Shown: positions 1 to 64,000 of the stretch, one piece after another | How the letters are laid out: each line of letters begins with the position of its first letter | How positions within the stretch are numbered: the stretch's first letter is position 1 | Source of the DNA: Methanopyrus sp. SNP6 | GTDB lineage: Archaea; JAADCQ01; Methanopyri; Methanopyrales; Methanopyraceae | Assembly: GCF_002201895.1 (NCBI RefSeq) | Contig: NZ_CP019436.1 | Span: 977,619-1,041,618, forward strand | Direction: 5' to 3' | DNA: 64,000 nt | The notes under the pieces: generated by a model | What the model was told of the DNA's origin: nothing | Database searches by the model: none | What the model saw: only the letters and a program-made list of their open reading frames with translations | Program-made: the position numbers and the translations under genes

Positions 1-331
1 GTCTTCCCAGCTCGATCGGCCGATTCGAGACGTTCCGCACGACCTTTTGGAACTCCTCCACCCGCAATCCGAGCAGGTCGTCCACTATTCCCAGCACCAT
101 CATGGGGAGCGCTGAAGCTATAGGAGGGAGCGCCTGGATGGAAGCTAGGAGGGGACCGGACGCCGTCCCCAGTAAGATACCTAAACCTCCCATGATGGGC
201 GTGCCGGACTTATGCGCGTGTTCCGTTACGATCGGGCGGTCTACTACGCTAGCTTCTCGCATGTACCTTCGGAGTAATCCAACCGTTACTGCCGAGGTTA
301 CTACGGAAAGTGTGAATGTCTCGATGATCAT
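1..331 (-). CDS. MraY-like phospho-sugar transferase (glycosyltransferase family 4), 3' part cut by window edge
   Basis: Partial gene: only about the first 110 codons are in the window and it runs off the left edge. The ATG at 331 sits behind GGGGAT plus 6 nt, the usual start signal here. After an N-terminal hydrophobic stretch comes the MraY/WecA landmark: Asp-Arg-Pro, then HAHKSGTPIMGG at about residues 36-47. The family transfers a phospho-sugar (peptide) to a polyprenyl phosphate at the membrane. It is the last visible gene of an operon with an ATP-grasp enzyme and a Mur ligase, so pseudomurein precursor transfer is the best inference. The substrate is not shown by sequence. Confidence 0.8.
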   Translation of the reverse strand, partial: MIIETFTLSVVTSAVTVGLLRRYMREASVVDRPIVTEHAHKSGTPIMGGLGILLGTASGPLLASIQALPPIASALPMMVLGIVDDLLGLRVEEFQKVVRNVSNRPIELGR

Positions 332-347
332 CGTCCGATCCCCACGG

Positions 348-1487
348 TCACAAGTACTCCTCGATCTCCCTAAGCCTCCGCCGATACTCGCGCTCGGCCC
401 GCTTCACGTCCGCTCTTGCAGCCTTGAGCGCTAAGCGGAGCCTCGTGAAGGCTCCTTTAAAAGAGTCCCCCCTCACGGTGACACGACCACCTACGTCGAA
501 TCGTCCGTAGTACTCGTAGAACACGTGGTACACTCCGCCGTCGAACATCTCACGCAGTGTATCTTTGTCCGTAGGGCGCCAAACGGGGCACTCGATGGCA
601 CACCATAGTTTCTTTACCTTCGGCGGTCTCCATCGGTCGGTCGCCATATCGACTAGCTCACGGAGCGGCCATATTCCCGTGCATCCGGACGTCATATATC
701 TGGTGCCGCTGGGTCTCGGGTTGAACTCGAGGAACCAGAACTCGTTTTCCCGGACTATCACGTCGAAGTCCACGCTGCCTTCTAATCCCAGGCGTTTCAC
801 TACCCTTACCGCGCACCTCTTTATCCTGCGCTCTACGGACGAGTCGATCGGGGCCGGGCTCATCCGCATGCGATCGATTGGATGACGACGGTCCGTCGTG
901 GATCCTTTGAACACCGGGACCAGCGGTACTACCTCACCGTCCCAAGATAGAACTTCGATCGAAACTTCTGCACCCTCGATGAACTCCTCCACCAGCTTAC
1001 ATCCCGCTACTCTCGGCTTTTGCGTCTCGTGGACCGTAACTCCGAGGCCTGCTTGCGACCGTGGATCTTTCACGACTACCGGCGGACCGATCGATGGCCT
1101 CTCGTTCTCGACTACTTCCCATTCAGGCGTCGGTACGTTCAGCTCTTCGAAGACGCGTTTCGCCTTCACTTTATCGATCCCGATCTCAACGCCCTCGCGG
1201 TCAGACGCTGTAACACGGATACCTTCGTCTTCCAATTCTTCTTTCATCCCCCCCACTTCCGGCAGCGGATCGTCCACACCGATGAGTGGCACTACACCGT
1301 CTACGCGCCGCTCGCGGGCGATTCTCGTCGGGTGTTCCATACCGCGCGGCACGAAGTGCACTTCATCCGCCAGCTCCCAGTTCTTGCTCCTCGGGTTCGA
1401 CTCGGTGAGTATGCGGTACACTCCCGTAGAGCCGGCGTACTCCGCCACGTCTCGAAAGAGTCTCACGCCGACGAAGAGTACCTTCAC
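348..1487 (-). CDS. ATP-grasp ligase, carbamoyl-phosphate-synthase-large-subunit-like
   Basis: 379 aa. The GTG at 1487 overlaps the stop of the upstream Mur ligase (GTGA) and follows GGGGGG plus 6 nt; the open frame continues upstream but that part is only the Mur ligase read out of frame. Seen: an N-terminal Rossmann-like domain (VKVLFVGV), an ATP-grasp core with VVVKDPRSQAGLGV, and the metal-binding LEFNPRPSGT. The family forms carbon-nitrogen bonds through acyl-phosphates. A short CarB-like ATP-grasp protein beside Mur ligases and MraY is a reported feature of pseudomurein gene clusters, so a role in cross-peptide synthesis is likely but unproven. Confidence 0.75.
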   Translation of the reverse strand: MKVLFVGVRLFRDVAEYAGSTGVYRILTESNPRSKNWELADEVHFVPRGMEHPTRIARERRVDGVVPLIGVDDPLPEVGGMKEELEDEGIRVTASDREGVEIGIDKVKAKRVFEELNVPTPEWEVVENERPSIGPPVVVKDPRSQAGLGVTVHETQKPRVAGCKLVEEFIEGAEVSIEVLSWDGEVVPLVPVFKGSTTDRRHPIDRMRMSPAPIDSSVERRIKRCAVRVVKRLGLEGSVDFDVIVRENEFWFLEFNPRPSGTRYMTSGCTGIWPLRELVDMATDRWRPPKVKKLWCAIECPVWRPTDKDTLREMFDGGVYHVFYEYYGRFDVGGRVTVRGDSFKGAFTRLRLALKAARADVKRAEREYRRRLREIEEYL

Positions 1488-3022
1488 TTTTCGCCCCCCA
1501 GCACTCGCTCGACTTCTTCCGAGATCTCCTCTCGATACTTCAGTGGAGCCTCTCCGAACAACACCACAACTTCGCAGTCCGAGCGGAGCGCCTCCTTGAG
1601 ACCGTCCAACACCTGCTCTCGAGAGGCGCCGAGTGTGCCCTTCTTCTCGAACGGCTTGGTGGCGCTCTCCGCTACGATCACATTGTCGGTGTCTATGCGG
1701 TCCGTGACTTCGTACGCCGCGTACGACGCCACAATTACTAGATCGGCGAGGTCCGCGGCTCTTCTGAGGATCTCTTCGTCTCCTTCCGGTCCCAGCTCCG
1801 AAGCTACGGCGATTACCGCGCAGACGTGCTGCTCCCGGTAAGCCTCCTTCACGCATCTCAACGTCGCGTCCACGCCGGCGGGATTATGTCCGTAGTCCAA
1901 TATCACGACTCGCTCATCATTGTCCCAAAGTACTTCCAACCTACCCTCGACTCCTTCGAAGGACTGTAGTGCCTCTATCACATCCTCCACATCAAGTCCC
2001 AAGAACTCGGAGCAGACGGCTATCGCCGCGAGGGCGTTGTAAGCGTTGTGGAGCCCCATTACGGGTAGTCGAACCTCGTACTCCCCGTCGGGACAGATCA
2101 GTCGGAACCCGGACAGGTCAACGTCCGTAGCTAGGTAGTCCGGTTCGGGAGATCGCAGGCCACACTTTCGGCATTTGAACGGACCAACCCAGGGGAGGAT
2201 CTCATGGACTTCAACGTGTCCGCCGCACCAGCACTCTTTTTCCGAGGTACCGAACGGTTCCGCGTCCAACCCGTAGTATACAATATCACCGTTGAAATCC
2301 GCCACCTCGGGAGCACCAACTACCAGTGGGTCTTGAGCGTTCAGCACGGCTAGCTCGACGGTGTCCGGTTCCAACAGTTCTACTTCACATCTGGCGTACG
2401 TCAGGAAATCGCCCGCTTCGTTCAGATGGTCTGGAGTGATGTTGGTAACGCAGACGCACTCCACTTGGGATAACTCCGCGGCTTCCAGGATCTCCCCTCT
2501 CCTCCCGAAAGTCGCTATCTCTAAGACGCTGACGTCTCCTGGGAGACGCGCCTGAAGTGGGGGGAGTAATCCGACGTTCCCTTGCATACCAGGCAGACCG
2601 TGGTGCGGGACCTCGAGCCCGAGCTGCTCGCACACGTGCCTGATCATCTCCACAGTAGTGGTCTTCCCGTTGGTACCACCGACTCCTACCACCGGTCGTG
2701 TGGGCGGTAATATGCTGAGAAGCTCCTTCACTTCCACGATCTCGCAGCCGTGATCCTCGGCAAGTCGATACGGCTTAGCGTCGCGTGATAGGCTCGGAGG
2801 AGGTACCACGACTTCGGCCCGCTCGAAGACTTCTGGCGGATGATCACCCAACACGAGCTCCACATTGCTGTATTCTAGAAGCATCTCGGCGAATTCGCAC
2901 TCATCCCGAAGATCCGACGCGATCACATCGTATCCGCGCTCCGCGAGGACTCGGGCCGCTAGATTGCATACGGGCCCACAGACCCCGATCACGAGAACGG
3001 TCGACCAGGGAAGCTCGGCCAA
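1484..3022 (-). CDS. Mur ligase family protein (pseudomurein peptide ligase candidate) with Cys4 zinc insert
   Basis: 512 aa, TTG start behind GGGGTG. N-terminal Rossmann domain (residues 8-60), P-loop GVGGTNGKTTT at 113-123, TPDHLNE at about 197-203, HNAYN at 325-329, and C-terminal DYGHNPAG at 376-383: all Mur ligase signatures. The central domain carries an insertion with CxC at 264/266 and CxxC at 284/287, recalling the zinc ribbon of bacterial MurT. Mur ligases add amino acids to a nucleotide- or lipid-linked precursor using ATP. It leads the operon followed by the ATP-grasp and MraY-like genes. Which amino acid it adds cannot be told. Confidence 0.85.
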   Translation of the reverse strand: MAELPWSTVLVIGVCGPVCNLAARVLAERGYDVIASDLRDECEFAEMLLEYSNVELVLGDHPPEVFERAEVVVPPPSLSRDAKPYRLAEDHGCEIVEVKELLSILPPTRPVVGVGGTNGKTTTVEMIRHVCEQLGLEVPHHGLPGMQGNVGLLPPLQARLPGDVSVLEIATFGRRGEILEAAELSQVECVCVTNITPDHLNEAGDFLTYARCEVELLEPDTVELAVLNAQDPLVVGAPEVADFNGDIVYYGLDAEPFGTSEKECWCGGHVEVHEILPWVGPFKCRKCGLRSPEPDYLATDVDLSGFRLICPDGEYEVRLPVMGLHNAYNALAAIAVCSEFLGLDVEDVIEALQSFEGVEGRLEVLWDNDERVVILDYGHNPAGVDATLRCVKEAYREQHVCAVIAVASELGPEGDEEILRRAADLADLVIVASYAAYEVTDRIDTDNVIVAESATKPFEKKGTLGASREQVLDGLKEALRSDCEVVVLFGEAPLKYREEISEEVERVLGGEK

Positions 3023-3074
3023 CCGCGCACCCCACCGAGGGGCTGGGGACGCGGTGAGTTGAACCTGTCGGGGA

Positions 3075-4079
3075 TCACGGTCGCGCTCCCGGTATCGTTC
3101 GACCGTACTCGGCTAGTATCGACCTCATGAGCTTTTTAACGTCGTGAAGAAGTCGCTCGGCTTCCTTCCCGTCGCCGGTCGCTAACCGTACGAACGCTTC
3201 GATATCGATGTTTTCCAATCTGTCGTCGATTTTCCCGTACTCCGACATTACGAAGTACAGTTGCGCGAACCTCTCCCTCCGCTCGACCCTGTTAAGGGTT
3301 CCGTGTACCAGCGACTTCAGGGCTTGACGTGCGTACATGAGTAGCCGGTATGTGAGGTCTCGGACGATTTCGTCTTCATCTCTAGGTCCGTCCGGGATAC
3401 CGTTTGGGAACGCTGCTTTCTCTTCCAACCCCAGGATCTCCAGCACACGTTCCGGGTCCTTCTCTGGAGTTTCCGTCTCCCGGAGGTACGCTAGGGCTTC
3501 CTTAGGTGTCGCCACACCTTCCAGCATGATAGTACATGCGCGACCAGTCAGGGGATTGTACCCGACCTCCTCTATGAACCTGTGCACGCCGTACGGACGG
3601 ATCGGACACGTGTACTCGGGGTTGAACCAGCTCAAACCGCTCACGATATCGCGGATGTCCTCCCATGTCCACCGACGGAGTGCCGGGTACCGGACCACGG
3701 TGATCCCCGGAGGGTAGGGATGGGTCGTACGCCTCCCGAATTTCCCGCGGAGCTCGTGACCGGTGAGGACAGTTGCGTATCCTAGTTCACGGGCGCGAAG
3801 GCACGCGGCGGTCAGGACGCTTCTACCACACTTCGTACATATAGGGTGTCCTTCCTTCAGAGCTCGCGCGAACCATTCTCGAAGTCGTAGCTTGACCACC
3901 TCGTGATCCACTCCGACGTGTTCCGCAGCTCTTCGGGCGTTCTCTAAACACGTCTTATCGGTAAACTCGTGGACTACTGTTATGGCTGCCTTAACGTTCC
4001 ACCTGTCGGCGGCGTCTATCAGCGTTGCCACACTGTCCTTGCCGCCGGAAAGTGCTATGCTGGAGGGGTGGCTAGTCAT
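3075..4079 (-). CDS. PP-loop superfamily ATPase, probable sulfur or acyl transfer enzyme
   Basis: 334 aa. The ATG at 4079 overlaps the last 8 nt of gltX; codons upstream belong to gltX in another frame. The PP-loop SGGKDS lies at residues 11-16, followed by CTKCGR at about 73-78 and a later YTCPIRPYG. PP-loop enzymes adenylate a substrate, often tRNA, and many relatives (TtuA, TtcA, ThiI) then add sulfur. Only one clear CxxC is seen, so assignment to TtuA or NcsA is not justified. Co-transcription with gltX weakly favours a tRNA-related job. Confidence 0.65.
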   Translation of the reverse strand: MTSHPSSIALSGGKDSVATLIDAADRWNVKAAITVVHEFTDKTCLENARRAAEHVGVDHEVVKLRLREWFARALKEGHPICTKCGRSVLTAACLRARELGYATVLTGHELRGKFGRRTTHPYPPGITVVRYPALRRWTWEDIRDIVSGLSWFNPEYTCPIRPYGVHRFIEEVGYNPLTGRACTIMLEGVATPKEALAYLRETETPEKDPERVLEILGLEEKAAFPNGIPDGPRDEDEIVRDLTYRLLMYARQALKSLVHGTLNRVERRERFAQLYFVMSEYGKIDDRLENIDIEAFVRLATGDGKEAERLLHDVKKLMRSILAEYGRTIPGARP

Positions 4080-5787
4080 GTGCGTATACGGCCCTAACTC
4101 CACCGCTGGAGACTTCTTCGAGTCGGACGAAGTACAGCCGTTCGAACTGGACGGTGTTGCCGGCCTGTTCGCGCTCAACGTTAATTTCTGCGTATCCCCT
4201 CTCGACGCTACCGTCCGGGCGTACGACTTCGCACCGTACTGCCTGGTCGGGCGGTACCCAGTGGACGATTTGAGCACCTGCCTCTCTCGCGGTCCGGTAA
4301 TCATCGCTGTGATACCTACCTCGCAGCCATCCGTCTCCGACTTCCTCAATCTCGACGTTGATTGCGTTCATCAGCCGAACTACGTCTCCTTCCCACAGAT
4401 CTTCTGCGTCTTCACTATCCAACAGTGCTCGGGCCACGCCGTTCTCAGGATGTAGAATTAACACCCTTTCCCCTTCATCCCGATCTGGGTGTAGAGGCAG
4501 TTGGGCCAGGACCGACTCCTTCATCCCTTCGATCCGTAGTTCGACCGGGTCACGAACGAAGAAGTACCGGTGAGACTCAGGGTCGATCATCTTACGGTTC
4601 CGAGCGTAGAGATGTTCCCAGCTGAACGTCGCGTCCACGTCGGTTAAGCCGATCTCGAGGATGGTCTTACGTATTGCTTCCGGCCTGATACCTCGACGTC
4701 GGAGGGCGCGTAAGGTAGCCACTCGGACGTCATCCCACCCGGTGTACTTCCCTGAATCGATCCCACGACGGATCTCGGAGGTGCTTAGCACAGCACCTTC
4801 AACCTTCAGAATCCCGTAGTGAACGTATTCCGGAGTCTCCCACCCCAGGTGCTCGAATACGTACTTCTGACGTCGTGTGTTGGATTCGTGATCCTTCCCG
4901 CGAAGTACATGCGTGATGTTCATGATATGATCGTCCACAGCGACGGCGAAGTTCATCGTCGGCCACACGAGGTAACGAGAACCTGTCATCGGGTGCTCTT
5001 TTTCGACGATCCTGAACGCTACCCACTCCCTCACCGCAGGATCCGGGTGATCAACTTCAGTTTTAACCCGTACGACGGCTTCTCCTTCCGAGAAAGCACC
5101 GTCTAACATTTCTTCCCAGAGCTCAAGGTTTTCCCTCCTATCCCGAGAGCGGCACGGGCAAGCTTGTCCCGCGTCGCGGAGCCTCCGAAACTCGTCTGGA
5201 TCACAGGTACAAACGTACGCCCCTCCCCGCTCTAGTAGATCCTCGCAGACCATGTAATACAGTTCTATTCTGTTAGATTGAATGTACCGTTCGTCGATGT
5301 TAACTCCGAGCCAATCCAGATCCTCCTCGATCATGTCGTAGGCTTCAGGATCCACGCGACGCGGGTCGGTGTCTTCAATCCGGAGGACTAACGTACCGTC
5401 GTACCTTCTAGCGTACTCGTCGTTAAGCACTGCGGCACGGGCGTGACCCATGTGGAGTGGACCTGAAGGATTCGGCGCGAACCGGAGGCGGACGTTCCCC
5501 GGTTCAGCTCCGGGAAGAGGTTTGAGTCCTTCCTTGCCCCGGACTTCGTCTTCGCGCGGTCCTCCGAGTTCTTCCAGCTCGCGTCTGATTTCTTCCTCGG
5601 ACATTCGGTTGATTTCGCGGATCACTTCTTTGACGGTCTTCAGGACATCTTTCGCCCTAGGACGTAGCTCTTCGTGCTCTTTCATGATCTTCTTCATCAC
5701 CGCGTTTGGATTCGCCTTTCCACCGTACCGGGCCGCGTTTTCCAGAGCGTACCTACGGACGAGATCTCGAAGTTCCCTCTCCTCCAC
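4072..5787 (-). CDS. gltX: glutamyl-tRNA synthetase, archaeal type
   Basis: 571 aa class I synthetase that charges tRNA-Glu (in many archaea the discriminating enzyme, alongside a separate tRNA-Gln amidation route). HIGH motif as HMGH at residues 112-115 within a FAPNPSGPLHMGHARAA context; the KMSKS counterpart is the degenerate LSTSEIRRG. An N-terminal helical extension of about 90 residues and a C-terminal beta-barrel region fit the archaeal/eukaryotic GlnRS-like subclass. The GTG start at 5787 lies behind GGGGAG. It overlaps the downstream PP-loop ATPase gene. Confidence 0.95.
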   Translation of the reverse strand: MEERELRDLVRRYALENAARYGGKANPNAVMKKIMKEHEELRPRAKDVLKTVKEVIREINRMSEEEIRRELEELGGPREDEVRGKEGLKPLPGAEPGNVRLRFAPNPSGPLHMGHARAAVLNDEYARRYDGTLVLRIEDTDPRRVDPEAYDMIEEDLDWLGVNIDERYIQSNRIELYYMVCEDLLERGGAYVCTCDPDEFRRLRDAGQACPCRSRDRRENLELWEEMLDGAFSEGEAVVRVKTEVDHPDPAVREWVAFRIVEKEHPMTGSRYLVWPTMNFAVAVDDHIMNITHVLRGKDHESNTRRQKYVFEHLGWETPEYVHYGILKVEGAVLSTSEIRRGIDSGKYTGWDDVRVATLRALRRRGIRPEAIRKTILEIGLTDVDATFSWEHLYARNRKMIDPESHRYFFVRDPVELRIEGMKESVLAQLPLHPDRDEGERVLILHPENGVARALLDSEDAEDLWEGDVVRLMNAINVEIEEVGDGWLRGRYHSDDYRTAREAGAQIVHWVPPDQAVRCEVVRPDGSVERGYAEINVEREQAGNTVQFERLYFVRLEEVSSGGVRAVYAHD

Positions 5788-6040
5788 GGTTCATTCTCCC
5801 CGAAGATAACCAGTGAGGGGGGTGTCCCCCGTCCTCCGGCCCCGGGATCATCGACAGGCGACGGCCTTCTCCCCCCGGGGGACCCAGACGGGAGTCATCT
5901 TTTGTGAAGTCTGGCCCCCGAGCACCGCCGACTCATTAGCTCCTTAATTACGTTCTCCCCGTGACGGAGAGTCGCGGTACCGGGCTCGATCCAGACCCGA
6001 AATTTCTATATAGGTCCTTGAGGGTGACTCGGTTCGGGAC
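5788..6040. other. intergenic region between divergent gltX and tRNA-Lys
   Basis: About 250 nt without a convincing gene. Near gltX it has several G/C-rich inverted repeats, for example GGGGGTGTCCCCC (about 5819-5831) and CCCCCCGGGGG (about 5874-5884). These could fold in a gltX leader or simply reflect composition. The tRNA promoter occupies the right end. Confidence 0.4.
6003..6012 (+). promoter_or_regulatory. TATA box of the tRNA-Lys gene
   Basis: TTTCTATATA preceded by CCGAAA (BRE-like), centred about 33 nt before the first tRNA base. This is the expected spacing for an archaeal TFB/TBP promoter starting transcription at or just before the mature 5' end. Confidence 0.65.
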
Positions 6041-6118
6041 GGGCCGGCAGCTCAGTCTGGCTAGAGCGCGGGACTTTTAATCCCGTGGTCCCGGGTTCAA
6101 ATCCCGGCCGGCCCACCA
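6041..6118 (+). tRNA. tRNA-Lys (anticodon TTT)
   Basis: A full cloverleaf can be drawn. The acceptor stem GGGCCGG (6041-6047) pairs with CCGGCCC (6108-6114), followed by discriminator A. The anticodon stem GGGA/TCCC encloses loop CTTTTAA with anticodon TTT at 6076-6078. The T arm has GGTTCAAATCC. The CCA end is encoded (6116-6118). No intron is seen. It is transcribed divergently from gltX and convergently with argS. Confidence 0.96.
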
Positions 6119-6130
6119 AACGATTCAATT

Positions 6131-6147
6131 GTTATAAAAACCATAAC
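6131..6147. terminator. small A/T-rich inverted repeat after tRNA-Lys
   Basis: GTTAT-AAAAACC-ATAAC is a perfect 5-bp inverted repeat 13 nt after the tRNA, in an unusually A/T-rich patch (about 6119-6235) between the convergent tRNA-Lys and argS. It could mark transcript ends from either side, but archaeal terminators need no hairpin, so the assignment is weak. Confidence 0.3.
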
Positions 6148-6246
6148 ATTTGAACAGAGATCGGCAATGCTCCGTGGTGAATTTCATGCCATGGGGGTAC
6201 AATCGTCACGATTTCCATAACAACTGGATTGGGGGGAGGAGTCACA

Positions 6247-8025
6247 TTACATCCGCTCCAGCGTCGGGATTCCGAGCAGATTCATCAGATTCTCCGCCAC
6301 GATCGTGAATGCCTCTACGAGCTTCAGTCGCGCCTTCCGGATCTCGTCTTCTTCGACGTGTAGCACGGGAACCTCCTCGTAGAACGTGTGAAACGCCTTC
6401 GCTAGATCGTACGCGTACTCGGCGAGGATGTCCGGACGCCGCTTGCGCACGCACTGGACTACGTGTCGTGGGAACTTTGACATCTTGAGGATCAACTCGA
6501 ACGAGTGATCGTCGTCCAAGTACGCTGCATCGAAGCGGTTCACCTCCTCGTCTGCCTTTCGGAGGATCGACTTGGCCCTCGCGTAAGCGTACTGGATAAA
6601 CGGTCCACCACGACGGAAGTCGAGGGCTTCATCCCAGTCGAACTCGATCGGTTTGTTGGGACTCACTCTGGCGATAGCGAAGCGTACGGCCCCTATGGCG
6701 ATTTCCTCCGCGATCTTCTCTCGCTCCTCGTCGCTAAGTTCCTCCGCCACACCTGCTGCCTTCATCTTCTCGAGTGCGCGCTCCTTGGCCTCCTCCAGGA
6801 ACTCGTCGAGCGTCACGTATCTACCCTTTCTAGTAGACATCGATCCTTCCGGCAGACGAATGAACTCGTAAAACACCACGTCGATACGGTCGGGGTTTTC
6901 CTCGAGCATGTCCAGTACGGCCCGTAGCTGTTCGACTGCTAACTTGTGATCCGCTCCTAACACGTCCACCACGAACGTGGCTCGTCCGAGCTTCCAGAGG
7001 TGGTAGGCGATGTCACGGGTGGTGTACAGTGTAGTGCCATCGCTGCGCGTGAGTACGAGCTCCTTGTCAATTCCGTAGTCTTCCAGGTCGACTACCACGG
7101 CTCCATCCTCGCGCTCCTCCGCGACTCCCATATCCAGCAGCTTCTCCACGATCTCCAGTGCATCACGTGCGAACTCGCTTTCGTACACGAATCGGTCATG
7201 TGCTACCCGGAGGCGCTCCAGCGTTTGGATGTGCCCTCTCAGACACTCCTCTACTACGGTCTGGAACGCGTCGGCGATGCGCTCCGCCCGAGATTCTTCT
7301 TCCACCAGGTAACGTTCATACGATCTCAGGAACCTCTCAACTACTTCCTCCAGTTCGGGATCTTCCTCGATCTCACGTGCGGCTTCGGTGTACAGTTTAC
7401 CGAAGAACTCATCGGGTTTTTCGCTCTCAGGTACTTCGGGTCGCCCTTCCTTTATGTACTTCCACGCGAGCATCGCGATCTGCTTACCCATATCGTTCAC
7501 GTAATACTGCACTTCCACTCCGTAGTTCGTGAAGACCATGCACCTCGCTAGGATGTCCCCGATGACGGCGTTTCTACCGTGTCCAATGTGCAAAGGACCG
7601 TTGGGGTTCGCGCTAGTGTGCTCCAAGATTACGGGGCGACCCATACCGAGGTCGAGTGATCCGTATTCTTCTCCGTAGTAGAATATTGACCTGAGCGTCA
7701 GCGCCGCGTACTGGGACCTGTCGAACTTCAAATTGATGAAGCCTGGGCCTTCCACCCATGCCTTCTCCACGAACACCACGTCGTCTAGGTCAGACTCCTC
7801 GACGATCGTTTCGGCCAGCTCTCTGGGATTCTCGTCAAGCTCTTTGGCTAGGGAGAGTGCCACCGGAGTGGCCAGATCGGCATCCTCGACGGGTGGGGCT
7901 TCGTCAATAGGGACTTCTATCAGCTCGTCTACTTCGTACACGGACGAGATCGCGTCCCGGATCGACGTTCTTATGGTGCGAATTGTAACCGAAAACGGGT
8001 CACGAGGTGTGGTTTCCTCGGCCAA
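6247..8025 (-). CDS. argS: arginyl-tRNA synthetase
   Basis: 592 aa class I synthetase charging tRNA-Arg. The diagnostic block HTSANPNGPLHIGHGRNAV has HIGH at residues 146-149; the KMSKS counterpart is MSTRKGR. An N-terminal additional domain (Add1) and a C-terminal helical DALR-type anticodon-binding domain ending in TLERM are both present, and the length is normal for the family. The TTG start at 8025 follows GGGGTT. The upstream gene is aRF1 only 16 nt away, so the two form a translation operon. Confidence 0.96.
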   Translation of the reverse strand: MAEETTPRDPFSVTIRTIRTSIRDAISSVYEVDELIEVPIDEAPPVEDADLATPVALSLAKELDENPRELAETIVEESDLDDVVFVEKAWVEGPGFINLKFDRSQYAALTLRSIFYYGEEYGSLDLGMGRPVILEHTSANPNGPLHIGHGRNAVIGDILARCMVFTNYGVEVQYYVNDMGKQIAMLAWKYIKEGRPEVPESEKPDEFFGKLYTEAAREIEEDPELEEVVERFLRSYERYLVEEESRAERIADAFQTVVEECLRGHIQTLERLRVAHDRFVYESEFARDALEIVEKLLDMGVAEEREDGAVVVDLEDYGIDKELVLTRSDGTTLYTTRDIAYHLWKLGRATFVVDVLGADHKLAVEQLRAVLDMLEENPDRIDVVFYEFIRLPEGSMSTRKGRYVTLDEFLEEAKERALEKMKAAGVAEELSDEEREKIAEEIAIGAVRFAIARVSPNKPIEFDWDEALDFRRGGPFIQYAYARAKSILRKADEEVNRFDAAYLDDDHSFELILKMSKFPRHVVQCVRKRRPDILAEYAYDLAKAFHTFYEEVPVLHVEEDEIRKARLKLVEAFTIVAENLMNLLGIPTLERM

Positions 8026-8041
8026 CGTGGGGCGAACCCCT

Positions 8042-9280
8042 TCACTTGGGTCGGAACCTGAGCAGGGCTCCGAGTCCCCTGAACGCGTTATAAAACTGAG
8101 CGCCCTCTTCGGTCTCGGTTGAGATGATCTCGACGTTGGATCCCATCTGTTCGGCCAGTTCCACGTAGTAATCTACTATATCTCTGATTTCTTCCACGTT
8201 GAGCTCTGCTTCCCCACACTTCGGACACTCTTCCACGTATTTCTTCGTCTCGCCTTTCTCCTTCACCGTAACGATGTTCTTGTGCCCGCACTCCGGACAT
8301 CGTAGGGTTGCCTTGTACCCCTCGAGACCCTCGGAAACCAGCAGTACCTCTACGGCGCCCATTTTGAGGAGTTCGTCAACTTCCTCTCCATACGCCGCGA
8401 GCTCACCGTTCACAGCCTCATCCATGAATTTTCGCACGAGGCGCTTCTCCCGGACTAGCTCGGCCTCCTTAAGCGCTTCTTCTGCTTTGTTCAGGGCCTC
8501 CCGGAGCCCGGACTCGTCAGTGTTGCCGACGTCCACTACGGTGAGTACCTTTTCCTTCAGGTCCTTGGGGAGGTAGTCACCGTCCAGGAACTCCTCCTTC
8601 GTGGGACCCGGACCTCCGACGATGATCCCCTTCAGATCTTTCACGTCTTCGAAAGCCTCGCGGGCGGCTTCTCCCACCTTCTGGTAAAACTCGTGGGCGG
8701 CGTGCTCGATCAGCCGGTCGAACCTACGCTGAGATTGACCTCCGGCCTTGTGCTTGCCAGGTACGTCGGACGTTAGCCTCTTCACGGGTTCGATTCTCTT
8801 ACCCTTCACGAGACCTATTGTGGCTTCCCGGCGATCCATTACCAGAATTCCGTAGACGTCCTTCTCTTCGAGGTATTCCTTGAGGGGTTCCAGGTAGAAT
8901 TTCGAGTCACACCAGTAGATGAACCGGTCCACGGGCTCGGGCGGTTCGATCAGCTCAGCGACCATCTTCTCTTTGGTACCATCCTGGACGACACCAGCGA
9001 GAACTACGAGTCCGTTTTCCGGGGTTTCTCCGACCATCTTGAGACGCTGCATCACGACCTCGATAGCTGATTGGACGTTCTTTCGGGTGCGCTTGCTCTT
9101 GATGTTGCTGGCTTGGGAGTACTCCTCCCGCATCTGAGCGATGACGTCGCTCAGACGTTTCTCCGGTGGAATGTAAATCGTGATGAGTTCGGTGCCTTGT
9201 CCGCGCAGGTTTTCCAGTTTCTCTATCATCTTCCTGAACCTATATCTTTCGACCGTGGACGATTCGGCCAGCGTGAACAC
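8042..9280 (-). CDS. prf1: peptide chain release factor aRF1 (eRF1 family)
   Basis: About 412 aa. The N-domain stop-codon reader NIKS is at residues 59-62, the catalytic GGQ at about 180-182, and a C-terminal Cys4 zinc motif (CPECGH...CPKCGE) is present. It recognises all three stop codons and triggers peptidyl-tRNA hydrolysis. The listed GTG at 9280 touches the GGGGG Shine-Dalgarno with no spacer; a CTG at 9271 lies exactly 6 nt after GGGGTG and may be the true start (see findings). It is divergent from pyrH, with start codons only 18 nt apart. Confidence 0.95.
   Translation of the reverse strand: MFTLAESSTVERYRFRKMIEKLENLRGQGTELITIYIPPEKRLSDVIAQMREEYSQASNIKSKRTRKNVQSAIEVVMQRLKMVGETPENGLVVLAGVVQDGTKEKMVAELIEPPEPVDRFIYWCDSKFYLEPLKEYLEEKDVYGILVMDRREATIGLVKGKRIEPVKRLTSDVPGKHKAGGQSQRRFDRLIEHAAHEFYQKVGEAAREAFEDVKDLKGIIVGGPGPTKEEFLDGDYLPKDLKEKVLTVVDVGNTDESGLREALNKAEEALKEAELVREKRLVRKFMDEAVNGELAAYGEEVDELLKMGAVEVLLVSEGLEGYKATLRCPECGHKNIVTVKEKGETKKYVEECPKCGEAELNVEEIRDIVDYYVELAEQMGSNVEIISTETEEGAQFYNAFRGLGALLRFRPK
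9239..9249 (+). promoter_or_regulatory. candidate TATA box for pyrH inside the prf1 coding region
   Basis: CCTATATCTTT on the plus strand, about 55 nt before the pyrH ATG, lies inside the first codons of the divergent prf1. With the two start codons only 18 nt apart, a pyrH promoter has to sit inside prf1, and this is the best TATA-like match. Confidence 0.4.
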
Positions 9281-9298
9281 CCCCAGGGGTGAGATAGC

Positions 9299-9970
9299 AT
9301 GTATTCGGTCGTAGCGCTGGGGGGCTCGGTTGTAAACGTGGATAAACCTGAACGCATCAAGGAAACCGCCGAAATCTTGCGAAATGGGCTCAATTCCGGA
9401 CTGAAGATATGCGTCGTCGTCGGTGGTGGGCCAACCGCTCGTCGGTACATAAACGTAGCGCGAAATCTCGGGACACCGGAAACTCTACTTGACGAGATGG
9501 GTATCGCCGTTACCCGGCTGAACGCGATGCTTCTAGGGGCAGCGTTGGGTCTGCACGATCTGCACGTGCCTGAGACCCCAGCAGAAGCCGCGAGAGTAGT
9601 CCAGCAAAACGGTGTGGCAGTCTGCGGTGGTACACATCCCGGTCATACAACCGACGCCGTAGCGGCCATGATCGCGGAGCTGCTCGAGAGTCCTCTCGTC
9701 ATCGTCACTAACGTTGACGGAGTGTACGATAAAGACCCCAGCGAACCAGATGCACGCAAGCTTCGGGAGCTGAAGCCTGAGGAGCTGGAAGAACTGGCAG
9801 TTCGCGCTGAGCTTAAGGCTGGTGGAAGCTTCGTGGTGGATCCCCTCGCCGCCAAGATGATAAGAAGGGGTCAAATCGTCACGCACGTGGTCTCGTGGGA
9901 GGACTTCCGGTCCCGCGGGTTGGAGAACGTGGTTCGAGGTTGTCATAACGGGACGATAATCGAGGGGTGA
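9299..9970 (+). CDS. pyrH: uridylate (UMP) kinase, archaeal PyrH type
   Basis: 223 aa amino-acid-kinase fold enzyme making UDP from UMP and ATP. Motifs: LGGSVVN at the N-terminus, VVGGGPTARRYI at about 39-50, GGTHPGHTTDAVAA in the middle, and TNVDGVYDKDP near residue 140. The short length without a long N-terminal extension matches the archaeal subgroup. The ATG is preceded by GGGGTGA with a 6-7 nt spacer. It is followed within 6 nt by the DUF2116-like gene. Confidence 0.93.
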   Translation: MYSVVALGGSVVNVDKPERIKETAEILRNGLNSGLKICVVVGGGPTARRYINVARNLGTPETLLDEMGIAVTRLNAMLLGAALGLHDLHVPETPAEAARVVQQNGVAVCGGTHPGHTTDAVAAMIAELLESPLVIVTNVDGVYDKDPSEPDARKLRELKPEELEELAVRAELKAGGSFVVDPLAAKMIRRGQIVTHVVSWEDFRSRGLENVVRGCHNGTIIEG

Positions 9971-9976
9971 AGGGTT

Positions 9977-10168
9977 TTGGCGGAGCACGTACCTCCACAT
10001 TCCCACTGTATCGTTTGTGGTGCTGCAATCCCTGAAGGGGAGCGATTTTGCAGCGAGAAGTGCCGAAGGGAATACGAACGTAGGAGAAAGAGGGCGGCGA
10101 CGATTCAGTGGGTGATTGCAGGAATTCTCATAGCTCTAGGTGTGGTCCTGATGCTTAGGGGTGTGTGA
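9977..10168 (+). CDS. small Zn-ribbon membrane protein (DUF2116-like)
   Basis: 63 aa, TTG start behind GGGGTG. An N-terminal zinc-ribbon pattern (HCIVCG...FCSEKCR) is followed by a basic stretch ERRRKRAA and one C-terminal transmembrane helix of about 20 residues, so the ribbon probably faces the cytoplasm. The layout matches a small archaeal family of unknown function; the DUF2116 name is from memory. It is co-directional with pyrH. Its last 33 nt overlap the convergent methyltransferase gene. Confidence 0.7.
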   Translation: MAEHVPPHSHCIVCGAAIPEGERFCSEKCRREYERRRKRAATIQWVIAGILIALGVVLMLRGV

Positions 10169-10882
10169 GCGGAGTGAAGTCAACCCAGCTCCGCGAACGC
10201 CGATCAACACGTCACCGGGTGTTGGGAGCTCGAGGACGGGACAGAACACATCGCTGCCACCCGCGATTGTCCCTCCGTATTCCACCCAAGTAAAGAACTC
10301 GTATCCCGGCTCCGGAGTTTCGTACTCGAACTTTTCTGGGATGGACTTATCGGTCCGGATTACCTCTAGTGGTTCGATATCTTCCGGGAGACCAGACCGA
10401 TATCTCAGCGTCCTAGGCGGCCGGCCGATGGGATTCGCCCCAATCCGCACTTCCTGTGGTACGATATTCGGTTCATATTTTTCGAGAACGGTGTTGATGA
10501 CGGGTACGAACTTTTCCTCTAGGAGCAGAGTGTCGATCATCTCGCATGCTACCACATCGGCGTTCACGTCCACCTCCTGCGCGTCTCCTATCACTACCTC
10601 CCATTCCACGTCGCGTGGGACGTGTTTCCTGAGGTTCTTCTCGAGAAGTCTGGCTCGTTTGGGGTTCTTCTCCACGGCGATAACGCGCTCGGCGCCAGCG
10701 TGGGCTGCGACCACCGATAATGGTCCTGTACCAGCTCCAAGGTCCGCGAAGGTGTCCTCTACGACTTCCACCACCATCGAGGTGAAGACAGAAACGCGTC
10801 TTACGTCACGGAGCAGGTCGAGCTGGTAGGAATCTACCAACAGCTCGAACTCGCCTACCGGAGTTCTTATGGTTTTAATCAT
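10136..10882 (-). CDS. SAM-dependent methyltransferase (predicted, substrate unknown)
   Basis: 248 aa. The Rossmann SAM motif I is FADLGAGTGPLSVVAAHAG at about residues 44-62, then the acidic VIAVEKN, and an IGDAQEVDV motif. CEMIDTLLLEEKFVPVIN resembles the double-E region of protein-arginine-methyltransferase-like proteins. It could modify RNA or protein. The ATG overlaps the stop of the NYN gene upstream (ATGA), so the two are translationally coupled. The C-terminal dozen residues overlap the convergent Zn-ribbon gene. Confidence 0.7.
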   Translation of the reverse strand: MIKTIRTPVGEFELLVDSYQLDLLRDVRRVSVFTSMVVEVVEDTFADLGAGTGPLSVVAAHAGAERVIAVEKNPKRARLLEKNLRKHVPRDVEWEVVIGDAQEVDVNADVVACEMIDTLLLEEKFVPVINTVLEKYEPNIVPQEVRIGANPIGRPPRTLRYRSGLPEDIEPLEVIRTDKSIPEKFEYETPEPGYEFFTWVEYGGTIAGGSDVFCPVLELPTPGDVLIGVRGAGLTSLRSHTPKHQDHT

Positions 10883-11418
10883 TCATTACTCACCGCGGCC
10901 TCAGCTTCTTCAGGGCTTTCTTCTTTCTCTTCTGCTTCCCTCTCCTTGCGCGGTTTAAGCTTAATTACATAATCTGCCGCATTTTGTAGTGCTGTACTAA
11001 ATCCTGGATCTGCTCCTATTACAATGGTGACTTTACCCTGTTCTTTTGCTTTTGCTATAATCGGAAGAAAGTCAGTATCACGCGTCATTAGTGCGATTGC
11101 GTCGACGTTATCGCTGTAGATAAGTTCCATTGCCTCGACCGCTAAGTACACATCAACGTCTCCCGGAATCACTCTAGGAACAAAACCCTGATTGGCCACA
11201 GCTTCAATAAGTTTGTCCGAAGCGTATTGGTCTAGGAACGCCAATCCTACTCTAATATTACCCAATTCTTCGACTAATTCTCTGACCTCTTTCAAACTGA
11301 CATCGAACTCCTTACGGAGCATATTCGGCCCGTCAATCAGCATTGCAATGTCAAGATTGCCCCGTTTAGCTTTTCTCTTGATTACACCACTCATATAATC
11401 TTTGACCGTATCGAGCAA
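10879..11418 (-). CDS. NYN-domain (PIN-like) predicted ribonuclease
   Basis: 179 aa, TTG start behind GGAGGTGGTGATGGG. Conserved acidic residues of the NYN/LabA-like fold are visible: MLIDGPN at about 27-33, DVDVYLAVEAMEL in the middle, and MTRDTDFLPII at about 113-123. The C-terminal tail is rich in Glu/Lys. The family is a metal-dependent RNase or RNA-binding fold; the substrate is unknown. The gene is visibly more A/T-rich than its neighbours, with many ATA, AAT and ATT codons. It is coupled to the methyltransferase downstream. Confidence 0.78.
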   Translation of the reverse strand: MLDTVKDYMSGVIKRKAKRGNLDIAMLIDGPNMLRKEFDVSLKEVRELVEELGNIRVGLAFLDQYASDKLIEAVANQGFVPRVIPGDVDVYLAVEAMELIYSDNVDAIALMTRDTDFLPIIAKAKEQGKVTIVIGADPGFSTALQNAADYVIKLKPRKEREAEEKEESPEEAEAAVSNE

Positions 11419-11439
11419 CCCATCACCACCTCCAGTCGG

Positions 11440-12198
11440 TTAACGTGTTGAGTTCTCGGGTTCATAGACTCTCAATTTGCACTCTCCACCGGGAGAGAAG
11501 TGGTAGGGGAACTCTTCCACTACGGCCGCATCTACTACCCCCTGTCGCGTCAGCACGGCTGCAAGGTGGGGACACGACTGAGAGTAAAGCATTACAGGTC
11601 CTTTATGAGAAGCTAGGAACCTGCGCAGCGAACCGTTGGATAGCACCATTCCCGTAGAGAGCAGTACGGATTCACAGAACTTTATATTCCTCTCGACCCT
11701 GAGACGTGGGTCCTCGTCAACGATCTGAATGAGTATTCCGCGATCCAGTAGTTCTCGCGCTATGTGGGTGGAATATCCCACCAGAATCACCTCGTCACCG
11801 AGCTTTTCGGCGGTGTCGGCGATGATCTTCGCTCGGAGGGTGACAGCTCTGTCGTAGTCCTTGGGCAGGTTGATCTCCTCCTCAGGCTCTACGTTCTCCG
11901 CGCTCGCCACCGCATCGAGGGCTGCACTTCGGACCTGAGGCTCCTGAAACCTGCGCCACACTTCCTTCAGACTTAGCCCAAGTATCTCCCGGAGTCGGAG
12001 GCATTTCTCAGGGTGAAGTGACGCTCCTTCCAACCCTCTTTCCGTTTTGATTAGCGTAACGATATCGTCGTGGACGCGATCTCCACCGGGTGGTCTCCTG
12101 TATCCTTCCAGAGCGAGTGCCGCCGCTATTCGATCGTTCTTACCCTCCGCTATCAGCTCCCTTATTACCCTCGAATAGAGCTTCCAGCGCCTCTTCAT
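11440..12198 (-). CDS. uncharacterised protein with DUF364-like (putative metal-chelation) C-terminal domain
   Basis: 252 aa. The ATG at 12198 is chosen because GGGTGAGTGCG precedes it; the longer open frame merely overlaps the next gene. The C-terminal half shows a Rossmann-like pattern (VILVGYSTHIARELLDRG, then VDEDPRL, then LLSTGMVLSNGSLRRFL) closely resembling the layout of DUF364, a fold linked to heavy-metal chelation. The N-terminal half is helical and basic. It overlaps the preceding small gene by 59 nt and lies in the run with phoH-like and uppS. Function unknown. Confidence 0.6.
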   Translation of the reverse strand: MKRRWKLYSRVIRELIAEGKNDRIAAALALEGYRRPPGGDRVHDDIVTLIKTERGLEGASLHPEKCLRLREILGLSLKEVWRRFQEPQVRSAALDAVASAENVEPEEEINLPKDYDRAVTLRAKIIADTAEKLGDEVILVGYSTHIARELLDRGILIQIVDEDPRLRVERNIKFCESVLLSTGMVLSNGSLRRFLASHKGPVMLYSQSCPHLAAVLTRQGVVDAAVVEEFPYHFSPGGECKLRVYEPENSTR

Positions 12199-12472
12199 CG
12201 CACTCACCCGATCCTGACCTGCTTCCGACATGTACTTCGACGCGACCGTAGTCCCGAAGGGCTCTCTTAACTGGAACTTCCGGGTCACCTTCACCTCGGA
12301 CGTCCACTAGGATCACGTACTCCACGGCTCGGAAGGTCCCGATGATGTCGGATCCTCGGGTTGCTCGCACCGACAATACGTCGAACCCGGCACGTCTCAG
12401 AGCTTCGGATACCTCTTCCTCGAGCTTTCGCTCAGAAACTGGTTTGTGAGAAAGGAGGTGCACGTCGACCAT
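12140..12472 (-). CDS. conserved-looking small acidic protein, function unknown
   Basis: 110 aa from the ATG at 12472, 8 nt after the PhoH-like stop. It begins MVDVHLLSHKP and has a mixed alpha/beta pattern: an amphipathic helix (SERKLEEEVSEALRRAG), then strands DVLSVRA and YVILVDV. Codons further upstream are PhoH in another frame. I do not recognise the family. Position between the PhoH-like ATPase and the DUF364-like gene on the same strand suggests one operon. The start lacks a strong Shine-Dalgarno and may rely on coupling. Confidence 0.6.
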   Translation of the reverse strand: MVDVHLLSHKPVSERKLEEEVSEALRRAGFDVLSVRATRGSDIIGTFRAVEYVILVDVRGEGDPEVPVKRALRDYGRVEVHVGSRSGSGECDEEALEALFEGNKGADSGG

Positions 12473-12480
12473 CAGCTCGC

Positions 12481-13596
12481 TCAAGCCCGCTCGACCTCCA
12501 GTCCCATCCCAAGTAGTTCCTGTAGAACCTCCTCGACGTACCGCGCGTACCTGCCCCGCTGTCCCATGAACGGTCCGAAGTCCTTCTGGTCGATCCACAC
12601 CTTCAGGTTCGGTCCTGCTATGTCCACGTCTACGATACGCTCTCCTATCCACGGTACCGGGTGGATATCCGCTATGAAGTCGACGAAGTCTAGGGTAAGG
12701 TGCGTCACGACGATCCTCATGTTCGTCTCCGCCTCTATCCTATCGATACGCTCACCTCCCGTCCCTACGACGCGACCTACGTGGCCTTCCTTGGTGACGA
12801 TCACCGCCTGCGGAACGTTCTCGGTCTTGATCTCGAGGTCCTCCGCGATCGGTTCCACGTAGAGTACAGTCAGCACGTCGGCGTCCGGTGCCTCGACTTG
12901 GACCACGTCCATGATCTCCCGTTCCACGTCGTTCATCTCCCTGTTACGGACTCTGATCTCCAGCTGTAGGTGCACACCCCGCTCAGCACCGGGACGCACG
13001 ATATCCCTCGTCCCCAGGTCCACGACTTCAGCCTTGGGTTCCTCGGCCAAGACCTCACGCATCACGGTGGCTCCGCACCGGTCGATGTCGATGTCCTTCT
13101 GGAGCACCGGATCACCTGTAATCAGGAGCCGTGAGTTGTGACCCATTCTCGCCAACACCTCACCCGCGTTCTCTGGCATCATGTTCTGGACTTCATCCAG
13201 TAGTATCACGGCGTCGTCGAACGTGCGTCCACGGACGAAGTGCGTATCCACAATCATGATCTTGCCCTCGTCCACTAACTGCTGGAGCTCGTCCCGCCCG
13301 GTGAACCGCGAAAGCACGTCCATGACCGGGGTAACTACCATCTCTTCGAACTTCTCGGGCAAGTCCGCGGAGCTCATCTCTTGCTTGGTGGCCACGTCGA
13401 CGAGCGGACGAGTCACTATGAACCGGTCGTATTCACCCTCCATCACGGCCTGCACGCCATACGCCGCACAGAACAGGGTCTTACCGGTGCCCGTGGGGCC
13501 GAACACGGCCACTATCTCATTCTCCTCGTTTAGCAGCGCTTCGACTAGTCGCTCCTGTCCTTCGGTCTGCGGCTCTACACTCATCAATTCCTCCAT
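12481..13596 (-). CDS. PhoH-like ATPase with C-terminal KH-type RNA-binding region
   Basis: 371 aa. The Walker A GPTGTGKT lies at about residues 34-41 and the Walker B ILLDEVQNM near 134-142, with sensor LLITGDPVLQKDIDI, as in PhoH. After the ATPase core, VVGTGGERIDRIEAETNMRI fits a KH GxxG loop, and a later FGPFMGQRGRYARYVEEV looks like a second KH-type GxxG. This suggests an RNA-handling ATPase, probably in RNA decay or ribosome biology. It sits immediately after uppS on the minus strand, with an 11-nt gap. Confidence 0.85.
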   Translation of the reverse strand: MEELMSVEPQTEGQERLVEALLNEENEIVAVFGPTGTGKTLFCAAYGVQAVMEGEYDRFIVTRPLVDVATKQEMSSADLPEKFEEMVVTPVMDVLSRFTGRDELQQLVDEGKIMIVDTHFVRGRTFDDAVILLDEVQNMMPENAGEVLARMGHNSRLLITGDPVLQKDIDIDRCGATVMREVLAEEPKAEVVDLGTRDIVRPGAERGVHLQLEIRVRNREMNDVEREIMDVVQVEAPDADVLTVLYVEPIAEDLEIKTENVPQAVIVTKEGHVGRVVGTGGERIDRIEAETNMRIVVTHLTLDFVDFIADIHPVPWIGERIVDVDIAGPNLKVWIDQKDFGPFMGQRGRYARYVEEVLQELLGMGLEVERA

Positions 13597-13607
13597 TCCT
13601 TTCCCCC

Positions 13608-14423
13608 CTACCGTCCGAATCTTCTTTCACGCTTCTGGAATTCACGGATCGCGCGCAGCAGGTCAATCTTCCGAAACTCAGGCCAATAGACGTCCACAAA
13701 GTACAGCTCGGAGTACGCGGAGTACCAGAGCAGGAAGTTGCTAAGCCTTTCCTCACCACTGGTTCTTATGATCAGCTCCGGATCCGGAAGATCTCCCACG
13801 TATACGTACTTTCTGAACGTTCCTTCATCGATCTCATCGGGTTCGAGCCGGCCGACTTTCACGTCGTGCGCTATCTCGCGGACCGCGTCGACGATCTCCT
13901 GCCTACCACCGTAGGCTACGGCGACGTTCAGGAACTTGTCCTTGTACTCCTTAGTGGCGCGTTCTGCCTTTTTGATCGCTCTGCGGACACGGGTAGGGAG
14001 AAGATGGAGCCTCCCGACGGCACGGACGGCGACCTTTCGTCGATGGATCCGCTCGCTCTCCGCGAGTGCCTTAAACCGCTCTTCCATGAGGTCGAAGAGC
14101 CGCTTGAGCTCTTCCTTCGGTCGGTTCAGGTTCTCGGTAGACAGCGCATAAACGGTAACAGCCTTAACACCTAAGTCGAGGCACCACTCCAACACGTCCT
14201 CGAGCTTGTCGGCTCCGTACCGATGACCTTCCCACGGTTCCAACCCAAGCTCTCGGGCGAACCTTCTGTTTCCGTCCATAATGATGCCTACATGCTCGGG
14301 AATTCTGCCTTCCTTCACTTTCTCCTCAAGTATTCTCTCGTACATCTTATATACCGGCTTAAGCGAGACGCGAACGGCCTGCCGCAGCACGCGGCGAGGG
14401 TTCACCCTGGTGACACGTTCCAA
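13608..14423 (-). CDS. uppS: cis-prenyltransferase (undecaprenyl-diphosphate-synthase family)
   Basis: 271 aa. The signature HVGIIMDGNRRFARE at about residues 44-58 carries the catalytic Asp; VTVYALSTENLNRP, the basic NVAVAYGGRQEIVDA and DPELIIRTSGEERLSNFLLW follow, all hallmark motifs. It makes the long-chain Z-prenyl diphosphate used as lipid carrier for envelope glycans. This fits the MraY/Mur cluster at the left end. The TTG start is tentative, because the strong Shine-Dalgarno GGGGGTG lies 19 nt upstream. It is divergent from the phosphodiesterase gene. Confidence 0.93.
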   Translation of the reverse strand: MERVTRVNPRRVLRQAVRVSLKPVYKMYERILEEKVKEGRIPEHVGIIMDGNRRFARELGLEPWEGHRYGADKLEDVLEWCLDLGVKAVTVYALSTENLNRPKEELKRLFDLMEERFKALAESERIHRRKVAVRAVGRLHLLPTRVRRAIKKAERATKEYKDKFLNVAVAYGGRQEIVDAVREIAHDVKVGRLEPDEIDEGTFRKYVYVGDLPDPELIIRTSGEERLSNFLLWYSAYSELYFVDVYWPEFRKIDLLRAIREFQKRERRFGR

Positions 14424-14444
14424 AACTTCGGGTAACCTTCCTCA

Positions 14445-14459
14445 CCCCCTCTAAGGGGG
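14445..14459. promoter_or_regulatory. inverted-repeat double Shine-Dalgarno between uppS and the phosphodiesterase gene
   Basis: CCCCCTCTAAGGGGG. Read on the plus strand the GGGGG lies 6-7 nt before the ATG at 14467; read on the minus strand the other arm gives GGGGGTGA upstream of uppS. One of several such palindromes between divergent genes here. Confidence 0.5.
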
Positions 14460-14466
14460 ATTCACG

Positions 14467-14961
14467 ATGATCGGGATCTTGTCGGACACCCACGACAACC
14501 TGAAGGCCATCGAACGGCTTGCTAGAGAGCTGAACGAGGCGAACGTTGAGGTCGTACTCCATGCGGGTGACTACGTGGCTCCCTTCACCCTCCCTGTGCT
14601 CGCGAAGGTTGAGTGTGACGAGTTTATAGGGGTTTTTGGAAACAACGACGGCGAGCGTGACTATTTACGCGAGAAGGCGGAGGAAGTGGGGTTCGAGCTG
14701 GTCGGTGAGGTCTTCACGGGTGAGATCTTGGGTTTCCGAGTGGCCATGGTCCACGGCACCGAAGAGGCCGTAGTCGAGGCCCTCGCCCACTGTGGTGAGT
14801 ACGACCTGGTAGTTTACGGCCACACTCACGAACCGGATGAGCGCGTGATCGGAGACACGCTCGTGGTCAATCCCGGGGAGGTGTGTGGGTACGTCACCGG
14901 GCGTCGAACGGCCGCGCTGCTCGACCCCGATGAAAAGAAGGTAGAGTTCGTCGAGTTCTGA
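14467..14961 (+). CDS. YfcE/MJ0936-type metallophosphodiesterase
   Basis: 164 aa, ATG behind GGGGGA plus 6 nt. Calcineurin-like motifs in order: ILSDTHDN (4-11), HAGDYV (37-42), GNND (58-61), MVHGTEE and YGHTHEPD, which together bind two metal ions. Length and motifs match the small archaeal phosphodiesterases of the MJ0936 group, which act on artificial phosphodiesters; the natural substrate is unknown. It lies just upstream of the RNA methyltransferase gene and is divergent from uppS. Confidence 0.88.
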   Translation: MIGILSDTHDNLKAIERLARELNEANVEVVLHAGDYVAPFTLPVLAKVECDEFIGVFGNNDGERDYLREKAEEVGFELVGEVFTGEILGFRVAMVHGTEEAVVEALAHCGEYDLVVYGHTHEPDERVIGDTLVVNPGEVCGYVTGRRTAALLDPDEKKVEFVEF

Positions 14962-15036
14962 CCCGACATGCCCGATGAAGATCACGGCCTTCACCTGAGA
15001 CGTGACGAGATCCACCCGAGCTGAGGGGATACTCCT

Positions 15037-16290
15037 ATCCTCCGAAAGGCGGAACTCGATGACCCGCGACTCGCGCACGTACTCCGTGAGCGCGTAGCCG
15101 ACTACCCCTCGCTGCTAGCCGCCCTCCGAACACCGGTTCGGCGCTACACGCTCCGGGTTAACACTCTGAAAGCGGATCCGGAGGATGTCGTTGAATCCCT
15201 AGCCTCTGATCTTCCCGATCGAGAGGTTAGAAAGTCCCCTTACTCCGAGTACGCAGTCGAGGTTGAGGTGAAAGGACCGTACCCCGTAGAGAGGAACCAC
15301 CACGTCGTGATCGCTGACAAATTCGCGGCTGAGAGCGTCTACATGGGGGCGGATCTCTACGCTCCTGGGGTGGTGCAAGCGGATCCCGACATCCGTAGAG
15401 GTGACCGCGTGACTGTGATCTCGGAACGCGGGCACCCGGTCGCATCCGGTGAGGCAGTACTCCAGGGACGTGAGATGGAAAAACGGGACCGAGGTACTGC
15501 CGTTCGCGTCGATCGCTCCACCTTCAGTGCCCCAAAAATCCGGAAGACCGAAGCATACCGACGTGGTTGGGTGTATTCCCAAGGTCTGCCCTCCATCTTG
15601 GCCGTAGAGGCCCTGTCTCCGGAGCCTGGCGAAACCGTGGTCGACCTCTGTGCGGCTCCGGGTGGGAAGTGTTCTCACGTGGCTCAGATTACTGGCCCGG
15701 GGTCCAAGATAATAGCTATCGACCGCTCCGCACCACGACTTGAACGGATGAAAGCTCAACTCCGTCGCCTGGGTATCGACTGGGTCGAGACCGTACACGG
15801 AGACGCCAGGAAGGTCGTCAGGAGGCTGCGGGGAACGGCAGACGTTGTCCTCGTCGACCCGCCTTGCACCGCTTTGGGTGTCAGGCCGAAACTCTGGGTC
15901 GAGGCGACCTACGAGGAGGCACTCGGGCTACCGTCTTACCAGTATTCGCTACTCAGAGCCGGATACGAGGTCCTTAAGGAGGGTGGAAGACTCCTGTACT
16001 CCACGTGCACTCTCACGACCACCGAAAACGAACTCGTGGTCGAACGCGCGATACGGGAGCTAAACCTTGAGCCCGAGACGCCGGTGCTTCGACCAGCCAG
16101 ACGCTCAGGTCATGGCGCTGTCTTCCTACCCCATCGTGCGGATGTTCCTGGATTCTTCTACGCAGTACTCATTAAGGAAGGAGGGAGTCGACGTCGTGTC
16201 CGACGGTGTCATGAAGCGACGGGTAATACCGGCGATGGCGGCGGGTGTAGCCGTTGTCCTCATCATGATCTTGTCGTTCGATCCTCGTAA
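15037..16290 (+). CDS. NOL1/NOP2/sun-family m5C RNA methyltransferase with PUA-like insert; probable ATC start
   Basis: About 417 aa if it starts at ATC 15037; the first ordinary start codon (GTG 15268) would remove conserved N-terminal sequence such as YTLRVNTLKADPEDV. ATC 15037 follows GGGGAT and a 6-nt spacer. A PUA-like region comes first (about residues 75-150), then SAM motif VVDLCAAPGGKCSHVAQI, IAIDRSAPRLERM, catalytic VDPPCTALGVRP and YSTCTLTTTENE. The two Cys in PPC and TC are the family nucleophile pair. The target (tRNA or rRNA) is unknown. The tail past VLIKE overlaps the next gene by 95 nt and looks non-conserved. Confidence 0.85.
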   Translation: MLRKAELDDPRLAHVLRERVADYPSLLAALRTPVRRYTLRVNTLKADPEDVVESLASDLPDREVRKSPYSEYAVEVEVKGPYPVERNHHVVIADKFAAESVYMGADLYAPGVVQADPDIRRGDRVTVISERGHPVASGEAVLQGREMEKRDRGTAVRVDRSTFSAPKIRKTEAYRRGWVYSQGLPSILAVEALSPEPGETVVDLCAAPGGKCSHVAQITGPGSKIIAIDRSAPRLERMKAQLRRLGIDWVETVHGDARKVVRRLRGTADVVLVDPPCTALGVRPKLWVEATYEEALGLPSYQYSLLRAGYEVLKEGGRLLYSTCTLTTTENELVVERAIRELNLEPETPVLRPARRSGHGAVFLPHRADVPGFFYAVLIKEGGSRRRVRRCHEATGNTGDGGGCSRCPHHDLVVRSS

Positions 16291-17206
16291 GATCCTCACC
16301 GTAATCGCGAGAACGGAGCCGCGGCTGTTCGCGCTCGCCGCCTGTATCCAGCTAGTTGACCTACTGCTGTGGGCGCTGCGATGGCACCTAGTGTTAGTAA
16401 GAGTCGGGGTAAAGGCACCGTTCCGCCTAGTCTTCACGGTCAATAATGTCTCGATGCTCGTGAACAACATCACCCCGAGCGCCAGGAGCGGCGGCGAGCC
16501 ACTCCGTGTGTACCTGCTGGCTCGTATGGCCAGGTATCGGGCGCGTGATATCGCCTCCTCTGTCGTCATCGATAGAGTTCTAGATTACTTTCCCCTGACT
16601 TTACTACTACTGCTGAGTGCCTTCCTAATCGCGGGAAGCGGAGGAAGAGATGGAATTTTCGTCATCCTACTCGGTGGTGTGTCTTTCCTTACAGCCGCCT
16701 TGACACTGTCGCTTCGGCTCTTAGCGAGTGAGCGATACGTGCATAGGGTCGCTCGAGGGGTTCTCCAGCTCCTGTCCCGTGTATCTCGTCGCGTACGTGC
16801 ACGTCGCCGGTGGGAGGAGCTTGATGAGTGGGTGGAAAGGTTCGTGAAGCAGCTTCGAGAACTCCTCCAGGATCGTCGCACGCTGATTCAAGGTACTCTG
16901 GTATCGGCTGCAGTGTGGGGTTGTGAGATCCTCAGGACATACGTCGTGTTTTTATCGTTGGGACGCGAGGTGCCTCTACCAGTTATCGTGGTATCGTTCA
17001 CGGTCTCGATGTTCGCTGGTATCCTACCGTTACTTCCCGGTGGACTTGGGCTGGTAGAGATATCAACTGCTTCGGTTTACAGGCTGTGGGGGATCGACCC
17101 GGGAACCAGCGCTGCGGCTGCACTACTAGACAGGCTGATCTCGTATTGGATGGTGAACGCGATCGGCGTGATCAGTCTTTTACGTATTTCACGGCGAGAA
17201 AGGTAA
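16196..17206 (+). CDS. UPF0104/YbhN-family polytopic membrane protein
   Basis: 336 aa from GTG 16196 (ATG 16211 is the alternative); GGAGGGAG lies about 8 nt before the GTG. Several transmembrane helices start right after MKRR. Family hallmarks: NNITPSARSGGEPLRVY near residues 90-106 and LPLLPGGLGLVEIS near 279-292. Relatives include the membrane domain of lysyl-phosphatidylglycerol synthase and archaeal AglD-like proteins, proposed to act in lipid or lipid-linked-sugar transfer across the membrane. Substrate unknown. It overlaps the methyltransferase gene by 95 nt. Confidence 0.8.
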   Translation: MSDGVMKRRVIPAMAAGVAVVLIMILSFDPRKILTVIARTEPRLFALAACIQLVDLLLWALRWHLVLVRVGVKAPFRLVFTVNNVSMLVNNITPSARSGGEPLRVYLLARMARYRARDIASSVVIDRVLDYFPLTLLLLLSAFLIAGSGGRDGIFVILLGGVSFLTAALTLSLRLLASERYVHRVARGVLQLLSRVSRRVRARRRWEELDEWVERFVKQLRELLQDRRTLIQGTLVSAAVWGCEILRTYVVFLSLGREVPLPVIVVSFTVSMFAGILPLLPGGLGLVEISTASVYRLWGIDPGTSAAAALLDRLISYWMVNAIGVISLLRISRRER

Positions 17207-17215
17207 GGAGGTGTG

Positions 17216-17578
17216 ATGTCCTTGCCATACGAGCTCGGAAAAGTCGAGACAATTATAAAGCCGGACGACGGCGGAGTGATCTCAGCAGATATAAAAGTGT
17301 TGGCCACAGTAAGCTTGCATCGTGGTCCTACGATCATCGCGGAAGTCGATCCCAGGATAGCTGGAGAGATAGAGGAAGACGACCATGTCATCGTCGACTT
17401 ACCCTTGATACCTTCTCCGAATGAGTCCAGACCACAACCCAAAATAGTGAAGATTATTAAGGATGAGAAGCTCGTGAACCGCGTGAAGGCGGAAATCGAG
17501 AAGGAACCCGAGACTATGGTTCCACCCGTAATTCCCGGGCAGCCGACAACACCTCCACCCGAGGATATGTTCGGCTGA
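17216..17578 (+). CDS. unrecognised 120-aa protein upstream of the coiled-coil gene
   Basis: Start ATG 17216 (or GTG 17213), immediately behind AAGGAGGTG. A predicted beta-rich N-terminal domain (SADIKVLATVSLHRGPTIIAEV) is followed by a flexible Pro-rich tail (VPPVIPGQPTTPPPEDMF). I recognise no family. Codon use is more A/T-rich than in flanking genes, as in the next gene 23 nt downstream, so the two probably entered or evolved as a unit and may work together. Confidence 0.65.
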   Translation: MSLPYELGKVETIIKPDDGGVISADIKVLATVSLHRGPTIIAEVDPRIAGEIEEDDHVIVDLPLIPSPNESRPQPKIVKIIKDEKLVNRVKAEIEKEPETMVPPVIPGQPTTPPPEDMFG

Positions 17579-17601
17579 TAGCAGCTTGGGGAGGCAGATG
17601 A

Positions 17602-19416
17602 TTGATTTTTAAAAAGAGAAAAGGTGGCAAGCGTGAACCGTCCGAGATAGACCTTAAGCTTAAACCCCCGGAGGAAGGTGAGGGAGCTCCGAAGCTCAAG
17701 CTCCCCAAGCCGGAGGGGAAGCCCGTCGAGTCGAAAGGTGCTGAGACTGCCCCCAAATTAAAGCTTAAACCCCCGAAACCTAGTGAAGAAGAGGAGGAAA
17801 AGGAGAAAGAAGAGAGCTCACCGGCTGAAGTTAAACCACCTAAGCCACCGGAAGAGCGTGCTGCTCCCTCGAATTTGGAAGCTGAATTAGAGCGGCTGAA
17901 AGCCGAGAATGAAAAGCTTAGAGAGGAATTAGATGAATGGCGTAACAAAGCCAAGAGTGCGATGGGAGAAAGGGACAGATTAAGGTCTGAAATTAAAAGA
18001 CTTAAGGAGGAACTTGAGAAGCAAGAGAAGGAACTTGATAAGTACATCAAAATTTCGAAGCAACTGAAAGAAAAGTTAGAAAAAGCCAAAAGAGAATCGG
18101 AAGAACTCAAAGAAAAAACGGAAGAGTATCGTGAACGGTACGAGAAGATTGCTAGGAAATACAAGGAGCTTAAGTCGAAGCTAGAGGATCTCTCGGACCA
18201 AAATCGTCGTCTCGCAGAGAATCTAAAGAAACTTAAAGAGAAGTACAATGAAGTTAAGGAGGAGAGAGATAGGTTAAAGGAAGAAACGAAAGAAGTGGAG
18301 AAGTTCCGGGACCAACTAACTAAACTCCAGAGTAAACTTGAGGAGGTTAAAAGCGAGAGAGACGACTTCGCCAATGAAATTGAAGCCCTAAGGAGTGAGA
18401 ACGAGAAACTTAAGAAGAAAATAGATGAACTGAAGTCCAATTTGAGCAATCTCCAGAAAAAGCTCAAAGATAGGGAGAAGAAGTTGGAAAAGGCTCGCCA
18501 GCATATTGGAAAGCTCAGGGAGGAAATTAAGAGAAGAGACGAGGAGATAAGGAAGCTTAGGAAGGTACAAAATAAGTTGAAAGATGAAATTAAGAGGTAC
18601 GAGGAAGGGAAGCGACTTCTCGTTCCATCCGAGACCGAAATGGCAATAGCAAAGGTGAAGGGTAGTATTGTAATAGGAAAGAATTCAATGGTTAAGGCAC
18701 TTCAAGAGGATGAGCCTATAGTAGTTAAGGAAGAAATTAGTGTCAAAGATGACTCGCGAATTTATGGGACGGTTGTGGCTAAAAACATTTCAATCGGGAA
18801 TAATGTGAAGATTTATGGGAATGTAATTTGTGAAAACAAGTTGGAAATCGGAGAAGGCTCTACTGTGAAAGGTAATGTAATTTCTATTAATTCACTGAAG
18901 ACGGGTGCGGACGTGATAATAGAAGGGAGTATGATCAGTGGAGACGATATCTCGCTCGCTAACAACGTTGAGGTCAAGGAGGTTCTGATCACGCCGAGGT
19001 CGGTCAAGGCCAGTCAAGGCCTCAGCGTTGCGGCGGTGCTGTGTAACGATTTCGAATCGACCGGTTCCATAGAGGCGGATTACGTTCTAGCGGATGAGAG
19101 GGTCAAGCTGGGTGACGACAGCTTCGTCAAGACAGTAGTCGTCCGAGAGGGGCCAGTGGAGCAAGGGGTGAACTCATGCGTCTACTACGGCTCGTTGTCC
19201 ATCAAGAGTCGGAGTCCGAAGCTCTACATAAACACCGAACCGTTCGACGATCCAGTCGCTAACAGGGTGTTCCGCAAGACGATTTCCAACGTGGAGCGCC
19301 TCGGACCGTTTCATCTATCGAAGTCAGAGAAAGACGCTAAGTTCGTGTTGAACAGGGTCACAAAGATGGACATCGCGGAGATCGTGAAGGAACTACGAGA
19401 ATCTCTGAAGGTCTAG
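17602..19416 (+). CDS. coiled-coil protein with C-terminal bactofilin-like beta-helix
   Basis: 604 aa, TTG start behind GGGGAG. Three parts: residues 1-95, low-complexity Lys/Glu/Pro linker with repeats of KLKLKPP type; about 95-345, one long heptad-rich coiled coil; about 350-525, repeated short strands such as SRIYGTVVAKNISIGNNVKI separated by Gly/Asn turns, the pattern of a bactofilin (polymer-forming) or hexapeptide beta-helix. No signal peptide or membrane segment. Likely a filament-forming cytoplasmic scaffold; inference only. Base composition is A/T-rich to about 18950, then switches to the G+C-rich norm within the helix domain. Confidence 0.75.
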   Translation: MIFKKRKGGKREPSEIDLKLKPPEEGEGAPKLKLPKPEGKPVESKGAETAPKLKLKPPKPSEEEEEKEKEESSPAEVKPPKPPEERAAPSNLEAELERLKAENEKLREELDEWRNKAKSAMGERDRLRSEIKRLKEELEKQEKELDKYIKISKQLKEKLEKAKRESEELKEKTEEYRERYEKIARKYKELKSKLEDLSDQNRRLAENLKKLKEKYNEVKEERDRLKEETKEVEKFRDQLTKLQSKLEEVKSERDDFANEIEALRSENEKLKKKIDELKSNLSNLQKKLKDREKKLEKARQHIGKLREEIKRRDEEIRKLRKVQNKLKDEIKRYEEGKRLLVPSETEMAIAKVKGSIVIGKNSMVKALQEDEPIVVKEEISVKDDSRIYGTVVAKNISIGNNVKIYGNVICENKLEIGEGSTVKGNVISINSLKTGADVIIEGSMISGDDISLANNVEVKEVLITPRSVKASQGLSVAAVLCNDFESTGSIEADYVLADERVKLGDDSFVKTVVVREGPVEQGVNSCVYYGSLSIKSRSPKLYINTEPFDDPVANRVFRKTISNVERLGPFHLSKSEKDAKFVLNRVTKMDIAEIVKELRESLKV

Positions 19417-19418
19417 GT

Positions 19419-20495
19419 CTAACCTAGTAGTCCCATCTCATGTCCCACGTACCAGTGTAGCGACGACCCTCGGACCGTACGGACAAACCCTTTTCCTCTC
19501 ACTTCCCATCTGTCGTTGGTTTTCCGAACTTCGCACAGGACCCTCCCAGTAGGTATAGGACGGACTGTGATTCTATTGTCTTCATGTAGGTAACAAACGT
19601 AGTACGTCTCACCTTGTCCTGACCATATTTCGCTACCGTTCAGTTCCAGTTTGAGTCGCTTGCCAACCACCAGAGTGTAAACGTCGAGACGGTCTACGAT
19701 ACCGTCGTCGATAACCAGACTACGCTCGGGAACGCGCAGGTCGCTGATGTGAGCTCCCGCACCTATTACGGACCATCTCCCTATTTCACAACGCGAGAGG
19801 TATGCGTTCATTCCTACGAAACACCGTTCCTCGATTTTGCACCCGTGAATCTCTGCTCCATCTCCGACGAAAGTCACTGGGCCGAGTTCCGAGCGTTCGA
19901 TTTCACAGTGTGAAGACACGGAAACCCGTTTGTGTAACACTGAGCGACGGGCCGAAGAGAAGTTCGAGATCATGACTCCTCCGTGGACGGTGACATGCTC
20001 CAGCTCTACGAACGCTGCCACTCGAGCGTTGCCGCGTATTCTGGATTCCCTCACGGACACGAGGTGTGGGTGTTTGAAGGCAGGGCACAACCAGGCTTCC
20101 GAAGGGTCTCGTACCTTGAACCACCTGTTGGTGGGCGACTTCTTCGGATCGACTACGACGGCTAGATCTAGGTAGAAAGGCTTTCCGACTCGGTTTTCTA
20201 GGAGTTCACGGGCCCGCTTGCCGATCTCTCGGATGGTGCCGCCCTCACGACCGATGATGATAGCTTTCAGCGATTCCTTATGGACTACGAGTTCTGCTCG
20301 GGCGTAGACGAGTTCAGGACGTCCGCGGCCGGGCCGGATCTCCTTCACCTTGATTCCTACTTCACGTGGGAGTGACCCGTGGAGTACTTCGCGTAAGGCC
20401 GAGCGTAGGGCTCTCTCGACGGCGCGTTCATTCGGTAGGTGCGATGTAGTACTCGTAGTTCGGTCGTCTTTGGGTTCGGATTGCGGGCTGCTCAC
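19419..20495 (-). CDS. fusion of an Era-type KH domain to a left-handed beta-helix-like domain
   Basis: 358 aa from GTG 20495 (GGTGGTG 7 nt upstream), overlapping the DUF2118-like gene by 68 nt. Residues 25-117 closely resemble the C-terminal KH domain of the bacterial GTPase Era: SLPREVGIKVKEI, then ELVYARAELVV, then AIIIGREGGTIREIG and FYLDLAVVV. No GTPase domain exists. Residues about 145-270 show repeated hexapeptide-like strands (AEIHGCKIEERCFVGMNAYL), then a C-terminal beta domain. It could be an RNA-binding scaffold. It ends 2 nt from the convergent coiled-coil/beta-helix gene and closes the isoprenoid operon. Confidence 0.75.
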   Translation of the reverse strand: MSSPQSEPKDDRTTSTTSHLPNERAVERALRSALREVLHGSLPREVGIKVKEIRPGRGRPELVYARAELVVHKESLKAIIIGREGGTIREIGKRARELLENRVGKPFYLDLAVVVDPKKSPTNRWFKVRDPSEAWLCPAFKHPHLVSVRESRIRGNARVAAFVELEHVTVHGGVMISNFSSARRSVLHKRVSVSSHCEIERSELGPVTFVGDGAEIHGCKIEERCFVGMNAYLSRCEIGRWSVIGAGAHISDLRVPERSLVIDDGIVDRLDVYTLVVGKRLKLELNGSEIWSGQGETYYVCYLHEDNRITVRPIPTGRVLCEVRKTNDRWEVRGKGFVRTVRGSSLHWYVGHEMGLLG

Positions 20496-20919
20496 AGACG
20501 TACACCACCAGACAGTCCTGAGGTGCCTCGACGTACCGGACGTTTCCACTGCGAGTCGTCACGGCGGCCAGTGGATCACCTTTCCTGAGCCGGTCTCCTA
20601 CGTCGGCTATCGGTGTAACTACGTAACCTTCAACCGGTATCTGGTACACCCGGTCCCCGGGCTTCAAGAAGACTAGTGATCGACGATCTACTGGTTCTAC
20701 GACGACGTGTCGGGTGACCTCGGCTTCCGGTACGTTGAAGACGGACCTGGCCTCCTCATACACCACCCGCTCGTAGAATATCGGCTCGTCTAACTCTTTG
20801 GCGACCTTCTCCGCTAGCTCACGCGAGCGTATGATCACCTCGAATTCTGGGTCCGTGAGCAAGATCTTGCTACTCTCCGGAACTTCGTCGGTCTCCACGT
20901 ATATCCTAGGAAGTGCCAA
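20428..20919 (-). CDS. DUF2118-like protein with biotinyl/lipoyl-like fold
   Basis: 163 aa, TTG start behind GGGAG. The C-terminal half (GDRVYQIPVEGYVVTPIADV, GDRLRKGDPLAAVTT, YVEAPQDCLVVYV) has the beta-hairpin spacing of a lipoyl/biotinyl carrier domain but lacks the modifiable MKM lysine, having APQD at the turn. The N-terminal half is mixed alpha/beta. The family is archaeal and of unknown function; the DUF number is from memory. It lies 2 nt after idsA in the isoprenoid operon. Confidence 0.65.
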   Translation of the reverse strand: MALPRIYVETDEVPESSKILLTDPEFEVIIRSRELAEKVAKELDEPIFYERVVYEEARSVFNVPEAEVTRHVVVEPVDRRSLVFLKPGDRVYQIPVEGYVVTPIADVGDRLRKGDPLAAVTTRSGNVRYVEAPQDCLVVYVCEQPAIRTQRRPNYEYYIAPTE

Positions 20920-20921
20920 CT

Positions 20922-21896
20922 TCAGAACTCCCTCTCTACAACGAAATCCGCCAACTTTTCTAGGAACTCTCGATGCTCATTCTCGGGGAGCTCGTGCAGC
21001 GCAGCTTTAGCGCGATCGGCATACTCTCTGGCCCGCTTTTTAGCGTAATCTATCGCGCCGATCTCTTCTAATATCTGAATAACTTCACGAACGTCCTCGC
21101 GTGAAGCATCCTCATTCCCGAGGACCGAAAGTATGCGTTCCCGCTGCTCCTCATCGGCGAGCTCCAGGCCCTTGATTACGATCAGCGTCTTCTTCCCCTC
21201 GACGATATCGCTACCCACTGGTTTACCGAGTTCGGACTCGTCTCCGATCAGGTCGAGGACGTCGTCCTGTATCTGGAACGCGATCCCTAAGTTCTCCCCG
21301 TACTCCCGAAGCGCTCCCAATTGCTCGAGGTTCGCCCCGGCTTTAATCCCGCCCACAACACACGATGTCCGGATGAGTGCTGCCGTCTTCTTCCGGATCA
21401 TTTCGAGGAACTCTTCCTCGGTGACTTCGGTCCTGTTCTCGAACCCGATGTCCATGGCTTGACCCTCGCAGATCTCAGTGCAAGCGCGGGCGAGTTCTTT
21501 AACTGCCTCTACATTTCCACCTTCCGCCGCTACTTCGAAGGCTTTGGAGAACAAGGTGTCTCCCGCCAGGATAGCTACCGGTACTCCCCACTTCACGTGT
21601 ACCGACGGGACTCCGCGTCGTTCCTTGTCTTCGTCCATGATATCGTCGTGAATTAGCGTGAACGTATGAATCAGCTCGACCGCGACTGCTTCAGGGAGTA
21701 CATCCTTTTCCGATCCACCTAACATGAGACACGATTTGATGGCGAGGAGGGGTCGAATTCGCTTACCTCCCGCTTCGATTAGATGCCAACACGCATCGTA
21801 GAGGTCCTCTGGTCCTCCTCTGGGCAGTACCTCCTCAATCTTGGCGTCGACGAGCTCGCGTGCGCGGTTTAACTCTTCCAGTATCTCACTCCGCAT
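20922..21896 (-). CDS. idsA: short-chain trans-prenyl diphosphate synthase (GGPP/FPP synthase)
   Basis: 324 aa, ATG behind GGGGAC plus 6 nt. The first Asp-rich motif is HDDIMDEDKERRG (about residues 84-96) and the second IQDDVLDLIGD (about 213-223); GGKRIRPLL near residue 43 binds the diphosphate. It condenses IPP with allylic diphosphates to make the C15/C20 chain for archaeal ether lipids. Linked to IPK and IDI2 in the same operon, consistent with this job. Confidence 0.95.
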   Translation of the reverse strand: MRSEILEELNRARELVDAKIEEVLPRGGPEDLYDACWHLIEAGGKRIRPLLAIKSCLMLGGSEKDVLPEAVAVELIHTFTLIHDDIMDEDKERRGVPSVHVKWGVPVAILAGDTLFSKAFEVAAEGGNVEAVKELARACTEICEGQAMDIGFENRTEVTEEEFLEMIRKKTAALIRTSCVVGGIKAGANLEQLGALREYGENLGIAFQIQDDVLDLIGDESELGKPVGSDIVEGKKTLIVIKGLELADEEQRERILSVLGNEDASREDVREVIQILEEIGAIDYAKKRAREYADRAKAALHELPENEHREFLEKLADFVVEREF

Positions 21897-21908
21897 GGAA
21901 TCGTCCCC

Positions 21909-23261
21909 TTATAACGGCAGACTTAATTTCGTGCCGTCGAACATTATGAATACATCTCGGTTCACCTCATAGCCCTCTTGAGTGGCCAGTTCGGCGTACG
22001 CGGCCAGCATATCCGGGTCACCGTGTGCCGGGACGATGAACTCCGGATGGAGCATCCTGAGCATTAGGCGGTGATCTTCACGACCCGCGTGCCCCGACAC
22101 GTGCACATCCTTGAACATTTTCACGCCCTTCAGTCTGAGCTTGGTATCTAACACGTAGCGGTTAGCTCGATTTATAGGGGACGGAATCGTTGATGACGAA
22201 AACACAACGCTATCTTCTTCGGTCAGTCGGTACGGAAGCTCGCCGTCAACGATCCGCGGTAGCACGGCGCCCGGCTCTCCTTGATGTCCCGTGACGATCA
22301 GTAGGTAGTCCTCCTTCTCCTTGTTCGCCCGTTCGAGTCCCCGTCGAATAGTCTCGGGGCGATCGTAAATCCTGGCACCCGCGGGGAGGTTCAAAAGGCC
22401 GAGCTCCTCGGCGATCCTTCCGTATTTACCCATGGATCTTCCGGCGAGGATCACCTTTCTGCCTAACCTATCCGCAGTGTCTGCGATCGCCTGTATCCGT
22501 TCTATGTGTGACGAGAATGTTGTGACGATAATACCCTCACTCTCCTCGTCGGCAAATCTGAGCACGTCGTTCACCATTTCCCTAGCCACAGATTCGGAAG
22601 GTGTCTTAATTTCTTCAGCGACTCTCAAACTCTCAGTAATGAGTAGTAACACACCTTCTTTGCCCAATTGTTTGAGCCTTTTATAATCCGGTTTGTACCC
22701 TATTATTTGATTATCGTCGAACTTAAAATCACACGCGTATACTATTGTTCCGTAAGGTGTATGTAGCACTGGTAGAACACAGCACGGTATACTATGGCTT
22801 ATTGGGATAAATTCAAGTCGGAGTTTCGAGGTAATCTGCACTTCATCTCCCGGCTCGACTGTGTACAAGTTAATCATAATGTCTTCGGATTCATCAGCGT
22901 ACCTTATCTCATTCCTGAGGTCGGCTTTCACGAGTTCTATTGTGAACTCGGTCCCGAATACCGGACACTTGTACTTAAAGAGAAGTTTGGGTACCGCCCC
23001 AATGTGATCTAGGTGAGCGTGGGACAGGACCGCGGCAACCGTTTTGGAACGGTGTGGACGTAAGATCGAGTCATTCGGTATCGCTTTCACTTTGCGGAGT
23101 TCCCTAGTTGAGGCTTTCTGGAAATCTTTTTCGAAAACTAGCGACTTGTCCAGGGACATACCGCAGTCGAAGATCACTATCTCCTCGTCCACGCGGACCG
23201 CGGTCATGTTTCGTCCACCGGCCTCGCCGTATCCCCCTACTGCGAACACCTCGACGGTCAA
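21909..23261 (-). CDS. archaeal RNase J (metallo-beta-lactamase/beta-CASP ribonuclease)
   Basis: 450 aa. TTG 23261 follows GGGGTG plus 6 nt and overlaps the stop of the IDI2 gene (TTGA). The zinc-binding motif SHAHLDHIGA lies near residue 81; other conserved points are PISHSIPC, ACDFKFD, TTFSSHIERI, TGHQGEPGAVLPRI and a C-terminal HVSGHAGREDH. Such enzymes are 5'-to-3' exonucleases or endonucleases in RNA turnover. The placement between isoprenoid genes recalls the order known in Methanocaldococcus. A short internal patch (about 22680-22960) is A/T-rich. Confidence 0.92.
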   Translation of the reverse strand: MTVEVFAVGGYGEAGGRNMTAVRVDEEIVIFDCGMSLDKSLVFEKDFQKASTRELRKVKAIPNDSILRPHRSKTVAAVLSHAHLDHIGAVPKLLFKYKCPVFGTEFTIELVKADLRNEIRYADESEDIMINLYTVEPGDEVQITSKLRLEFIPISHSIPCCVLPVLHTPYGTIVYACDFKFDDNQIIGYKPDYKRLKQLGKEGVLLLITESLRVAEEIKTPSESVAREMVNDVLRFADEESEGIIVTTFSSHIERIQAIADTADRLGRKVILAGRSMGKYGRIAEELGLLNLPAGARIYDRPETIRRGLERANKEKEDYLLIVTGHQGEPGAVLPRIVDGELPYRLTEEDSVVFSSSTIPSPINRANRYVLDTKLRLKGVKMFKDVHVSGHAGREDHRLMLRMLHPEFIVPAHGDPDMLAAYAELATQEGYEVNRDVFIMFDGTKLSLPL

Positions 23262-24382
23262 CGGTTCCACCCCGTTCGGCGATCACCGGTGCAGACGAGA
23301 TCGAGTGGGACTCCCCGGCACTCCAACCATTCACGTAGCTTCCCGTACACTACTATGGGGACACTGCTCATTTCCTCCACGGATGAACACCCCGTCATCA
23401 ACATCGCAATCTTGACCTCGCGAGCGATCGACTTTAGGAAGCGGACGCAGCCTCTGACGCCCTCAGCCAGCACTTTACGGAGCACTGGTAAGGCCATTCC
23501 AGCGCAGTCCGCACCTAGAGCCAAAACCTTCGCGACATCCATCCCCGTGCGCACGCCTCCGGTTCCAATTACCACGAGATCGTTACCGACGACGCTCCTG
23601 ACCTCGAGTACTGAAGCTGCAGTGGGGACTCCCCAATCGGAAAACGCGTATCCTAGTGGTGTCTCACCGTGAGCTTTCGACCGGACGGCTTCGACCATTG
23701 CCCAGTTAGTTCCACCAGCTCCACCGACGTCGATACCCTCCACGATATTTCGAACCAACTTGGCGTCTTCGGCTGACACGCCGGCTCCGGTCTCCTTCAA
23801 GATCACCGGCACATCCACCGTTTCGCAGACTTCGGCGAGTACGTCCACGAATCCGGCAGCGTCCGCCTCACCTTCCAACTGAACCGCTTCCTGCAGCACG
23901 TTCACGTGAACGGCCAGCGCATCCGCGTCCACCATATCGACGACTTCGAGTGCAATGTCCGGACCGTTCTCGCGCAGCTGTGGGAGCCCGATATTGGCCA
24001 GTACCAGGCCGTCGGGATACTCCTCCCGTACCACTTCAAACGTCCACCGCACTTCTGGATCCTCTACGCCGGCTCGCTGGCTTCCAACTCCTATACCTAT
24101 CTCAAGCTCGCGGGCTACTCGGGCGAGTTTCCGGTTGATCTCGCCGGTTTTAGGATGTCCTCCCGTCATCCCGGCGATTATCATTGGAAAAGAGAGCCGC
24201 TTCCCGAAGAGTTTGATTTCCATGTCTACGTCGTCGAAATCTAGCTCCGGGAGTGCCCGATGTACTATCTTCACGCAGTCGAACAGCGGGCTTTCCTCCG
24301 ATTCGACGTCCTCCCAAACGCACGCCAGCACGTGTTCCCACTTCCGTTCTCTCGTTCCTTCAGCGCGTGATCCTCGTACCAA
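23258..24382 (-). CDS. fni: type 2 isopentenyl-diphosphate isomerase (FMN-dependent)
   Basis: 374 aa. TTG 24382 is chosen because GGGGTG lies 6 nt upstream; it overlaps the kinase gene end by 23 nt. Motifs: FPMIIAGMTGGHPKTGEIN, IGVGSQRAGVEDPE, LANIGLPQL, a VILKETGAGVS strand and GTGGVRTGMDVAKVLALGA for the FMN phosphate. It converts IPP to DMAPP in archaea lacking the type 1 enzyme. It follows isopentenyl phosphate kinase, the enzyme that makes its substrate. Confidence 0.94.
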   Translation of the reverse strand: MVRGSRAEGTRERKWEHVLACVWEDVESEESPLFDCVKIVHRALPELDFDDVDMEIKLFGKRLSFPMIIAGMTGGHPKTGEINRKLARVARELEIGIGVGSQRAGVEDPEVRWTFEVVREEYPDGLVLANIGLPQLRENGPDIALEVVDMVDADALAVHVNVLQEAVQLEGEADAAGFVDVLAEVCETVDVPVILKETGAGVSAEDAKLVRNIVEGIDVGGAGGTNWAMVEAVRSKAHGETPLGYAFSDWGVPTAASVLEVRSVVGNDLVVIGTGGVRTGMDVAKVLALGADCAGMALPVLRKVLAEGVRGCVRFLKSIAREVKIAMLMTGCSSVEEMSSVPIVVYGKLREWLECRGVPLDLVCTGDRRTGWNR

Positions 24383-25079
24383 CGTGTCCACCCCTAAGGA
24401 ATCTGTCGACGTTTTCCGGGTCTCGAGCATCGAACAGGTACACTTCCACGCCGCGCTCCGCTATGCGTGCGGCCCTTCGCAGTTTCTCCGCGATGCCCCC
24501 CGTCACATCCACGCCGGCAGAACCTTCCAGCTGCCGTGCCAAATCTCGCGCTTCATCCGGGGAGAGCTCCCTTAAGGGCTCCCCCTCCTCCGGTGTTCTC
24601 GGGTAAACCCCGTCGACGCTCATTCCGAAACCGACCCGATCCGGACCCAGCCGAGACACTAGCTCGGCGATTTCGTCGCCCGACATGATCCTGAACCCGT
24701 CCCCGCCGTGGTCTGGGACGACGTCACCGTAGAGTAGGGGAACACAACCACGCTCCAGCAGGTCCACTAACACGTTGAGCGAGTACAGCACCGTTGCGGG
24801 GGTCACCGGGTACACGCGCACCCCCGAGTCCACCGCCGCCTTCTCAACGATGGAGAGTAGCTCGTGCATCGCCCGTCGAACTTCCGAAACACCCTTTTGT
24901 AGGTCGGTTACCCTCGACGCCGCGTAGTGCCCGAACGACCCTCCACCGTGAATGAGTACTAGGTCTCCCTTCCAGTCGGAGATGACTTTCATGAGCCTCC
25001 GAATACGGTCTTCCCTGGCCGTTTTCGGTTTCGATTTGTCGGTGATCACACTTCCTCCGAGCTTCAGAACCGTGAGCAC
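24360..25079 (-). CDS. isopentenyl phosphate kinase
   Basis: 239 aa amino-acid-kinase fold enzyme that phosphorylates isopentenyl phosphate to IPP in the archaeal (modified) mevalonate pathway. Motifs: LKLGGSVITDKSKP (N-terminus), IHGGGSFGHYAA with the catalytic His used by this family, GDVVPD, and SVDGVYPRTPE. The GTG start is behind GGGGGC. First gene of the operon IPK-IDI2-RNase J-IdsA-DUF2118-KH/beta-helix. Confidence 0.93.
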   Translation of the reverse strand: MLTVLKLGGSVITDKSKPKTAREDRIRRLMKVISDWKGDLVLIHGGGSFGHYAASRVTDLQKGVSEVRRAMHELLSIVEKAAVDSGVRVYPVTPATVLYSLNVLVDLLERGCVPLLYGDVVPDHGGDGFRIMSGDEIAELVSRLGPDRVGFGMSVDGVYPRTPEEGEPLRELSPDEARDLARQLEGSAGVDVTGGIAEKLRRAARIAERGVEVYLFDARDPENVDRFLRGGHVGTRITR

Positions 25080-25202
25080 AGGAGCCCCCGACGTGACCTC
25101 GACCCGCCCGTAAAACGGCCTTCGGGGGCGATGAGGACACCCGAGGCCCAGGGGAGCGATGACCGGAGCGGTGGGCGGCCGAGCTTGTAGGGGGTGGATT
25201 CC

Positions 25203-26249
25203 ATGAAGCCGGTCACACTGATTAGGCCCTCGGGTGAGGTGACGGCTAAGAGCGCGCCCGTCCGAAAGACGTTGCTGGGCGAAATGGCGCGACGGTTAGA
25301 GCGGAGGCTCGGTGAGGTAGTTCGGGTACGTGGGATGAGGTTGATAGTCCCAGGCCATCATCCGAACGCCGCTTCGGAGTTCGGTGTCGAAGGTGCGTTA
25401 CCTGGATACGAGGTAAGACCTAAACCGGCTACAATACTCAAAGCCACGCGACGCGTGTTACGGGAGTGTCCAGAGGAGATCAGGGTGGACGTCCGGTCAC
25501 ACCATGACGGCGTTTCGGAGTATGCGCTGTTCGAGTCCGTGAGGGAGATCGTCAAGTCTACCGGCCGTAAGACTAGCAAGCGTGGATCCCGACTGCTGGT
25601 AGAGGTTTATCCCGATGTCGCTTACGTCTGCGGGCCCGAGAAAGCTGGTCCCGGTGGTCTTCCCGTGGGTACGCAGGGAAGTGCGCTGTGCTTACTTTCT
25701 GGTGGCTTCGACAGTCCCGTAGCCACGTGGATGGTTATGCGCAGGGGACTCGAGTGCAAAGGGTTACACTTTTTGGTCACGGAGTCGGAGCTTGAGGCGG
25801 CCCGTGAGAACGAGCGAGTCCTCCGACGCTGGTGTCCGGACTTCGATCTCCTAGTGGACGAGTCGCACCGTGAGTTCCTGGAGACCGCCGAGGAGCGACT
25901 GACCGGACGACTCAAACGGTACCTATGTGTTGTATGCAAGATGAGGATGCTCGAGCGTGCCTCTCAGTGGGCCGATCGGCTCGGGTGTGATTGCATTGTC
26001 ACCGGTGACTCATTGGGTCAAGTTGCGAGTCAAACTGTGTGGAACCTCGAGCTGGAGGAATCTCAAGTGGATGGTACTGTACTACGTCCGTTGATCGGTC
26101 TGAACAAACCTGAGATCATTCAATACGGGCGCAAGATAGGAGTTCCTGAACGCGATCCGGGACGGTGTCCGTTCGTTCCGAAAAGACCCATCGTCAAACC
26201 CAGGAAACAGGAGGCGTTGCGCGCGTATCGGGAGGTCGTTGATGGATGA
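25203..26249 (+). CDS. thiI: ThiI-type tRNA 4-thiouridine sulfurtransferase
   Basis: 348 aa; ATG 25203 lies behind GGGGTG plus 6 nt (GTG 25194 is less well placed). The N-terminal ferredoxin-like/THUMP region ends near residue 140, then a PP-loop SGGFDS at about 166-171. A conserved Cys pair CVVCKMRM and an ITGDSLGQVASQT-like motif (VTGDSLGQVASQT) follow. No rhodanese domain, as usual in archaea. It adds sulfur to U8 of tRNA through an adenylated intermediate. It is divergent from the isoprenoid operon. Confidence 0.92.
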   Translation: MKPVTLIRPSGEVTAKSAPVRKTLLGEMARRLERRLGEVVRVRGMRLIVPGHHPNAASEFGVEGALPGYEVRPKPATILKATRRVLRECPEEIRVDVRSHHDGVSEYALFESVREIVKSTGRKTSKRGSRLLVEVYPDVAYVCGPEKAGPGGLPVGTQGSALCLLSGGFDSPVATWMVMRRGLECKGLHFLVTESELEAARENERVLRRWCPDFDLLVDESHREFLETAEERLTGRLKRYLCVVCKMRMLERASQWADRLGCDCIVTGDSLGQVASQTVWNLELEESQVDGTVLRPLIGLNKPEIIQYGRKIGVPERDPGRCPFVPKRPIVKPRKQEALRAYREVVDG

Positions 26250-26316
26250 TTATTAATTCCGGTCGGTAGAAAGGTGCTCTAACGTCTGAGAATTTGGGGG
26301 GGGGAATCCGTGAGCT

Positions 26317-27228
26317 TTGAGAGAGAAAGTCTCGTCCAACCCTCAAGAGCTCAGATCCGAGGTATTGGCTAGACATAAAGTGTCTGACTTCGTTCGTCAC
26401 GGTGCCATTGCTGTGAAACCCGATGAACCACTGTGGAACGCGCTGAAGGCTATGGTCACTCACGGCATTCACGGTGTGGCGGTGATGGAGGGTTCCAAGA
26501 TAGTTGGAGTGTTCGAGGAGAACGATCTAATCCGTGCCCTCCGTGCGCTCGAGGAGGACGCTCTCTCGGCCGAAGTCAAGCGGTTCATGAAACCTGCCGT
26601 GGTAGTGAAGTCGAGCGATACTCTCCGAAACGCCATGGTTGAAATGCTGAGGGGTAACACGACCCGGGCATTCGTGCGTTCTTCCGGTCTCCTGAGGAGC
26701 GGTGTGTACGGTGTGATCTCTGTCTCTGATATCGTGAGAGTACTTACGGGGGATTATAGGGGATTTAGGGTTCCCGGCAACACGGATCGACCGGTTTCGC
26801 CTCCGAAATTCGGTGACATATTCGGGGACGTAGGAAGTGTAGCCGTCAAGCAAGTGGTCCGAGATTCTCCTTTGACCTTGGACGCTTCCAGCTCCGTTGC
26901 CGATGTCGCGAAGTGTATGAGTGAGAAGGGTCGACACTACGTGGTCCTCCTGGAGAGGGAAGTCCCGATCGGTCGTGTCGGTGACAAGGACGTGATGGGT
27001 GCAGTTTTCGACGCGATTCTAGACCGGAAGAATTTACATGACCTAATGGCTAAAAGTTATCTGCAAGAAATGGTGGTAGTTCCTCCCGAGACATATCTAC
27101 ATGAGGCCCTTTGGGAAGTTATCGACAAAATGTCGGACAGAATATACGTGGCGGATGGTAAGAAGTTAATCGGGGTCGTGCCGTTGATGAATGCCATCTA
27201 CACATTGGCGAAAATAGCCAGCGAGTGA
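26317..27228 (+). CDS. four-CBS-domain protein
   Basis: 303 aa with two CBS pairs: repeats start near HKVSDFV, VKRFMKP, VAVKQVV and LHDLMAK, each followed by a hydrophobic YGVISVSDI-like or IVGVFEENDLI-like ending. CBS pairs sense adenosyl nucleotides. The TTG 26317 start is tentative: the strongest start signal (GGGGGG, 6 nt, GTG 26310) opens a different frame that stops after 20 codons. A frameshift, a leader peptide or a weak start are all possible. Followed 42 nt later by a FIST sensor gene, suggesting a shared signalling role. Confidence 0.8.
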   Translation: MREKVSSNPQELRSEVLARHKVSDFVRHGAIAVKPDEPLWNALKAMVTHGIHGVAVMEGSKIVGVFEENDLIRALRALEEDALSAEVKRFMKPAVVVKSSDTLRNAMVEMLRGNTTRAFVRSSGLLRSGVYGVISVSDIVRVLTGDYRGFRVPGNTDRPVSPPKFGDIFGDVGSVAVKQVVRDSPLTLDASSSVADVAKCMSEKGRHYVVLLEREVPIGRVGDKDVMGAVFDAILDRKNLHDLMAKSYLQEMVVVPPETYLHEALWEVIDKMSDRIYVADGKKLIGVVPLMNAIYTLAKIASE

Positions 27229-27270
27229 TAAAGTATACAGTCGCTGCGGTGATCATCGGGGGTGGAACTT

Positions 27271-28467
27271 TTGGTCGACCTGGACTGCTGCGTAGTGTGT
27301 GGTGATAGTCCGGAAAATACCGTTGATGAAGTCATCGAAAGGCTTGGTGACCGTGCTGATTTCGGGATCGTATTTTTTCACGACATAGATCCTGAAGATG
27401 TTGTCTCCGAGCTCAGTTATGGGGTTGAGCGCTTCGTCGGCTGTGTGGCCGGAGAGGGCCACTATCCCGGATCGGTTAGGGGACATAAAATCAGCTTACT
27501 GGCGTTGAAGACGGAATGGATGGCCAAATTCGGTACTGGCGGATCGGCGCGTCAAAGCCCTGGCGAGGCCTCTCGCGGTGCACTGGAGGAGGCTTTCGAG
27601 GACTTGGACTTCGATCCCTACGACGTCTCCTACACAGCGCTTAATTTCAAGGATCCAAGACGAATCGTCGCGTATAGGCCGGTTATCGGTATAACGTTCA
27701 TTGATGGGGCCACGTTCCACAACCTCGGTGGTACGGGTCTCGAAGTGCTCTCCAGCTTCCGATTCGGGAGTGGTCCCGCGGCCTTAAGTATAAGCACCTT
27801 CGGGGCACTGTCAAGCGATCCTGAGTTCGAGAGTGCTCCCGTAGTGTGCGATAAAGGGGTGTTCGAAAAGGGTGCTGTTTACGCTACTATTTTCACCTTT
27901 TTGAAGGTGGGTTGGTCGTTCGCGTCCTCGCTGAAACCCGTAATGAAGCTCGGAACGGTAACGAAAAGTAGGGAAAACGTGATCGTTGAGATCGACGGGC
28001 GTCCCGCCGGCGAGGTCTATATCGAGAAGCTCGAAGAAGTGACCGACTACGTCAAGGCCTGCCCGGATGAGTACGTCTACAAGAAGCTTCCACCACTCGG
28101 CGTGGTTCGTGTGCTCCCTCCCGTTGGGTACAGGATCGTCCCACGCACCCCACTAGAGGTTACCGACGACTACATCCGAACGGCGGGTTACGTCGTAGAG
28201 GGCGAGCAGCTGCTGCTTCTCGGCTTCGATGATAAGCCGAACGCCCCCGTTAATGCCTACCAAGGATCCTTGAGCTCAGGTGAGGAGCCGCTAGCGTCCA
28301 TTCTGGTCACGTGCGCGGGACGCAAGCCGCTCAAGGAAGAGATACCCGACAAGCACTGCGTTGGTATGTATTCCTTCGGAGAGATCACTCCGATCACCGG
28401 GTATAACGAATTCCACAACCACGTATCTGCATGCCTTACGATCTTCAGAGAACCGGTGTTCGACTGA
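27271..28467 (+). CDS. FIST-domain sensory protein, copy 1
   Basis: 398 aa, TTG 27271 behind GGGGGTG plus 6 nt (GTG 27262 possible). N-terminal FIST pattern: DFGIVFFHDIDPEDVV, then VGCVAGEGHYPG; the C-terminal half has NVIVEIDGRPAGEVYIEKL, typical of FIST_C, and ILVTCAGRKP with a final GEITP. FIST domains are thought to bind small ligands such as amino acids, usually upstream of kinases or chemoreceptors. No transducer gene is nearby. Homologous in layout to the gene at 37557. It follows the CBS-domain gene. Confidence 0.78.
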   Translation: MVDLDCCVVCGDSPENTVDEVIERLGDRADFGIVFFHDIDPEDVVSELSYGVERFVGCVAGEGHYPGSVRGHKISLLALKTEWMAKFGTGGSARQSPGEASRGALEEAFEDLDFDPYDVSYTALNFKDPRRIVAYRPVIGITFIDGATFHNLGGTGLEVLSSFRFGSGPAALSISTFGALSSDPEFESAPVVCDKGVFEKGAVYATIFTFLKVGWSFASSLKPVMKLGTVTKSRENVIVEIDGRPAGEVYIEKLEEVTDYVKACPDEYVYKKLPPLGVVRVLPPVGYRIVPRTPLEVTDDYIRTAGYVVEGEQLLLLGFDDKPNAPVNAYQGSLSSGEEPLASILVTCAGRKPLKEEIPDKHCVGMYSFGEITPITGYNEFHNHVSACLTIFREPVFD

Positions 28468-28521
28468 CCCGTCGACAAAGGTGATAACTTACCGGTTACG
28501 GGAGCGGTCCGGGGCGTCCGC

Positions 28522-29034
28522 TTGAGAGACGTTATCCGGGGAAGAACCTGGGTCTTCGGGGACGACATCGACACCGACCAGATCATCCCGGGTCGATACC
28601 TCACTACCCAAAACCCTGGGGAGCTGGCCAAGCACGTGATGGAGGGGGCCGATCCGAAGTTCCCTAAGAAGGTCCGTGAGGGCGACGTGATCGTGGCCGG
28701 GAAGAACTTCGGCTGCGGTTCCTCCCGTGAGCACGCGCCGATCGCGCTCAAAGCTGCCGGAATCGCCTGCGTGGTCGCGAGGTCCTTCGCCCGTATCTTC
28801 TACCGGAACGCGATCAACTTGGGGCTACCTCTAGTGGTCTGTCCGGGCGTGGACGATGCGTTCGAGGATGGGCATGAGATCGAGGTGAACCTCCGAAAGG
28901 GGTACGTCAAGAACCTCAACACCGGTGAGGAGCTGGAGGCGAAACCGCTCCCGGACTTCATGATGAGGATACTCGAGTCCGGCGGCTTGGTTGAATTGAT
29001 CAAGCGGGAAGGGCCACGGGCTTTCGAGGGGTGA
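28522..29034 (+). CDS. aconitase-family small subunit (homoaconitase HacB or isopropylmalate isomerase LeuD)
   Basis: 170 aa swivel subunit, TTG start behind GGGGCG. Conserved FGDDIDTDQIIPGRYLTT at about residues 12-29 and the GKNFGCGSSREHAPIALK loop. The residues after YL decide specificity in methanogens; YLTT has a hydroxyl residue in the last position, closer to the homoaconitase (YLRT-type) than the LeuD (YLVY-type) pattern as I recall them. Its large subunit is not in the window. It is 5 nt before a decarboxylating dehydrogenase of the same pathway type. Confidence 0.85.
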   Translation: MRDVIRGRTWVFGDDIDTDQIIPGRYLTTQNPGELAKHVMEGADPKFPKKVREGDVIVAGKNFGCGSSREHAPIALKAAGIACVVARSFARIFYRNAINLGLPLVVCPGVDDAFEDGHEIEVNLRKGYVKNLNTGEELEAKPLPDFMMRILESGGLVELIKREGPRAFEG

Positions 29035-29039
29035 TCTCC

Positions 29040-30047
29040 GTGGCGTACAAGATCGCTGTGATCCCGGGAGACGGCATCGGACCGGAAGTCATCGAGGCAG
29101 CCCTCCACGTGATCGAACCGCTGATCGACGCGGAGTTCGTCGAGGGTGAGGCCGGCGACGAATGCACCGAGAAGCACGGCGATCCGCTGCCGGAAGATAC
29201 CTTAGAGCTCTGCCGCGAAGCCGATGCGGTCCTATTCGGAGCTGCTGGTGAGACAGCGGCCGACGTGATCGTCCGACTGAGACAGGAGCTCGACTTGTAC
29301 GCGAACATTAGACCGGTACGTGGGTTCCCGGGACTCCGTGAGCTCACCGGTAAGCCGTACGTGCGGGACGACGTGGACTTCGTGATAGTGCGCGAGAACA
29401 CCGAGGGGCTGTACTCGGGAATCGAGGGGAGATTTCGAGACACCGCGTACACCTTGAGGATCATCACGGAAGAGGGAACGCGGCGTATCGCCGAAGTCGC
29501 CTGCGATTTGGCGGAGGAGCGCGGCTCGAATGTCGTTACGTGCGTGCACAAGGCGAACGTCATGCGCGAGACGTGTGGGATCTTCCGCGAAGTATGCAAG
29601 GAAGTGGTCGAATCCCGTGGATTGGAGTTCGAGGAGTACTATGTGGACGCTGCGGCTATGTTCATGATCACTGAGCCGGAGCGCTTCAACGTCATCGTGA
29701 CGTCGAACATGTTCGGTGATATCCTCTCTGACGAGGCGGCGGCACTAGTTGGTGGGTTGGGATTGGCACCCAGCGGGAACGTCGGCGACCGCTACGGGCT
29801 GTTCGAACCTGTGCATGGATCGGCGCCGGACATCGCTGGTAAAGGAATTGCGAACCCGTTCGCGACGATACTTTCAGCGGCCATGATGCTAGAATGGTTG
29901 GGTGAAGATGAAGCTGCAGAAGCCGTGAGAGAGGCCGTGGGTGAGGCGATCCGAGAGGGTGTCGTCACGCCGGATTTGGGAGGTGATAAAAAGACGATGG
30001 AGGTGGCGGAGTTCGTCAGGGAAGCGGCTCTCAACCTGGTCCAGTAG
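29040..30047 (+). CDS. isocitrate/isopropylmalate-family dehydrogenase (AksF or LeuB)
   Basis: 335 aa. GTG 29040 follows GGGGTG plus 6 nt. Motifs: IAVIPGDGIGPEV, the substrate loop VRENTEGLYSGIEGR, VTCVHKANVMR, DAAAMFMI, SNMFGDILSDEAA and GSAPDIAGKGIANP. It oxidatively decarboxylates a 2-alkyl-malate homologue; in methanogens these enzymes serve leucine (LeuB) or the ketosuberate route to coenzyme B (AksF). The RENTEGLYSG form and the neighbouring HacB-like subunit favour AksF, but sequence alone does not settle it. Confidence 0.88.
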   Translation: MAYKIAVIPGDGIGPEVIEAALHVIEPLIDAEFVEGEAGDECTEKHGDPLPEDTLELCREADAVLFGAAGETAADVIVRLRQELDLYANIRPVRGFPGLRELTGKPYVRDDVDFVIVRENTEGLYSGIEGRFRDTAYTLRIITEEGTRRIAEVACDLAEERGSNVVTCVHKANVMRETCGIFREVCKEVVESRGLEFEEYYVDAAAMFMITEPERFNVIVTSNMFGDILSDEAAALVGGLGLAPSGNVGDRYGLFEPVHGSAPDIAGKGIANPFATILSAAMMLEWLGEDEAAEAVREAVGEAIREGVVTPDLGGDKKTMEVAEFVREAALNLVQ

Positions 30048-30330
30048 TAGGTCCAGTGGAGGACGACCCAACGGTTGATTCTCCCTTCCCTGTACCACTC
30101 TCCTCGCCGGATCGGGCCCCTACGTCCTTAACTTTCGTCTTGGCGGCGATCTCCGACGGTGACAGTGGGTGAGGTTTACGGTTTTTGAGCTCCGGTGGCA
30201 GTACTACCTTAGACATCTTCTTCTGTTCCTCGATCTCTTGTTTGATAGGCGAGATACTGACGAACCCCGCGGCCATACCGATGACGAATCCCAGAATCGC
30301 GGAAACCTTCAGGACAGTCTCGGTCTTCAA
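30031..30330 (-). CDS. small single-span membrane protein, unknown
   Basis: About 99 aa from TTG 30330, which lies 9 nt after CGGGG; TTG 30339 touches the Shine-Dalgarno and is less likely. One N-terminal transmembrane helix (VSAILGFVIGMAAGFVSI), then a charged segment (KQEIEEQKKM) and a Ser/Gly/Thr-rich disordered tail. No family recognised. The last 17 nt overlap the convergent dehydrogenase gene. Its divergent neighbour is the ComB-like gene. Confidence 0.55.
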   Translation of the reverse strand: MKTETVLKVSAILGFVIGMAAGFVSISPIKQEIEEQKKMSKVVLPPELKNRKPHPLSPSEIAAKTKVKDVGARSGEESGTGKGESTVGSSSTGPTTGPG

Positions 30331-30356
30331 GTCCGTCAACCCCGGAGGGAAACGTC

Positions 30357-31067
30357 ATGATGTCGATCAAAATGACGATCGGAGCCACCGGAGCCGCCGA
30401 GGCGGCTTCGCACGGGGACGTGATCGTGGTAGTGGATGTCGTGAACACTTCTTCTGCGGCTGAGGTCGCCTTACGCGAAGGAGCTGTCGCCATAATAGGA
30501 GCGGCTCCCGATAGTGCTTATCGGGTCCTCTCGGGTGAGCACGCGGCTAAATACCCCTTCGCGGAGACACCTGAAGGCGTTGATCCGATAGAGCGAGGCC
30601 GGGAAGCTGGCAAGATAGCCGTGGAAGAGGGATGCGATGTAGTACTCGTGGTAGATGGTGGCGAAGATAACGCGAGTTTGGCTAGGAAAGGCGTTGAGGA
30701 CGTCGGGGCGGAAATCCGGGAGGTCGTGCCTAACGCAGGTCCTAGGATTAAGGACGTGGTGGATCCGGCGGGTAAGGTCTTCCTGTTCGCTACGGCTACG
30801 GGCGGGACACTCTACGACGTCGCTAAGACCCACGGAGCTCCTGCGGTAACGTTCGGAACAGTCGTGCGTCGCTCTTTCACCAGGGCGTGTGTGGAAAGGG
30901 CACTGAGGTTAGCCGGCAGGTACGGGACAGGCATCACGATAGTTGTCTCGTCGATCTTCGCCCCGGAAGACTTAGACGCCGGCGCGAGGATTTTCGAGGA
31001 GGCCTGTAAGGCCATCACGGAAAGCATCTGTGAAGAACGGTTCGAGGATGTCGTTTCGAGACTGTAG
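30357..31067 (+). CDS. ComB-like protein (2-phosphosulfolactate phosphatase superfamily)
   Basis: 236 aa, ATG behind GGAGGG. The N-terminal VIVVVDVVNTSSAAEVALREGA resembles the DVxRAST...AL..GA opening of ComB, and LFATATGGTLYDVA resembles its TTNGT segment; a late ITIVVSSIFAPEDLDAG fits the C-terminal motif. ComB removes phosphate during coenzyme M synthesis. The similarity I see is partial, so it could be a paralogue with another substrate. It is 12 nt upstream of trpB. Confidence 0.5.
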   Translation: MMSIKMTIGATGAAEAASHGDVIVVVDVVNTSSAAEVALREGAVAIIGAAPDSAYRVLSGEHAAKYPFAETPEGVDPIERGREAGKIAVEEGCDVVLVVDGGEDNASLARKGVEDVGAEIREVVPNAGPRIKDVVDPAGKVFLFATATGGTLYDVAKTHGAPAVTFGTVVRRSFTRACVERALRLAGRYGTGITIVVSSIFAPEDLDAGARIFEEACKAITESICEERFEDVVSRL

Positions 31068-31079
31068 GGGAGACTCCGA

Positions 31080-32288
31080 TTGGGACGGTACGTGGACAGG
31101 TACCCGGACGAGAACGGGTATTTCGGTGAGTACGGAGGGCGTTTCGTGCCGGAGACACTCATGCCCGCGCTGGAGGAACTAGAGGATGCGTTCAAAGAAG
31201 CGCGTGAAGACCCAGAGTTCTGGGAAGAACTCGACGAACTGTGGCGGAAATACGCAGGGCGCCCGACTCCACTGTACTACGCACGGAACCTGTCGCGGAA
31301 ACTCGGCGTCAAGGTGTACCTCAAGCGCGAAGACTTGGTCCACGGTGGGGCACACAAGCTGAACAACACCTTAGGCCAGGCCCTACTCGCCGACCGTATG
31401 GGTAAGAACCGCATCATCGCGGAGACCGGTGCCGGACAACACGGGCTCGCCACCGCCATGGCCGGGGCCGCGCTGGGCAAGAAAGTCGAGATCTACATGG
31501 GGGCCATCGACGTAGAGCGCCAGAAACACAACGTCTTCAGGATAGAGCTGATGGGGGCCAAAGTCCACCCCGTGAAAGCCGGAACGCAGACACTCAAGGA
31601 CGCGATCAACGAAGCGCTGCGCGACTGGATAACGAACCTCGAGACTACTCATTACCTCTTGGGTTCCGTCGTCGGACCGCACCCTTACCCGTGGATTGTC
31701 CGCGAGTTTCAGCGGGTAATCGGCAGGGAGACGAGGGATCAGATCATGGAGTTAGAGGGAGGTCTTCCAGACGCGATCGTGGCGTGTACGGGTGGAGGCA
31801 GTAACTCCATCGGGATATTCTACGACTTCCTGGACGATGAGGAAGTAGCGCTCTACGCCGTCGAGGCCGGTGGCAAGGGATTGGACACTGACGAGCATTC
31901 GGCCTCGCTGTGCGCCGGGGAAGTTGGAGTTCTCCACGGCTGTCTGACCAAGGTCCTCCAGGACGAGCACGGCCAGATCCGACCGACACACAGCGTCGCA
32001 CCTGGACTCGACTATCCTGGAGTGGGTCCGGAGCTTGCGTTTCTAGTGGACGAAGGTAGAGTCACCGCCGACGCCGTGACGGACGAGGAAGCGCTGCGTG
32101 GTTTCGTCATACTGAACGAAACCGAAGGGATACTCCCGGCGCTCGAATCCGCACACGCTATCTATTACGTGAAAAAGCTAGTAGAGAAAGGTGAATTAGA
32201 CCGTGGGGACGTTGTCGTCGTGAACCTGTCGGGGAGGGGCGACAAGGATGTAAGGATAGCGGCGAAGGAACTGGGGGTGGAGATCTAA
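31080..32288 (+). CDS. trpB: tryptophan synthase beta chain (TrpB1 type)
   Basis: 402 aa PLP enzyme making tryptophan from indole and serine. The PLP lysine is K93 in [13 protein letters not shown], with catalytic E in [15 protein letters not shown] and the phosphate-binding [10 protein letters not shown]. The N-terminal [16 protein letters not shown] block and length identify the TrpB1 rather than the TrpB2 subfamily, so it normally pairs with TrpA; no trpA is in the window. TTG start behind GGGGAG. Confidence 0.96.
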
Positions 32289-32294
32289 CTATCC

Positions 32295-32690
32295 CTATCC
32301 CTTCGGCGTTATACGGAACTCACAGACGTCGTCGCCCACCAGCTGGCACTTCGTCTCCTCGATTTCCATGCTCTTACCGTATTTAAGCTCCGCTAGTTTT
32401 CGGAATAAGGCCTGCTCCAGCTCGCAGGCTGGCTCGGTAAACTCCATTTCCTCTTTAACCTCGGGGTTCTCCTCGTAGAACTCCACCGTAACCGTCGTCT
32501 CTACGGTGATGACTATTTCTTCTGGGTCCTCCTTATCGCCCGCAAAGTCAACTTTTATCCCCTCCATGCCCATATCCTCGAGCAACTCCAGCATCTCTTC
32601 AAGAGAGTCCGCACGCTCGTAGACGATTTCCGCGAGGAACTCTCCCTTCTCTCCCGCTCCCTCTTCCAAGTCTTTTATCAACTCATCCAA
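32295..32690 (-). CDS. small acidic protein with V4R-like ending
   Basis: 131 aa from TTG 32690, which lies 7 nt after GGGGTC. Very acidic, with a helix SLEEMLELLEDMG, a strand-rich middle (EEIVITVETTVTVEFYEE) and a C-terminal ETKCQLVGDDVCEFRITP, which resembles the Cys-containing end of V4R/4-vinyl-reductase-like small-molecule-binding domains. Function unknown. Start codons of this gene and divergent mptD are 16 nt apart with interleaved Shine-Dalgarno sequences. Confidence 0.55.
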   Translation of the reverse strand: MDELIKDLEEGAGEKGEFLAEIVYERADSLEEMLELLEDMGMEGIKVDFAGDKEDPEEIVITVETTVTVEFYEENPEVKEEMEFTEPACELEQALFRKLAELKYGKSMEIEETKCQLVGDDVCEFRITPKG

Positions 32691-32703
32691 GGGGGAAGAC
32701 CCC
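32691..32703. promoter_or_regulatory. interleaved double Shine-Dalgarno between divergent genes
   Basis: GGGGGAAGACCCC. The left GGGGG serves mptD on the plus strand; the right CCCC, read as GGGG, serves the minus-strand gene. Each ribosome-binding site lies between the other gene's start codon and its own Shine-Dalgarno. Confidence 0.5.
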
Positions 32704-32706
32704 GAC

Positions 32707-33072
32707 TTGAAGTATTTCAAGAGGCTATCCGATCGGGAGCGCGCGATATTCGAGGCTGGAATCACGCTAGGCGCTATATATCATCAGTTCTGCGGCACGC
32801 CTGTATCACCTGGCACCGCGGAGGAGGTGGCTAAGTGTATCGAACATGCTGCCCTACTTCAACCCTGTGTAATCGATGCTCGGGTGGAGGTAGACGTATC
32901 GTCTGAGGACACTGACAACTACGGTGGGTACACGGAGGTTTCAGGCCGGAACCTACGAGTTACGATTGTAACTAGGTGCGGGGAGTGGGAAGCCGTAGGG
33001 AAGCTCGAGTTTATCGAGGAGCTTAATTATCCCCTCATGTGGGTCGAGAAGGTCCGGCGGGTGGAACAGTGA
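32707..33072 (+). CDS. mptD: dihydroneopterin aldolase, archaeal MptD type
   Basis: 121 aa, TTG start. The N-terminal SDRERAIFEAGITLGAIYHQF and GTPVSP match the small archaeal family (MJ1585 type) that cleaves dihydroneopterin to 6-hydroxymethyl-dihydropterin and glycolaldehyde on the path to tetrahydromethanopterin. A matching length and late VRVTIVTRCGEWEAVGKLEF-like strands support it. Recognition is from memory of the family. Its GTG-starting downstream neighbour overlaps its stop codon. Confidence 0.8.
   Translation: MKYFKRLSDRERAIFEAGITLGAIYHQFCGTPVSPGTAEEVAKCIEHAALLQPCVIDARVEVDVSSEDTDNYGGYTEVSGRNLRVTIVTRCGEWEAVGKLEFIEELNYPLMWVEKVRRVEQ
32773..32782 (-). promoter_or_regulatory. candidate TATA box for the minus-strand acidic-protein gene
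   Basis: GCTATATATC on the plus strand (GATATATAGC on the minus strand) lies inside mptD about 85 nt before the minus-strand start at 32690. It is the clearest TATA-like stretch in this divergent region. Confidence 0.4.
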
Positions 33073-34352
33073 CCGTTATCGGGATAGCCGCCGACTTCGA
33101 CCCGCCCCACCTGGGACACGCTTACCTGTTAGACCGTGCTCGAGACTTCGGCGACGAAGTCGTGGTGTTCCTCAACGCTGATTACACCGCGCACCATACC
33201 CCACCTCTTCTACCGTACCGTTTACGCCGCGAAGTAGTGTTAGAGCTCGGCGCAGACGAGGTGATACCGGTCCGAGGGTACCACCAGCGATTTCCACTTG
33301 CCTACACGGTCCCCGTGCGAGTCAGGCTCATGGCGGAAGAGGGCGTGGATATCATCCTCGACGCTGGACCGTCGCGGGACCTCGATCGGCTCCGTGAGCA
33401 CGTCGAGAGGGTGTTGGAGGTAGGTGACCTCTTCTCCATCCCTCCAAACGTTCCGGACCGTAATGTGGTACGATGGTTGGCAGCAGTCGAGTACGTGAAC
33501 CGAGAGTTGGGAACGGACGTCGAACTACTCCTTGTTCCGGAGCTCGAAGAGTATTCCGGTCGCAAGATAAGAGCCGCGCTCCGGCGTTCCGGTTATTCAC
33601 CCGATTCGCTTGGAAAAGTTAGGCGTTATCTGCCCAGAGAGACGTTCAAAAAACTTGAACGATACCTCAGGGAACGAACACCACCAATAGCCCAGCGGAA
33701 GGAGCTTCTCGACGTCTTGAACCGCGCGCCGAGCTACGAGCTCTGTAGTATCGCACACCTCAATACCATCGCCGTTCGGGAGATCCTCAGAGGGCGTCCT
33801 TTCAGGTCGGAGCGTCAAATTTGGGGAGCACTCCGCAGGGCTGACTACGGTTCGGTGCTCACGCGACTCGCGTTGGCGAACACCGAATGTCGCGTAACCT
33901 CGGGCGAGATCGCTCGGATCGCCCTAAGCTGGTGTGTCGAGCGTCTTGTCCCGGAAAACCAATCTCCCGACTCGATGTACCGGCGCGATTGGTTCGTGGC
34001 AGCTCTTTCCAGCCGCGGAATTAAGGCCCGAGATGCGGATCAGCTGTACAGGCGAGCGAACTCCTACGGGGAGGCTCGTCGATTGGCTCGTAGACGTTAC
34101 GGCGTCGATCCCGGAGTCCCGAGGTTTGAGACCTTCATAGGTGAAGCTAGGGTTTCTGACGGAGAATACAGTCCGGCTATATCATCTAACGGCCGGTTAG
34201 GAGTCGTCGAGGGCGGGTTTCAGGAACTGCGCGCGACGGCATTTGGGGCCACGTTGCTCAGGTACGTCTTGGACGACCCCTTCGTGGACGCCGTGATTCG
34301 GGTGGAAGACGAGGAGGCCAGACTGATCGTTTTCCCGGGGGATCTGTCGTGA
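33069..34352 (+). CDS. HIGH-superfamily nucleotidyltransferase, possibly TmcAL/YlbM-like
   Basis: 427 aa from GTG 33069, overlapping the mptD stop. The N-terminal IGIAADFDPPHLGHAYLLDRA is a nucleotidyltransferase HxGH motif in the arrangement seen in TmcAL (YlbM), the bacterial tRNA-Met cytidine acetate ligase; a central EYSGRKIRAALRRSG takes the place of its ISATxIR motif. The long C-terminal half is Arg-rich, suiting RNA binding. No experimental relative is known to me in methanogens. It overlaps the radical SAM gene downstream (GTGA). Confidence 0.6.
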   Translation: MTVIGIAADFDPPHLGHAYLLDRARDFGDEVVVFLNADYTAHHTPPLLPYRLRREVVLELGADEVIPVRGYHQRFPLAYTVPVRVRLMAEEGVDIILDAGPSRDLDRLREHVERVLEVGDLFSIPPNVPDRNVVRWLAAVEYVNRELGTDVELLLVPELEEYSGRKIRAALRRSGYSPDSLGKVRRYLPRETFKKLERYLRERTPPIAQRKELLDVLNRAPSYELCSIAHLNTIAVREILRGRPFRSERQIWGALRRADYGSVLTRLALANTECRVTSGEIARIALSWCVERLVPENQSPDSMYRRDWFVAALSSRGIKARDADQLYRRANSYGEARRLARRRYGVDPGVPRFETFIGEARVSDGEYSPAISSNGRLGVVEGGFQELRATAFGATLLRYVLDDPFVDAVIRVEDEEARLIVFPGDLS

Positions 34353-35557
34353 GGAGGATTTGGTTCTACTTGAGCTCGAAGAATAAGTACAGCCTGGCGC
34401 ATGTGCTCGGGGCTGTGGAGACCTGTGCTCCCGAGCTAATCCCGTACATCGAGGTCTCCAGGAACCCGAATCCTAAGCCCGGGGACGTCGTGGTGTTCTC
34501 GTTCAACACGTTCATGGCACCCGAAGTCTTCGAGATGGTGGAACGTTTCCATGATGACGTGGTAAAACTGGCGGGCGGTCCACACCCATCGGCCCGACCG
34601 GACCAGTGTCTCGATCACGGGTTCGACATCGTCCTGATCGGGGAGGGGGAGAAGGTAGTCCCGGAGATACTCCGTGAACTCGTTCGCGGTAAGGAACCTG
34701 AGGAACGCCCCGGCGTTTACCTAGGCGAGGGGAAACCCCAACCAGCCCCGCGGGTGGGGGATCTGGACAGTTTTCCGCCGTACTCCGAGGGTTTTCGCAT
34801 ATTCTGTCCCCTCGAAATCACCCGAGGATGCCCTTGGGGTTGTGCCTTCTGTCAGGTCACCAGACTCTTCGGGTCGAAGCCACGACATCGATCCGTTGAG
34901 GATGTGGTCCGTTGGGTCAGGAGGGGAGTCGAGCGGTACGGTCACACCTTCGTTCGCTTCGTCGCTCCGGATGCCCTGGCCTACGGGTCACCCGACGGTG
35001 TCCGGCTGAAGCCGGATCGGATTGAGCGTCTCCTGCGATCACTCCGATCGGTTGAGGGTCTAGAAAAGGTGTTTTTCGGTAGCTTTCCGTCGGAGCTCAG
35101 ACCCGACTCCATCGCCAAAGAGGATGCCATTGAACTGATAGCTCACTACGCGGACAACGAGCGTGTTAACATCGGGGCTCAGTCTGGGAGTGAGCGAGTA
35201 CTCAAGAGGATCAAGCGAGGGCATACTGTGGAGGACGTCGAAGTGGCCGTAGAGAAGGCGCTTGAAGTCGGTCTAAAACCTGTGGTCGACTTCATCTTCG
35301 GGTTACCCGGGGAGACGGAGGAGGACCAGTTAGCGTCAGTAGAACTCGCACGGTGGGTGATTAAGCGAGGTGGTGAAGTCAGACTCCACTACTTCATGCC
35401 ACTGCCCAAAACACCGCTGGAGAAGGAGGAACCAGCACCGCTCTCGTCCAAGATCCGCCGGATACTCGGACGGTGGACCCAAGAGGGTAAGGCGGAAGGC
35501 GCGTGGGGACACCAGATGAGGCTCTCTAGGATAGCGATGAAAGTCGTGGGAGAGTAG
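34349..35557 (+). CDS. B12-binding/radical SAM protein (MJ1487-like family)
   Basis: 402 aa, GTG behind GGGGGA plus 6 nt. An N-terminal B12-binding-like Rossmann region (VVVFSFNTF, KLAGGPHPSARP, IVLIGEGEKVVPEIL) is followed by the radical SAM CGCAFCQ motif within EITRGCPWGCAFCQVTRLF (CxxxCxxC), and GAQSGSERVLKRIKRG as in methylthiotransferase-like members. Radical methylation or rearrangement is likely; substrate unknown. Related in design to the gene at 42560. Last gene of a run starting at mptD. Confidence 0.8.
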   Translation: MRRIWFYLSSKNKYSLAHVLGAVETCAPELIPYIEVSRNPNPKPGDVVVFSFNTFMAPEVFEMVERFHDDVVKLAGGPHPSARPDQCLDHGFDIVLIGEGEKVVPEILRELVRGKEPEERPGVYLGEGKPQPAPRVGDLDSFPPYSEGFRIFCPLEITRGCPWGCAFCQVTRLFGSKPRHRSVEDVVRWVRRGVERYGHTFVRFVAPDALAYGSPDGVRLKPDRIERLLRSLRSVEGLEKVFFGSFPSELRPDSIAKEDAIELIAHYADNERVNIGAQSGSERVLKRIKRGHTVEDVEVAVEKALEVGLKPVVDFIFGLPGETEEDQLASVELARWVIKRGGEVRLHYFMPLPKTPLEKEEPAPLSSKIRRILGRWTQEGKAEGAWGHQMRLSRIAMKVVGE

Positions 35558-35703
35558 TGAGAATTTGATGTTCTCGTGCTAATCCCGGCCGCATGGCGTC
35601 GGACGGGCGGGCAACCCGGTACTGGACCTCGCGCTCGTCGCCATCCCGACCAGGCTCACTGCTCGTCTCGGACTCGACACTGTCGATGGATGACGATGCT
35701 AGA

Positions 35704-36384
35704 TCAGGATCGGCACCACTCGACGAGCGACTCGAACAACCGTAAACCGTCATCGGAGTTAAGGAGACTGTGAGCCGCGCGCTCCGGGTGAGGCATCATT
35801 CCGATGACGTTCCCATCATCGTTCACAACTCCTGCAATACAACCGACGGAGCCGTTGGGGTTGTACTCCTCTGAGACATCTCCGTCTGGTCCGCAGAACC
35901 TGAACACCACGTTATCCTCGATCTCCTCCGGGTTCTCGTAGTAGTACCGACCCTCCGCATGGGCGATCGGGACTCGGATGACTTCGCCCTCTTCGTACTT
36001 GGTCGTGAACGGGGTGTTAGTACGTTCCACGCGTAAGTAGACCCAATCGCAGATGAACCTGTTCCCGACGTTGACCGTGAGAGTACCCGGGATGAGCTCC
36101 GCTTCGGCTAGTATCTGCATTCCGTTGCACACTCCCAGCACTGGGAGCCCTTCCTCTACACACTCTCGGATCTCCTCTAGAATCGGGGATAGCGCGGCGA
36201 TGGCACCCGCTCGGATGTAATCCCCGTAGGTGAATCCACCCGGAATGATCACAGCGTCGAAGGACTCTAACCCACCATCTTCGTGCCAGACGAACTCCGG
36301 ATCTCCACTAGCGAGCTTCACCGCCCATGCCATCTCGAGATCGCAGTTCGTGCCGGGAAACCTAATGATGGCCACGCGGACCAA
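35704..36384 (-). CDS. purQ: phosphoribosylformylglycinamidine synthase, glutaminase subunit
   Basis: 226 aa class I glutamine amidotransferase. The nucleophile Cys lies in VLGVCNGMQIL (about residue 87), with the His/Glu pair in MMPHPERA near the C-terminus. The N-terminal IIRFPGTNCD is the PurQ signature. It supplies ammonia for purine synthesis to PurL, which is not in the window. TTG start behind GGGGGC plus 6 nt. End gene of purC-purS-purQ. Confidence 0.96.
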   Translation of the reverse strand: MVRVAIIRFPGTNCDLEMAWAVKLASGDPEFVWHEDGGLESFDAVIIPGGFTYGDYIRAGAIAALSPILEEIRECVEEGLPVLGVCNGMQILAEAELIPGTLTVNVGNRFICDWVYLRVERTNTPFTTKYEEGEVIRVPIAHAEGRYYYENPEEIEDNVVFRFCGPDGDVSEEYNPNGSVGCIAGVVNDDGNVIGMMPHPERAAHSLLNSDDGLRLFESLVEWCRS

Positions 36385-36452
36385 ACTCAGGCCCCCGATG
36401 ATGATCTACCCCGGGACCGAGGTGGTGGGGAGTCCCAAGTACACCGAGGGGC

Positions 36453-36698
36453 TCACTCGACGGTTTCGATCTCGTAGTCTTCGACGACCGGATTCGCGAG
36501 TAGCCTTCGACACATCTCATCGGCGATCTCTATTGCCTTTTTTTCGTCGTCGATGTCTAGCTCGATCCTGTAGATCTTGGCTGTTCGAACGTCTTCCACC
36601 TCCTCGTATCCCAGTCGGTGTAGCGCCCTTTTCACGGTCTCACCTTCTGGATCCAATGCCTTCGGTTTCAAGCTCACGCGAACCTCAACGGTTACCAA
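36453..36698 (-). CDS. purS: phosphoribosylformylglycinamidine synthase, PurS subunit
   Basis: 81 aa. TTG 36698 follows GGGGTG plus 6 nt, giving an N-terminus MVTVEVRVSLKPKALDPEG that matches the family start; GTG 36707 overlapping the purC stop is the alternative. The VKRALHRLGYEEVEDVR helix and the EIADEMCRRLLANPVVEDY end are typical. PurS bridges PurQ and the small PurL in the three-subunit enzyme. Confidence 0.95.
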   Translation of the reverse strand: MVTVEVRVSLKPKALDPEGETVKRALHRLGYEEVEDVRTAKIYRIELDIDDEKKAIEIADEMCRRLLANPVVEDYEIETVE

Positions 36699-36703
36699 CC
36701 GTG

Positions 36704-37447
36704 TCACCCCGGTAGCATGGCCAGCTTCTCCTCATCGCCCCGCAAGATCCTCTCGGCGGCTTCCCTATAGCCAGCCAGGACATCTCCTTCGTCCTTTCTG
36801 AAGATGTCCTTATCCAGGCTCTCCTCGGTCTCCGCGTCCCAGAACCGGCACGTGTCGGGGCTGATCTCGTCCCCCACTATGACTTCTCCGTCCGAGTTCA
36901 CTCCGAACTCGAGCTTGAAATCCACAAGGATGATGTCGCGATCCTCCAGGAACTTGGAGAGTACTTCGTTCACCTGCAGAGTCATCTCCCGCATGCGTTC
37001 TACTTCTTCTTCCGTAGCTAAACCCAGCGCTCGGATGTGGTCCATATTCACCATTGGATCTCCGTATTCGTCGCTCTTGTAGTCGAATTCGATGATCGGT
37101 GGATCCAGCTTCTCACCCTCCTCGAACGGTAGTCGCTCCACTAGACTGCCCGTCGCTATGTTGCGACATATGACCTCTAAGTTAAACATGTCTAAGCGCT
37201 CCACCACCATGCGACGCTCGTCGACGAGTTCCACGTAGTGGGTTGGTATTCCAGCGTCTTCGAGTACTTCGAACAATCGCGCTGAGATCAGGCAGTTGTA
37301 AACACCTTTACCCGCGATAGTGTCCGTTTTCTCCATGTTAAACGCCGTAATATCGTCTCGAAACTCCATCACGAGCAGATCTCCCTCTTTCGGATGTTCG
37401 TAGAGGCTTTTCGCCTTGCCTTCGTAGACGAGTCTACCACGCTCCAT
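36704..37447 (-). CDS. purC: SAICAR synthetase
   Basis: 247 aa. ATG 37447 is chosen; GGAGGTG lies upstream and the GTG at 37459 overlaps that signal. Motifs: VYEGKAKSLYE at the N-terminus, NGEKTD-type substrate loop as NMEKTDTI, VRNIATGS-like CRNIATGSLVER, and IILVDFKLEFG with ISPDTCRFWD at the C-terminus. It joins CAIR and aspartate using ATP. First gene of purCSQ; the promoter region is shared with the divergent FIST gene. Confidence 0.96.
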   Translation of the reverse strand: MERGRLVYEGKAKSLYEHPKEGDLLVMEFRDDITAFNMEKTDTIAGKGVYNCLISARLFEVLEDAGIPTHYVELVDERRMVVERLDMFNLEVICRNIATGSLVERLPFEEGEKLDPPIIEFDYKSDEYGDPMVNMDHIRALGLATEEEVERMREMTLQVNEVLSKFLEDRDIILVDFKLEFGVNSDGEVIVGDEISPDTCRFWDAETEESLDKDIFRKDEGDVLAGYREAAERILRGDEEKLAMLPG

Positions 37448-37479
37448 GGTCGCACCCACCTCCTTAGCCTACTTAACTT

Positions 37480-37500
37480 GATAAAACGCTATAAACCCAG
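37480..37500. promoter_or_regulatory. bidirectional TATA-like region between purC and FIST copy 2
   Basis: GATAAAACGCTATAAACCC. The minus strand reads GGGTTTATAGCGTTTTATC, about 45 nt before the purC ATG; the plus strand reads CTATAAA about 65 nt before the FIST gene. Both promoters probably lie here. Confidence 0.5.
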
Positions 37501-37556
37501 AGGCGTCGATTACGGAACGGTAAGCTAACTGCGACCACGAAGGTGGGGAAGCCGGT

Positions 37557-38804
37557 ATGAAGCGCGAAGCTATAGAGGTCGGTGTAGCCTACGGGAAGGA
37601 TCCGTACACGGTCGTGGAAGACGCAATGGATCAGCTGACGGGTTCCCCCAACTTCGGGTTGGTGTTCTTCTCACCCAGGCATGTCGATGAGATCGAAAGT
37701 GCTATTAGTAATGTCTCGGCAGAGTGTAGGATTATAGGGTGCTCGACGGCCGGTGAGCTCACACCGGATGGGTACACCTCGGGTACAGTCACCGTGACGT
37801 TAATTCACAGTCCGTACCTATCCGTGGAAACGAATCGCGTTACCTTCGAGCGTGAAGACCCGGAGCACGCTAAGGAGATCGGACGAAACCTCGTACTCGG
37901 AGCTATGGAGAAACTACGTGATCCCGGTCCCTGCCTCGACATCAACTTCAACACCATGCTCAGGAGCCTCAGGGAAGGGAAGCCTGTCAAAGTTCTTCCT
38001 TATTTCATGATCGAGCTAGTTGAAGGCTTAGTTCCAGCCATCGATTATTATATGGATGGCATCAACGAGGTGGCTCAGAAGTACAAGTTCTTGGAAGTGT
38101 ACGGTGGGGCGGCCGGCGATGATTTACGTCTCGAGCGTACGTACGTGCTAGAAGGACGTACATTGTGTCCCGAAGGGTCCGCTGTGATAGCGTTCGGATC
38201 TACAGCTCTCAAGATCGGCGGGGCCCTAGAATGTGGATTCGAGCCGGTGTATGAGGATAAGTTCCCGATCACCAAAGCCGTACCCGAGGAGCGTCGGATC
38301 GTGGAGTTCGACGGCGAACCCGCCGCTGAATATTACTCCGAAGTGGTGGGGGAGGACGTCGAGAGACTCGATGACTCCGTGTTCATGTGGAACCCGCTCG
38401 GATGGGAGATTTTCGGCCGGGAGATAATCGTGCGCGAGCCGGCGTTCGTTGAAGACGACGGGTCGATGGTGTTCCACTCAAGACCACCGGCGGCTGGAAC
38501 TATAATCCGACTTGAACCGACCAAGGAGAACATGCGTGAAACTGCGCGACGCGTCACGGAGCGGGCTATGAATAGAGCGGACATCCGAGGACCCGAAGAG
38601 ATAGCGCTGGTGTTGGTGTTCGACTGTGCTCATCGAGATTGTGACGAACAGCACGACGCAATCCGGGAGGTAGTGGGCGACGACGTACCGGTCGTCGGAT
38701 TCAAGACTTACGGAGAGCACGGACAACTCGAGACGGGTCCCGCCGGTCATTTTAACCAAACCATCGAGGTCGTCGTGATCGGTAGAACCCCGGTTTCTCG
38801 CTGA
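37557..38804 (+). CDS. FIST-domain sensory protein, copy 2
   Basis: 415 aa, ATG behind GGGGAA plus 6 nt. FIST_N features: NFGLVFFSPRHVDEI, RIIGCSTAGELTPDGY; FIST_C features: IVEFDGEPAAEYYSEVVG, ALVLVFDCAHRD and a final VVGFKTYGEHGQ with NQTIEVVVI. A ligand-sensing role is inferred from the fold. The ordinary FIST partner genes (chemoreceptor, histidine kinase, GGDEF) are absent nearby. It is divergent from purC and about 56 nt upstream of the DUF2117/methanogenesis-marker operon, so it may belong to that transcript. Confidence 0.82.
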   Translation: MKREAIEVGVAYGKDPYTVVEDAMDQLTGSPNFGLVFFSPRHVDEIESAISNVSAECRIIGCSTAGELTPDGYTSGTVTVTLIHSPYLSVETNRVTFEREDPEHAKEIGRNLVLGAMEKLRDPGPCLDINFNTMLRSLREGKPVKVLPYFMIELVEGLVPAIDYYMDGINEVAQKYKFLEVYGGAAGDDLRLERTYVLEGRTLCPEGSAVIAFGSTALKIGGALECGFEPVYEDKFPITKAVPEERRIVEFDGEPAAEYYSEVVGEDVERLDDSVFMWNPLGWEIFGREIIVREPAFVEDDGSMVFHSRPPAAGTIIRLEPTKENMRETARRVTERAMNRADIRGPEEIALVLVFDCAHRDCDEQHDAIREVVGDDVPVVGFKTYGEHGQLETGPAGHFNQTIEVVVIGRTPVSR

Positions 38805-38860
38805 CTCCTACCCCCGTCGTTCCCATCGTTTCGAGTGAGATAACGAAGGGGGTCTCCGAG

Positions 38861-39991
38861 ATCCGAGTAGGGCTCGTGATCCACGGTCCCACGGTTATCG
38901 ACACGGGATGGACAGAGCGTATCCTTCACTCCCTGGAAAGGCTAGGTGAGGTCCGTGCTAAGCTCGGAGGTACCACCGGTTACGTGGCGCTCTTAGATGC
39001 GAGGCTAGACTCCGTAGTGGAGTTCGATCGGAAGCTACCGAGCGAGTGCTTGTCCGATCTGAACGAGTGGGCCGACGTTCTAGTCCTCACGAACCACGGC
39101 AAAAGTCGGGAAAGCGGTCTCGCTTTCGCGGAACAGGTACTCTCCAGGGCCGAAGGCGTCGACTCGCTAGTACAGGTAGAGCGCCCGGGCGAGCCCGACG
39201 GTGGTATTGTCCTATGGAACCCTGACGACGTGGAGCGGAAGGTGGCTGAGCACCTCCAGAAGGATTTGGGGCTGGAGATCACCGAGGTTAGGACGGTTCG
39301 GACCGATAAAGGTGGCGAGACTGGAAGATCCCGTAGGATCGCCTGTGTCGAGCCAGGTGATCTCATTCTAGTGAACGGAATCACCGTAGGCGTCGCCGAG
39401 TCTCGGAACGTGGAGCTGGTGTTCGATGATAGTGGGTACTTGGTGGAGATCCGTGGCGGTAGGATCAAGCCGGAAGGCGTAGAGCGCCTCGGCCAGGTGG
39501 ATCCCGAGCGCGTGGTAGTGAAAACGGACCGCAGACTTAGGAGGACTGAGCCGAAGCGTAGGAGGGTGAAGAATGGACCCGCAAGGATCCGCCGGATTCT
39601 ACTCATCGACCACGACGCGGAGCGTAAGGTCGAGGATATGCGTCGATCGGATGCTGTCGTCTCCGTCGGTGACGATACGACTTGCGTGTGTGCGGAGCTA
39701 GGTGATCGGCTGGGAGTCTGGGTGATAGGGATCGTCGATCTCGACCCGGACGGGTGGGTTCGTGACGATACGCGCGAATCCCTGCGCGGCTCCGAGAACC
39801 TAATGGCTCTACTTGTGTGTGAGCGGGACGACGATGCCGGGGAATTGGTTCGAGAACGATTCTTTCGCGGCCGAGAGGTGAAGGTGCTCGATCCCCCCGT
39901 GACAGCTGGGGATCTCGTCGAAGAGGTGAAAGAGTGCGTAAAAGAGGTTCTCAAGTGCGTGTACCACAAGGCGAAAGAGACCTCAGCGTGA
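38861..39991 (+). CDS. DUF2117-like methanogen protein; probable ATC start
   Basis: 376 aa from ATC 38861, which lies exactly 6 nt after GGGGTC; this restores a complete first strand (RVGLVIHGP). The first NTG codon (GTG 38876) would cut it and has no Shine-Dalgarno at the right distance. N-terminal GPTVIDTGWTERIL, then a region rich in Val/Asp; the C-terminal half has VSVGDDTTCVCAELGDRLG and GIVDLDPDGW. The family is found in methanogens and has no assigned function (DUF number from memory). First gene upstream of mmp2-mmp3. Confidence 0.75.
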   Translation: MRVGLVIHGPTVIDTGWTERILHSLERLGEVRAKLGGTTGYVALLDARLDSVVEFDRKLPSECLSDLNEWADVLVLTNHGKSRESGLAFAEQVLSRAEGVDSLVQVERPGEPDGGIVLWNPDDVERKVAEHLQKDLGLEITEVRTVRTDKGGETGRSRRIACVEPGDLILVNGITVGVAESRNVELVFDDSGYLVEIRGGRIKPEGVERLGQVDPERVVVKTDRRLRRTEPKRRRVKNGPARIRRILLIDHDAERKVEDMRRSDAVVSVGDDTTCVCAELGDRLGVWVIGIVDLDPDGWVRDDTRESLRGSENLMALLVCERDDDAGELVRERFFRGREVKVLDPPVTAGDLVEEVKECVKEVLKCVYHKAKETSA

Positions 39992-40047
39992 GCTGGGTTC
40001 CTCACCACTCGGACCCGCGACTTCTCGTCATCGGTGGGGGTTCGGCC

Positions 40048-41031
40048 TTGAACCTCCGGGAACTCGCCCGCGAGCTTCGGTCCTTCGAGGGTGTTACCCG
40101 GAAGTATCCCGTGAAGACCGTGGTGGAAGGTCTTTTAGAGCCGCTCGATGTGACATTCGAGGGAGAGGTTATCGCGGACGTGGGCGAGGACGCCGCGGCG
40201 GTAAAGGTAGGAGACGATATACTACTGATCGCAGCAGATGGCATCTGGGGTAAACTAATCGATCGGGACCCATGGTGGGCAGGGTACTGTGCGGTCCTAG
40301 TGAACGTGAACGACGTGCTGGCGATGGGTGGCCGGCCAGTCGGCCTCGTTAACGTGATTTCGACGTCCGACGTCGACGTGTGTCGTGAAATCCTCGAAGG
40401 AATGCGTGAGGGCGCGTGGAAGTTTTCCACACCGGTCCTCGGAGGACACACACATCCGGACACTCCTTACACCGCAGTAGATGCGGCGATAGTGGGGATC
40501 ACCAACGAAGAGCATCTCGTGCTCAGTTCTACTGCTGAGGAGGGTGACTTGATAGTCTTCGTCATCGATCTCAACGGTCGGCCCTATCCGGAGTATCCTC
40601 TTAATTGGGATACGACAACGATGAAGGATCCTGACTACCTCAGGAGGCAAATGGAAGCTGTAGCCGAAGCTTCTAGGCTCGTAAAAGCTGGTAAAGATGT
40701 GAGTAACCCGGGCCTCGTCGGAACTCTCGCCATGATGCTCGAAGCCAGTGGTTGTCTCGGTGCTGAGGTGTGGTTAGACAACATCCCAAAACCTGAAAAC
40801 GTAGACATGGCCACGTGGTTGAAAATGTATCCCGGAATGGGTTTCGTGTACGCGGTGGACAGTGATCGTGATGTCCGTGCGATCAAGCATGTGTTGTCAG
40901 ATGCCGGGCTGGAAGTGTCGGTGATTGGCGAGGTGACGGAGGACGGTGTTGTCAAGGTGACCGAAGGTGACGAAAGTGCTCGAGTGTTCGACTTTCGAGA
41001 GGACAGAATCCTAGGGGTGTCTCCGCGTTGA
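40048..41031 (+). CDS. methanogenesis marker protein 2 (AIR-synthase-like)
   Basis: 327 aa. TTG 40048 lies 6 nt after GGGGGT; the longer frame upstream is spurious. The N-terminus NLRELARELRSFEGVTRK and the AIR-synthase signature VIADVGEDAAAVKVGD, ADGIWGKLIDRDPWWAGY, VNVNDVLAMGGRP and LGGHTHPD identify the PurM/SelD-like marker protein confined to methanogens. PurM-fold proteins use ATP to activate a substrate; the actual reaction is unknown. Overlaps mmp3 (TTGA). Confidence 0.88.
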   Translation: MNLRELARELRSFEGVTRKYPVKTVVEGLLEPLDVTFEGEVIADVGEDAAAVKVGDDILLIAADGIWGKLIDRDPWWAGYCAVLVNVNDVLAMGGRPVGLVNVISTSDVDVCREILEGMREGAWKFSTPVLGGHTHPDTPYTAVDAAIVGITNEEHLVLSSTAEEGDLIVFVIDLNGRPYPEYPLNWDTTTMKDPDYLRRQMEAVAEASRLVKAGKDVSNPGLVGTLAMMLEASGCLGAEVWLDNIPKPENVDMATWLKMYPGMGFVYAVDSDRDVRAIKHVLSDAGLEVSVIGEVTEDGVVKVTEGDESARVFDFREDRILGVSPR

Positions 41032-42563
41032 GGGTATACGTCGACGGGGAACCGGTTGATGTACCCGAGGAGGCGACTGTTCGCGATGCGCTCGAGGTAG
41101 CGGGGGTCAGTGTGCCCGAAGACGTCACGATCGCCGTCTTCAAAGGTGAACAGAAGGTCGAGCGCGAGACCGATAGGATTCGGATCATGCTCGAGACAGG
41201 CGACGAAGAACTTCCGATAACGGTGGCCGTCGAAGACGAGCGAATGAGCGAGGTTTGTGAGGAATTGCTTGGAATCTCCGTCTCTTGGACGACTCGTGAC
41301 GAGGTTGGATTGGGTCCGGTGGACATTTCCGATCTCGAGTTCCACACGCGTCGGGGTGTCGAAGTTCCTCCGTATACGACGATCCTGATCCTACCCACCA
41401 ACGATCCCTCCGAAGCCTACTTCCTGATCACCAAACGCCGGATGGCCGTCGAGTACATCTGTACCGACATTCAGGGCCGTATAACGGCTGGTCGGGAGCT
41501 GGTCGATGAGCTCTGTGGTGGGGAGCGCGTGACACACGTGGAGCCCGTTGTTGAGCGCGTCACCGAACGTGTCGTCTCAAAAGTCACTCTTGACGACGGA
41601 CTCGAGGCCGGTGACCGGATTATTACCAGGGTGGAGATAGAACTCGAGGAAAACGCACCGGTCAGTGCCGAGCACCTGCTCAACACGCTGGAGATGGAAG
41701 AAGGTCGGTTTCGGATTAAGTTCAGAACGGATACGTTCACATCGATCGAGCCACGTCGGTTCTACGATTTGCCCGAGGAGAACGTCGACATGCGTGAACG
41801 CGGCGTCGTAACCGTACGCAATCGAGGTGTCGACGAAGGCGTCATATACGTGTACCGACGTGACCGGACTCCCGTCGAGAGCCACAACGTCGTAGGTAGG
41901 GTTCGCCGTGGAATGGAGCTCCTCGACGTGGTGACCGAGGGCGATCGAGTCCTAGTGGAAACCGATCCTCCCCGAGTGAACTTCGTCGGGCTGACCGTTG
42001 ATGAGGCCAGGAAGCTGGCGGAAGAGTTCGACGTTGAGCTCGAAGTGAACGGTGATGGCGACGTGGTGGTCGATCAGGAGCCTAGGGAGACTCTGAACGT
42101 ACTCAAGGAGAGGAAAGCCCGGGTCGAAGTGGCCCCTGAGGACGAAGTTATCGAAATAGAGCTCTACGAGGACAACGCTCCCCGCTCCGTCGAGTACTTC
42201 AGGCGCGTCGCGAAGATGTTGGATAGACCGGTAGGTCGTCTCAAAGTTCATTTCGCCTACGCAGACTTGGGAATGATCGTGTTCGAAGGGGACGAAAAGC
42301 TCGGAAAGAAGCTTCCACCCGAGAACAATCCGAAGGATCGAGTTGAGGCCGGCGTCCTTGGGGTCACGAACCAGGCTAAACCTCACTCGGGTCTCATTGG
42401 AGTTCGGCTCGAGGACAGCGAGGAATACGGTCCTACGGGCGAGACCTTCGAAGGTACGAACGTCATCGGCCGTGTTGTGGAAGGACTCGACCGCCTCCGC
42501 GAGATGGACCAGTCCGACATGGGTCATACCGTCTACGTCCGGGAGGTGAGGGGCGAACGATGA
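41028..42563 (+). CDS. methanogenesis marker protein 3 (UPF0288)
   Basis: 511 aa. N-terminal ubiquitin-like opening (MRVYVDGEPVDVPEEATVRDAL), a middle with strongly acidic strands, a PASTA-like FVGLTVDEARKLAEEFDVEL, and a C-terminal cyclophilin-like region (EIELYEDNAPRSVEYFRRV, HSGLIGVRLEDSEEYGPTGE). This matches UPF0288/Mmp3, reported as part of the ATP-dependent methyl-coenzyme M reductase activation complex. TTG start overlapping the mmp2 stop; the ATG of the next gene overlaps its stop. Confidence 0.9.
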   Translation: MRVYVDGEPVDVPEEATVRDALEVAGVSVPEDVTIAVFKGEQKVERETDRIRIMLETGDEELPITVAVEDERMSEVCEELLGISVSWTTRDEVGLGPVDISDLEFHTRRGVEVPPYTTILILPTNDPSEAYFLITKRRMAVEYICTDIQGRITAGRELVDELCGGERVTHVEPVVERVTERVVSKVTLDDGLEAGDRIITRVEIELEENAPVSAEHLLNTLEMEEGRFRIKFRTDTFTSIEPRRFYDLPEENVDMRERGVVTVRNRGVDEGVIYVYRRDRTPVESHNVVGRVRRGMELLDVVTEGDRVLVETDPPRVNFVGLTVDEARKLAEEFDVELEVNGDGDVVVDQEPRETLNVLKERKARVEVAPEDEVIEIELYEDNAPRSVEYFRRVAKMLDRPVGRLKVHFAYADLGMIVFEGDEKLGKKLPPENNPKDRVEAGVLGVTNQAKPHSGLIGVRLEDSEEYGPTGETFEGTNVIGRVVEGLDRLREMDQSDMGHTVYVREVRGER

Positions 42564-43867
42564 GGATCCTGGTTATCTCCCCAGAGTATTACACCTACGG
42601 AGCCATGGTAGTCGCTGGAGTTTGTGAGGAACGCGGTCATAGTACTATACTTCGACGTTCACCCAATCCTGGGATCCTCAAACGGGCGGACGTGCTGATA
42701 CTATCCCTCCACAGTACCCTACACCTCCTCGATGAGAATATCCTGGAGATAGCCCGCCAGGCCCACGAGTTCGGTAAACCCCTGATCGTCGGTGGGCCAG
42801 TTTCTCAAGTTCCGGAGCTCGTTCTAAAGAGGTTTCCCAACGCGATCGTGGCTAAAGGTGAGGCGGAGACGGGGCTCCCTCCGCTCCTTCAGACCTTGGA
42901 GGACGGGGGAGACCTCGAAGACGTTGAGGGAATCGCGCTCCTGAGGAACGGTGAAATCGTCGACACTGGCTGGCCACCGCCCGCCGATCTAGATGGACCT
43001 AGCCCACTCAAGGTTCCGCGCGACCTCGGTCGGCAAGACATTCGCGGAGCGAACGTGTACATAGAGACGCATCGTGGCTGCCCAGGTGCGTGTACCTTCT
43101 GTCAGGTTCCAGAGTTTTTCGGACGCCGTGTCCGTTGGAAACCCATAGAGGCGGTCCTCGAGGAAGTTAGGAAGCTTACGCGAGGTGGTGCCCGCCGCTT
43201 CGCGATCTCCGGGGGAACCGTCACGACTTACGGCGACGACGAGGAAGATTTCATCGAGCTCCTCAAACGCCTCGCGGACCTCCTCGGTCGAGAGAACGTT
43301 TCCGCCCCCGACGTTCGCGCCGATCTCCTGAACGAGCGCCTTCTCGAGGCTATCCGCGATTACACGATCGGTTGGATCTTCCTCGGAATCGAGAGCGGTA
43401 GTGATAGGATCCTCCGTGCCATGCGTAAAGGCATCACCGTTGATGAAGTTCGCGAGTCCGTTGAACTGGCCCGGACAGTCGGTGTTCGTGTCGCCGGTTC
43501 GTTCATCGTCGGTTATCCTGGCGAGACCGAGGACGATCTTGAAGCCACCGAGGAGCTACTCGCCGAGCTGAACCTCGACGACGTGTTCATCAACCTCGCC
43601 GAGCCTATCCCAGGCACCGAACTCGGCCGCCTCGTTACCGAGCTTCCCGAGGACAAGATTCCCCTCCTCCGGCCGGGCGAGCAGCTCGAGACCGAAGCCG
43701 GCGACCGCGCCCTCCAGCTTCAGCTCACCGCCTTCACGACCCTTAGTCGCCCAGTCCCCCTCACGGACGGTGTGTTCCACGAGGCCCTCTACAACATTCG
43801 AGAGGATGAGCGTAAGGTTCTCCGAATAATCCGGTTCCTTCGCGGTGTTCAGGGGTGTACAGGATGA
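42560..43867 (+). CDS. B12-binding/radical SAM protein (MJ0865-like family)
   Basis: 435 aa. N-terminal B12-binding-like domain (ILVISPEYYTYGAMVVAGV, VLILSLHSTLHL, IVGGPVSQVPE) without a clear DxHxxG motif. Radical SAM motif CPGACTFCQ within THRGCPGACTFCQVPEFFGRR. GIESGSDRILRAMRKGI and IVGYPGETEDDL follow. Overlap with mmp3 (ATGA) and tyrA suggests strict co-expression. A methyl-coenzyme M reductase-related modification is an attractive guess from context; the substrate is unknown. Confidence 0.82.
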   Translation: MRILVISPEYYTYGAMVVAGVCEERGHSTILRRSPNPGILKRADVLILSLHSTLHLLDENILEIARQAHEFGKPLIVGGPVSQVPELVLKRFPNAIVAKGEAETGLPPLLQTLEDGGDLEDVEGIALLRNGEIVDTGWPPPADLDGPSPLKVPRDLGRQDIRGANVYIETHRGCPGACTFCQVPEFFGRRVRWKPIEAVLEEVRKLTRGGARRFAISGGTVTTYGDDEEDFIELLKRLADLLGRENVSAPDVRADLLNERLLEAIRDYTIGWIFLGIESGSDRILRAMRKGITVDEVRESVELARTVGVRVAGSFIVGYPGETEDDLEATEELLAELNLDDVFINLAEPIPGTELGRLVTELPEDKIPLLRPGEQLETEAGDRALQLQLTAFTTLSRPVPLTDGVFHEALYNIREDERKVLRIIRFLRGVQGCTG

Positions 43868-45126
43868 AGATCGCGATCCTCGGTGGTACCGGCTCCATGG
43901 GCCGTCTTATCGCACGTGAGCTCCGTGACGATGGTCACGAGGTGGTTATCACCGGCTCTAACCCACACACCGCCGAACGCGTCGCCCGCGAGCTCGACGT
44001 CGAAGCAGCCCCGACCAACGTCGATGCCGCCAAAGACGCCGACGTTGTGGTAATTTCCGTCCCCATCTCCGTAACTGAAGATGTCATCCGTGAAGTCGCA
44101 CCACACGTTCCCGAGGGTTCCCTCCTCACCGACGTGACCTCCGTCAAGGTTCGTCCCGTTCGCGCCATGCTCGAGCACGCTCCCGAGGGTGTGTACGTCC
44201 TCGGAACTCATCCCCTCTTCGGCCCTACGGTCCCCAGTCTCCGCGGTCAGACCGTCATCCTTACGCCCACGGAGCGTAGTGGTCCTTGGATCCGCCGCGT
44301 TCGTCGCTATCTCGAGCGGAAAGGCGCTCGAGTCGTTGAGACCACTCCGGAGGAACACGATCGCACTATGGCCGTCGTTCAGTGCCTTACCCATGCTGTC
44401 CTCCTCGCCGCAGGCGCCGCCATAGGCCGCCTCCTTCCGAGTCTCGAGCTCGACATCGAGGAGGTCGCCAGTCCCGTGTATCGCCTACTCATGGATGTCG
44501 TGGGCCGTATCGCAGGGCAGGACCCACGTCTTTACGCCGAGATTCAGGCCTTCAATCCCTATGGTGATGAAGCCCGTGAAGAGCTCCTCCGCGCCCTCAG
44601 ACGCTTCCACGAGCTCGCCCACGACCATAACACCCTCACCGAGTACATAGCAGAGAGCCGGGAGAGACTCGCACGAGAACTCGATCTCGAAGCCTGTCAG
44701 CGTCGTACCGACAAGCTCCTGTCGTACCTGTCCGACGAATTCAGAATCCTCCAAGACGGGATCGAGGCCATCCTCCTCGACGTGTACACGAACGAGGCTC
44801 TCGAGAGCGAGGTTACGGGTGATCAGGATACGATCCGCTTAGATAATCGTGAACTACCACGAGACCGTTACAAGATCCTCCCTAGGAACCCCAAAGAACT
44901 CGCACATTTCGACGGTAAGGTCACCGTCCTAGAAGTGCGCACAGGTGTGGACCCTGAGGACGTCGCAGCCGTAGTGGACGCTCTCGGCCGCAACCTGCGA
45001 GCGCTGTGGGCCGAGCGTCGGGGCGAACGTGTACGAGTCGAGGTCGAGTACGCCAGCGAGGAGTCACTCGAGGGGTTACTCCGGAGACTACGTGCCCTGG
45101 GGCTTGAAGTGCGTGTTACTCGGTGA
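43864..45126 (+). CDS. tyrA: prephenate dehydrogenase with C-terminal extension
   Basis: 420 aa, ATG 43864 behind GGGGTG plus 6 nt and overlapping the radical SAM stop. The NAD(P) fold is ILGGTGSMGRLIARELRDDG; VVVISVPISVT, TDVTSVKVRPVRAML, LGTHPLFGPTVPSLRGQ and EHDRTMAVVQCLTHA are TyrA signatures. A helical dimer domain follows, and the last 100 residues form an extra domain with a chorismate-mutase-like helix (LSYLSDEFRILQDGIEAIL) and a beta domain. It makes 4-hydroxyphenylpyruvate for tyrosine. Its place at the end of a methanogenesis operon is odd. Confidence 0.9.
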   Translation: MKIAILGGTGSMGRLIARELRDDGHEVVITGSNPHTAERVARELDVEAAPTNVDAAKDADVVVISVPISVTEDVIREVAPHVPEGSLLTDVTSVKVRPVRAMLEHAPEGVYVLGTHPLFGPTVPSLRGQTVILTPTERSGPWIRRVRRYLERKGARVVETTPEEHDRTMAVVQCLTHAVLLAAGAAIGRLLPSLELDIEEVASPVYRLLMDVVGRIAGQDPRLYAEIQAFNPYGDEAREELLRALRRFHELAHDHNTLTEYIAESRERLARELDLEACQRRTDKLLSYLSDEFRILQDGIEAILLDVYTNEALESEVTGDQDTIRLDNRELPRDRYKILPRNPKELAHFDGKVTVLEVRTGVDPEDVAAVVDALGRNLRALWAERRGERVRVEVEYASEESLEGLLRRLRALGLEVRVTR

Positions 45127-45177
45127 TCCTCTCGGGTACGTTTCGGATATTGGGACAATTCCACGGGGCTTAGCCAG

Positions 45178-45200
45178 CCTTTAAAGGAGCTCTTTAAAGG
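45178..45200. terminator. inverted repeat between convergent tyrA and fsr
   Basis: Two CTTTAAAG palindromes (45179-45186 and 45192-45199) flank GAGCT, giving a nearly perfect 23-nt palindrome in the 77-nt gap between two converging genes. A bidirectional transcript-end signal is likely; a protein-binding site is the alternative. Confidence 0.5.
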
Positions 45201-45203
45201 AAT

Positions 45204-47168
45204 TCAGTGGGAGAGGGCCTGCCGGATCGCCTCGGTGAACGGTCGAAGCCCGTGCTTGCGGATCGTGTCGGCCAACCGCTCTTTCTGCGGTTCCTCCGCC
45301 AGTTCCCGATACTTCTCGATCACGGCGCGGGCTATCGCGGGTACGCTATCGGGGTCGGCGAAAACGTCCAATCTGGCTCCTTCGACGGGTTCCCGTCCTC
45401 CCTTGCCTCCGATCCAGACGATGACGCCCTCCTTTTCAGCGTACCTTGCCTCCTCCGGACAGACTTTGATGCACTTACCGCAGTAGACACAACGCTTGTA
45501 ATCAGTGTCCGCCACAGCCGCCTGTCCTCCGACGGCGATGATCCGGATCGCGTCGACCTTACAGGAATCCACGCATTGTCCGCATCCGGTGCACTTCTCC
45601 GGGTCTACTCCGGGTCTCACGGCGCCGGCGAAACCGAGGTCGTGGTGCTGAGGTCGAACGCAGCTGTTCGTGCACCCGGATAATGCTATTTTGAACTTGT
45701 ACGGGGTGGGTTCTTCCGCGAGCTCTTCCTCCAGATTCTTGGCGAGCTCTTCGGTGTTCAGGATACCAGAGGAACAGTTACCCTCCCCCGGGCACGCCAT
45801 GATGGTTCGGACGAGCGGGCCTTCGGACCCCGTACCCAGTCCAGCCTCTCGGAGTCGTTCCACGACTTCTGGTATCCCCGTAGTGGGGATACCGTGGATC
45901 TCGAGCTGCTGTCGGTCGGTGAACTTGGCCCTGTAACCTTTCTCTAGTAGCCCAGAGATCGTCCGGAAGACGTCGGGGTCATCGACCCAGCCGCCGGGGC
46001 CGACCTTTAGTCGGACCGCTAAGGTACCGTCCGCACGGGTGATAACGCCTCCGTAATCTCCTACCCAAAACGGTGGGACTTTCCGTCCCTCTTCCAGCCG
46101 GCTTTTCGCTTCCTTCATGGACCAGTCACACTTGAGTTTCGCGAGCCTTCGCACTTCCGACCCGTCGATCGCATCTCGGAGCCGTAGGTATCCCGACTCG
46201 ACGGCACCTTTAACGAGCTCTTCACCGACCTCGCTGCGGATTAGGAGAGTAGTGACTCCTTCGGGGCTTCCTACGGAACCAGCGGAGACGTCGGCCAGTC
46301 TGGCGGTGAAGTCGTTACAGATACGGCAGCCTTCGGGGACGGCGTCCTCGAATTCCTTCACATCATATTCCCTTGTCTCATCGCCCGATAACTCGACGCG
46401 GAGCTTACCTGAAGTGACCTCGAACCGCTTGACCTCCTCAATGTCGACACCTTTCTCCCTTAAGAGCTTCACGAGGTGTCCGTACTCGAAGTTCTTGGTA
46501 CAGAACAGTCCGATAGTAGCGACGACTTCGGGGAGCTTCTCGGCTGGACTTCCGTCGATGTTGCGCAGGGCCCGTGCGCCTTTGGCCACGACCTCGAAGT
46601 GTCGAATCTTGGCGAGTCCGTTTACTTGGCAAGGAAGGCCTACCGCGAGTACGCGCTCGATACCGCGATCCGCGGCTTCAGCCAAGGCTTCGACGAGTCC
46701 AACGCGCGTGTACTTGGACCCGGCTAGGTCCTTCACCTTTTCGGGATCCTCTATGACGGTAACGCATGGCTTCCAAGCGGAGCCGGCGGTCACTCCGACG
46801 ATGGCGTCGGCAAGACCTTCCTCGAGGGCGTATCGGGCTAGTGCCGTAACGGCGCCTCCATCTTGACCGAGCTCTCGGAGGTTGGGATCAACGGCGACCG
46901 CTCCCACCGCACGCCGATAACCGCCCGTGAGAGGTTCGTAGTCGCGGCCGGCGATACGTAGACCGAGGTGGTAAGCCGCTGTATCGACACGTGGACATAC
47001 GGCGTGGCAATTACCCGTTCCCTTTCGGGCGCACTCCTCGGTGAGTCGTGGGCCCTCATCCGTTAGCTCGATTATTCCACCCGGGCAGATCGCGACACAA
47101 GTGCCACAGAAGGCGCAGGCGCCTGGTTCGACGACTTCGTCGGCCAGTTTCCACTCGAATTTTGCCAA
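45204..47168 (-). CDS. fsr: F420H2-dependent sulfite reductase
   Basis: 654 aa from TTG 47168 (GGGGGG plus 6 nt); the GTG at 47213 precedes the likely transcript signals. The N-terminal half is an FrhB/FpoF-like F420H2 oxidase with a [4Fe-4S] motif CAFCGTCVAICPGG (Cys 18, 21, 24, 28). The C-terminal half is a siroheme sulfite reductase with CPGEGNC (Cx5C) and SGCTNSCVRPQHHDLG (Cx3C), then two ferredoxin motifs (CTGCGQCVDSC, CVYCGKCIKVC). It reduces sulfite to sulfide with F420H2, detoxifying sulfite that would poison methyl-coenzyme M reductase. Divergent from its probable regulator. Confidence 0.95.
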   Translation of the reverse strand: MAKFEWKLADEVVEPGACAFCGTCVAICPGGIIELTDEGPRLTEECARKGTGNCHAVCPRVDTAAYHLGLRIAGRDYEPLTGGYRRAVGAVAVDPNLRELGQDGGAVTALARYALEEGLADAIVGVTAGSAWKPCVTVIEDPEKVKDLAGSKYTRVGLVEALAEAADRGIERVLAVGLPCQVNGLAKIRHFEVVAKGARALRNIDGSPAEKLPEVVATIGLFCTKNFEYGHLVKLLREKGVDIEEVKRFEVTSGKLRVELSGDETREYDVKEFEDAVPEGCRICNDFTARLADVSAGSVGSPEGVTTLLIRSEVGEELVKGAVESGYLRLRDAIDGSEVRRLAKLKCDWSMKEAKSRLEEGRKVPPFWVGDYGGVITRADGTLAVRLKVGPGGWVDDPDVFRTISGLLEKGYRAKFTDRQQLEIHGIPTTGIPEVVERLREAGLGTGSEGPLVRTIMACPGEGNCSSGILNTEELAKNLEEELAEEPTPYKFKIALSGCTNSCVRPQHHDLGFAGAVRPGVDPEKCTGCGQCVDSCKVDAIRIIAVGGQAAVADTDYKRCVYCGKCIKVCPEEARYAEKEGVIVWIGGKGGREPVEGARLDVFADPDSVPAIARAVIEKYRELAEEPQKERLADTIRKHGLRPFTEAIRQALSH

Positions 47169-47224
47169 GTAGTGCCCCCCGTGCTCTGATGTGACAGCAT
47201 TCCGCACATCCACGTGAGGCCGGA

Positions 47225-47238
47225 TCTATATATACATT
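47225..47238. promoter_or_regulatory. shared TATA element between fsr and the HTH regulator
   Basis: TCTATATATACATT is a strong, nearly symmetric TATA box. It lies about 57 nt before the fsr TTG (minus) and about 40 nt before the regulator ATG (plus), so TBP could serve both directions and the regulator could control both. Confidence 0.6.
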
Positions 47239-47271
47239 CCGACTAGGCTTGAGCTGGTGGGGGGTTATCGA

Positions 47272-47655
47272 ATGCTCGCGGACGTGCCCGTCGTCACTGT
47301 CCGAAGTCTTAACGTCACGGTTCGTGACGTACTTAAATGCGTGCTAGGACTGCGTGACGTCGAGGTGGACACGTACTTCGCGCTGCTCGAGCACGGCGAA
47401 GCTACGGTGTACGACCTCGCGGAGGAACTCGATCGCGACCGTACGACGGTCCAAAAAGCACTGAAAAGCCTGGTATATGCGGGTCTGGTCACGCGTCGCA
47501 AGGAAACCCGGCCGCGCGGTGGGTTCGTGTACGTATACGAGGCGGTACCTTTTGAGGAAGCGAGGAAAATAGTCCTTAGGGCGCTTGACGAATGGTACGA
47601 GGCGGTAAAGGATGCCTTGGAGCGTGCGGATGTTCCGAGGTCCGACCCGGAGTGA
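47272..47655 (+). CDS. winged-helix transcriptional regulator, probable sulfite-module regulator
   Basis: 127 aa, ATG 47272 behind GGGGGG plus 7 nt. A winged HTH is clear: VDTYFALLEHGEATVYDLAEELDRDRTTVQKALKSLVYAGLVTRR, with recognition helix DRTTVQKALKSL and a wing containing RGGFVYVYEA, as in TrmB/MarR-like archaeal regulators. No ligand domain or Cys cluster. It overlaps the small siroheme reductase (GTGA) and is divergent from fsr, so control of sulfite reduction is the simplest inference. Confidence 0.8.
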   Translation: MLADVPVVTVRSLNVTVRDVLKCVLGLRDVEVDTYFALLEHGEATVYDLAEELDRDRTTVQKALKSLVYAGLVTRRKETRPRGGFVYVYEAVPFEEARKIVLRALDEWYEAVKDALERADVPRSDPE

Positions 47656-48263
47656 TTCAATCCCCTGACGGCACTTACGTGGTGAGGCTGGCACTTCCGC
47701 CGGGATTTATCAAAACCGAGATACTGAGAACTGTGGCGGAGCTCGCGGAACGGTACGCGAGCGGTGAAGTGCATATCACGGTGCGACAGGGTCTGGAGAT
47801 CCCTGAAGTACCGCCGTCGAAGTTAGACGATCTCCTGCGTAATCTCAGGAAGCTCGGCTTGGAACCCGGATCAACAGGTCCTCGCGTTCGTCAAGTGACC
47901 TGCTGTCCGGGCATCAGGACGTGCGCCAACGCACTCATGGATCCCGTACCATTGGCTCAGAAGTTGCATGAAGAGTTCGTGGACGTGTGGGTGCCGGCCA
48001 AGGTCAAGATCGCCGTCTCGGGTTGCCTTCGTGGCTGCACGCGGCCGAGTGAGAACGATCTGGGCCTGGTAGCGGTAAGTGAGGACGAGTGGGAACTCCT
48101 GGTCGGAGGTTATAGAGTCACCAGACTACCGGAACGGGATGTCATCGACGCCGTCGAGTCGACGCTCGAATGGTATTCCTCGGAGGCCCCACCAGGGATG
48201 AGGTTACGCCGGTTCGTTACGGATCGTGTTTCGGAACTTCGCGACGTGCTCGAGAGATTATGA
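47652..48263 (+). CDS. small siroheme-Fe4S4 sulfite/nitrite-reductase-like protein
   Basis: 203 aa from GTG 47652, overlapping the regulator stop. An N-terminal half-repeat has VHITVRQGLEIPEVP. The siroheme-cluster ligands are CCPGIRTC (Cx5C) and SGCLRGCTRPSENDLG (Cx3C). It lacks the ferredoxin insert and F420 domain of Fsr. Matches the small single-module dissimilatory sulfite reductase-like proteins of methanogens, whose substrate (sulfite, nitrite or another) is not established. The last 47 nt overlap the convergent secreted-protein gene. Confidence 0.85.
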   Translation: MIQSPDGTYVVRLALPPGFIKTEILRTVAELAERYASGEVHITVRQGLEIPEVPPSKLDDLLRNLRKLGLEPGSTGPRVRQVTCCPGIRTCANALMDPVPLAQKLHEEFVDVWVPAKVKIAVSGCLRGCTRPSENDLGLVAVSEDEWELLVGGYRVTRLPERDVIDAVESTLEWYSSEAPPGMRLRRFVTDRVSELRDVLERL

Positions 48264-49479
48264 GCCATAGGAACTGCCCGTACACCGGAAGCTTGAGGCC
48301 TACGTAGGCCCCTATCGATGCAGCGAGAAGCAACGAGACGATCCAAACGGGCCTGCGTCGATGCTGTGTAGGTCTACCGAGCCCTTCGGAGTACTCGACG
48401 TGGACCGTGGGTTCACCGTCCCTCGCATAGAAGGCGAGTATGACCCCGGCGACCTCTAGGGAATGTTCTGTAGTCCTCACCACCCCGACTCCGGTCGGCG
48501 AATAACCTGGCTCCTTTATTAGCGTGCCCTCCCTCACGACCTCCAGCCTCGTTCCTTCAACCCTCACCTCGGCGGCACGCAACTCGGACCCTCCGTACAC
48601 GATCAGGTATCGATCAATACCGTACGAGACGATCGCGGGCAGAACGTCGGTAACGTCAGCGACCTTCACGTCCGATGCTACCTTCCACGTCGTCCCTCTA
48701 ACCAATAGCGCTGCGTGTATACCATCGGTGCCAACGTACGCTAGAACGTTGTCCAAGAGAACGGGTCTTGTCCCCGGGACGGTGATCGGAGCACCGTCGA
48801 TCGTCGGGTGGGCGGGATCGGGTAAGTTAACAGCTACGACTTCGGTTCCCACCGGAGTCTCGTACGCCACGAGGAGATACGTGGTCACAGGACGTCCGGC
48901 TACCGAAACGGAGAACCTCTCGACGGGGCCCGGGGTGAACAACTCGAGCTCCACGGGCTGACCTTGCTCGTCCGTGATCCATCTCCAAACGCCGTCGACG
49001 TTTCCGAACACCCTCACTCGCAGCTTCCCATCGCACCGGTATACGAGCACGAAGGTGGAATCGTCCACCCGGACCGGCACAGCCGCGTCGCCTTGGACAC
49101 TCAGTCCAGTCCACAGTACGGCGCAAACGTTGTCCTTGTACTCGACGAGATCGACGTCGATTCTGGGCCCTTCCGGTGTCATGAGCGGTACGGTCAACAC
49201 GAACGTTGCCAGATCACGTTCCCCACGCCACGGAGCCGTAGCCGGATAGCCGGCTACGGGTGCCCTGATCCAAGTCTTGACTAGTACCCTACCGTCGGCT
49301 TTCGCCACCGCTATGCCGAGTCCCTCTCTGGATTTCCAAGCTACCAACGCGTGATCCGACTGGAGGGCGAGGGCCGGTGGACTGGGCGCGGTCTCGGGAC
49401 CCGGGACGTCCGCAGGGCCCAGCTCCTCCGCCTGAGAAGAACCAGCGAGCAGCAGTAACGTGAACAGTATCGGAAGCAT
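48217..49479 (-). CDS. secreted, membrane-anchored beta-rich surface protein
   Basis: 420 aa, ATG start. N-terminal signal peptide (LPILFTLLLLAG, cleavage probably after SSQA). A long extracellular beta-strand-rich region with recurring VLVYR/LLVAYE-type strands, suggestive of a propeller or repeated beta domain, is followed near residues 385-400 by a transmembrane helix (VWIVSLLLAASIGAYVGL) and a short basic cytoplasmic tail. No family recognised. Probably displayed outside the cell; ligand unknown. Divergent from the aTrm56 gene. Confidence 0.7.
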   Translation of the reverse strand: MLPILFTLLLLAGSSQAEELGPADVPGPETAPSPPALALQSDHALVAWKSREGLGIAVAKADGRVLVKTWIRAPVAGYPATAPWRGERDLATFVLTVPLMTPEGPRIDVDLVEYKDNVCAVLWTGLSVQGDAAVPVRVDDSTFVLVYRCDGKLRVRVFGNVDGVWRWITDEQGQPVELELFTPGPVERFSVSVAGRPVTTYLLVAYETPVGTEVVAVNLPDPAHPTIDGAPITVPGTRPVLLDNVLAYVGTDGIHAALLVRGTTWKVASDVKVADVTDVLPAIVSYGIDRYLIVYGGSELRAAEVRVEGTRLEVVREGTLIKEPGYSPTGVGVVRTTEHSLEVAGVILAFYARDGEPTVHVEYSEGLGRPTQHRRRPVWIVSLLLAASIGAYVGLKLPVYGQFLWLIISRARREVPKHDP

Positions 49480-49538
49480 CCTAGGCCCCTGTGGTGAGTG
49501 GTCATGGTGATGAATAAATTTCGAAAGGGGCTGAAAGG

Positions 49539-50075
49539 TTGGGACTTGAGCCGAGGACGGTAGTTCTCAGACTAGGACACCGGCGCGAGCGGGACAAGCG
49601 GATCACGACGCACGTATGTTTGACGGCTCGGGCGTTCGGAGCTGCCAGTGTGCTGATCTCGGGTGACCATGATGAATCGGTGATCGAGTCCGTCGAGAAC
49701 GTCGTCGATCGATGGGGCGGCCCCTTCACCGTGCAGTGGGTAAAGAATTGGAGACGTGTGATCAAAGATTGGAAACACTCTGGAGGATCCGTGGTCCACC
49801 TCACGATGTACGGTTTGCACGTAGACGACGTGATCGAAGAGTTGCGAGAGGAGAACGAACTGCTCGTGATCGTGGGTGCCGGTAAGGTTCCTGCCGAAGT
49901 CTTCGAGCTTTCGGATTACAACGTCGCCATAGGACATCAACCCCACTCCGAGGTGGCCGCGCTCGCAGTCTTTCTCGACCGGCTCTACGGGGGCAAGGAA
50001 CTTCATCGGGAGTTCGAGCGGGCTAGGTTGAGGGTCATACCCTCGGAGAAAGGGAAGAAGGTGGAACGACTATGA
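49539..50075 (+). CDS. tRNA (cytidine-56 2'-O)-methyltransferase, aTrm56
   Basis: 178 aa, TTG behind GGGGCT plus 6 nt. Archaeal SPOUT family signatures: [24 protein letters not shown] split over the N-terminus, [29 protein letters not shown] forming the trefoil knot, and an [14 protein letters not shown] helix. It methylates the ribose of C56 in the T loop of tRNA. Overlaps the following phosphoesterase gene (ATGA). Confidence 0.92.
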
Positions 50076-50770
50076 CGGTAGAGATCGCTGTGATATCGGA
50101 CGTTCACTCGAACCTCGAAGCGCTGAAGCGGGTGCTGCGGGAAGTACGGTCGGCCGACATGTTGGTGTGCTGCGGCGATATCGTGGGCTACGGTCCCCGA
50201 CCTGTAGAGTGCGTGGACATCGTCCGCGAGCGGTGTGACCGGTGCGTGATGGGTAACCACGACTACGGCGTCGTCACCGGAGATGTCGCCTACTTCAACG
50301 TCGCCGCTCGGATAGCCGTGGAGTGGACTCGGCGCCAGCTAGACGAGGATAGGCGGGATTTTCTGGCAAAGTTGCCGAAGACCGAGCGGTTCGAGGTGGA
50401 AGGGGTTTCGATCTTCCTGGTACACGGGAGTCCCAGGGATCCGATCTGGGAGTACGTGTTTCCTCACACTCCCAGACGACTGCTGGAGAAACTGGTCGAT
50501 AAGGCCGGTACAGACGTACTCATCACGGGTCACACACACGTACCCATGTGCGACGATGTTAATGGTTCTTACGTCCTCAACCCCGGTAGCGTAGGCCAGC
50601 CCAGGGATGGTGATCCTCGGGCGGCGTTCGGTATCCTCGAAGTCTCGGACGGCAGAGTAGTCTCTTGGGACGTACACAGGGTGGCTTACAACGTCGATCG
50701 GGCCGCCCGCGAGATCGAAGAACGTGGTCTGCCGGAGGAGCTGGGAGCGCGGCTGTACCGTGGAGTTTAG
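50072..50770 (+). CDS. calcineurin-like metallophosphoesterase
   Basis: 232 aa. Motifs in order: [12 protein letters not shown] (8-19), [16 protein letters not shown] (33-48), [32 protein letters not shown] and [12 protein letters not shown]. This is the diadenosine-tetraphosphatase/YfcE-like architecture with two metal sites. The physiological substrate is unknown. Coupled to aTrm56 by ATGA overlap. Confidence 0.88.
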
Positions 50771-51555
50771 ACATTTCGGAGTAGTTTTAACCCATACTCG
50801 AGCGCTTCTAGGTTTCGTTCCGCGATGGATCGCCTGGGCCAGCTCTCCGGGCGCTCACACCAGGATCGCTGTGTCCGGTACACCCACTCCACACGATCTG
50901 GGGACGCGTATTCCTCACGACAGAGCGTGTAGAGGACCTCGACGGCGGGCTTAGTGAACACGATTCCATACCCTCGTGCGGTCAGCTCCGCGAGGACCAA
51001 TTCTACGCGCTCCGGTGGTACCTCCTGGTAGGGCCGGTGAGCCTTCTCGCCGTCGTCTATGAACGCGGGTTCCTTGCCGAGTAGTTCCGAGACTATGTGT
51101 GCTCCCAACCCTCGTGTCACCAGCGTAGGTACGTCGCCTGATCCCATCTCCGCGGTCGGACCGAAGAAGCGTACGCTGAGCCACTCGGATCTCAACAGTC
51201 TGTGCAGTTCCGGGTGAACTTTGGCGTACACTACCCGGTCTACCTCCTCTTTGTCCGCTTCGACTCCGTACAAGTCTTCCAGTGGTTTTAGGTTCGCGTC
51301 CACAAGAATGTCACGGCCTTTTTCCCAGTGTTCCACCGCTAGAGCCGTTTCGATAACGTCGACGCTTTCATCACGAAAAGCTACTAGTTCGACTATCGCC
51401 CCATCGTCTTGACGTGCCACGAAAGCGGTCACGATAGGATATCGTAGGTACGGTCCGACAGAGTCGACAACGAGCCGGCGGCCAGGTTCCGACATCCGAA
51501 CGCGATGGACGCCCCCTTCCTGAAGCGCCCGTCGCATCATCTCGTGTGGATCCAA
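50767..51555 (-). CDS. unrecognised 262-aa protein
   Basis: TTG 51555 follows GGGGTC plus 6 nt, so it is preferred over ATG 51627, which lacks a ribosome-binding site. It opens MDPHEMMRRALQEGG, has a strand-rich middle (LVVDSVGPYLRY, GAIVELVAFRDESV), an acidic helix region, and the block WLSVRFFGPTAEMGSGDVPTLV. A C-terminal Trp/Arg-rich stretch (VEWVYRTQRSWCERPESW) follows. No motif I can assign to a family. It converges on the phosphoesterase gene with a 4-nt overlap. Confidence 0.55.
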   Translation of the reverse strand: MDPHEMMRRALQEGGVHRVRMSEPGRRLVVDSVGPYLRYPIVTAFVARQDDGAIVELVAFRDESVDVIETALAVEHWEKGRDILVDANLKPLEDLYGVEADKEEVDRVVYAKVHPELHRLLRSEWLSVRFFGPTAEMGSGDVPTLVTRGLGAHIVSELLGKEPAFIDDGEKAHRPYQEVPPERVELVLAELTARGYGIVFTKPAVEVLYTLCREEYASPDRVEWVYRTQRSWCERPESWPRRSIAERNLEALEYGLKLLRNV

Positions 51556-51820
51556 AGTGCCGACCCCGTTCGGTCGGACCGTGGCCCCCTCCTCACGAGC
51601 TCGGAGCCGGGGTGGTAAGCTCGTCATCCCGACACTGGCCCGTGTTCCGGGAAAGTGTATCCGGCCCGTCGGACGGCCGTTCATCCGCTGCGAGACGGCC
51701 GGTCACGGCCGCCGGGCGTAATTGTGCCGGACCGCAGCACGCCCGCCCTCATCTGTTCTTAGGCGGGACCGTCTCCTCGAGGGTAACTCCTCCACATAAT
51801 AATTGTCCCTTTAGACCCCC

Positions 51821-52852
51821 TCAGAAGGATGGTGGATGTCGGAGGAGCGACACTAGGAGGAACACGATGAACGGCACCTTCAGATAACCGAGGTAGCTGC
51901 CTAAGGATGGGTATCCCGGATCCAAGTCCGCGGTCGCATCTATCAGCTTCAAGATGACGGCATAGAGTTTCCAGGGCATGCCGAGCCACGGGATCGTTAA
52001 TGACCACTCGAGCGTGTCGAGTAACGCGAACAACCACTTCTGATATTCTGGACCTAACAACGAGAGGTTCCATCCGACCCCGATACCCGGGACGAAGAAC
52101 GGCTCTCGCAACTTCACGGTCAGGCCCAGCAGGCCGCCTAGCACGGCTTTGCTCAAATCGTCTAACAGAGCTATCGGCGCCATCTCGAGCGTGAGTACGA
52201 ACTCGGATTCGACGGTTTCTAGCGCGTAGCGCGGACACTGAGCGGCCGTGATCAGCACCGAGAGTGTTACGAGCCCGAGCTCGATGAGATACCGGTCCAC
52301 CGGGTACCGATCCCGTATCAAGGCTTCCCACGCGATCTTACCGTCAGTCAGCGCACCGTGGATCTCGACCGGTATCAGGTTGAGGAGGTTATTCCAAGCG
52401 GAGTCGAACGCTCCTTGGGGATCCAGCGGACTCAGCGCGGCCGATATCAGGGCACCGACCACGGGGCCCGCCATGGTGACCTCCGCGTCTTCTCGCGAGA
52501 CGTTATCGAAAAATTTCACCGGATTCTCAACGTAGAGCAGCAGAACCTCCTTGTACCGCTTCCTGAGCTCCTCCTCTGGGGTACCCGGATCGTAAGGCCC
52601 TATGGTGACGAATCCTATTGGGAATTCTACATGGATGTCTACGCACTTCCCGTTCCTGCAGTGAAAAAGTATCTTCGGTGGAAACAGGTCGATCTGAACC
52701 CCGTCAATGCCTCCGCAGTACTCCGCCTCCACCAAAGCATGACCCAACTCATGTGCCAGCGTTCCCGTCAGATACACCGAACCCGTGAGGCCCGCGTACC
52801 CTGGAACCGCCACGATCGGTAGAACGAACGCGACGATCATAATCCGTTGCAA
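51821..52852 (-). CDS. M50-like (site-2-protease-type) membrane metalloprotease
   Basis: 343 aa, TTG 52852 behind GGGGAA plus 6 nt (ATG 52840 possible). Metalloprotease motif HELGH at residues 34-38 just after an N-terminal hydrophobic helix, and a second motif NLLNLIPVEIHGALTDGK near 157-174, matching the N-P...DG element that supplies the third zinc ligand in site-2 proteases. Several further hydrophobic segments at the C-terminus. Intramembrane cleavage is inferred. A Cys-containing loop (FHCRNGKCVDI) follows HELGH. Divergent from the SAM hydrolase gene. Confidence 0.7.
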   Translation of the reverse strand: MQRIMIVAFVLPIVAVPGYAGLTGSVYLTGTLAHELGHALVEAEYCGGIDGVQIDLFPPKILFHCRNGKCVDIHVEFPIGFVTIGPYDPGTPEEELRKRYKEVLLLYVENPVKFFDNVSREDAEVTMAGPVVGALISAALSPLDPQGAFDSAWNNLLNLIPVEIHGALTDGKIAWEALIRDRYPVDRYLIELGLVTLSVLITAAQCPRYALETVESEFVLTLEMAPIALLDDLSKAVLGGLLGLTVKLREPFFVPGIGVGWNLSLLGPEYQKWLFALLDTLEWSLTIPWLGMPWKLYAVILKLIDATADLDPGYPSLGSYLGYLKVPFIVFLLVSLLRHPPSF

Positions 52853-52853
52853 A

Positions 52854-52864
52854 GGGGGTTCCCC
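52854..52864. promoter_or_regulatory. interleaved double Shine-Dalgarno palindrome
   Basis: GGGGGTTCCCC between divergent TTG starts only 12 nt apart (52852 minus, 52865 plus). GGGGG serves the plus-strand gene; CCCC read in reverse serves the minus-strand gene. Confidence 0.5.
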
Positions 52865-53656
52865 TTGCGTCTAATCACGTTGACCACGGACTTCGGACTC
52901 GGTTCTCCGTATCCTGCCCAGGTTAAAGCTGTGATTCTCAGAATCGCGGCCCCAAGCGTCGAGATAGTCGACGTAACCCACGAAGTCCCGGCACAGGACG
53001 TGGTGGCCGGTTCCTACGTGATGTCGGTCTCATGTCCGTGGTTCCCGCCTGGATCCGTCCACGTGGGTGTGGTGGATCCCGGGGTGGGGACCGAGCGTAG
53101 GGCTGTTCTACTGGAGACGGAGCGTGGGGACTTCTTGGTGGGACCGGACAATGGCCTCCTGATACCTCTCGCCGAAGAACTCGGTGGAATCGCCCAGGCC
53201 TTTCGTATCCTCGAGGACGAGGTCTCGGACTGGGAAGTCTCCGCTACCTTCCACGGACGCGACGTATTCGCTCCAGCCGCTGCGCGAGTGGCGTCAGGTG
53301 AGAGTCCTGAGAAGTTCTGCGAACCCTTAGATCCCGAGGAACTAGTCGAGCCACCGATCGCCGAACCTGAAGTGGACGACGGCCACGTGCGTGCCCGGGT
53401 GTGGTTTGTGGATGACTTCGGGAACATCATCACGAACGTCCGGTACGAAGAAGTGGACCTGCCCGAGACCGTGACGGTCCGCGTCTCCGGGGAATCCTTC
53501 GATGCTAGGCACGTCCACACGTACGGGGAGGCGGACTCCGGTGATCTGATCGTCCTACGGTCTTCTTCCGGCCACCTTGAAATCGCGGTCGTAGAGGGAA
53601 GCGCTGCCGAACTGCTCGGCGTCTCGACGGCCGACCGGCTCGAGATCCTCTACTGA
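52865..53656 (+). CDS. S-adenosylmethionine hydrolase/hydroxide adenosyltransferase (DUF62)
   Basis: 263 aa from TTG 52865 (TTG 52847 belongs to the same frame but precedes the ribosome-binding site). Signature residues: ITLTTDFGLGSPYPAQVKA at the N-terminus, VDVTHEVPAQDV, VVDPGVGTERRAV, VGPDNGLL, TFHGRDVFAPAAA and a C-terminal FVDDFGNIITNV. Relatives split SAM into adenosine and methionine with water, or swap halides in bacterial fluorinases. The physiological role in archaea is unclear. Confidence 0.92.
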   Translation: MRLITLTTDFGLGSPYPAQVKAVILRIAAPSVEIVDVTHEVPAQDVVAGSYVMSVSCPWFPPGSVHVGVVDPGVGTERRAVLLETERGDFLVGPDNGLLIPLAEELGGIAQAFRILEDEVSDWEVSATFHGRDVFAPAAARVASGESPEKFCEPLDPEELVEPPIAEPEVDDGHVRARVWFVDDFGNIITNVRYEEVDLPETVTVRVSGESFDARHVHTYGEADSGDLIVLRSSSGHLEIAVVEGSAAELLGVSTADRLEILY

Positions 53657-53690
53657 CCGTGCGGAAGGACCACGCGGTCCCCAGGTGAGG

Positions 53691-55190
53691 TTAACCCAGT
53701 CTCACCTCTGTTATGGACTCTGGCTCAGCCGCCCATGGATTTTTGAGAACCTTCGGGACGTACTCGGCGACGTCTTCCGCCGTGAGTCCCTGGGATAACT
53801 TCCGCTCCGCCAAACATCCGGCGCTCCCAACTACGAATGCTCCGATGCACGCAGCTTCGAACCCTTCCCTACACTGTGCTGCGACTCCGGCGATGACCCC
53901 GGCGAGTACGTCACCCGTGCCTCCTACAGTCATTGCCGGGGTTCCCGTGACGTTCCACCTGATCTCGCCGTCGGGGGACCCGATGACGTCAACCCTACCC
54001 TTCAGAAGGATAGTGCATCCGAGTTCCTCCGAAACCCGCCGGACGACTTCCGAACGATCCTCGAGAGATCTCCCCAGTTCCTTTCCGAACTCCCTCCTGA
54101 ACTCTCCCGCATGTGGAGTCAGAACGAACTTGTCATCCACGTTCACCTCAGAAATCCCTCGTAGTCCGTCGGCGTCGACGACAATCACCCCGTCAAAGGA
54201 CTCCGCCAGCTCTTTCAGTATCCCGACGGAGTCCGCGTCCGCGCCGAGTCCGGGCCCGACTAATACGGTATCCACGTCCTCGAGGTCAGCTTCCTCCAAG
54301 TGCTCAGGCACGAGCCGCTCCGCGGAGACCGTTCTGTAGATGACGTTCGGGTCGTTTTTGGGTACCGTGTCGACGGTTAGCAGGAAGACAAGGTCCGCAC
54401 CGGCCCTGAGCGCGCCTCGTGCGGCCAGCTGTGGCGCTCCAATGTACTTCCGCGAGCCGCCTATGATCAGTACGCGGCCGTGGTGGCCCTTATGCGACCA
54501 GGGATCGCGCCGTAGGATATCCGAGGCGATGAGGTCGCCCGGGCCGCAGATCTGCTCGGCTATCTTGGGGATCCCCGCGTTCACCCTCCGGAGGAACACG
54601 TCCCGTAGCTTCCGAACGCCGCGTTTATGCCGATGTATCGACACTACCAGGTCCGCTTCGACGGCGACGTCTGGTGCCTCTCCGCTATCGGGATCGAGCC
54701 CTGTAGGGACGTCGATGGAGACTACTCGCGCCCCCGCACGAGAGGCCTCGTTGATCCGAAGGACTGCCGATCTCACAGGTTCGCGAAGCCGTCCCCGGAT
54801 CCCGAACCCGAGGAGCGCGTCTACGACCACGTCCCGCTCGAAATCGACACTCTCCAGATCTTCCGAATCTCGGACCTCCTTGACGGGAATCCCCGCGCGG
54901 TCCAGCCTCCTGAGGTTCAATTTGGCCGCCTCGTTTTTGACGGTTTCACACCGTCCCACGAGGAGCACCTCGACGTCCACTCCCTCGGAGTCCAGGTGGC
55001 GGGCGGTGACGAACCCGTCCCCACCGTTTCCACCTGTACCACAGACGACCAAGACGTCGTTCGGGGAGTACTCCTCGATCACTACCCTAGCCACGCCAGC
55101 TCCGGCATTCTCCATCATGAAATCCTCTTCGAAACCCAACCACCGCGAGTTTAGCTCGATCCTCCTCATCTCCCTCGAGGTGATGAACAC
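53691..55190 (-). CDS. nnr: bifunctional NAD(P)HX epimerase/dehydratase
   Basis: 499 aa. N-terminal YjeF epimerase domain (MENAGAGVARVV, CGTGGNGGDGFVTARHL, DALLGFGIRG) fused at about residue 225 to the C-terminal ribokinase-like ADP-dependent dehydratase (GGSRKYIGAPQLAARGALRAGA, VLVGPGLGADA, LTPHAGEFRRE, VGGTGDVLAGVIAG). It repairs hydrated NAD(P)H, which forms readily at high temperature. GTG start behind GGGGGC. Confidence 0.94.
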   Translation of the reverse strand: MFITSREMRRIELNSRWLGFEEDFMMENAGAGVARVVIEEYSPNDVLVVCGTGGNGGDGFVTARHLDSEGVDVEVLLVGRCETVKNEAAKLNLRRLDRAGIPVKEVRDSEDLESVDFERDVVVDALLGFGIRGRLREPVRSAVLRINEASRAGARVVSIDVPTGLDPDSGEAPDVAVEADLVVSIHRHKRGVRKLRDVFLRRVNAGIPKIAEQICGPGDLIASDILRRDPWSHKGHHGRVLIIGGSRKYIGAPQLAARGALRAGADLVFLLTVDTVPKNDPNVIYRTVSAERLVPEHLEEADLEDVDTVLVGPGLGADADSVGILKELAESFDGVIVVDADGLRGISEVNVDDKFVLTPHAGEFRREFGKELGRSLEDRSEVVRRVSEELGCTILLKGRVDVIGSPDGEIRWNVTGTPAMTVGGTGDVLAGVIAGVAAQCREGFEAACIGAFVVGSAGCLAERKLSQGLTAEDVAEYVPKVLKNPWAAEPESITEVRLG

Positions 55191-55312
55191 GGATCCCGCC
55201 CCCGAGTGTGCGGAGAACGGGAACGTGAGTGTACTCGTTCCACCGGAAGCGTCAACTGGGGGAAAACACGGATTAGGGACCGTATGGTTTTCGCGGTGGG
55301 GGAAAATCGGCC

Positions 55313-56092
55313 GTGGAGGTTCACGAGCTTACGATTCTAGGCGGTACCGATAAAGATGGTCGGCCCGAGCCTGTCCGGGAACTCACCCTAGAACGTGGAA
55401 CGATAGTCGCGGTCGTAGGTCCCACAGGCTCAGGTAAATCCGCGCTACTACGTGACGTCGAAATCCTAGCGCAGGGTGACACAGAGACAAGTCGCAGAAT
55501 CCTGCTCGACGGTGAGGAACCGTCTGATGATCTCCGGTTCGATCCGGAGCACCGTCTTGTTGCCCACGTGACCCAAACCATGGGATTCCTCGCCGACTGT
55601 ACCGTCCGCGAGTTCGTCGAGATACACGCTGAGAGTCGTGGCGTCGACGTCGACCCGGAGGAGGTTGTCGATGTTGCCAACCGCTTCACGGGCGAACCGA
55701 TAGATCCGGACATGAAGATGACCGAACTCAGCGGTGGTCAGTCTCGCTCGCTCATGATAGCTGATGTGGCTCTGATTAGCGACTCGCCCATCATCCTCAT
55801 CGACGAAATCGAGAACGCGGGAATCCGCAAACACGAGGCTCTCGATGAGCTTACGGCGCGAGATAAGATCGTCCTCTTGGTCACTCACGACCCCGTCGTG
55901 TCCTTACGATCCGATTTCCGGATCGTCATGCGAAACGGAGCTATGACCAAGATAGTGGAGACGACGCAGCGAGAACGGGAAGTTGCCGAGCTCCTCGAGC
56001 GAGTGGATACATGGCTCCTCGATCTCCGAAACCGCGTCCGCTGTGGCGAGCGACTGGACGATGTCGAACTACCCCTGGGGGCCGAGACGTGA
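55313..56092 (+). CDS. solitary ABC-type ATPase, first gene of an uncharacterised three-gene operon
   Basis: 259 aa, GTG behind GGGGGA. The Walker A is GPTGSGKS at about 35-42, the Q-loop AHVTQTMGFLADC, the signature ELSGGQSRSLMIADVALI, and the Walker B IILIDEIENAG with a VTHDP H-loop. No permease gene is present, so a transporter role is doubtful; a cytosolic assembly or activation ATPase is more likely. Overlaps the GTPase gene (GTGA). Confidence 0.82.
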   Translation: MEVHELTILGGTDKDGRPEPVRELTLERGTIVAVVGPTGSGKSALLRDVEILAQGDTETSRRILLDGEEPSDDLRFDPEHRLVAHVTQTMGFLADCTVREFVEIHAESRGVDVDPEEVVDVANRFTGEPIDPDMKMTELSGGQSRSLMIADVALISDSPIILIDEIENAGIRKHEALDELTARDKIVLLVTHDPVVSLRSDFRIVMRNGAMTKIVETTQREREVAELLERVDTWLLDLRNRVRCGERLDDVELPLGAET

Positions 56093-56799
56093 AGCTGGTA
56101 ATAGTCTCGGGTACGCCCGGATCCGGTAAGACCGCCGTCATTCTCAACGCACTGGAACGACTACTCGACCAGTACAATCCCGCCGTCGTCAAAGTCGACT
56201 GCCTCCGCACCGACGATCACGAGGTGTACCGTGAGCGCTTAGGGATCCCTGCTACCGACGCCTTATCTAAGGACATGTGTCCCGACCACTTCGCGGCCTA
56301 TAACCTCGAACACATGGTTCGATGGGCCGAGGAACACGGTGCAGACCTGCTCGTCGTGGAAACCGCGGGTCTCTGTCTTCGCTGCGCACCCTACGTCGAT
56401 GCCTGCCTCGGAGTCTGCGTCGCCGACGTCACCTTAGGCCCGAACTCCCCGGCCAAGGTCGGTCCCTTCCTGCAGACTGCCGACGTCGTCTGCGTCAATA
56501 AGGGTGACCTTGTCTCTCAGGCCGAACGCGAGGTCTACGTTCGGAAGGTGGCTGAGGTGAATCCAGATTGTCGAGTCATCGAGACCAACGGACTCACCGG
56601 AGCCGGGTGTGAACTACTCGCGCGACTGATCGAAGAGGAAGCCCCCGAGCTGCCCAACACCCTAGACGAAGTCAGACTCCGTGAGAAGGCTCCACTCGCC
56701 GTCTGCACGCTCTGCGTGGGCGAGACACGGGTTGCCGAGCGCTACCATCGTGGGGTGCTCAGGCGCATTGACGGATTCACGGAGTACCGAGGCGAGTAA
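56089..56799 (+). CDS. HypB/UreG/CobW-class GTPase with Cys-rich metal-site candidate
   Basis: 236 aa from GTG 56089, behind GGGGGC plus 6 nt. Walker A SGTPGSGKTAVI at about 6-17 (SIMIBI class), switch VVKVDCLRTDDHEVYRERLG, ETAGLCLRCAPYVDACLGVC with four Cys just after the Walker B, and VNKGDLVS as the base-recognition motif. C-terminal CTLCVGETR adds CxxC. The layout resembles nickel-inserting GTPases, and the Cys cluster could hold a metal or cofactor. The stop is read through by the overlapping Fe-S gene in another frame. Confidence 0.8.
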   Translation: MKLVIVSGTPGSGKTAVILNALERLLDQYNPAVVKVDCLRTDDHEVYRERLGIPATDALSKDMCPDHFAAYNLEHMVRWAEEHGADLLVVETAGLCLRCAPYVDACLGVCVADVTLGPNSPAKVGPFLQTADVVCVNKGDLVSQAEREVYVRKVAEVNPDCRVIETNGLTGAGCELLARLIEEEAPELPNTLDEVRLREKAPLAVCTLCVGETRVAERYHRGVLRRIDGFTEYRGE

Positions 56800-57448
56800 G
56801 CTCGTCGAACTGCTTCCTGGGTTCCACTGTGGGGCCTGCGGGTACGACCGATGCGATGACTTCGCGGAGGCACTGGTCCGTGGGGAGGCCAGTCTCGACG
56901 ACTGCCCCTACCTTCAAACCGAGCGGTTCGCCGAGGAGAGCCGACGGCTCGGGAAACTCTTGGAGGAGATCGGAGAAGTCGAAGGAACACGCCCCAGCAT
57001 CACCGGGGTCCTAGACGGCTATGAGGCCGACTTAGTGCTTTCACCCCTTCCGGACGAGCCAGCCTGTCGTGAGATCCTCCATCCTTTCTGGTCTGAAGCC
57101 GATATCGAGGAAGGTGACGTCATCCGATACAGGCCATGGGGTTGTCCTATCACGCATTTCGCACGCGTTCTCGACGCGGAGAAGAGCCTCCTGACGGTCC
57201 ATATTGTAGGACCTAAGCACCGACTCGGCGAAACGGACTTCGAGTATAAAGACGTCGGCCTGTGTCTCGTAGTCGGGTTCGAAGGGATCGTATCGGAGGG
57301 TAGGGTGCCTAACGTCGGGGAGACGGTCCGGTTCGTTCCGGAGCACTGCATGATGCAGAAAGTCCACTCTGGGGTGGTTATCGAAGCGGTAGGTGACCGG
57401 TTGCGCATAGAGTGCATCGATCTGAAGGTTTGGGCTCCTCTGAAGTAG
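56768..57448 (+). CDS. protein with N-terminal [4Fe-4S] motif and C-terminal uncharacterised domain
   Basis: 226 aa from TTG 56768 (32-nt overlap with the GTPase gene). The opening LLPGFHCGACGYDRC plus a later DDCPYL forms the Fe-S domain typical of RnfB, corrinoid Fe-S proteins and activators of corrinoid enzymes. Then IRYRPWGCPITHFARVL and VGFEGIVSEGRVPNVGETV form a beta-rich domain of unknown role, with HCMMQKVHSGVVI near the end. The three-gene context suggests assembly or reductive activation of a metal centre. Confidence 0.75.
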   Translation: MTDSRSTEASKLVELLPGFHCGACGYDRCDDFAEALVRGEASLDDCPYLQTERFAEESRRLGKLLEEIGEVEGTRPSITGVLDGYEADLVLSPLPDEPACREILHPFWSEADIEEGDVIRYRPWGCPITHFARVLDAEKSLLTVHIVGPKHRLGETDFEYKDVGLCLVVGFEGIVSEGRVPNVGETVRFVPEHCMMQKVHSGVVIEAVGDRLRIECIDLKVWAPLK

Positions 57449-57601
57449 CCTCGGCTCAACGACGGGTCACGTGGTCCGTTCCGGTTATCCCTCGCTTAAG
57501 AAGAAACGCGATAGTTTCAGCTATGGCAGAGCCCCTTGGGGATGAGGAGCGAGGAACCCTGCAGAACGATCGGGTGAAGAGGGGTCGACTTACCGACCCA
57601 C

Positions 57602-58516
57602 TCACCCAACGATCTCCCTCCACCGTCGGACGTTCTCTTCGTCTGGTTCCCAGCGCAGTGCCACGTTACTCCCTACTTCGACCCCTAGCTCCTCGGCGAC
57701 GGGCTCGCACTTGGCCCTCAGTAGGAAATACACAGGCACATCGGGGAACGGTTCCTCCGGGATGGACTCGAAGTTCCCCTGCCCTTTGGATATCACCACG
57801 TCTGCGTAGGACAATTCCTCGGCGAACTCATCGCTGACCTCAGTCGTGAGCAGTCCGAGCATCTCGGTCCCCGTGTCGATCACGTCGCAGATCTCGGTAA
57901 TACCAACTTGCTCGGCGTCCTCCCGCGTGGCGTCGTTCACTATCGGACCACCGCGGACGGCCACTACCACGTCGCACTCCAACTCTTCCACCAACACCTC
58001 GATCAGCAGCTTATCCAGGGCGATCTCTCCCGCGTTGTCGCACAGATAGAGCACGCGTGCGCCTCTGAAATCCTCAGGTTTCAGGTCGAAGACAGTGAAC
58101 CCTGCACCACTGATCTCCTCCCGGAGTTCGTCTAGGTCGAACTCGTGACCTGCCACCGCGAAGTCGATAGTGTTGCCGACGATCGCTGCGGCCGCGGCCT
58201 TCTTCAGGAGTTCCTCAGGGTCCTCGATATTCTCGAGATCGCTCTCGAGCTCCTGCGCGACCGCCGCCGCACGCTCGTTGGCCCGCCGCTTCTCCTCTCG
58301 GTAGGGGTCCGGATCCTCCGAGTACTTCATAACGGTTCGTTGTGCTTCGGTACCCAGCTTAGGAGGTTGGGGTGTGGGTTCCATTCGGTACAACTCGCTA
58401 ACACATTCGGTCGCTGCTAGGATGGCCTCCTTCTGACGGTCCTCCGGGACAGCTCGTTCGACGGTGTTTACCGCGATTTCAAGCACGCACGGTACACACC
58501 GTGGTACTGCCCTCAT
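57602..58516 (-). CDS. DUF89/ARMT1-like metal-dependent phosphatase
   Basis: 304 aa, ATG behind GGGGGC. N-terminal CVPC motif (residues 7-10), VGNTIDFAVAG and LYLCDNAGEIALDKLLIEVL with the metal-binding DN pair, then VRGGPIVNDAT and VISKGQGNFE, matching the archaeal DUF89 subgroup. Family members dephosphorylate damaged phosphometabolites. Substrate unknown. The gap 57449-57601 upstream in map order holds no gene I can support. Confidence 0.87.
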   Translation of the reverse strand: MRAVPRCVPCVLEIAVNTVERAVPEDRQKEAILAATECVSELYRMEPTPQPPKLGTEAQRTVMKYSEDPDPYREEKRRANERAAAVAQELESDLENIEDPEELLKKAAAAAIVGNTIDFAVAGHEFDLDELREEISGAGFTVFDLKPEDFRGARVLYLCDNAGEIALDKLLIEVLVEELECDVVVAVRGGPIVNDATREDAEQVGITEICDVIDTGTEMLGLLTTEVSDEFAEELSYADVVISKGQGNFESIPEEPFPDVPVYFLLRAKCEPVAEELGVEVGSNVALRWEPDEENVRRWREIVG

Positions 58517-58531
58517 TACCGATGCCCCCTG

Positions 58532-59776
58532 TCACTTCAGGAACAGCCACTGCAGGTCGTGTGGCACCTTCGTATGTTCCAGTGGCCACAACCCGAACGG
58601 TGCAGGTGATATCAGCAGGACGAGCAGGGACACCAGCAGCAAGGCGGGTAGCCAACTTTTGCTCTCGTCATCGTCCAAGAACGAGCGGTCGGACGGTAGT
58701 TTCGCCGTTATCTTAACCAGCACGATCACGGTCGCAACCGCTATGTGGTACCAGTGCAGGAAGCCTTGGAAGAACGCCGACATCACGGAGAACCACTTGA
58801 CGGTGCGGGTATCGTAGTAATATCGCACGATGTATCCTCCTTCGAGCGGGTACACCGGCAGGGCTGAGAGCCAGGTGATGATGAGTCCCGCCCATCCAGC
58901 CAACGTGATCGGGTTCGCGACGATTCCGAGCTCGCGCGATAGGGACAGCGTCCACAGGTTGTGCCACACGAGCATTCGGACTGGCGTATGGTCGAACACG
59001 GCACCGAGGAGGAATGTCGCGGTGGATAGTAGGAATCCGGACACCAGACCGGCCACGCCTATCCGGCATAGCGATTCGACTAGCATAGGTCGAACTTCCG
59101 AGCGAATCACGGAGGAGAAGGCTCCCGGGAAGGGAGGAACCGCGAGGAAAAACGGCAGGCGCGGTCGGAGGCCCTCTACTTTCGCTACCCAGAGCTTCAC
59201 GATCTCCTTTCCGAAGTAAATCGCCGAGAACGCGAGTGCGAACTCCACCGCGGCCCAGGTCGAGCCGAACGCCAACCACCCACCCAAGTACGCGAATACC
59301 GGAACCGAAATCCCTAGCAGAACCAGCCATCCCGGCTCCTGCTCTGGGACTTCGAAACGCTGTACGACCAGCCTACCGGCCTTCCCTTCCGGTTCCGCTG
59401 TGAATTTCATCTCAGCCAGCTTCCTAGCCAGGCGACGCGCGTCTCCCTTCCGCTCGTAGTGGAAAACGACCGAACTGTCCTCCCGGATACGGAACTCCTT
59501 TACCTCGTATCCTGCGCCTTCGAGGGCCTTTTCAATGCTCTTGACGTCTTTATACGATGGAAACATCGACGGGTCGGCATTCGTTCGGAACACACCCTCG
59601 ACTAGCAACGTCCCACCACATTCGGGGCACTTACCCTTCCGCTCGTATACTACCTCATGATCGTGAGGTTTGAACTCGAAGTAATCGCAATCGTCACACG
59701 CGAGCAGGGTTACCAGCTCGTACTCTTCCTCTACCTTTTCGGCCGCCACGGGCTCCAGGGGTAACTGCCGTCTCAT
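58532..59776 (-). CDS. Zn-ribbon/S2P-like polytopic membrane protein lacking HExxH
   Basis: 414 aa, ATG behind GGGGGA. An N-terminal Cys4 ribbon (CDDC at 27-30, CPECGG from 50), a soluble segment, then six or so hydrophobic segments from residue 155. The membrane part follows the site-2-protease layout: where HExxH is expected there is IYFGKEIVKLW, and the second motif is LPVYPLEGGYIVRYY (normally N-P...LDGG). FFLAVPPFPGAFSSVI matches the intervening PxFxP loop of EGY-type proteins. Probably catalytically inactive. It adjoins a UPF0047 gene, 1 nt apart. Confidence 0.68.
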   Translation of the reverse strand: MRRQLPLEPVAAEKVEEEYELVTLLACDDCDYFEFKPHDHEVVYERKGKCPECGGTLLVEGVFRTNADPSMFPSYKDVKSIEKALEGAGYEVKEFRIREDSSVVFHYERKGDARRLARKLAEMKFTAEPEGKAGRLVVQRFEVPEQEPGWLVLLGISVPVFAYLGGWLAFGSTWAAVEFALAFSAIYFGKEIVKLWVAKVEGLRPRLPFFLAVPPFPGAFSSVIRSEVRPMLVESLCRIGVAGLVSGFLLSTATFLLGAVFDHTPVRMLVWHNLWTLSLSRELGIVANPITLAGWAGLIITWLSALPVYPLEGGYIVRYYYDTRTVKWFSVMSAFFQGFLHWYHIAVATVIVLVKITAKLPSDRSFLDDDESKSWLPALLLVSLLVLLISPAPFGLWPLEHTKVPHDLQWLFLK

Positions 59777-59777
59777 T

Positions 59778-60188
59778 TCACTCCCCCACCACAGTCACGA
59801 GCAGACGACGAGATCGCGGGCCGTCTAACTCCACGAACAGCACGGATTGCCACGTTCCCAGTACAAGATCACCGTCGGACACGGGAATGGTAACGGAATT
59901 CCCTAGGAGTATAGCGCGCAGGTGTGCGTCGGCGTTGTTGTCGATTCTATCGTGTTCGTATCCCGCATCTTGTGGCACCAGCTCTTCAAGCTTATTAACG
60001 ATATCACGGAGGAGACCCGACTCAGGCTCGTTCACGACCACGGTCGCGGTGGTGTGCCGCGAGTACACGTGAGCGATCCCTTCCTTCACTCCGCTCTCCT
60101 TAACTTTCTCTTTGACCTGATCGGTGACGTCGATCACCTGAACCCTGCGTTCCGACTTGATCCTCAGCTCAGCCTGGTACACTGACAA
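59778..60188 (-). CDS. YjbQ/UPF0047 family protein
   Basis: 136 aa from TTG 60188, 6 nt after GGGGTG (ATG 60209 is possible but precedes that signal). Signatures: IAHVYSRHTTATVVVNEPESGLLRD split around HTTA, then HDRIDNNADAHLRAILLGNSVTIPV and LGTWQSVLFVELDGPR. The family has a conserved His/Asp cluster and has been linked weakly to thiamine phosphate synthesis; the true function is unsettled. Divergent from mscS. Confidence 0.92.
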   Translation of the reverse strand: MSVYQAELRIKSERRVQVIDVTDQVKEKVKESGVKEGIAHVYSRHTTATVVVNEPESGLLRDIVNKLEELVPQDAGYEHDRIDNNADAHLRAILLGNSVTIPVSDGDLVLGTWQSVLFVELDGPRSRRLLVTVVGE

Positions 60189-60196
60189 CGACCGCA

Positions 60197-60205
60197 CCCC
60201 GGGGG
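60197..60205. promoter_or_regulatory. double Shine-Dalgarno palindrome between yjbQ-like and mscS
   Basis: CCCCGGGGG. GGGGG lies before the mscS GTG (60213) and CCCC read in reverse gives GGGGTG before the TTG at 60188. The start codons are 24 nt apart. Confidence 0.5.
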
Positions 60206-60212
60206 ACATCCT

Positions 60213-60959
60213 GTGGAACTGCCGTCGATGAAGCTACCGTCGGCACATGTGGAGCCGCTGAAGCTGGCCACGGCGATCGTAATAGCCTTGCTCCTCGTGA
60301 AGATTATGGGTCGAGCGGCTAGGGTCGTTCGGGGTAAGCTCGAAGAGGAGGGCTTACAGGATTTGGGGTGGTGGGTGGAGAAGACGCTTCTCTACGGTTC
60401 TTACCTACTGGCGTTCTCGATAGTTCTCGAGTCCCTAGGGATGAGCATCTGGGCCCTCGTCACCGGATTGGGGCTGGCCGGAGCCGGTATCGCGGTAGCT
60501 GCCCGTGATCTCATTGCGAACCTACTAGCGGGTCTGTACCTGGCACTGGAGCGCCCTTTCGAGGTTGGTGACAGGATTCGAGTCGGTGAATACTCGGGGG
60601 AGGTTGTTGACCTCCGAATTCGGTGTACGGTGTTGAAGTCCAGAGGTCGTAGGATAGTCATCCCAAACTCCGTCCTAGTCAACGAGACCGTAGAGAGACT
60701 GGACGATTCCGACGAGTGTGAGTTCGAGGTTGTGGTGGAAGGATCCCCTAATGAAATCGGGCGACGGCTGGCCGCGCTCGAAGGAGAATTGGACTCCCTA
60801 AAGCTGAAGTATTACGACATCTCGGTGGAACGTGTGGAGTCGGGCAGGGCGCTGGTCCGGGTACGGGCGGCTGGGAAAGAAGTGGATAGTGTGCACGGGG
60901 CGGTTCGACGCGCGCTCGTGAAGAGGCCTGGCGGGACGGACCGCTGGGATGACGATTAA
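60213..60959 (+). CDS. mscS: small-conductance mechanosensitive channel, MscS family
   Basis: 248 aa, GTG behind GGGGGA plus 6 nt. Two to three transmembrane helices; the pore-lining helix has the Gly/Ala pattern LVTGLGLAGAGIAVAARDLIANLLAGL, followed by the beta-domain start RPFEVGDRIRVGEYSGEVVDL and VIPNSVLVNETV. It opens under membrane tension to release solutes. Notable in a hyperthermophile known for very high internal salt. A Glu-rich cytoplasmic end closes it. Confidence 0.9.
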   Translation: MELPSMKLPSAHVEPLKLATAIVIALLLVKIMGRAARVVRGKLEEEGLQDLGWWVEKTLLYGSYLLAFSIVLESLGMSIWALVTGLGLAGAGIAVAARDLIANLLAGLYLALERPFEVGDRIRVGEYSGEVVDLRIRCTVLKSRGRRIVIPNSVLVNETVERLDDSDECEFEVVVEGSPNEIGRRLAALEGELDSLKLKYYDISVERVESGRALVRVRAAGKEVDSVHGAVRRALVKRPGGTDRWDDD

Positions 60960-61030
60960 CCGGGAGCCGGGAGCGGATTCCGCCCCGACCCCCTCATTGT
61001 TACACAGTCCGCAACGAACCGAGGATCCAG

Positions 61031-61040
61031 TTTATAATTA
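61031..61040 (+). promoter_or_regulatory. TATA box of the ftr-like gene
   Basis: TTTATAATTA, preceded by GATCCAG, lies 36 nt before the GTG start in an otherwise G+C-rich region. With initiation about 25 nt downstream the leader would be short and contain the GGGGGGGAG ribosome-binding site. Confidence 0.6.
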
Positions 61041-61070
61041 CTTTCACTCTACCCCTCGGGGGGGAGTTAA

Positions 61071-61970
61071 GTGGAGATCAACGGGGTACCTGTAGAAGAC
61101 ACGTTCTGTGAGGCTTTCAAAGGTTTGTACGCACGATTCATTGTGACGGCTGCCGACGAACGTCCCCTGCGTGAGGCTGCTGAGAACGTCGCCGCTCTGC
61201 CGGCCACCGTCTTCGGCGAATCTGAGGCGGGCGTGGAACGCTGGTTGGACCCGGAGGAGACCCCGGACGACCGTCCTGGGTTCGTCGCCCAGGTGTGGGT
61301 GGAGTACGGCGATGACGCCGTGAAGAAACTGGAGCACGAGCTCGGGAAGCGCATACGTCAGGGTGTCCTGGTACGACCGACTACCAGAGTCTTCGACGCT
61401 TGCGAGGATCCGGACGGCTATATCGACACGGAACGCCCTATCGGCCGTTGCGCCGACGGATACGAATACACCGACGTACGTTTCGACCGGGAGATGGTCC
61501 ACATCCCGATCATGATGGGCGAGTTCATGATCGAGCGTCGACTAGGGTACGCGGAAGGTGTCGCTGGAGGTTTAGTGTGGCTGTTCTGCGAGGACGTAGA
61601 TGCCGCGCTCGAAGCCGGTTATCGTGCCGTTGATGCCTTGCGAGACGTAGAAGGCGTCATCACCCCATTCAACGTCTGTGCCGCCGGTTCGAAGCCTGAA
61701 ACTATCTACCCGGACATCGGCCCGACGACCAACCACCCGTACTGTCCGACTCTCCGTGATAGAATCCTCGACTCGAAGGTCCCGGAAGGCGTCGAGGCGA
61801 TCCCCGAGATCGTGATCAACGGGGTCTCGCTCGACGCGGTAAAGCGAGCGATCGGAATCGCTATCGAAGCCGCCACGGAGGTTGACGGGGTCGTCAAAGT
61901 GTCCGCCGGGAACTTCGGAGGTGAACTCGGCGACTACAGGATTCCGCTGCGGGAGTGCATTCGGGAGTGA
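61071..61970 (+). CDS. formylmethanofuran:tetrahydromethanopterin formyltransferase paralogue (FtrII-like)
   Basis: 299 aa, GTG behind GGGGGGGAG. Family features: MEINGVPVEDTFCEAF opening, PEETPDDRPG, MMGEFMIERRLGY, EGVAGGLVWLF, NHPYCPT, EIVINGV and the closing VKVSAGNFGGELGDY. Ftr carries the formyl group from methanofuran to H4MPT. As I recall it, the crystallised M. kandleri Ftr has a clearly different sequence, so this appears to be a second, divergent copy like the FtrII of other methanogens. Whether it is catalytic is unknown. Confidence 0.88.
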   Translation: MEINGVPVEDTFCEAFKGLYARFIVTAADERPLREAAENVAALPATVFGESEAGVERWLDPEETPDDRPGFVAQVWVEYGDDAVKKLEHELGKRIRQGVLVRPTTRVFDACEDPDGYIDTERPIGRCADGYEYTDVRFDREMVHIPIMMGEFMIERRLGYAEGVAGGLVWLFCEDVDAALEAGYRAVDALRDVEGVITPFNVCAAGSKPETIYPDIGPTTNHPYCPTLRDRILDSKVPEGVEAIPEIVINGVSLDAVKRAIGIAIEAATEVDGVVKVSAGNFGGELGDYRIPLRECIRE

Positions 61971-61973
61971 GAG

Positions 61974-62867
61974 GTGTTGGACGCAGTGGGTCTCGGCGCC
62001 CTCAACTTGGACGAGCTCCTGTACATTCCCCGAATGCCAGAACGCGACGACTCGGTGCCTATCGAACGGAGGGTGCAGCGAGGAGGTGGGTCCGCGGCGA
62101 ACACGATCTGTTGGCTCGCCTACCTCGGGAGGAAAGTGGGGTTCGTCGGGAAGGTCGGCAGCGATAACGCTGGGGATCTTCTACTTCGGGAGTTCGAAAA
62201 GCACGGTGTCGATACCTCAAGAGTCGTCAGGGGTGACGGATACAGCGGTACGGCGTTCTGTCTGGTCTCTGGAGATGACAGGAGGATCCTAGTCGATCCC
62301 GGGGTCAACGACGATCTTCGACCTGAAGAGGTCGATATCGACTACATTCGTGAAGCTCGCATACTCCATACGAGTTCGTTCATCGGGTTACGATCGGAGA
62401 CGTCCCTGGAGACCCTGAAGCGGACCATGAAGGCGGTATCGGACGAGCTGATGGTGACTTTCTCTCCGGCCACGATGGTCTTGCGTGGCTGGTCCTATTT
62501 GGAACCGTACTTCGAAGCTGCTGATGTCGTGTTCCTCAACGAAACTGAGGCAGTTCACTTGACGGGCGATGTCGAGGAGACCCTCAACAGGCTGGCTGAA
62601 CTCGTGGAAATAACTATCATCACCCGTGGGCCCGACCCCGCGATCGTCCAAGAAGGGACCGAAACCTCGGAAGTGGCACCGGAGCCCGTTCCGGAGGAAG
62701 ACATCGTAGATCCTACTGGGGCAGGGGATGCTTTCGCTGCTGGATTCATCGAAGGCATTCTACGGGGTGAATCGGCCGACCGGTGCTGCGAGCGCGGTCA
62801 CGCGGTAGCCGCAGAGTGTCTGAGAATCGAAGGATGTCGTCCCCCCAGCGAAGGGCGCCCCGAATAG
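61974..62867 (+). CDS. PfkB/ribokinase-family sugar or nucleoside kinase
   Basis: 297 aa, GTG 61974 (TTG 61977 possible). The N-terminal GGGSAANTICWLAYLG is the first PfkB motif, FVGKVGSDNAGDLL follows, and the C-terminal DPTGAGDAFAAGFIEGIL is the second, with catalytic Asp. Relatives phosphorylate ribose, fructose 6-phosphate or nucleosides; sequence does not decide. Three nt after the ftr-like gene, so probably co-transcribed. Confidence 0.88.
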   Translation: MLDAVGLGALNLDELLYIPRMPERDDSVPIERRVQRGGGSAANTICWLAYLGRKVGFVGKVGSDNAGDLLLREFEKHGVDTSRVVRGDGYSGTAFCLVSGDDRRILVDPGVNDDLRPEEVDIDYIREARILHTSSFIGLRSETSLETLKRTMKAVSDELMVTFSPATMVLRGWSYLEPYFEAADVVFLNETEAVHLTGDVEETLNRLAELVEITIITRGPDPAIVQEGTETSEVAPEPVPEEDIVDPTGAGDAFAAGFIEGILRGESADRCCERGHAVAAECLRIEGCRPPSEGRPE

Positions 62868-62882
62868 TGGCTCCGAGGACAA

Positions 62883-63605
62883 TCACTTCGGGATGAAATC
62901 CACAAGCTTGTGCACTTGCGGCAACACCCGCACGTCGGAGTCCACCAGTCCGGCTAATCTCCAGAGATCCTCGAGGTCGTGCTCAGAGCCCGTCGCCGGC
63001 TGCAGGAATATCGGCTCTACACCCAGCCGATGAAGTCCCTTCAGTGCACCCTCGGCGTGCCGGTAACATTCTTCGTTCACCAGCACCACCTTAGCGTAAA
63101 CCTCTGCGTTGATCCTCTCGAGGAACCTCAGACAGCGGTCTGGAAAATCTTCCATATTGGGACCGTGTGACGGCAATTTCACGTCCGCGGAAACTGCATC
63201 CACCAATCTGTCGATTAATGGAGCTCGGTCGGGCAACGAGGCGTTGGTCTCGAGCAGTACCCTGAATCCGCGTTCACGGAGCCCTTCGATCAACCTCTTC
63301 AGTGCGCTCCACGGCTGGACTAGAGGTTCTCCCCCGGTTAACGAGATTATTCCGAACGTATCCTCCAGGTCCTCTAACTTCACCAGCACTTCGACGACGT
63401 CCTCCGGTCCGCATGGGACCGGGAGCTCGAGTTTCACCTCTCCGCTCACACGTCGAACCGGGGCCCTCCGGTGGCTGCTCCGGGAGGCCGGTTCGTCACA
63501 GTATACGCATCTCAGGTTACATCCTGAGAATCGGACGAACGCCTGCGGTTCCCCCACGAACTTGCCCTCTCCCTGCAGTGAGAGGAATACCTCGTACACG
63601 TTCAA
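62883..63605 (-). CDS. queE: 7-carboxy-7-deazaguanine synthase
   Basis: 240 aa from TTG 63605, overlapping the queD stop (TTGA). The radical SAM motif CNLRCVYCD (CxxxCxxC) is preceded by VFLSLQGEGKFVGEPQAFVRFSGC split in QueE fashion, then SLTGGEPLVQP and LETNASLP. It converts carboxytetrahydropterin to CDG on the way to archaeosine in tRNA. Coupled to queD, its pathway partner. Confidence 0.93.
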   Translation of the reverse strand: MNVYEVFLSLQGEGKFVGEPQAFVRFSGCNLRCVYCDEPASRSSHRRAPVRRVSGEVKLELPVPCGPEDVVEVLVKLEDLEDTFGIISLTGGEPLVQPWSALKRLIEGLRERGFRVLLETNASLPDRAPLIDRLVDAVSADVKLPSHGPNMEDFPDRCLRFLERINAEVYAKVVLVNEECYRHAEGALKGLHRLGVEPIFLQPATGSEHDLEDLWRLAGLVDSDVRVLPQVHKLVDFIPK

Positions 63606-64000
63606 TCCAGGCGTCGGACGACCTCTGCCCCCTGTCCCCATCCCTCGTCCACCCGGATGCGTAGTTCCTTCAGATTGTCACCTGATAGCTTGCGCTCCAA
63701 CTCGTCCGCTAAGTACTCTGCCAAGTCTTCGGCCGATAGTGAACTGGTAGGGATCAGTACAACATCCTCCCTAGGAAACACGTAGCGTTTGCCGTCCGAT
63801 AATCGAACCGTGATCTCGTCCTCGGATTCCTCGATCTCGAAAAGTTCGGACTCGGTCGGTAACAACACCCGATGATCCAGGGGATTTATCAGCTCTCGCA
63901 CCGCGCTCTTGAGCTCGTCGAAGTCGTACACAAAGCCGTGTGGTTCCGTACGCTCCCCGAGCAGCTCAACCGATACATGGTACGTGTGACCGTGCAATCG
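63602..64000 (-). CDS. queD: 6-carboxytetrahydropterin synthase (QueD/PTPS), cut by window edge
   Basis: Partial: the 5' end lies beyond base 64000. The first residues visible are RLHGHTYHVSVEL, the zinc-binding HGH motif, then FVYDFDELKSAVRELINPLDHRVLL and a C-terminal RIRVDEGWGQGAEVV with the catalytic Glu region. It makes carboxytetrahydropterin from dihydroneopterin triphosphate for 7-deazaguanine synthesis. The stop overlaps the queE start. Confidence 0.88.
   Translation of the reverse strand, partial: RLHGHTYHVSVELLGERTEPHGFVYDFDELKSAVRELINPLDHRVLLPTESELFEIEESEDEITVRLSDGKRYVFPREDVVLIPTSSLSAEDLAEYLADELERKLSGDNLKELRIRVDEGWGQGAEVVRRLD

Follow-up and report, generated by a model that had tools for sequence, protein, structure and literature searches.

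Roughly 7% of the C/D sRNA genes in archaea overlap an open reading frame at its 5' end, and expression of the downstream gene is lowered (PMC7994747). Methanopyrus kandleri makes about 126 C/D sRNAs, mostly circular (PMC3695527), and the archaeal protein L7Ae represses mRNAs through kink-turn binding (PMC5539422). The archaeal NSUN6 protein PH1991 of Pyrococcus horikoshii is a tRNA m5C72 methyltransferase (PMC6393295). Here, we analyse a locus in a Methanopyrus genome where a predicted guide RNA abuts the gene for a predicted methyltransferase of this kind (coordinates in Table 1); "the window" denotes the whole stretch of DNA analysed, 64,000 nt long.

Like archaeal C/D sRNA sR47 (RF01131), the guide RNA has four ordered boxes, two guides, a length of ~56 nt, a full-length match and similar C/D flanks; it differs in a score below the gathering threshold, a D' guide unlike the family consensus, and C and C' boxes that deviate at position 5. 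It is placed at the downstream coding start in the same way as other 5'-overlapping C/D sRNA genes (PMC7994747, after Tripp et al. 2017), where starts lie in or just after the guide RNA; unlike in those, the D box here is a stop in the downstream frame, which has no conventional start, whereas close relatives keep theirs. The overlap of guide RNA and gene start is of a known kind, here in extreme form. In PH1991, as here, a PUA domain is inserted before an RsmB/F-type catalytic domain, and the N-terminal lengths agree within one residue; PH1991 and its Thermococcales relatives have ordinary starts, whereas the methyltransferase in the window has none. L7Ae-regulated leaders (PMC5539422) likewise carry a kink-turn beside the ribosome-binding stretch; here, by comparison, the kink-turn is part of a guide RNA and its regulatory role is putative.

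Table 1. Features of the locus in window coordinates, with the basis of each assignment.
Feature	Position	Strand	Basis
Upstream gene, presumably metallophosphoesterase-like (named by recognising its sequence)	14467..14961	+	ORF list; end 10 bases short of guide RNA
Predicted C/D box guide RNA, sR47-like	14971..15026	+	Rfam RF01131, box scan
C box ATGAAGA (ATGACGA in relatives)	14975..14981	+	box scan, relatives' alignment
D' guide, 11 bp with 23S rRNA ~nt 53	14982..14994	+	guide pairing
D' box CTGA (CCGA in G002, G003, G004)	14995..14998	+	box scan
C' box GTGACGA (GTGATGA in G002-G004)	15002..15008	+	box scan
D guide, 10 bp with 23S rRNA ~nt 24	15009..15020	+	guide pairing
D box CTGA; TGA 15022-15024 is the in-frame stop of the methyltransferase frame	15021..15024	+	box scan, Rfam
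GAGGGGAT: end of D box and 3' side of terminal stem; sole Shine-Dalgarno-like stretch before ATC	15023..15030	+	
Putative start codon ATC	15037..15039	+	inference
Predicted NSUN6-type RNA m5C methyltransferase (PUA and RsmB/F catalytic domain)	15037..16290	+	Pfam PF01472, PF01189; PDB 5zvd

A C/D box guide RNA in front of the gene

The window's genome (G000) was compared with four other Methanopyrus genomes, G001 to G004, of which G001 is the nearest. At 14971-15026, the RF01131 (sR47) model aligns from end to end (1-55; E 5.1e-6), with 30.9 bits against a gathering score of 40. Matches at the same locus in G001-G004 bring the total to all five Methanopyrus genomes, every score being below the gathering score. 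The boxes are ordered C/D'/C'/D with suitable spacing; C and C' each deviate once from the RUGAUGA consensus, at position 5, which is also variable among other Methanopyrus guide RNAs. The two guides target 23S rRNA sites less than 30 nt apart, in the register expected for guided methylation, and joint 23S matches within 60 nt were reached by 8 of 2000 shuffled guide pairs. Across the genus, guides and boxes have diverged much less than the flanks. On these computational grounds, 14971-15026 is a guide RNA of the C/D box class that would direct 2'-O-methylation at two neighbouring positions close to the 5' end of 23S rRNA. Its terminal stem has two invariant C-G pairs and a third pair that is C-G, U-A or A-U; with only 5 sequences, the covariation (score reached by 31 of 500 shuffles) is too thin to count. 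The in-frame stop TGA 15022 is its D box, and a D box CTGA at 15021 explains why a stop stands there. The D' guide stretch, GAAGATCACGGCCTTCA, recurs letter for letter elsewhere in G002 (L052:3096-3112).

A strict scan with canonical boxes recovered two of the four guide RNAs in the window, and the box rules were then relaxed. An unannotated C/D guide RNA candidate at 57542-57596 (plus strand; D box CCGA) is kept in G001 and G002; its D' guide forms 12 Watson-Crick base pairs with 23S rRNA at ~nt 1503, and its D guide 12 bp (2 GU) at ~nt 1536. Another candidate, at 51574-51627 (minus strand), has CCGA in both D and D' and is kept in G001 and altered in G002. The third, at 39983-40031 (minus strand), is sR28, in which C-box position 5 and D-box position 2 change together in relatives (C/U to G-C). 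These paired swaps suggest, at the level of sequence, that Methanopyrus either tolerates changes at the U-U pair usual in kink-turns or compensates for them.

The methyltransferase frame and its coding evidence

A preliminary description of this DNA, made from the sequence, had proposed a coding frame that opens after TGA 15022 and offers no NTG start before a distant GTG. The frame is as described, with the in-frame TGA at 15022-15024 and ATC at 15037-15039, and the first in-frame ATG, GTG or TTG after that TGA is indeed GTG 15268. Two in-frame CTG codons (15112 and 15166), dismissed there as unsupported, fall within conserved sequence and have weak upstream pairing.

The proposal that the segment upstream of GTG 15268 is coding is borne out by its codon-position pattern. 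Between 15037 and 15267, codon positions 1/2/3 differ from the G001 orthologue at 4/2/14 sites, so that 14 of 20 changes are third-position (binomial p = 0.0009), the same share as in the whole methyltransferase gene and in the window's median gene. At least 15 codons precede the first NTG in 18 of the 60 conserved ORFs in the 64,000-nt window, the set to which this uniqueness applies, and a coding signature in that stretch (4/2/16) is found in the methyltransferase alone. The translation matches profiles PF01472 (PUA; 2e-20) and PF01189 (RsmB/F; 4.9e-39) and aligns over 355 residues with P. horikoshii NSUN6 (5zvd, E 3e-71), including the catalytic cysteine motifs PPC and TC (DPPCTALG and YSTCTLT); by these matches, the protein is an NSUN6-type tRNA m5C methyltransferase. 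The segment 15037-15267 encodes part of the conserved RsmF/B ferredoxin-like and RRM-type region (PMC6393295). Automatic annotation would cut 77 residues off the protein for lack of a conventional start. At its other end (16183-16290, plus strand), the ORF is 35 codons longer in the window than in the G001 orthologue and overlaps the start of the next gene, probably through a lost stop.

The same evidence bears on two explanations that would do away with an unusual start. Pseudogene formation has been proposed as an outcome of 5' overlap with C/D sRNAs (PMC7994747), and the methyltransferase could be decaying in the window's lineage after a guide RNA invaded its start; we regard this as highly unlikely, given that the ratio of non-third- to third-position changes equals the median of the window's 60 genes, the frame has no internal stop, and the same arrangement is kept in G001. 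An NTG codon or frameshift hidden by an error of sequencing or assembly is close to negligible in probability. We found nothing in support of such an error, and G001, a separate genome, carries the identical TGA and ATC in the same frame amid silent and other nearby differences, which makes sequencing error very unlikely.

Relatives and the candidate start codons

The five genomes differ in how the overlap can be started. G002 and G003 have CCGA as their D box, which yields the codon CGA and leaves the frame open back to an ATG inside the C box, the likely methyltransferase start in both genomes as read from the alignment. In G004, the spacing is different and the GTG-ATG of the C' box lies in the methyltransferase frame. 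The window's lineage has a one-base length difference between D' and C' boxes together with the D box CTGA, and these two changes close both upstream start routes. CCGA D boxes are also present in two other guide RNAs of the window, and in sR28 CTGA and CCGA interchange between relatives with a matching C-box change; a C/T change in a D box is therefore ordinary guide-RNA evolution.

Two forms of RNA editing were considered and dropped. Methanopyrus edits tRNA C8, and C-to-U editing of the CCGA D boxes in G002-G004 was entertained on that background; CCGA boxes are widespread among the guide RNAs of Methanopyrus, and sR28 exchanges CCGA for CTGA. For an ACG-to-AUG edited start, the sole candidate is ACG 15005 in the C' box, which is out of frame.

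The preliminary description had proposed checking whether orthologues begin with ATG or GTG at the position equivalent to ATC 15037. They do not: no NTG stands there, G002-G004 have TTC, and these three relatives appear, from their open frames, to start upstream within the guide RNA. A Pro codon precedes the ATC column in all three, and the four codons before ATC differ between G000 and G001 by only two changes, both synonymous and at third positions. Two silent changes are the pattern expected of translated sequence, but n=2 proves nothing; together with the relatives' Pro, they may point to translation from further upstream in the window's genome as well.

One such route would start at GTG 15002, in the C' box, and change frame on GGGG 15025-15028, by a -1 slip or by slippage of the RNA polymerase. 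No stop interrupts the GTG 15002 frame through GAG GGG, the four G's are retained in G001, and a -1 slip yields TRSTRAEGDTPILRKAELDDP, parallel to MRSTRAEVLTPFTRPDLDDP of G004, whose possible in-frame start at the GTG-ATG of the C' box is a precedent for GTG 15002; -1 frameshifting is known in archaea (PMC8211752). The likeness of the slip product to G004 is, however, accounted for by conservation of the DNA as guide RNA, GGGG is short for a slip site, no stimulatory structure was identified at the locus, and G002 and G003 have no need of a -1 slip, so that we judge this route unlikely. A start further up, at ATG 14968 or elsewhere, with TGA 15022 read as selenocysteine or simply read through, seems to us less probable still, at a chance of only a few in a hundred cases. 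Methanopyrus does make selenoproteins (PMC1242214) and ATG 14968 shares the frame of the TGA; against this, its role as a D box fully accounts for the TGA, G002 and G003 have CGA (Arg) and not Cys at the aligned codon, ATG 14968 is missing from G002-G004, and a gathering-threshold Rfam scan of the window returned no SECIS element (a tRNA and sR28 were the sole matches). Both the slip and the readthrough rank lower than a start at ATC, since each needs extra machinery for which nothing was found.

From the TGA to a conserved ELDDPR block, the frame offers just two near-cognate codons, ATC and AAG. Upstream pairing with the 3' end of 16S rRNA, with energies computed against the 16S tail GGATCACCTCC, is -8.1 kcal/mol for ATC and -3.9 for AAG, with -7.1 at GTG 15268 far downstream. 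ATC thus has the strongest upstream anti-SD pairing among the in-frame near-cognate codons, though the pairing is moderate, at a level that 11% of random positions reach. With its pairing and its place as first conventional start codon, GTG 15268 could be taken (as could CTG 15112 or 15166) for a start far downstream, which would give a protein without its N-terminal domain; this is decidedly improbable, because purifying selection on 15037-15267 equals that on the rest of the gene and the segment belongs to the conserved region named above. With ATC as start, 29 residues precede the LR[TE]PV motif (here LRTPV), the same number as in the Thermococcales-like L015 and within one residue (+1) of P. 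horikoshii NSUN6.

The geometry of GGGGAT six nucleotides before ATC carries less weight than it had been given. Said to recur in about half of the genes, the exact GGGGAT is found 5-7 nt before an ATG twice in the window, at 14456 (plus strand) and at the ATG 331 that had been quoted as an example (minus strand). When the motif is loosened to a GGGG core with its end 6-9 nt ahead of a roughly chosen start, ~20 of 60 genes have it, against a background of 1.4%. As a Shine-Dalgarno site, GGGGA before ATC is compatible with a start; its first two bases, which had not been read in this way, close the terminal stem of the guide RNA by pairing with the CC before the C box. Because the same bases belong to the guide RNA, the geometry is not strong evidence for a start.

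An AUC start would be unusual. The factor aIF1 reportedly selects against non-canonical start codons, and only in elongation and termination has non-canonical decoding been demonstrated for archaea (PMC8211752); in a search of the literature, we found no AUC start described from an archaeon. ATC 15037 is nonetheless most likely the best remaining start of the methyltransferase, and we infer that initiation occurs there. The preliminary description, in calling this true coding sequence that lacks an NTG and ATC its best candidate, agrees with the arrangement conserved in G001 and with the N-terminal length; what it missed is the guide RNA behind the TGA.

A guide RNA that may dictate the start of its neighbour

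The explanation that we favour, with confidence somewhat above even, is that the D box of the guide RNA closes the conventional starts and that translation of the methyltransferase begins at ATC 15037, just after the guide RNA. The guide RNA occupies the spacer between the two genes, directly next to the methyltransferase gene; its D-box TGA stands in frame with the methyltransferase and, combined with the one-base change between D' and C', shuts off the starts within the guide RNA that are open to relatives. Initiation at ATC 15037 would be aided by the G-rich GAGGGGAT, which is also the 3' end of the guide RNA. Guide RNA and methyltransferase would lie on one transcript, maturation of the guide RNA would use up the stretch where ribosomes bind, and L7Ae on the C/D kink-turn could mask that stretch. 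Competition of maturation and L7Ae with the ribosome, combined with a weak start, would then keep methyltransferase output low.

More tentatively, at a confidence slightly short of even, we suggest that this archaeal gene is functional and fixed in two or more Methanopyrus genomes, and that it is AUC-initiated because a D box removed its conventional starts, with maturation of the guide RNA and translation mutually exclusive. If AUC is used, this would be the first natural non-NTG initiation in an archaeon, within the scope of one review (PMC8211752). Overlaps of C/D guide RNAs with 5' ends are known to be uncommon and to carry a cost for the gene downstream, and the five Methanopyrus genomes form a series of ways to handle such an overlap, with starts in the C box, in the C' box, or at no conventional codon: a conserved case of the start of one gene being constrained by another.

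Follow-up and report, generated by a model that had tools for sequence, protein, structure and literature searches.

A GTPase-less protein joining an Era-type KH domain to a hexapeptide beta-helix is conserved in Methanopyri

One gene of the window (the whole 64,000-nucleotide stretch of Methanopyrus DNA that was analyzed) encodes a protein in which a KH domain of the type found in the bacterial GTPase Era is followed by a hexapeptide-repeat beta-helix and a C-terminal beta domain (Table 1). This combination is a real and conserved new architecture of known domains. The presence of an Era-type KH domain across a whole archaeal lineage, free of the GTPase and carried on a beta-helix, crosses the supposed line between bacterial and archaeal ribosome assembly, and it raises the question of whether such a domain functions at the 3' end of 16S rRNA without GTP. 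The explanation that we favor, tentatively and at somewhat less than even probability, is that this is an RNA-binding protein, probably with a trimeric beta-helix core, that grips the 16S rRNA 3' end on 30S subunits.

The phylum of the window is represented in the genome set by five Methanopyri genomes of a single genus, and the whole protein was found in all five, at 53-92% identity. The host is archaeal, as the original prediction held; its 16S rRNA gene matches the archaeal model over the full length. Whole-gene dN/dS was 0.15-0.28 in four pairs, a sign of purifying selection; the closest pair, which is the only one far from saturation, gave 0.18. Constraint is weakest in the C-terminal domain, with a dN/dS of 0.47 in one pair. 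A chance match or a pseudogene is ruled out by the conservation together with dN/dS values well below 1.

The reading frame on the minus strand is open to 20549, and canonical in-frame starts occur only within the upstream DUF2118 gene, in the stretch 20428-20549, a feature that the original prediction did not mention. Usable starts inside DUF2118 are present in four of the five genomes (GTG, or TTG in one), and no start codon is common to all five. The fifth genome (L005:2118-2140) has an in-frame stop, and its sole GTG falls at the first KH helix, with a Shine-Dalgarno-like site, GGAGGTGA, 18 nt before it. The true start is uncertain; the KH domain lies downstream of, or begins at, every candidate start.

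Table 1. Features of the KH/beta-helix protein and its gene neighborhood (positions in the window)
Feature	Coordinates	Strand	Evidence or remark
KH / beta-helix / C-terminal beta-domain protein, whole CDS	19419..20495	-	Likely GTG start at 20495; TAG stop 19419-19421; in all five Methanopyri
Era-type type-II KH domain (alphaA, SLPREVG, betaA, betaB, GxxG, alphaC, betaC)	20142..20426	-	PDB Era, NCBIfam Era, PF07650, fold comparison Z 11.8-15.6
GxxG loop, G-R-E-G	20241..20252	-	Sequence; GRGG in three relatives
Linker with invariant NRWF and CPAxKHP motifs	20061..20141	-	pLDDT 26-48 over most of its length; conservation
Hexapeptide-repeat domain (left-handed beta-helix by sequence)	19698..20060	-	PF00132 E 4.2e-11; GlmU profile 2.9e-12; beta-solenoid in model
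C-terminal ten-strand beta domain	19422..19697	-	AF2 pLDDT 91.8 when folded alone; sequence relatives in Methanopyri only, among 121 genomes
DUF2118 gene, overlapping the KH gene start	20428..20919	-	PF09891 E 5.7e-55; upstream in all five genomes
Prenyl (geranylgeranyl-type) diphosphate synthase (presumed), same gene run	20922..21896	-	Gene order
RNase J, same gene run	21909..23270	-	PF22505 E 3.8e-25; RMMBL E 1.4e-11
Type 2 isopentenyl-diphosphate isomerase, idi (presumed), same gene run	23258..24430	-	Gene order
Convergent coiled-coil protein with C-terminal beta-helix-like region (bactofilin/hexapeptide-like, below cut-offs)	17602..19416	+	Neighbor in all five genomes

The original prediction placed an Era-type KH domain, with an SLPREVG segment and a GREG loop, at the N-terminus of a protein from which the GTPase is missing, and both statements agree with the database searches. 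When the KH part was used as a single-sequence query against solved structures (PDB), Era was the sole family hit: Aquifex Era matched at E 1.4e-16 (query 44-135), Thermus Era at 2.6e-9, Staphylococcus Era at 3.3e-7 and E. coli Era at 0.018. A profile built from the KH domains of the five Methanopyri genomes and run against 177,635 sequences likewise gave Era, and not an ordinary archaeal KH protein, as its best match. Bacterial Era proteins were found at E 3e-17 to 1.7e-7, the latter value being that of E. coli Era, the most distant one tested; non-Era KH domains began at 0.02 (FUBP/IGF2BP, eukaryotic KH), and uS3 and human ERAL1 appeared at 0.1. Judged by sequence, the resemblance is specific to Era rather than to KH_2 at large, the weakest bacterial Era lying five orders away from the best-ranked non-Era KH. 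The NCBIfam "GTPase Era" model was matched (E 2.8e-14) only over positions 180-278 of 291, which correspond to the KH half and the preceding helix, with 53 bits against a cut-off of 237, and a Pfam scan gave no match to a GTPase family. The KH_2 family PF07650 was matched above its curated cut-off (30.7 bits against 22). Ordinary archaeal KH proteins (Dim2, uS3 and PhoH-KH) are ruled out as the source of the match; the Era-KH profile has a single match in each Methanopyri genome. The window does contain a second KH protein, a PhoH-type ATPase with a C-terminal KH domain (12481-13596).

Fold comparison agrees with the profiles. The AlphaFold model of the KH domain was closest to ERAL1 in a mitochondrial small-subunit intermediate (Z 15.6, with 91 residues aligned at 1.2 A), followed by the Era structures of Aquifex with RNA (Z 14.8), Thermus (14.5), E. 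coli (13.4) and Staphylococcus (11.8); KhpB (Z 10.8) and uS3 rank below Era and ERAL1. The protein shares with Era and ERAL1, which occur in bacteria and organelles, an extended type-II KH domain with an identical order of elements and a GxxG loop, and its identity to the Era KH domain is 23% for E. coli, 31% for Staphylococcus, 38% for Aquifex and 40% for Thermus. It differs from them in having its KH domain at the N-terminus, before the beta-helix and the beta domain, and in the region after betaC, where the model has no helix at the position of Era alphaD, in a stretch with pLDDT under 50. Across four bacterial Eras 20 positions are invariant, and at 10 of these all five Methanopyri have the same residue; the conserved set includes the glycines of GxxG, the proline ahead of betaA and the K that precedes IxIG. 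The other 10 differ in at least one orthologue, two of them as K/R exchanges, and the K of betaC is V in the window protein. SLPREVG is invariant in all five orthologues, and the GxxG loop is either GREG or GRGG. The domain is strongly basic throughout, with a pI of about 10.4 in the window protein and 10.2-11.7 across the five genomes.

Among 389 other archaeal genomes, the five-genome KH profile found no credible Era-type KH domain; the lone other hit (E 5e-4) has two internal stops. Since E. coli Era was detected at 1.7e-7, an ordinary bacterial-type Era KH would have shown up in this search. Full-length Era was also sought, and none of 297 archaeal genomes exceeds the Era cut-off, the hits listed being nearly all lone GTPase domains. 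A lone small Era/Der-like GTPase of 196 aa, of a kind common to other archaea, is encoded elsewhere in the Methanopyrus genome (L076:1400-1990, minus strand). A contig scan with an alignment of the beta-helix and C-terminal domains retrieved only three Methanopyri MAGs, with patterns narrow enough that they could miss distant bacterial versions. Viral contigs gave no match for the protein, and neither did plasmids, where the single-sequence query is too weak to detect a distant Era. The KH domain was probably acquired by transfer from bacteria. A 2023 review that contrasts "bacterial" with "archaeal" ribosome assembly states that era was apparently never present in archaea (PMC10582724). Era domains have been found combined with further domains, in fusions to YbeY, CS, SGS, DUF916 and RNase III (PMC10582724), but these extend the canonical GTPase-KH unit and none is listed with a hexapeptide domain, in agreement with the earlier statement that no protein joining an Era-type KH domain to a beta-helix was known. 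Text searches of the open-licence literature found no paper on the Methanopyrus Era-KH protein.

The hexapeptide beta-helix that was predicted to follow the KH domain is upheld by the sequence and, as a beta-solenoid, by the predicted structure. PF00132 is matched with 42.5 bits against a cut-off of 27, and in all five orthologues; Hexapep_GlmU also lies above its cut-off. By profile, the closest solved relatives are the GlmU C-terminus (2.9e-12) and gamma-carbonic anhydrases (4.9e-10). The predicted model has a beta-solenoid after the KH domain, with pLDDT mostly 56-86 and structural matches that include right-handed and pentapeptide solenoids. The sequence families would make the solenoid left-handed, a handedness that the model leaves unsettled. 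Although it shares hexapeptide repeats with GlmU and the gamma-carbonic anhydrases, the protein has neither their catalytic residues or metal ligands nor a nucleotidyltransferase domain. A GlmU-type acetyltransferase is ruled out: the catalytic set, which we take to be R332, K350, H362, Y365 and N376 in S. pneumoniae GlmU, aligns with E, E, M, S and V in the profile. A gamma-carbonic anhydrase is ruled out as well, since GDGA or GDGT stands in place of the GHNC ligand motif and all but the two closest genomes lack IHGC; this check of the three His ligands covers the two in the aligned stretch, the third being unaligned.

The beta-helix does have invariant polar residues of its own, beyond what the fold demands: H148, H165, K166, R167, H173, C174, E200 and C202 (A1 numbering of the orthologue alignment). 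Residues of this set make a ligand site or a catalytic site of another kind possible. It could be supposed, from these invariant residues and from the kinship to GlmU-type acetyltransferases, that the KH domain delivers RNA to the beta-helix, which would then transfer an acyl or similar group by means of these residues. We consider such an RNA-directed enzyme unlikely; the acetyltransferase residues of GlmU are replaced, and to our knowledge no hexapeptide enzyme acts on RNA.

The C-terminal beta domain, which did not figure in the original prediction, had no convincing match in the PDB (best Foldseek E 0.3; best Z with a second aligner 4.4). Several FHA chains align at Z of about 4, which may merely reflect a common arrangement of strands. 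Sequence relatives were sought in 121 archaeal genomes and no credible one was found beyond Methanopyri, the lone hit (0.004) containing a stop codon.

The KH/beta-helix gene is the last of a run, idi - RNase J - prenyl synthase - DUF2118 - KH/beta-helix, whose order is kept in all five genomes and whose members are separated in the window by gaps of at most 12 nt or overlap. The prenyl synthase and idi products were recognized from sequence and their names are presumptive. The DUF2118 loci of a Thermococcus-like archaeon and of one other archaeon have no KH neighbor. A DUF2118-like gene lies directly beside idi in a distant archaeon (L074), and that gene pair is thus not restricted to Methanopyri.

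The ligand of the Era KH domain is helix 45 and the GAUCACCUCC tail of 16S rRNA, with the GxxG loop contacting GAUCA, and alphaC, betaC and a loop contacting CCUCC (PMC10582724). Methanopyri keep this h45/GAUCACCUCC RNA unchanged. All five genomes have the exact 16S 3' end, TGCGGCTGGATCACCTCC, and helix 45 plus the tail is GTAGGGGAACCTGCGGCTGGATCACCTCC, at the terminus of the full-length archaeal 16S gene. Since the ligand of Era KH is known, the RNA is unchanged and the KH domain is basic, the simplest reading is that the protein still grips the 16S 3' end. Most hexapeptide proteins are trimeric, so that the beta-helix would probably form a stable trimeric core. This core would bear the Era-type KH domains on flexible linkers, and the KH domains would hold the rRNA at the base of helix 45 and along the single-stranded 3' tail. 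The protein would act on 30S subunits in assembly, quality control or storage, alongside the ordinary archaeal Dim2 pathway. We infer the trimerization, the 16S rRNA ligand and the step of action alike.

Dim2/Pno1 is itself a KH protein acting at the 16S 3' end; its archaeal form (arCOG04150) is encoded by a separate gene in all five Methanopyri (225-231 bits) and is not matched by the Era-KH profile at E 0.01. That a KH factor already serves this RNA end counts against the 16S reading, as do the 10 changed positions of the 20 invariant in Era and the role in isoprenoid synthesis of most other genes in the run, while the tight linkage to RNase J is supporting context. The same altered positions, the presence of Dim2 and the place of the gene at the end of a run containing RNase J would also suit a KH domain re-aimed at another nucleic acid (mRNA, tRNA or DNA), for example in the service of RNase J, and unrelated to the 16S 3' end. 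Against this, few parts are better conserved than the GxxG core and the Era-specific SLP segment, and the 16S target is unchanged; a change of target seems unlikely to us.

Gripping the 16S 3' end without a GTPase may be harmful, since the bacterial Era KH minus its GTPase is toxic on overproduction (PMC10582724). The Methanopyri protein would thus need some other means of release, weaker binding or a different target. It might be a captured bacterial Era KH domain carried by a trimeric beta-helix, with a ligand site or a partner of the beta-helix taking over from GTP hydrolysis as the release switch. We rate this proposal as quite improbable; if true, it would mean a second, archaeal-made control of the 16S rRNA 3' end.

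A convergent beta-helix gene 2 nt away had also been predicted. The spacing is correct for the window (stops at 19414-19416 and 19419-19421), and in each of the four relatives the genes share 4-9 nt of coding sequence, but the beta-helix of the partner is less secure: bactofilin PF04519 scores 22.7 bits against a cut-off of 27.9, and the hexapeptide match is also below the Pfam cut-off. The partner, possibly a cytoskeletal polymer in Methanopyri, contains a long coiled coil. The KH/beta-helix protein could then be a tether, anchoring ribosomes or RNA to a filament of the partner, beta-helix against beta-helix. The long coiled coil, the bactofilin-like region and the adjoining of the two genes in all five genomes fit this idea, but convergent genes are not co-transcribed, the partner's matches are those just described, and adjacency across five related genomes may be mere inheritance, so that a tether is in our view rather improbable. 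Finally, a split Era, with the separate 196-aa GTPase providing the switch in trans, is very improbable, for although this GTPase matches Era positions 4-170 (E 8.7e-22) and ends before the KH domain, similar lone GTPases, often better-scoring, occur in many archaea without an Era KH, and its gene is far from the KH gene.

Two further features of the window may be recorded. A 121-aa protein (17213-17578) without a credible Pfam or NCBIfam match is 82-98% identical in three other Methanopyri, above the values for its flanking genes. The C/D box RNA sR28 was detected at 39981-40035, with a score of 40.5 bits, just above the gathering score of 39.

Follow-up and report, generated by a model that had tools for sequence, protein, structure and literature searches.

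Probable AUC initiation of a DUF2117 gene, one of a set of proposed near-cognate starts in the archaeon Methanopyrus

NCBI table 11 permits translation to start at ATC, ATT, ATA and CTG, while common gene callers use ATG, GTG and TTG only. Near-cognate starts are already known in bacteria; natural cases are rare. In Staphylococcus aureus, in which only four cases of non-canonical initiation have been described, infC and ccpN start with AUA and cvfC1 with AUU, and AUA or AUU starts with an extended Shine-Dalgarno (SD) sequence give about 10% of the AUG expression in poor medium (PMC13009471). The infC gene of Escherichia coli starts with AUU (Butler et al., 1987, as cited in PMC9845219). In a comparison of 36 genome triplets, two AUG-to-CUG switches and one AUG-to-AUU switch were counted among 61,358 ancestral AUG starts, and AUC is absent from that account (Belinky et al., 2017; PMC5622118). 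In the literature searched, which lay mostly outside subscription journals, no description matching AUC or other rare starts was found for Methanopyrus, archaea or prokaryotes, nor was a genus-wide set of AUC/CUG starts in archaea.

The locus considered here lies in a window of 64,000 nt (bases 977,619–1,041,618 of a complete 1.42 Mb Methanopyrus genome, G000), which was compared with four congeners (G001–G004), giving five Methanopyrus species in all; G002 and G003 are metagenome bins, both from a single sampling project. Methanopyrus is a thermophilic, methanogenic archaeon. Positions are those of the window unless G000 is named. It had been proposed that a DUF2117-like gene starts at ATC 38861, six bases after a GGGGTC at 38849–38854; coordinates and translation agree, the motif being really a GGGGG at 38848–38852 followed by TC. 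The features of the locus are as follows.

37557–38804, + strand: upstream gene for a FIST N plus FIST C sensor-type protein (Pfam PF08495, E=1.1e-34; PF10442, E=2.5e-23)
38848–38853, + strand: SD sequence GGGGGT, 7 nt before the ATC (8 nt from the last G)
38861–38863, + strand: proposed AUC start codon for DUF2117; four species have ATC here and the fifth TTG
38861–39991, + strand: coding sequence of the DUF2117 gene (Pfam PF09890; 376 aa when counted from the ATC), with orthologues in all five species
38876–38878, + strand: GTG, first in-frame canonical codon, rejected as start

The window reads here GGGGG TCTCCGAG ATC CGA GTA GGG CTC GTG ATC CAC GGT CCC, and the residues encoded from ATC 38861–38863 are I-R-V-G-L-V-I-H-G-P. 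The ATC follows the end of the FIST gene by 56 nt. The stop-to-stop frame of the DUF2117 gene opens at 38786, after an in-frame TAG (38783–38785), and in the G000 window sequence no ATG, GTG or TTG is found in frame between this TAG and GTG 38876. The distance from the last G of the SD to the ATC falls on the peak (7–8 nt) for the conserved canonical starts of the genome. GGGG-N5-9-ATC occurs 52 times on the two strands of the window, which is not above chance, and GGGG-N5-9 is equally common before ATC and before GAC or GTC, so that the motif alone proves nothing and the evidence has to be comparative.

In the aligned DNA the GGGGG is identical in all five Methanopyrus species, and it is followed at the start column by ATC in G000–G003 and by TTG in G004, while 42 of 77 relatives from other records carry ATG exactly at the ATC column. 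In G003 an in-frame TAA stands at codon –7 and the next canonical codon only at +41, so that a canonical start there would lose the conserved HGP...DTG region. At least one orthologue (G003) has therefore no usable canonical start, the codon at the orthologous start column differs from AUG by one base, and the SD lies at the spacing of the genome's other starts. Codons 2–5 differ between species in a mostly synonymous or near-synonymous way (CGA/AGG/CGG; Val/Ile; GGG/GGC), which indicates that they are translated. The original prediction, by which homologues should share the RVGLVIHGP strand, was borne out by the alignment of their N-termini, in which the strand is kept and most sequences begin with ATG at the ATC column. 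With a probability of about 0.9, the start of the DUF2117 gene is AUC 38861, a near-cognate codon used through the ordinary Met-tRNAi and one case of a habit of the Methanopyrus lineage.

The protein itself belongs to family PF09890 (E=5.6e-99; score 331.6 bits, curated cut-off 25; profile positions 1–324 of 325), with profile position 1 aligned at residue 5, counted from the ATC. It has the N-terminal strand of the family followed by HGP..(I/V)(I/V)D(S/T)G; H8, G9, P10, D14 and G16 are invariant in 33 DUF2117 sequences, and G4 and V6 recur in almost every homologue. In the AlphaFold model strand 1 comprises residues 2–8 (pLDDT 95), so that GTG 38876, which corresponds to residue 6, would begin inside the strand, in agreement with the earlier claim. 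The Rossmann-type fold also claimed is supported only in part: alpha and beta elements alternate in the model, which includes this first strand, but a fold search, aimed also at the function of DUF2117, matched no solved structure at E <= 0.001, and a PDB sequence search gave nothing below E 0.05. At the other end of the gene, a C/D-box sRNA, sR28 (Rfam RF01136, above gathering score), is located at 39981–40035 on the – strand, where it runs antisense to both the last part of the DUF2117 gene and the region in which an AIR-synthase-like gene starts.

It is very unlikely that GTG 38876 is the start and that the conserved bases upstream are leader only. In G000 and G001 no canonical codon comes earlier in the frame than this GTG, and a short AGGG stands 3 nt upstream of it; it had been noted that no SD lies at a suitable distance. 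The codon is however GTC in G002 and G003, the latter offering no canonical codon before +41, and a start at this position would halve strand 1 and is at odds with the synonymous evolution of codons 2–5 and with the ATG at the ATC column of the relatives. A GTG 2–5 codons downstream, present in each of G000, G001 and G002, would be a possible weak alternative.

An equally slight probability is given to an AUC read cognately by tRNA-Ile, by which the protein would begin with isoleucine. A tRNA-Ile (GAU) is among the tRNA genes, but the CUG and UUG at homologous columns would each require another tRNA, and only one initiator-type tRNA was found, encoded by one gene that is identical in the five species, with a CAU anticodon, A1-U72 and three G-C pairs in the anticodon stem (5' end re-read). 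The initiation factor aIF1 is present in all five species and is similar to that of other archaea; neither a special initiator tRNA nor a loss of aIF1, both looked for in the five Methanopyrus species, was found. As tRNA and factor both look ordinary, we infer near-cognate initiation by the normal Met-tRNAi. The initiator tRNA gene (G000 397095–397175, – strand), the 5' end of which was misplaced by ARAGORN, apparently has a C at position 8. C8-to-U8 tRNA editing is known for Methanopyrus, and the C8 appears to be in line with it.

A start at another non-canonical codon upstream (CTG 38801, ATC 38831 or the ATA 38840 region) is even less probable. Such codons are present in the open frame of G000, but the G003 stop at codon –7 and, in G004, a TAA at –12 together with the TTG at the ATC column argue against them, the residues encoded there vary among the Methanopyrus species, and only 38861 agrees with the SD spacing. 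Draft genomes do carry single-base errors, yet four genomes, each assembled on its own and one being a complete chromosome of 1,694,969 bases, share this ATC, with intact frames and mostly synonymous codon changes, so that a misread ATG or a decaying pseudogene is extremely improbable. No better placed is a frameshift of the ribosome that would fuse DUF2117 to the FIST protein encoded upstream. A 19-nt overlap of the two frames in G000 speaks for it, but the G003 DUF2117 frame is closed by a TAA downstream of the FIST stop and the two frames no longer meet.

If AUC 38861 is the start, the strong GGGGG SD would hold the 30S subunit so that the AUC comes to lie in the P site, where the ordinary Met-tRNAi (CAU) would read AUC, and in other genes AUA, with a third-position mismatch, and CUG with a first-base mismatch. 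The DUF2117 protein would then begin Met-Arg-Val-Gly-Leu-Val-Ile-His-Gly-Pro. Judging from sequence, initiation in vivo would take place at this AUC by near-cognate pairing in the P site, with insertion of Met and a lowered yield. In another archaeon aIF1 destabilises non-AUG mRNA complexes (PMC6237735), and this effect, together with the yield reported in S. aureus (PMC13009471), makes a reduced yield likely in Methanopyrus. At its conserved starts Methanopyrus employs ATG, GTG and TTG in near-equal numbers, and it would further rely on AUC, CUG and now and then AUA for a small fraction of its genes. Tentatively, and at somewhat less than even odds, the start check could be relaxed in Methanopyrus by changes in tRNAi modification, aIF1 or the ribosome, so that AUC and CUG would be ordinary for about 2% of genes, housekeeping enzymes included, and kept throughout the genus; Methanopyrus would then be the first among archaeal lineages to have an enlarged set of start codons.

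Further near-cognate starts were surveyed in 464 kb of G000, or roughly one third of its length (bases 100,001–300,000 and the window with its 100-kb flanks), against the matching stretches of G001, G002 and partly G003. There, 438 genes have a G002 orthologue, and 362 of these were tested for starts; genes with a conserved coding region lacking a usable canonical start, or with a near-cognate codon at the start column, were inspected in the congeners. The codons at conserved SD-led starts are unusually even in use (ATG 89, GTG 87, TTG 94), and eight genes among the 362 (~2%) appear to have near-cognate starts. The assertion that AUC initiation is a real habit of the organism thus holds for a minority, roughly 2% of the conserved genes in this third of the genome, and extends to CTG and ATA. 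The second ATC case said to lie in the window, given without a location, most likely refers to ATC 15037 of an RsmB/F methyltransferase gene. As a control, 218 genes of a Methanothermobacter-like pair (G006/G028) were put through the same extension test, which gave no real case; in an apparent one in G006, a truncated-looking gene, a CAG of the relative is replaced by an in-frame TAG.

A strict-rule automatic scan recovered only part of the cases along with many unrelated codons, and automatic picking of the start column from SD strength and conservation boundary was too often one codon off to give a clean codon table; for this unreliability the case list rests on manual inspection of filtered candidates. 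Several of these were dropped: k3499 and k1608, with ATG or GTG directly before the ATC/ATT; k2629, with an SD-led GTG/TTG; hemC (k796), in which ATC/ATT is ambiguous against a GTG at +2; k2321, with a TTG at +2; and k983, k770, k2050, k666 and k3155, which are unsupported ORFs. Also dropped was k2388, a FwdB-like frame broken by a conserved TGA, which is not a start problem. Around G000 155,640–155,680 (L105), a formylmethanofuran-dehydrogenase-like frame is interrupted by a TGA that immediately precedes a conserved HGPSVL and is shared by G001 and G002; this TGA is likely a selenocysteine codon.

The other near-cognate genes, the first three entries in window positions, are the following.

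15037–16290, + strand: RsmB/F-type m5C methyltransferase with PUA domain, ATC start, the other ATC case in the window
15023–15030, + strand: SD sequence GAGGGGAT of the RsmB/F methyltransferase gene
8042–9271, – strand: archaeal release factor aRF1, CTG at 9271 (ATG in G001, TTG in G002–G004)
G000 1,047,889, just outside the window: THEP1-like NTPase (PF03266), CTG start in 5/5 species
G000 231,834: argD, CTG start in 5/5 species
G000 111,377: DUF2096, ATC start in 4/5 species (G004 has GTG one codon upstream)
G000 125,687: radical-SAM/DUF512-like gene, ATA in G000 and ATC in G001–G003
G000 148,861: small protein with a weak POR match, ATC in G000 and G001, GTG in G002 and TTG in G003 at the same column

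In the RsmB/F genes of G000 and G001 an in-frame TGA precedes the ATC by 5 codons, and a canonical start follows only after 77 codons; G002 and G003 lack this ATC but have a different one, located 8 codons further upstream and separated by 7 nt from an SD match, GGGG TGAT. The THEP1-like NTPase has no canonical codon upstream in frame, and the next one is 17–93 codons downstream. In argD, an in-frame stop lies two codons upstream in 4/5 species, and the next canonical codon, at +11, is past conserved residues, while the radical-SAM/DUF512-like gene of G001 has a TAA 10 codons upstream and its next canonical codon at +21. Both the small protein and aRF1 have an in-frame GTG three codons upstream, but within the SD itself. 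The G001 aRF1 gene, which starts with ATG, is 96% identical; the CTG, ATG and TTG at this column amount to a start-codon switch inside the genus.

Two further observations concern the window. A sequence resembling a C/D-box sRNA at 14971–15026 (+ strand) reaches into the SD region of the RsmB/F gene, where it ends; it matches sR47 best in Rfam, with 30.9 bits, which is less than the gathering score. Other Methanopyrus species have recognisable C', guide and D stretches of it, so that one leader may serve both an RNA-modification guide and an RNA methyltransferase gene. At 17077–17574 (– strand), four Methanopyrus species share a conserved region, with 36/44 residues identical, that lies largely between two opposite-strand ORFs; it has no Pfam match and no clear start, and could be a small gene or an RNA.

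Since gene finders as a rule accept only the three canonical codons, Methanopyrus proteins are probably truncated or mis-started in databases; canonical-only calling would cost the RsmB/F enzyme 77 residues and the THEP1-like NTPase about 90. This is a warning that start annotation by codon only fails in some lineages, and, with its many near-cognate starts, Methanopyrus offers a natural archaeal system for studying start-codon discrimination by aIF1 and tRNAi.

Compared with the known systems, the GUG and UUG starts of prokaryotes are, as would be those of Methanopyrus, non-AUG codons read by the same Met initiator tRNA, but switches to near-cognate codons are rare in the triplet comparison (PMC5622118), against about eight near-cognate starts in 362 Methanopyrus genes. 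With E. coli infC (as cited in PMC9845219), the set shares a near-cognate ATN start in a housekeeping gene; infC is however a single autoregulated gene, whereas the Methanopyrus set shows no link to a start-selecting factor and belongs to an archaeon with aIF1. The starts of S. aureus are bacterial, controlled by IF3, of the AUA/AUU type and proven by ribosome profiling and reporters, whereas those of Methanopyrus are AUC/CUG and derived here by comparison. In both, conserved near-cognate codons are combined with a strong SD placing the ribosome, and bacterial infC, ccpN and cvfC1 are the best parallels to the Methanopyrus starts.
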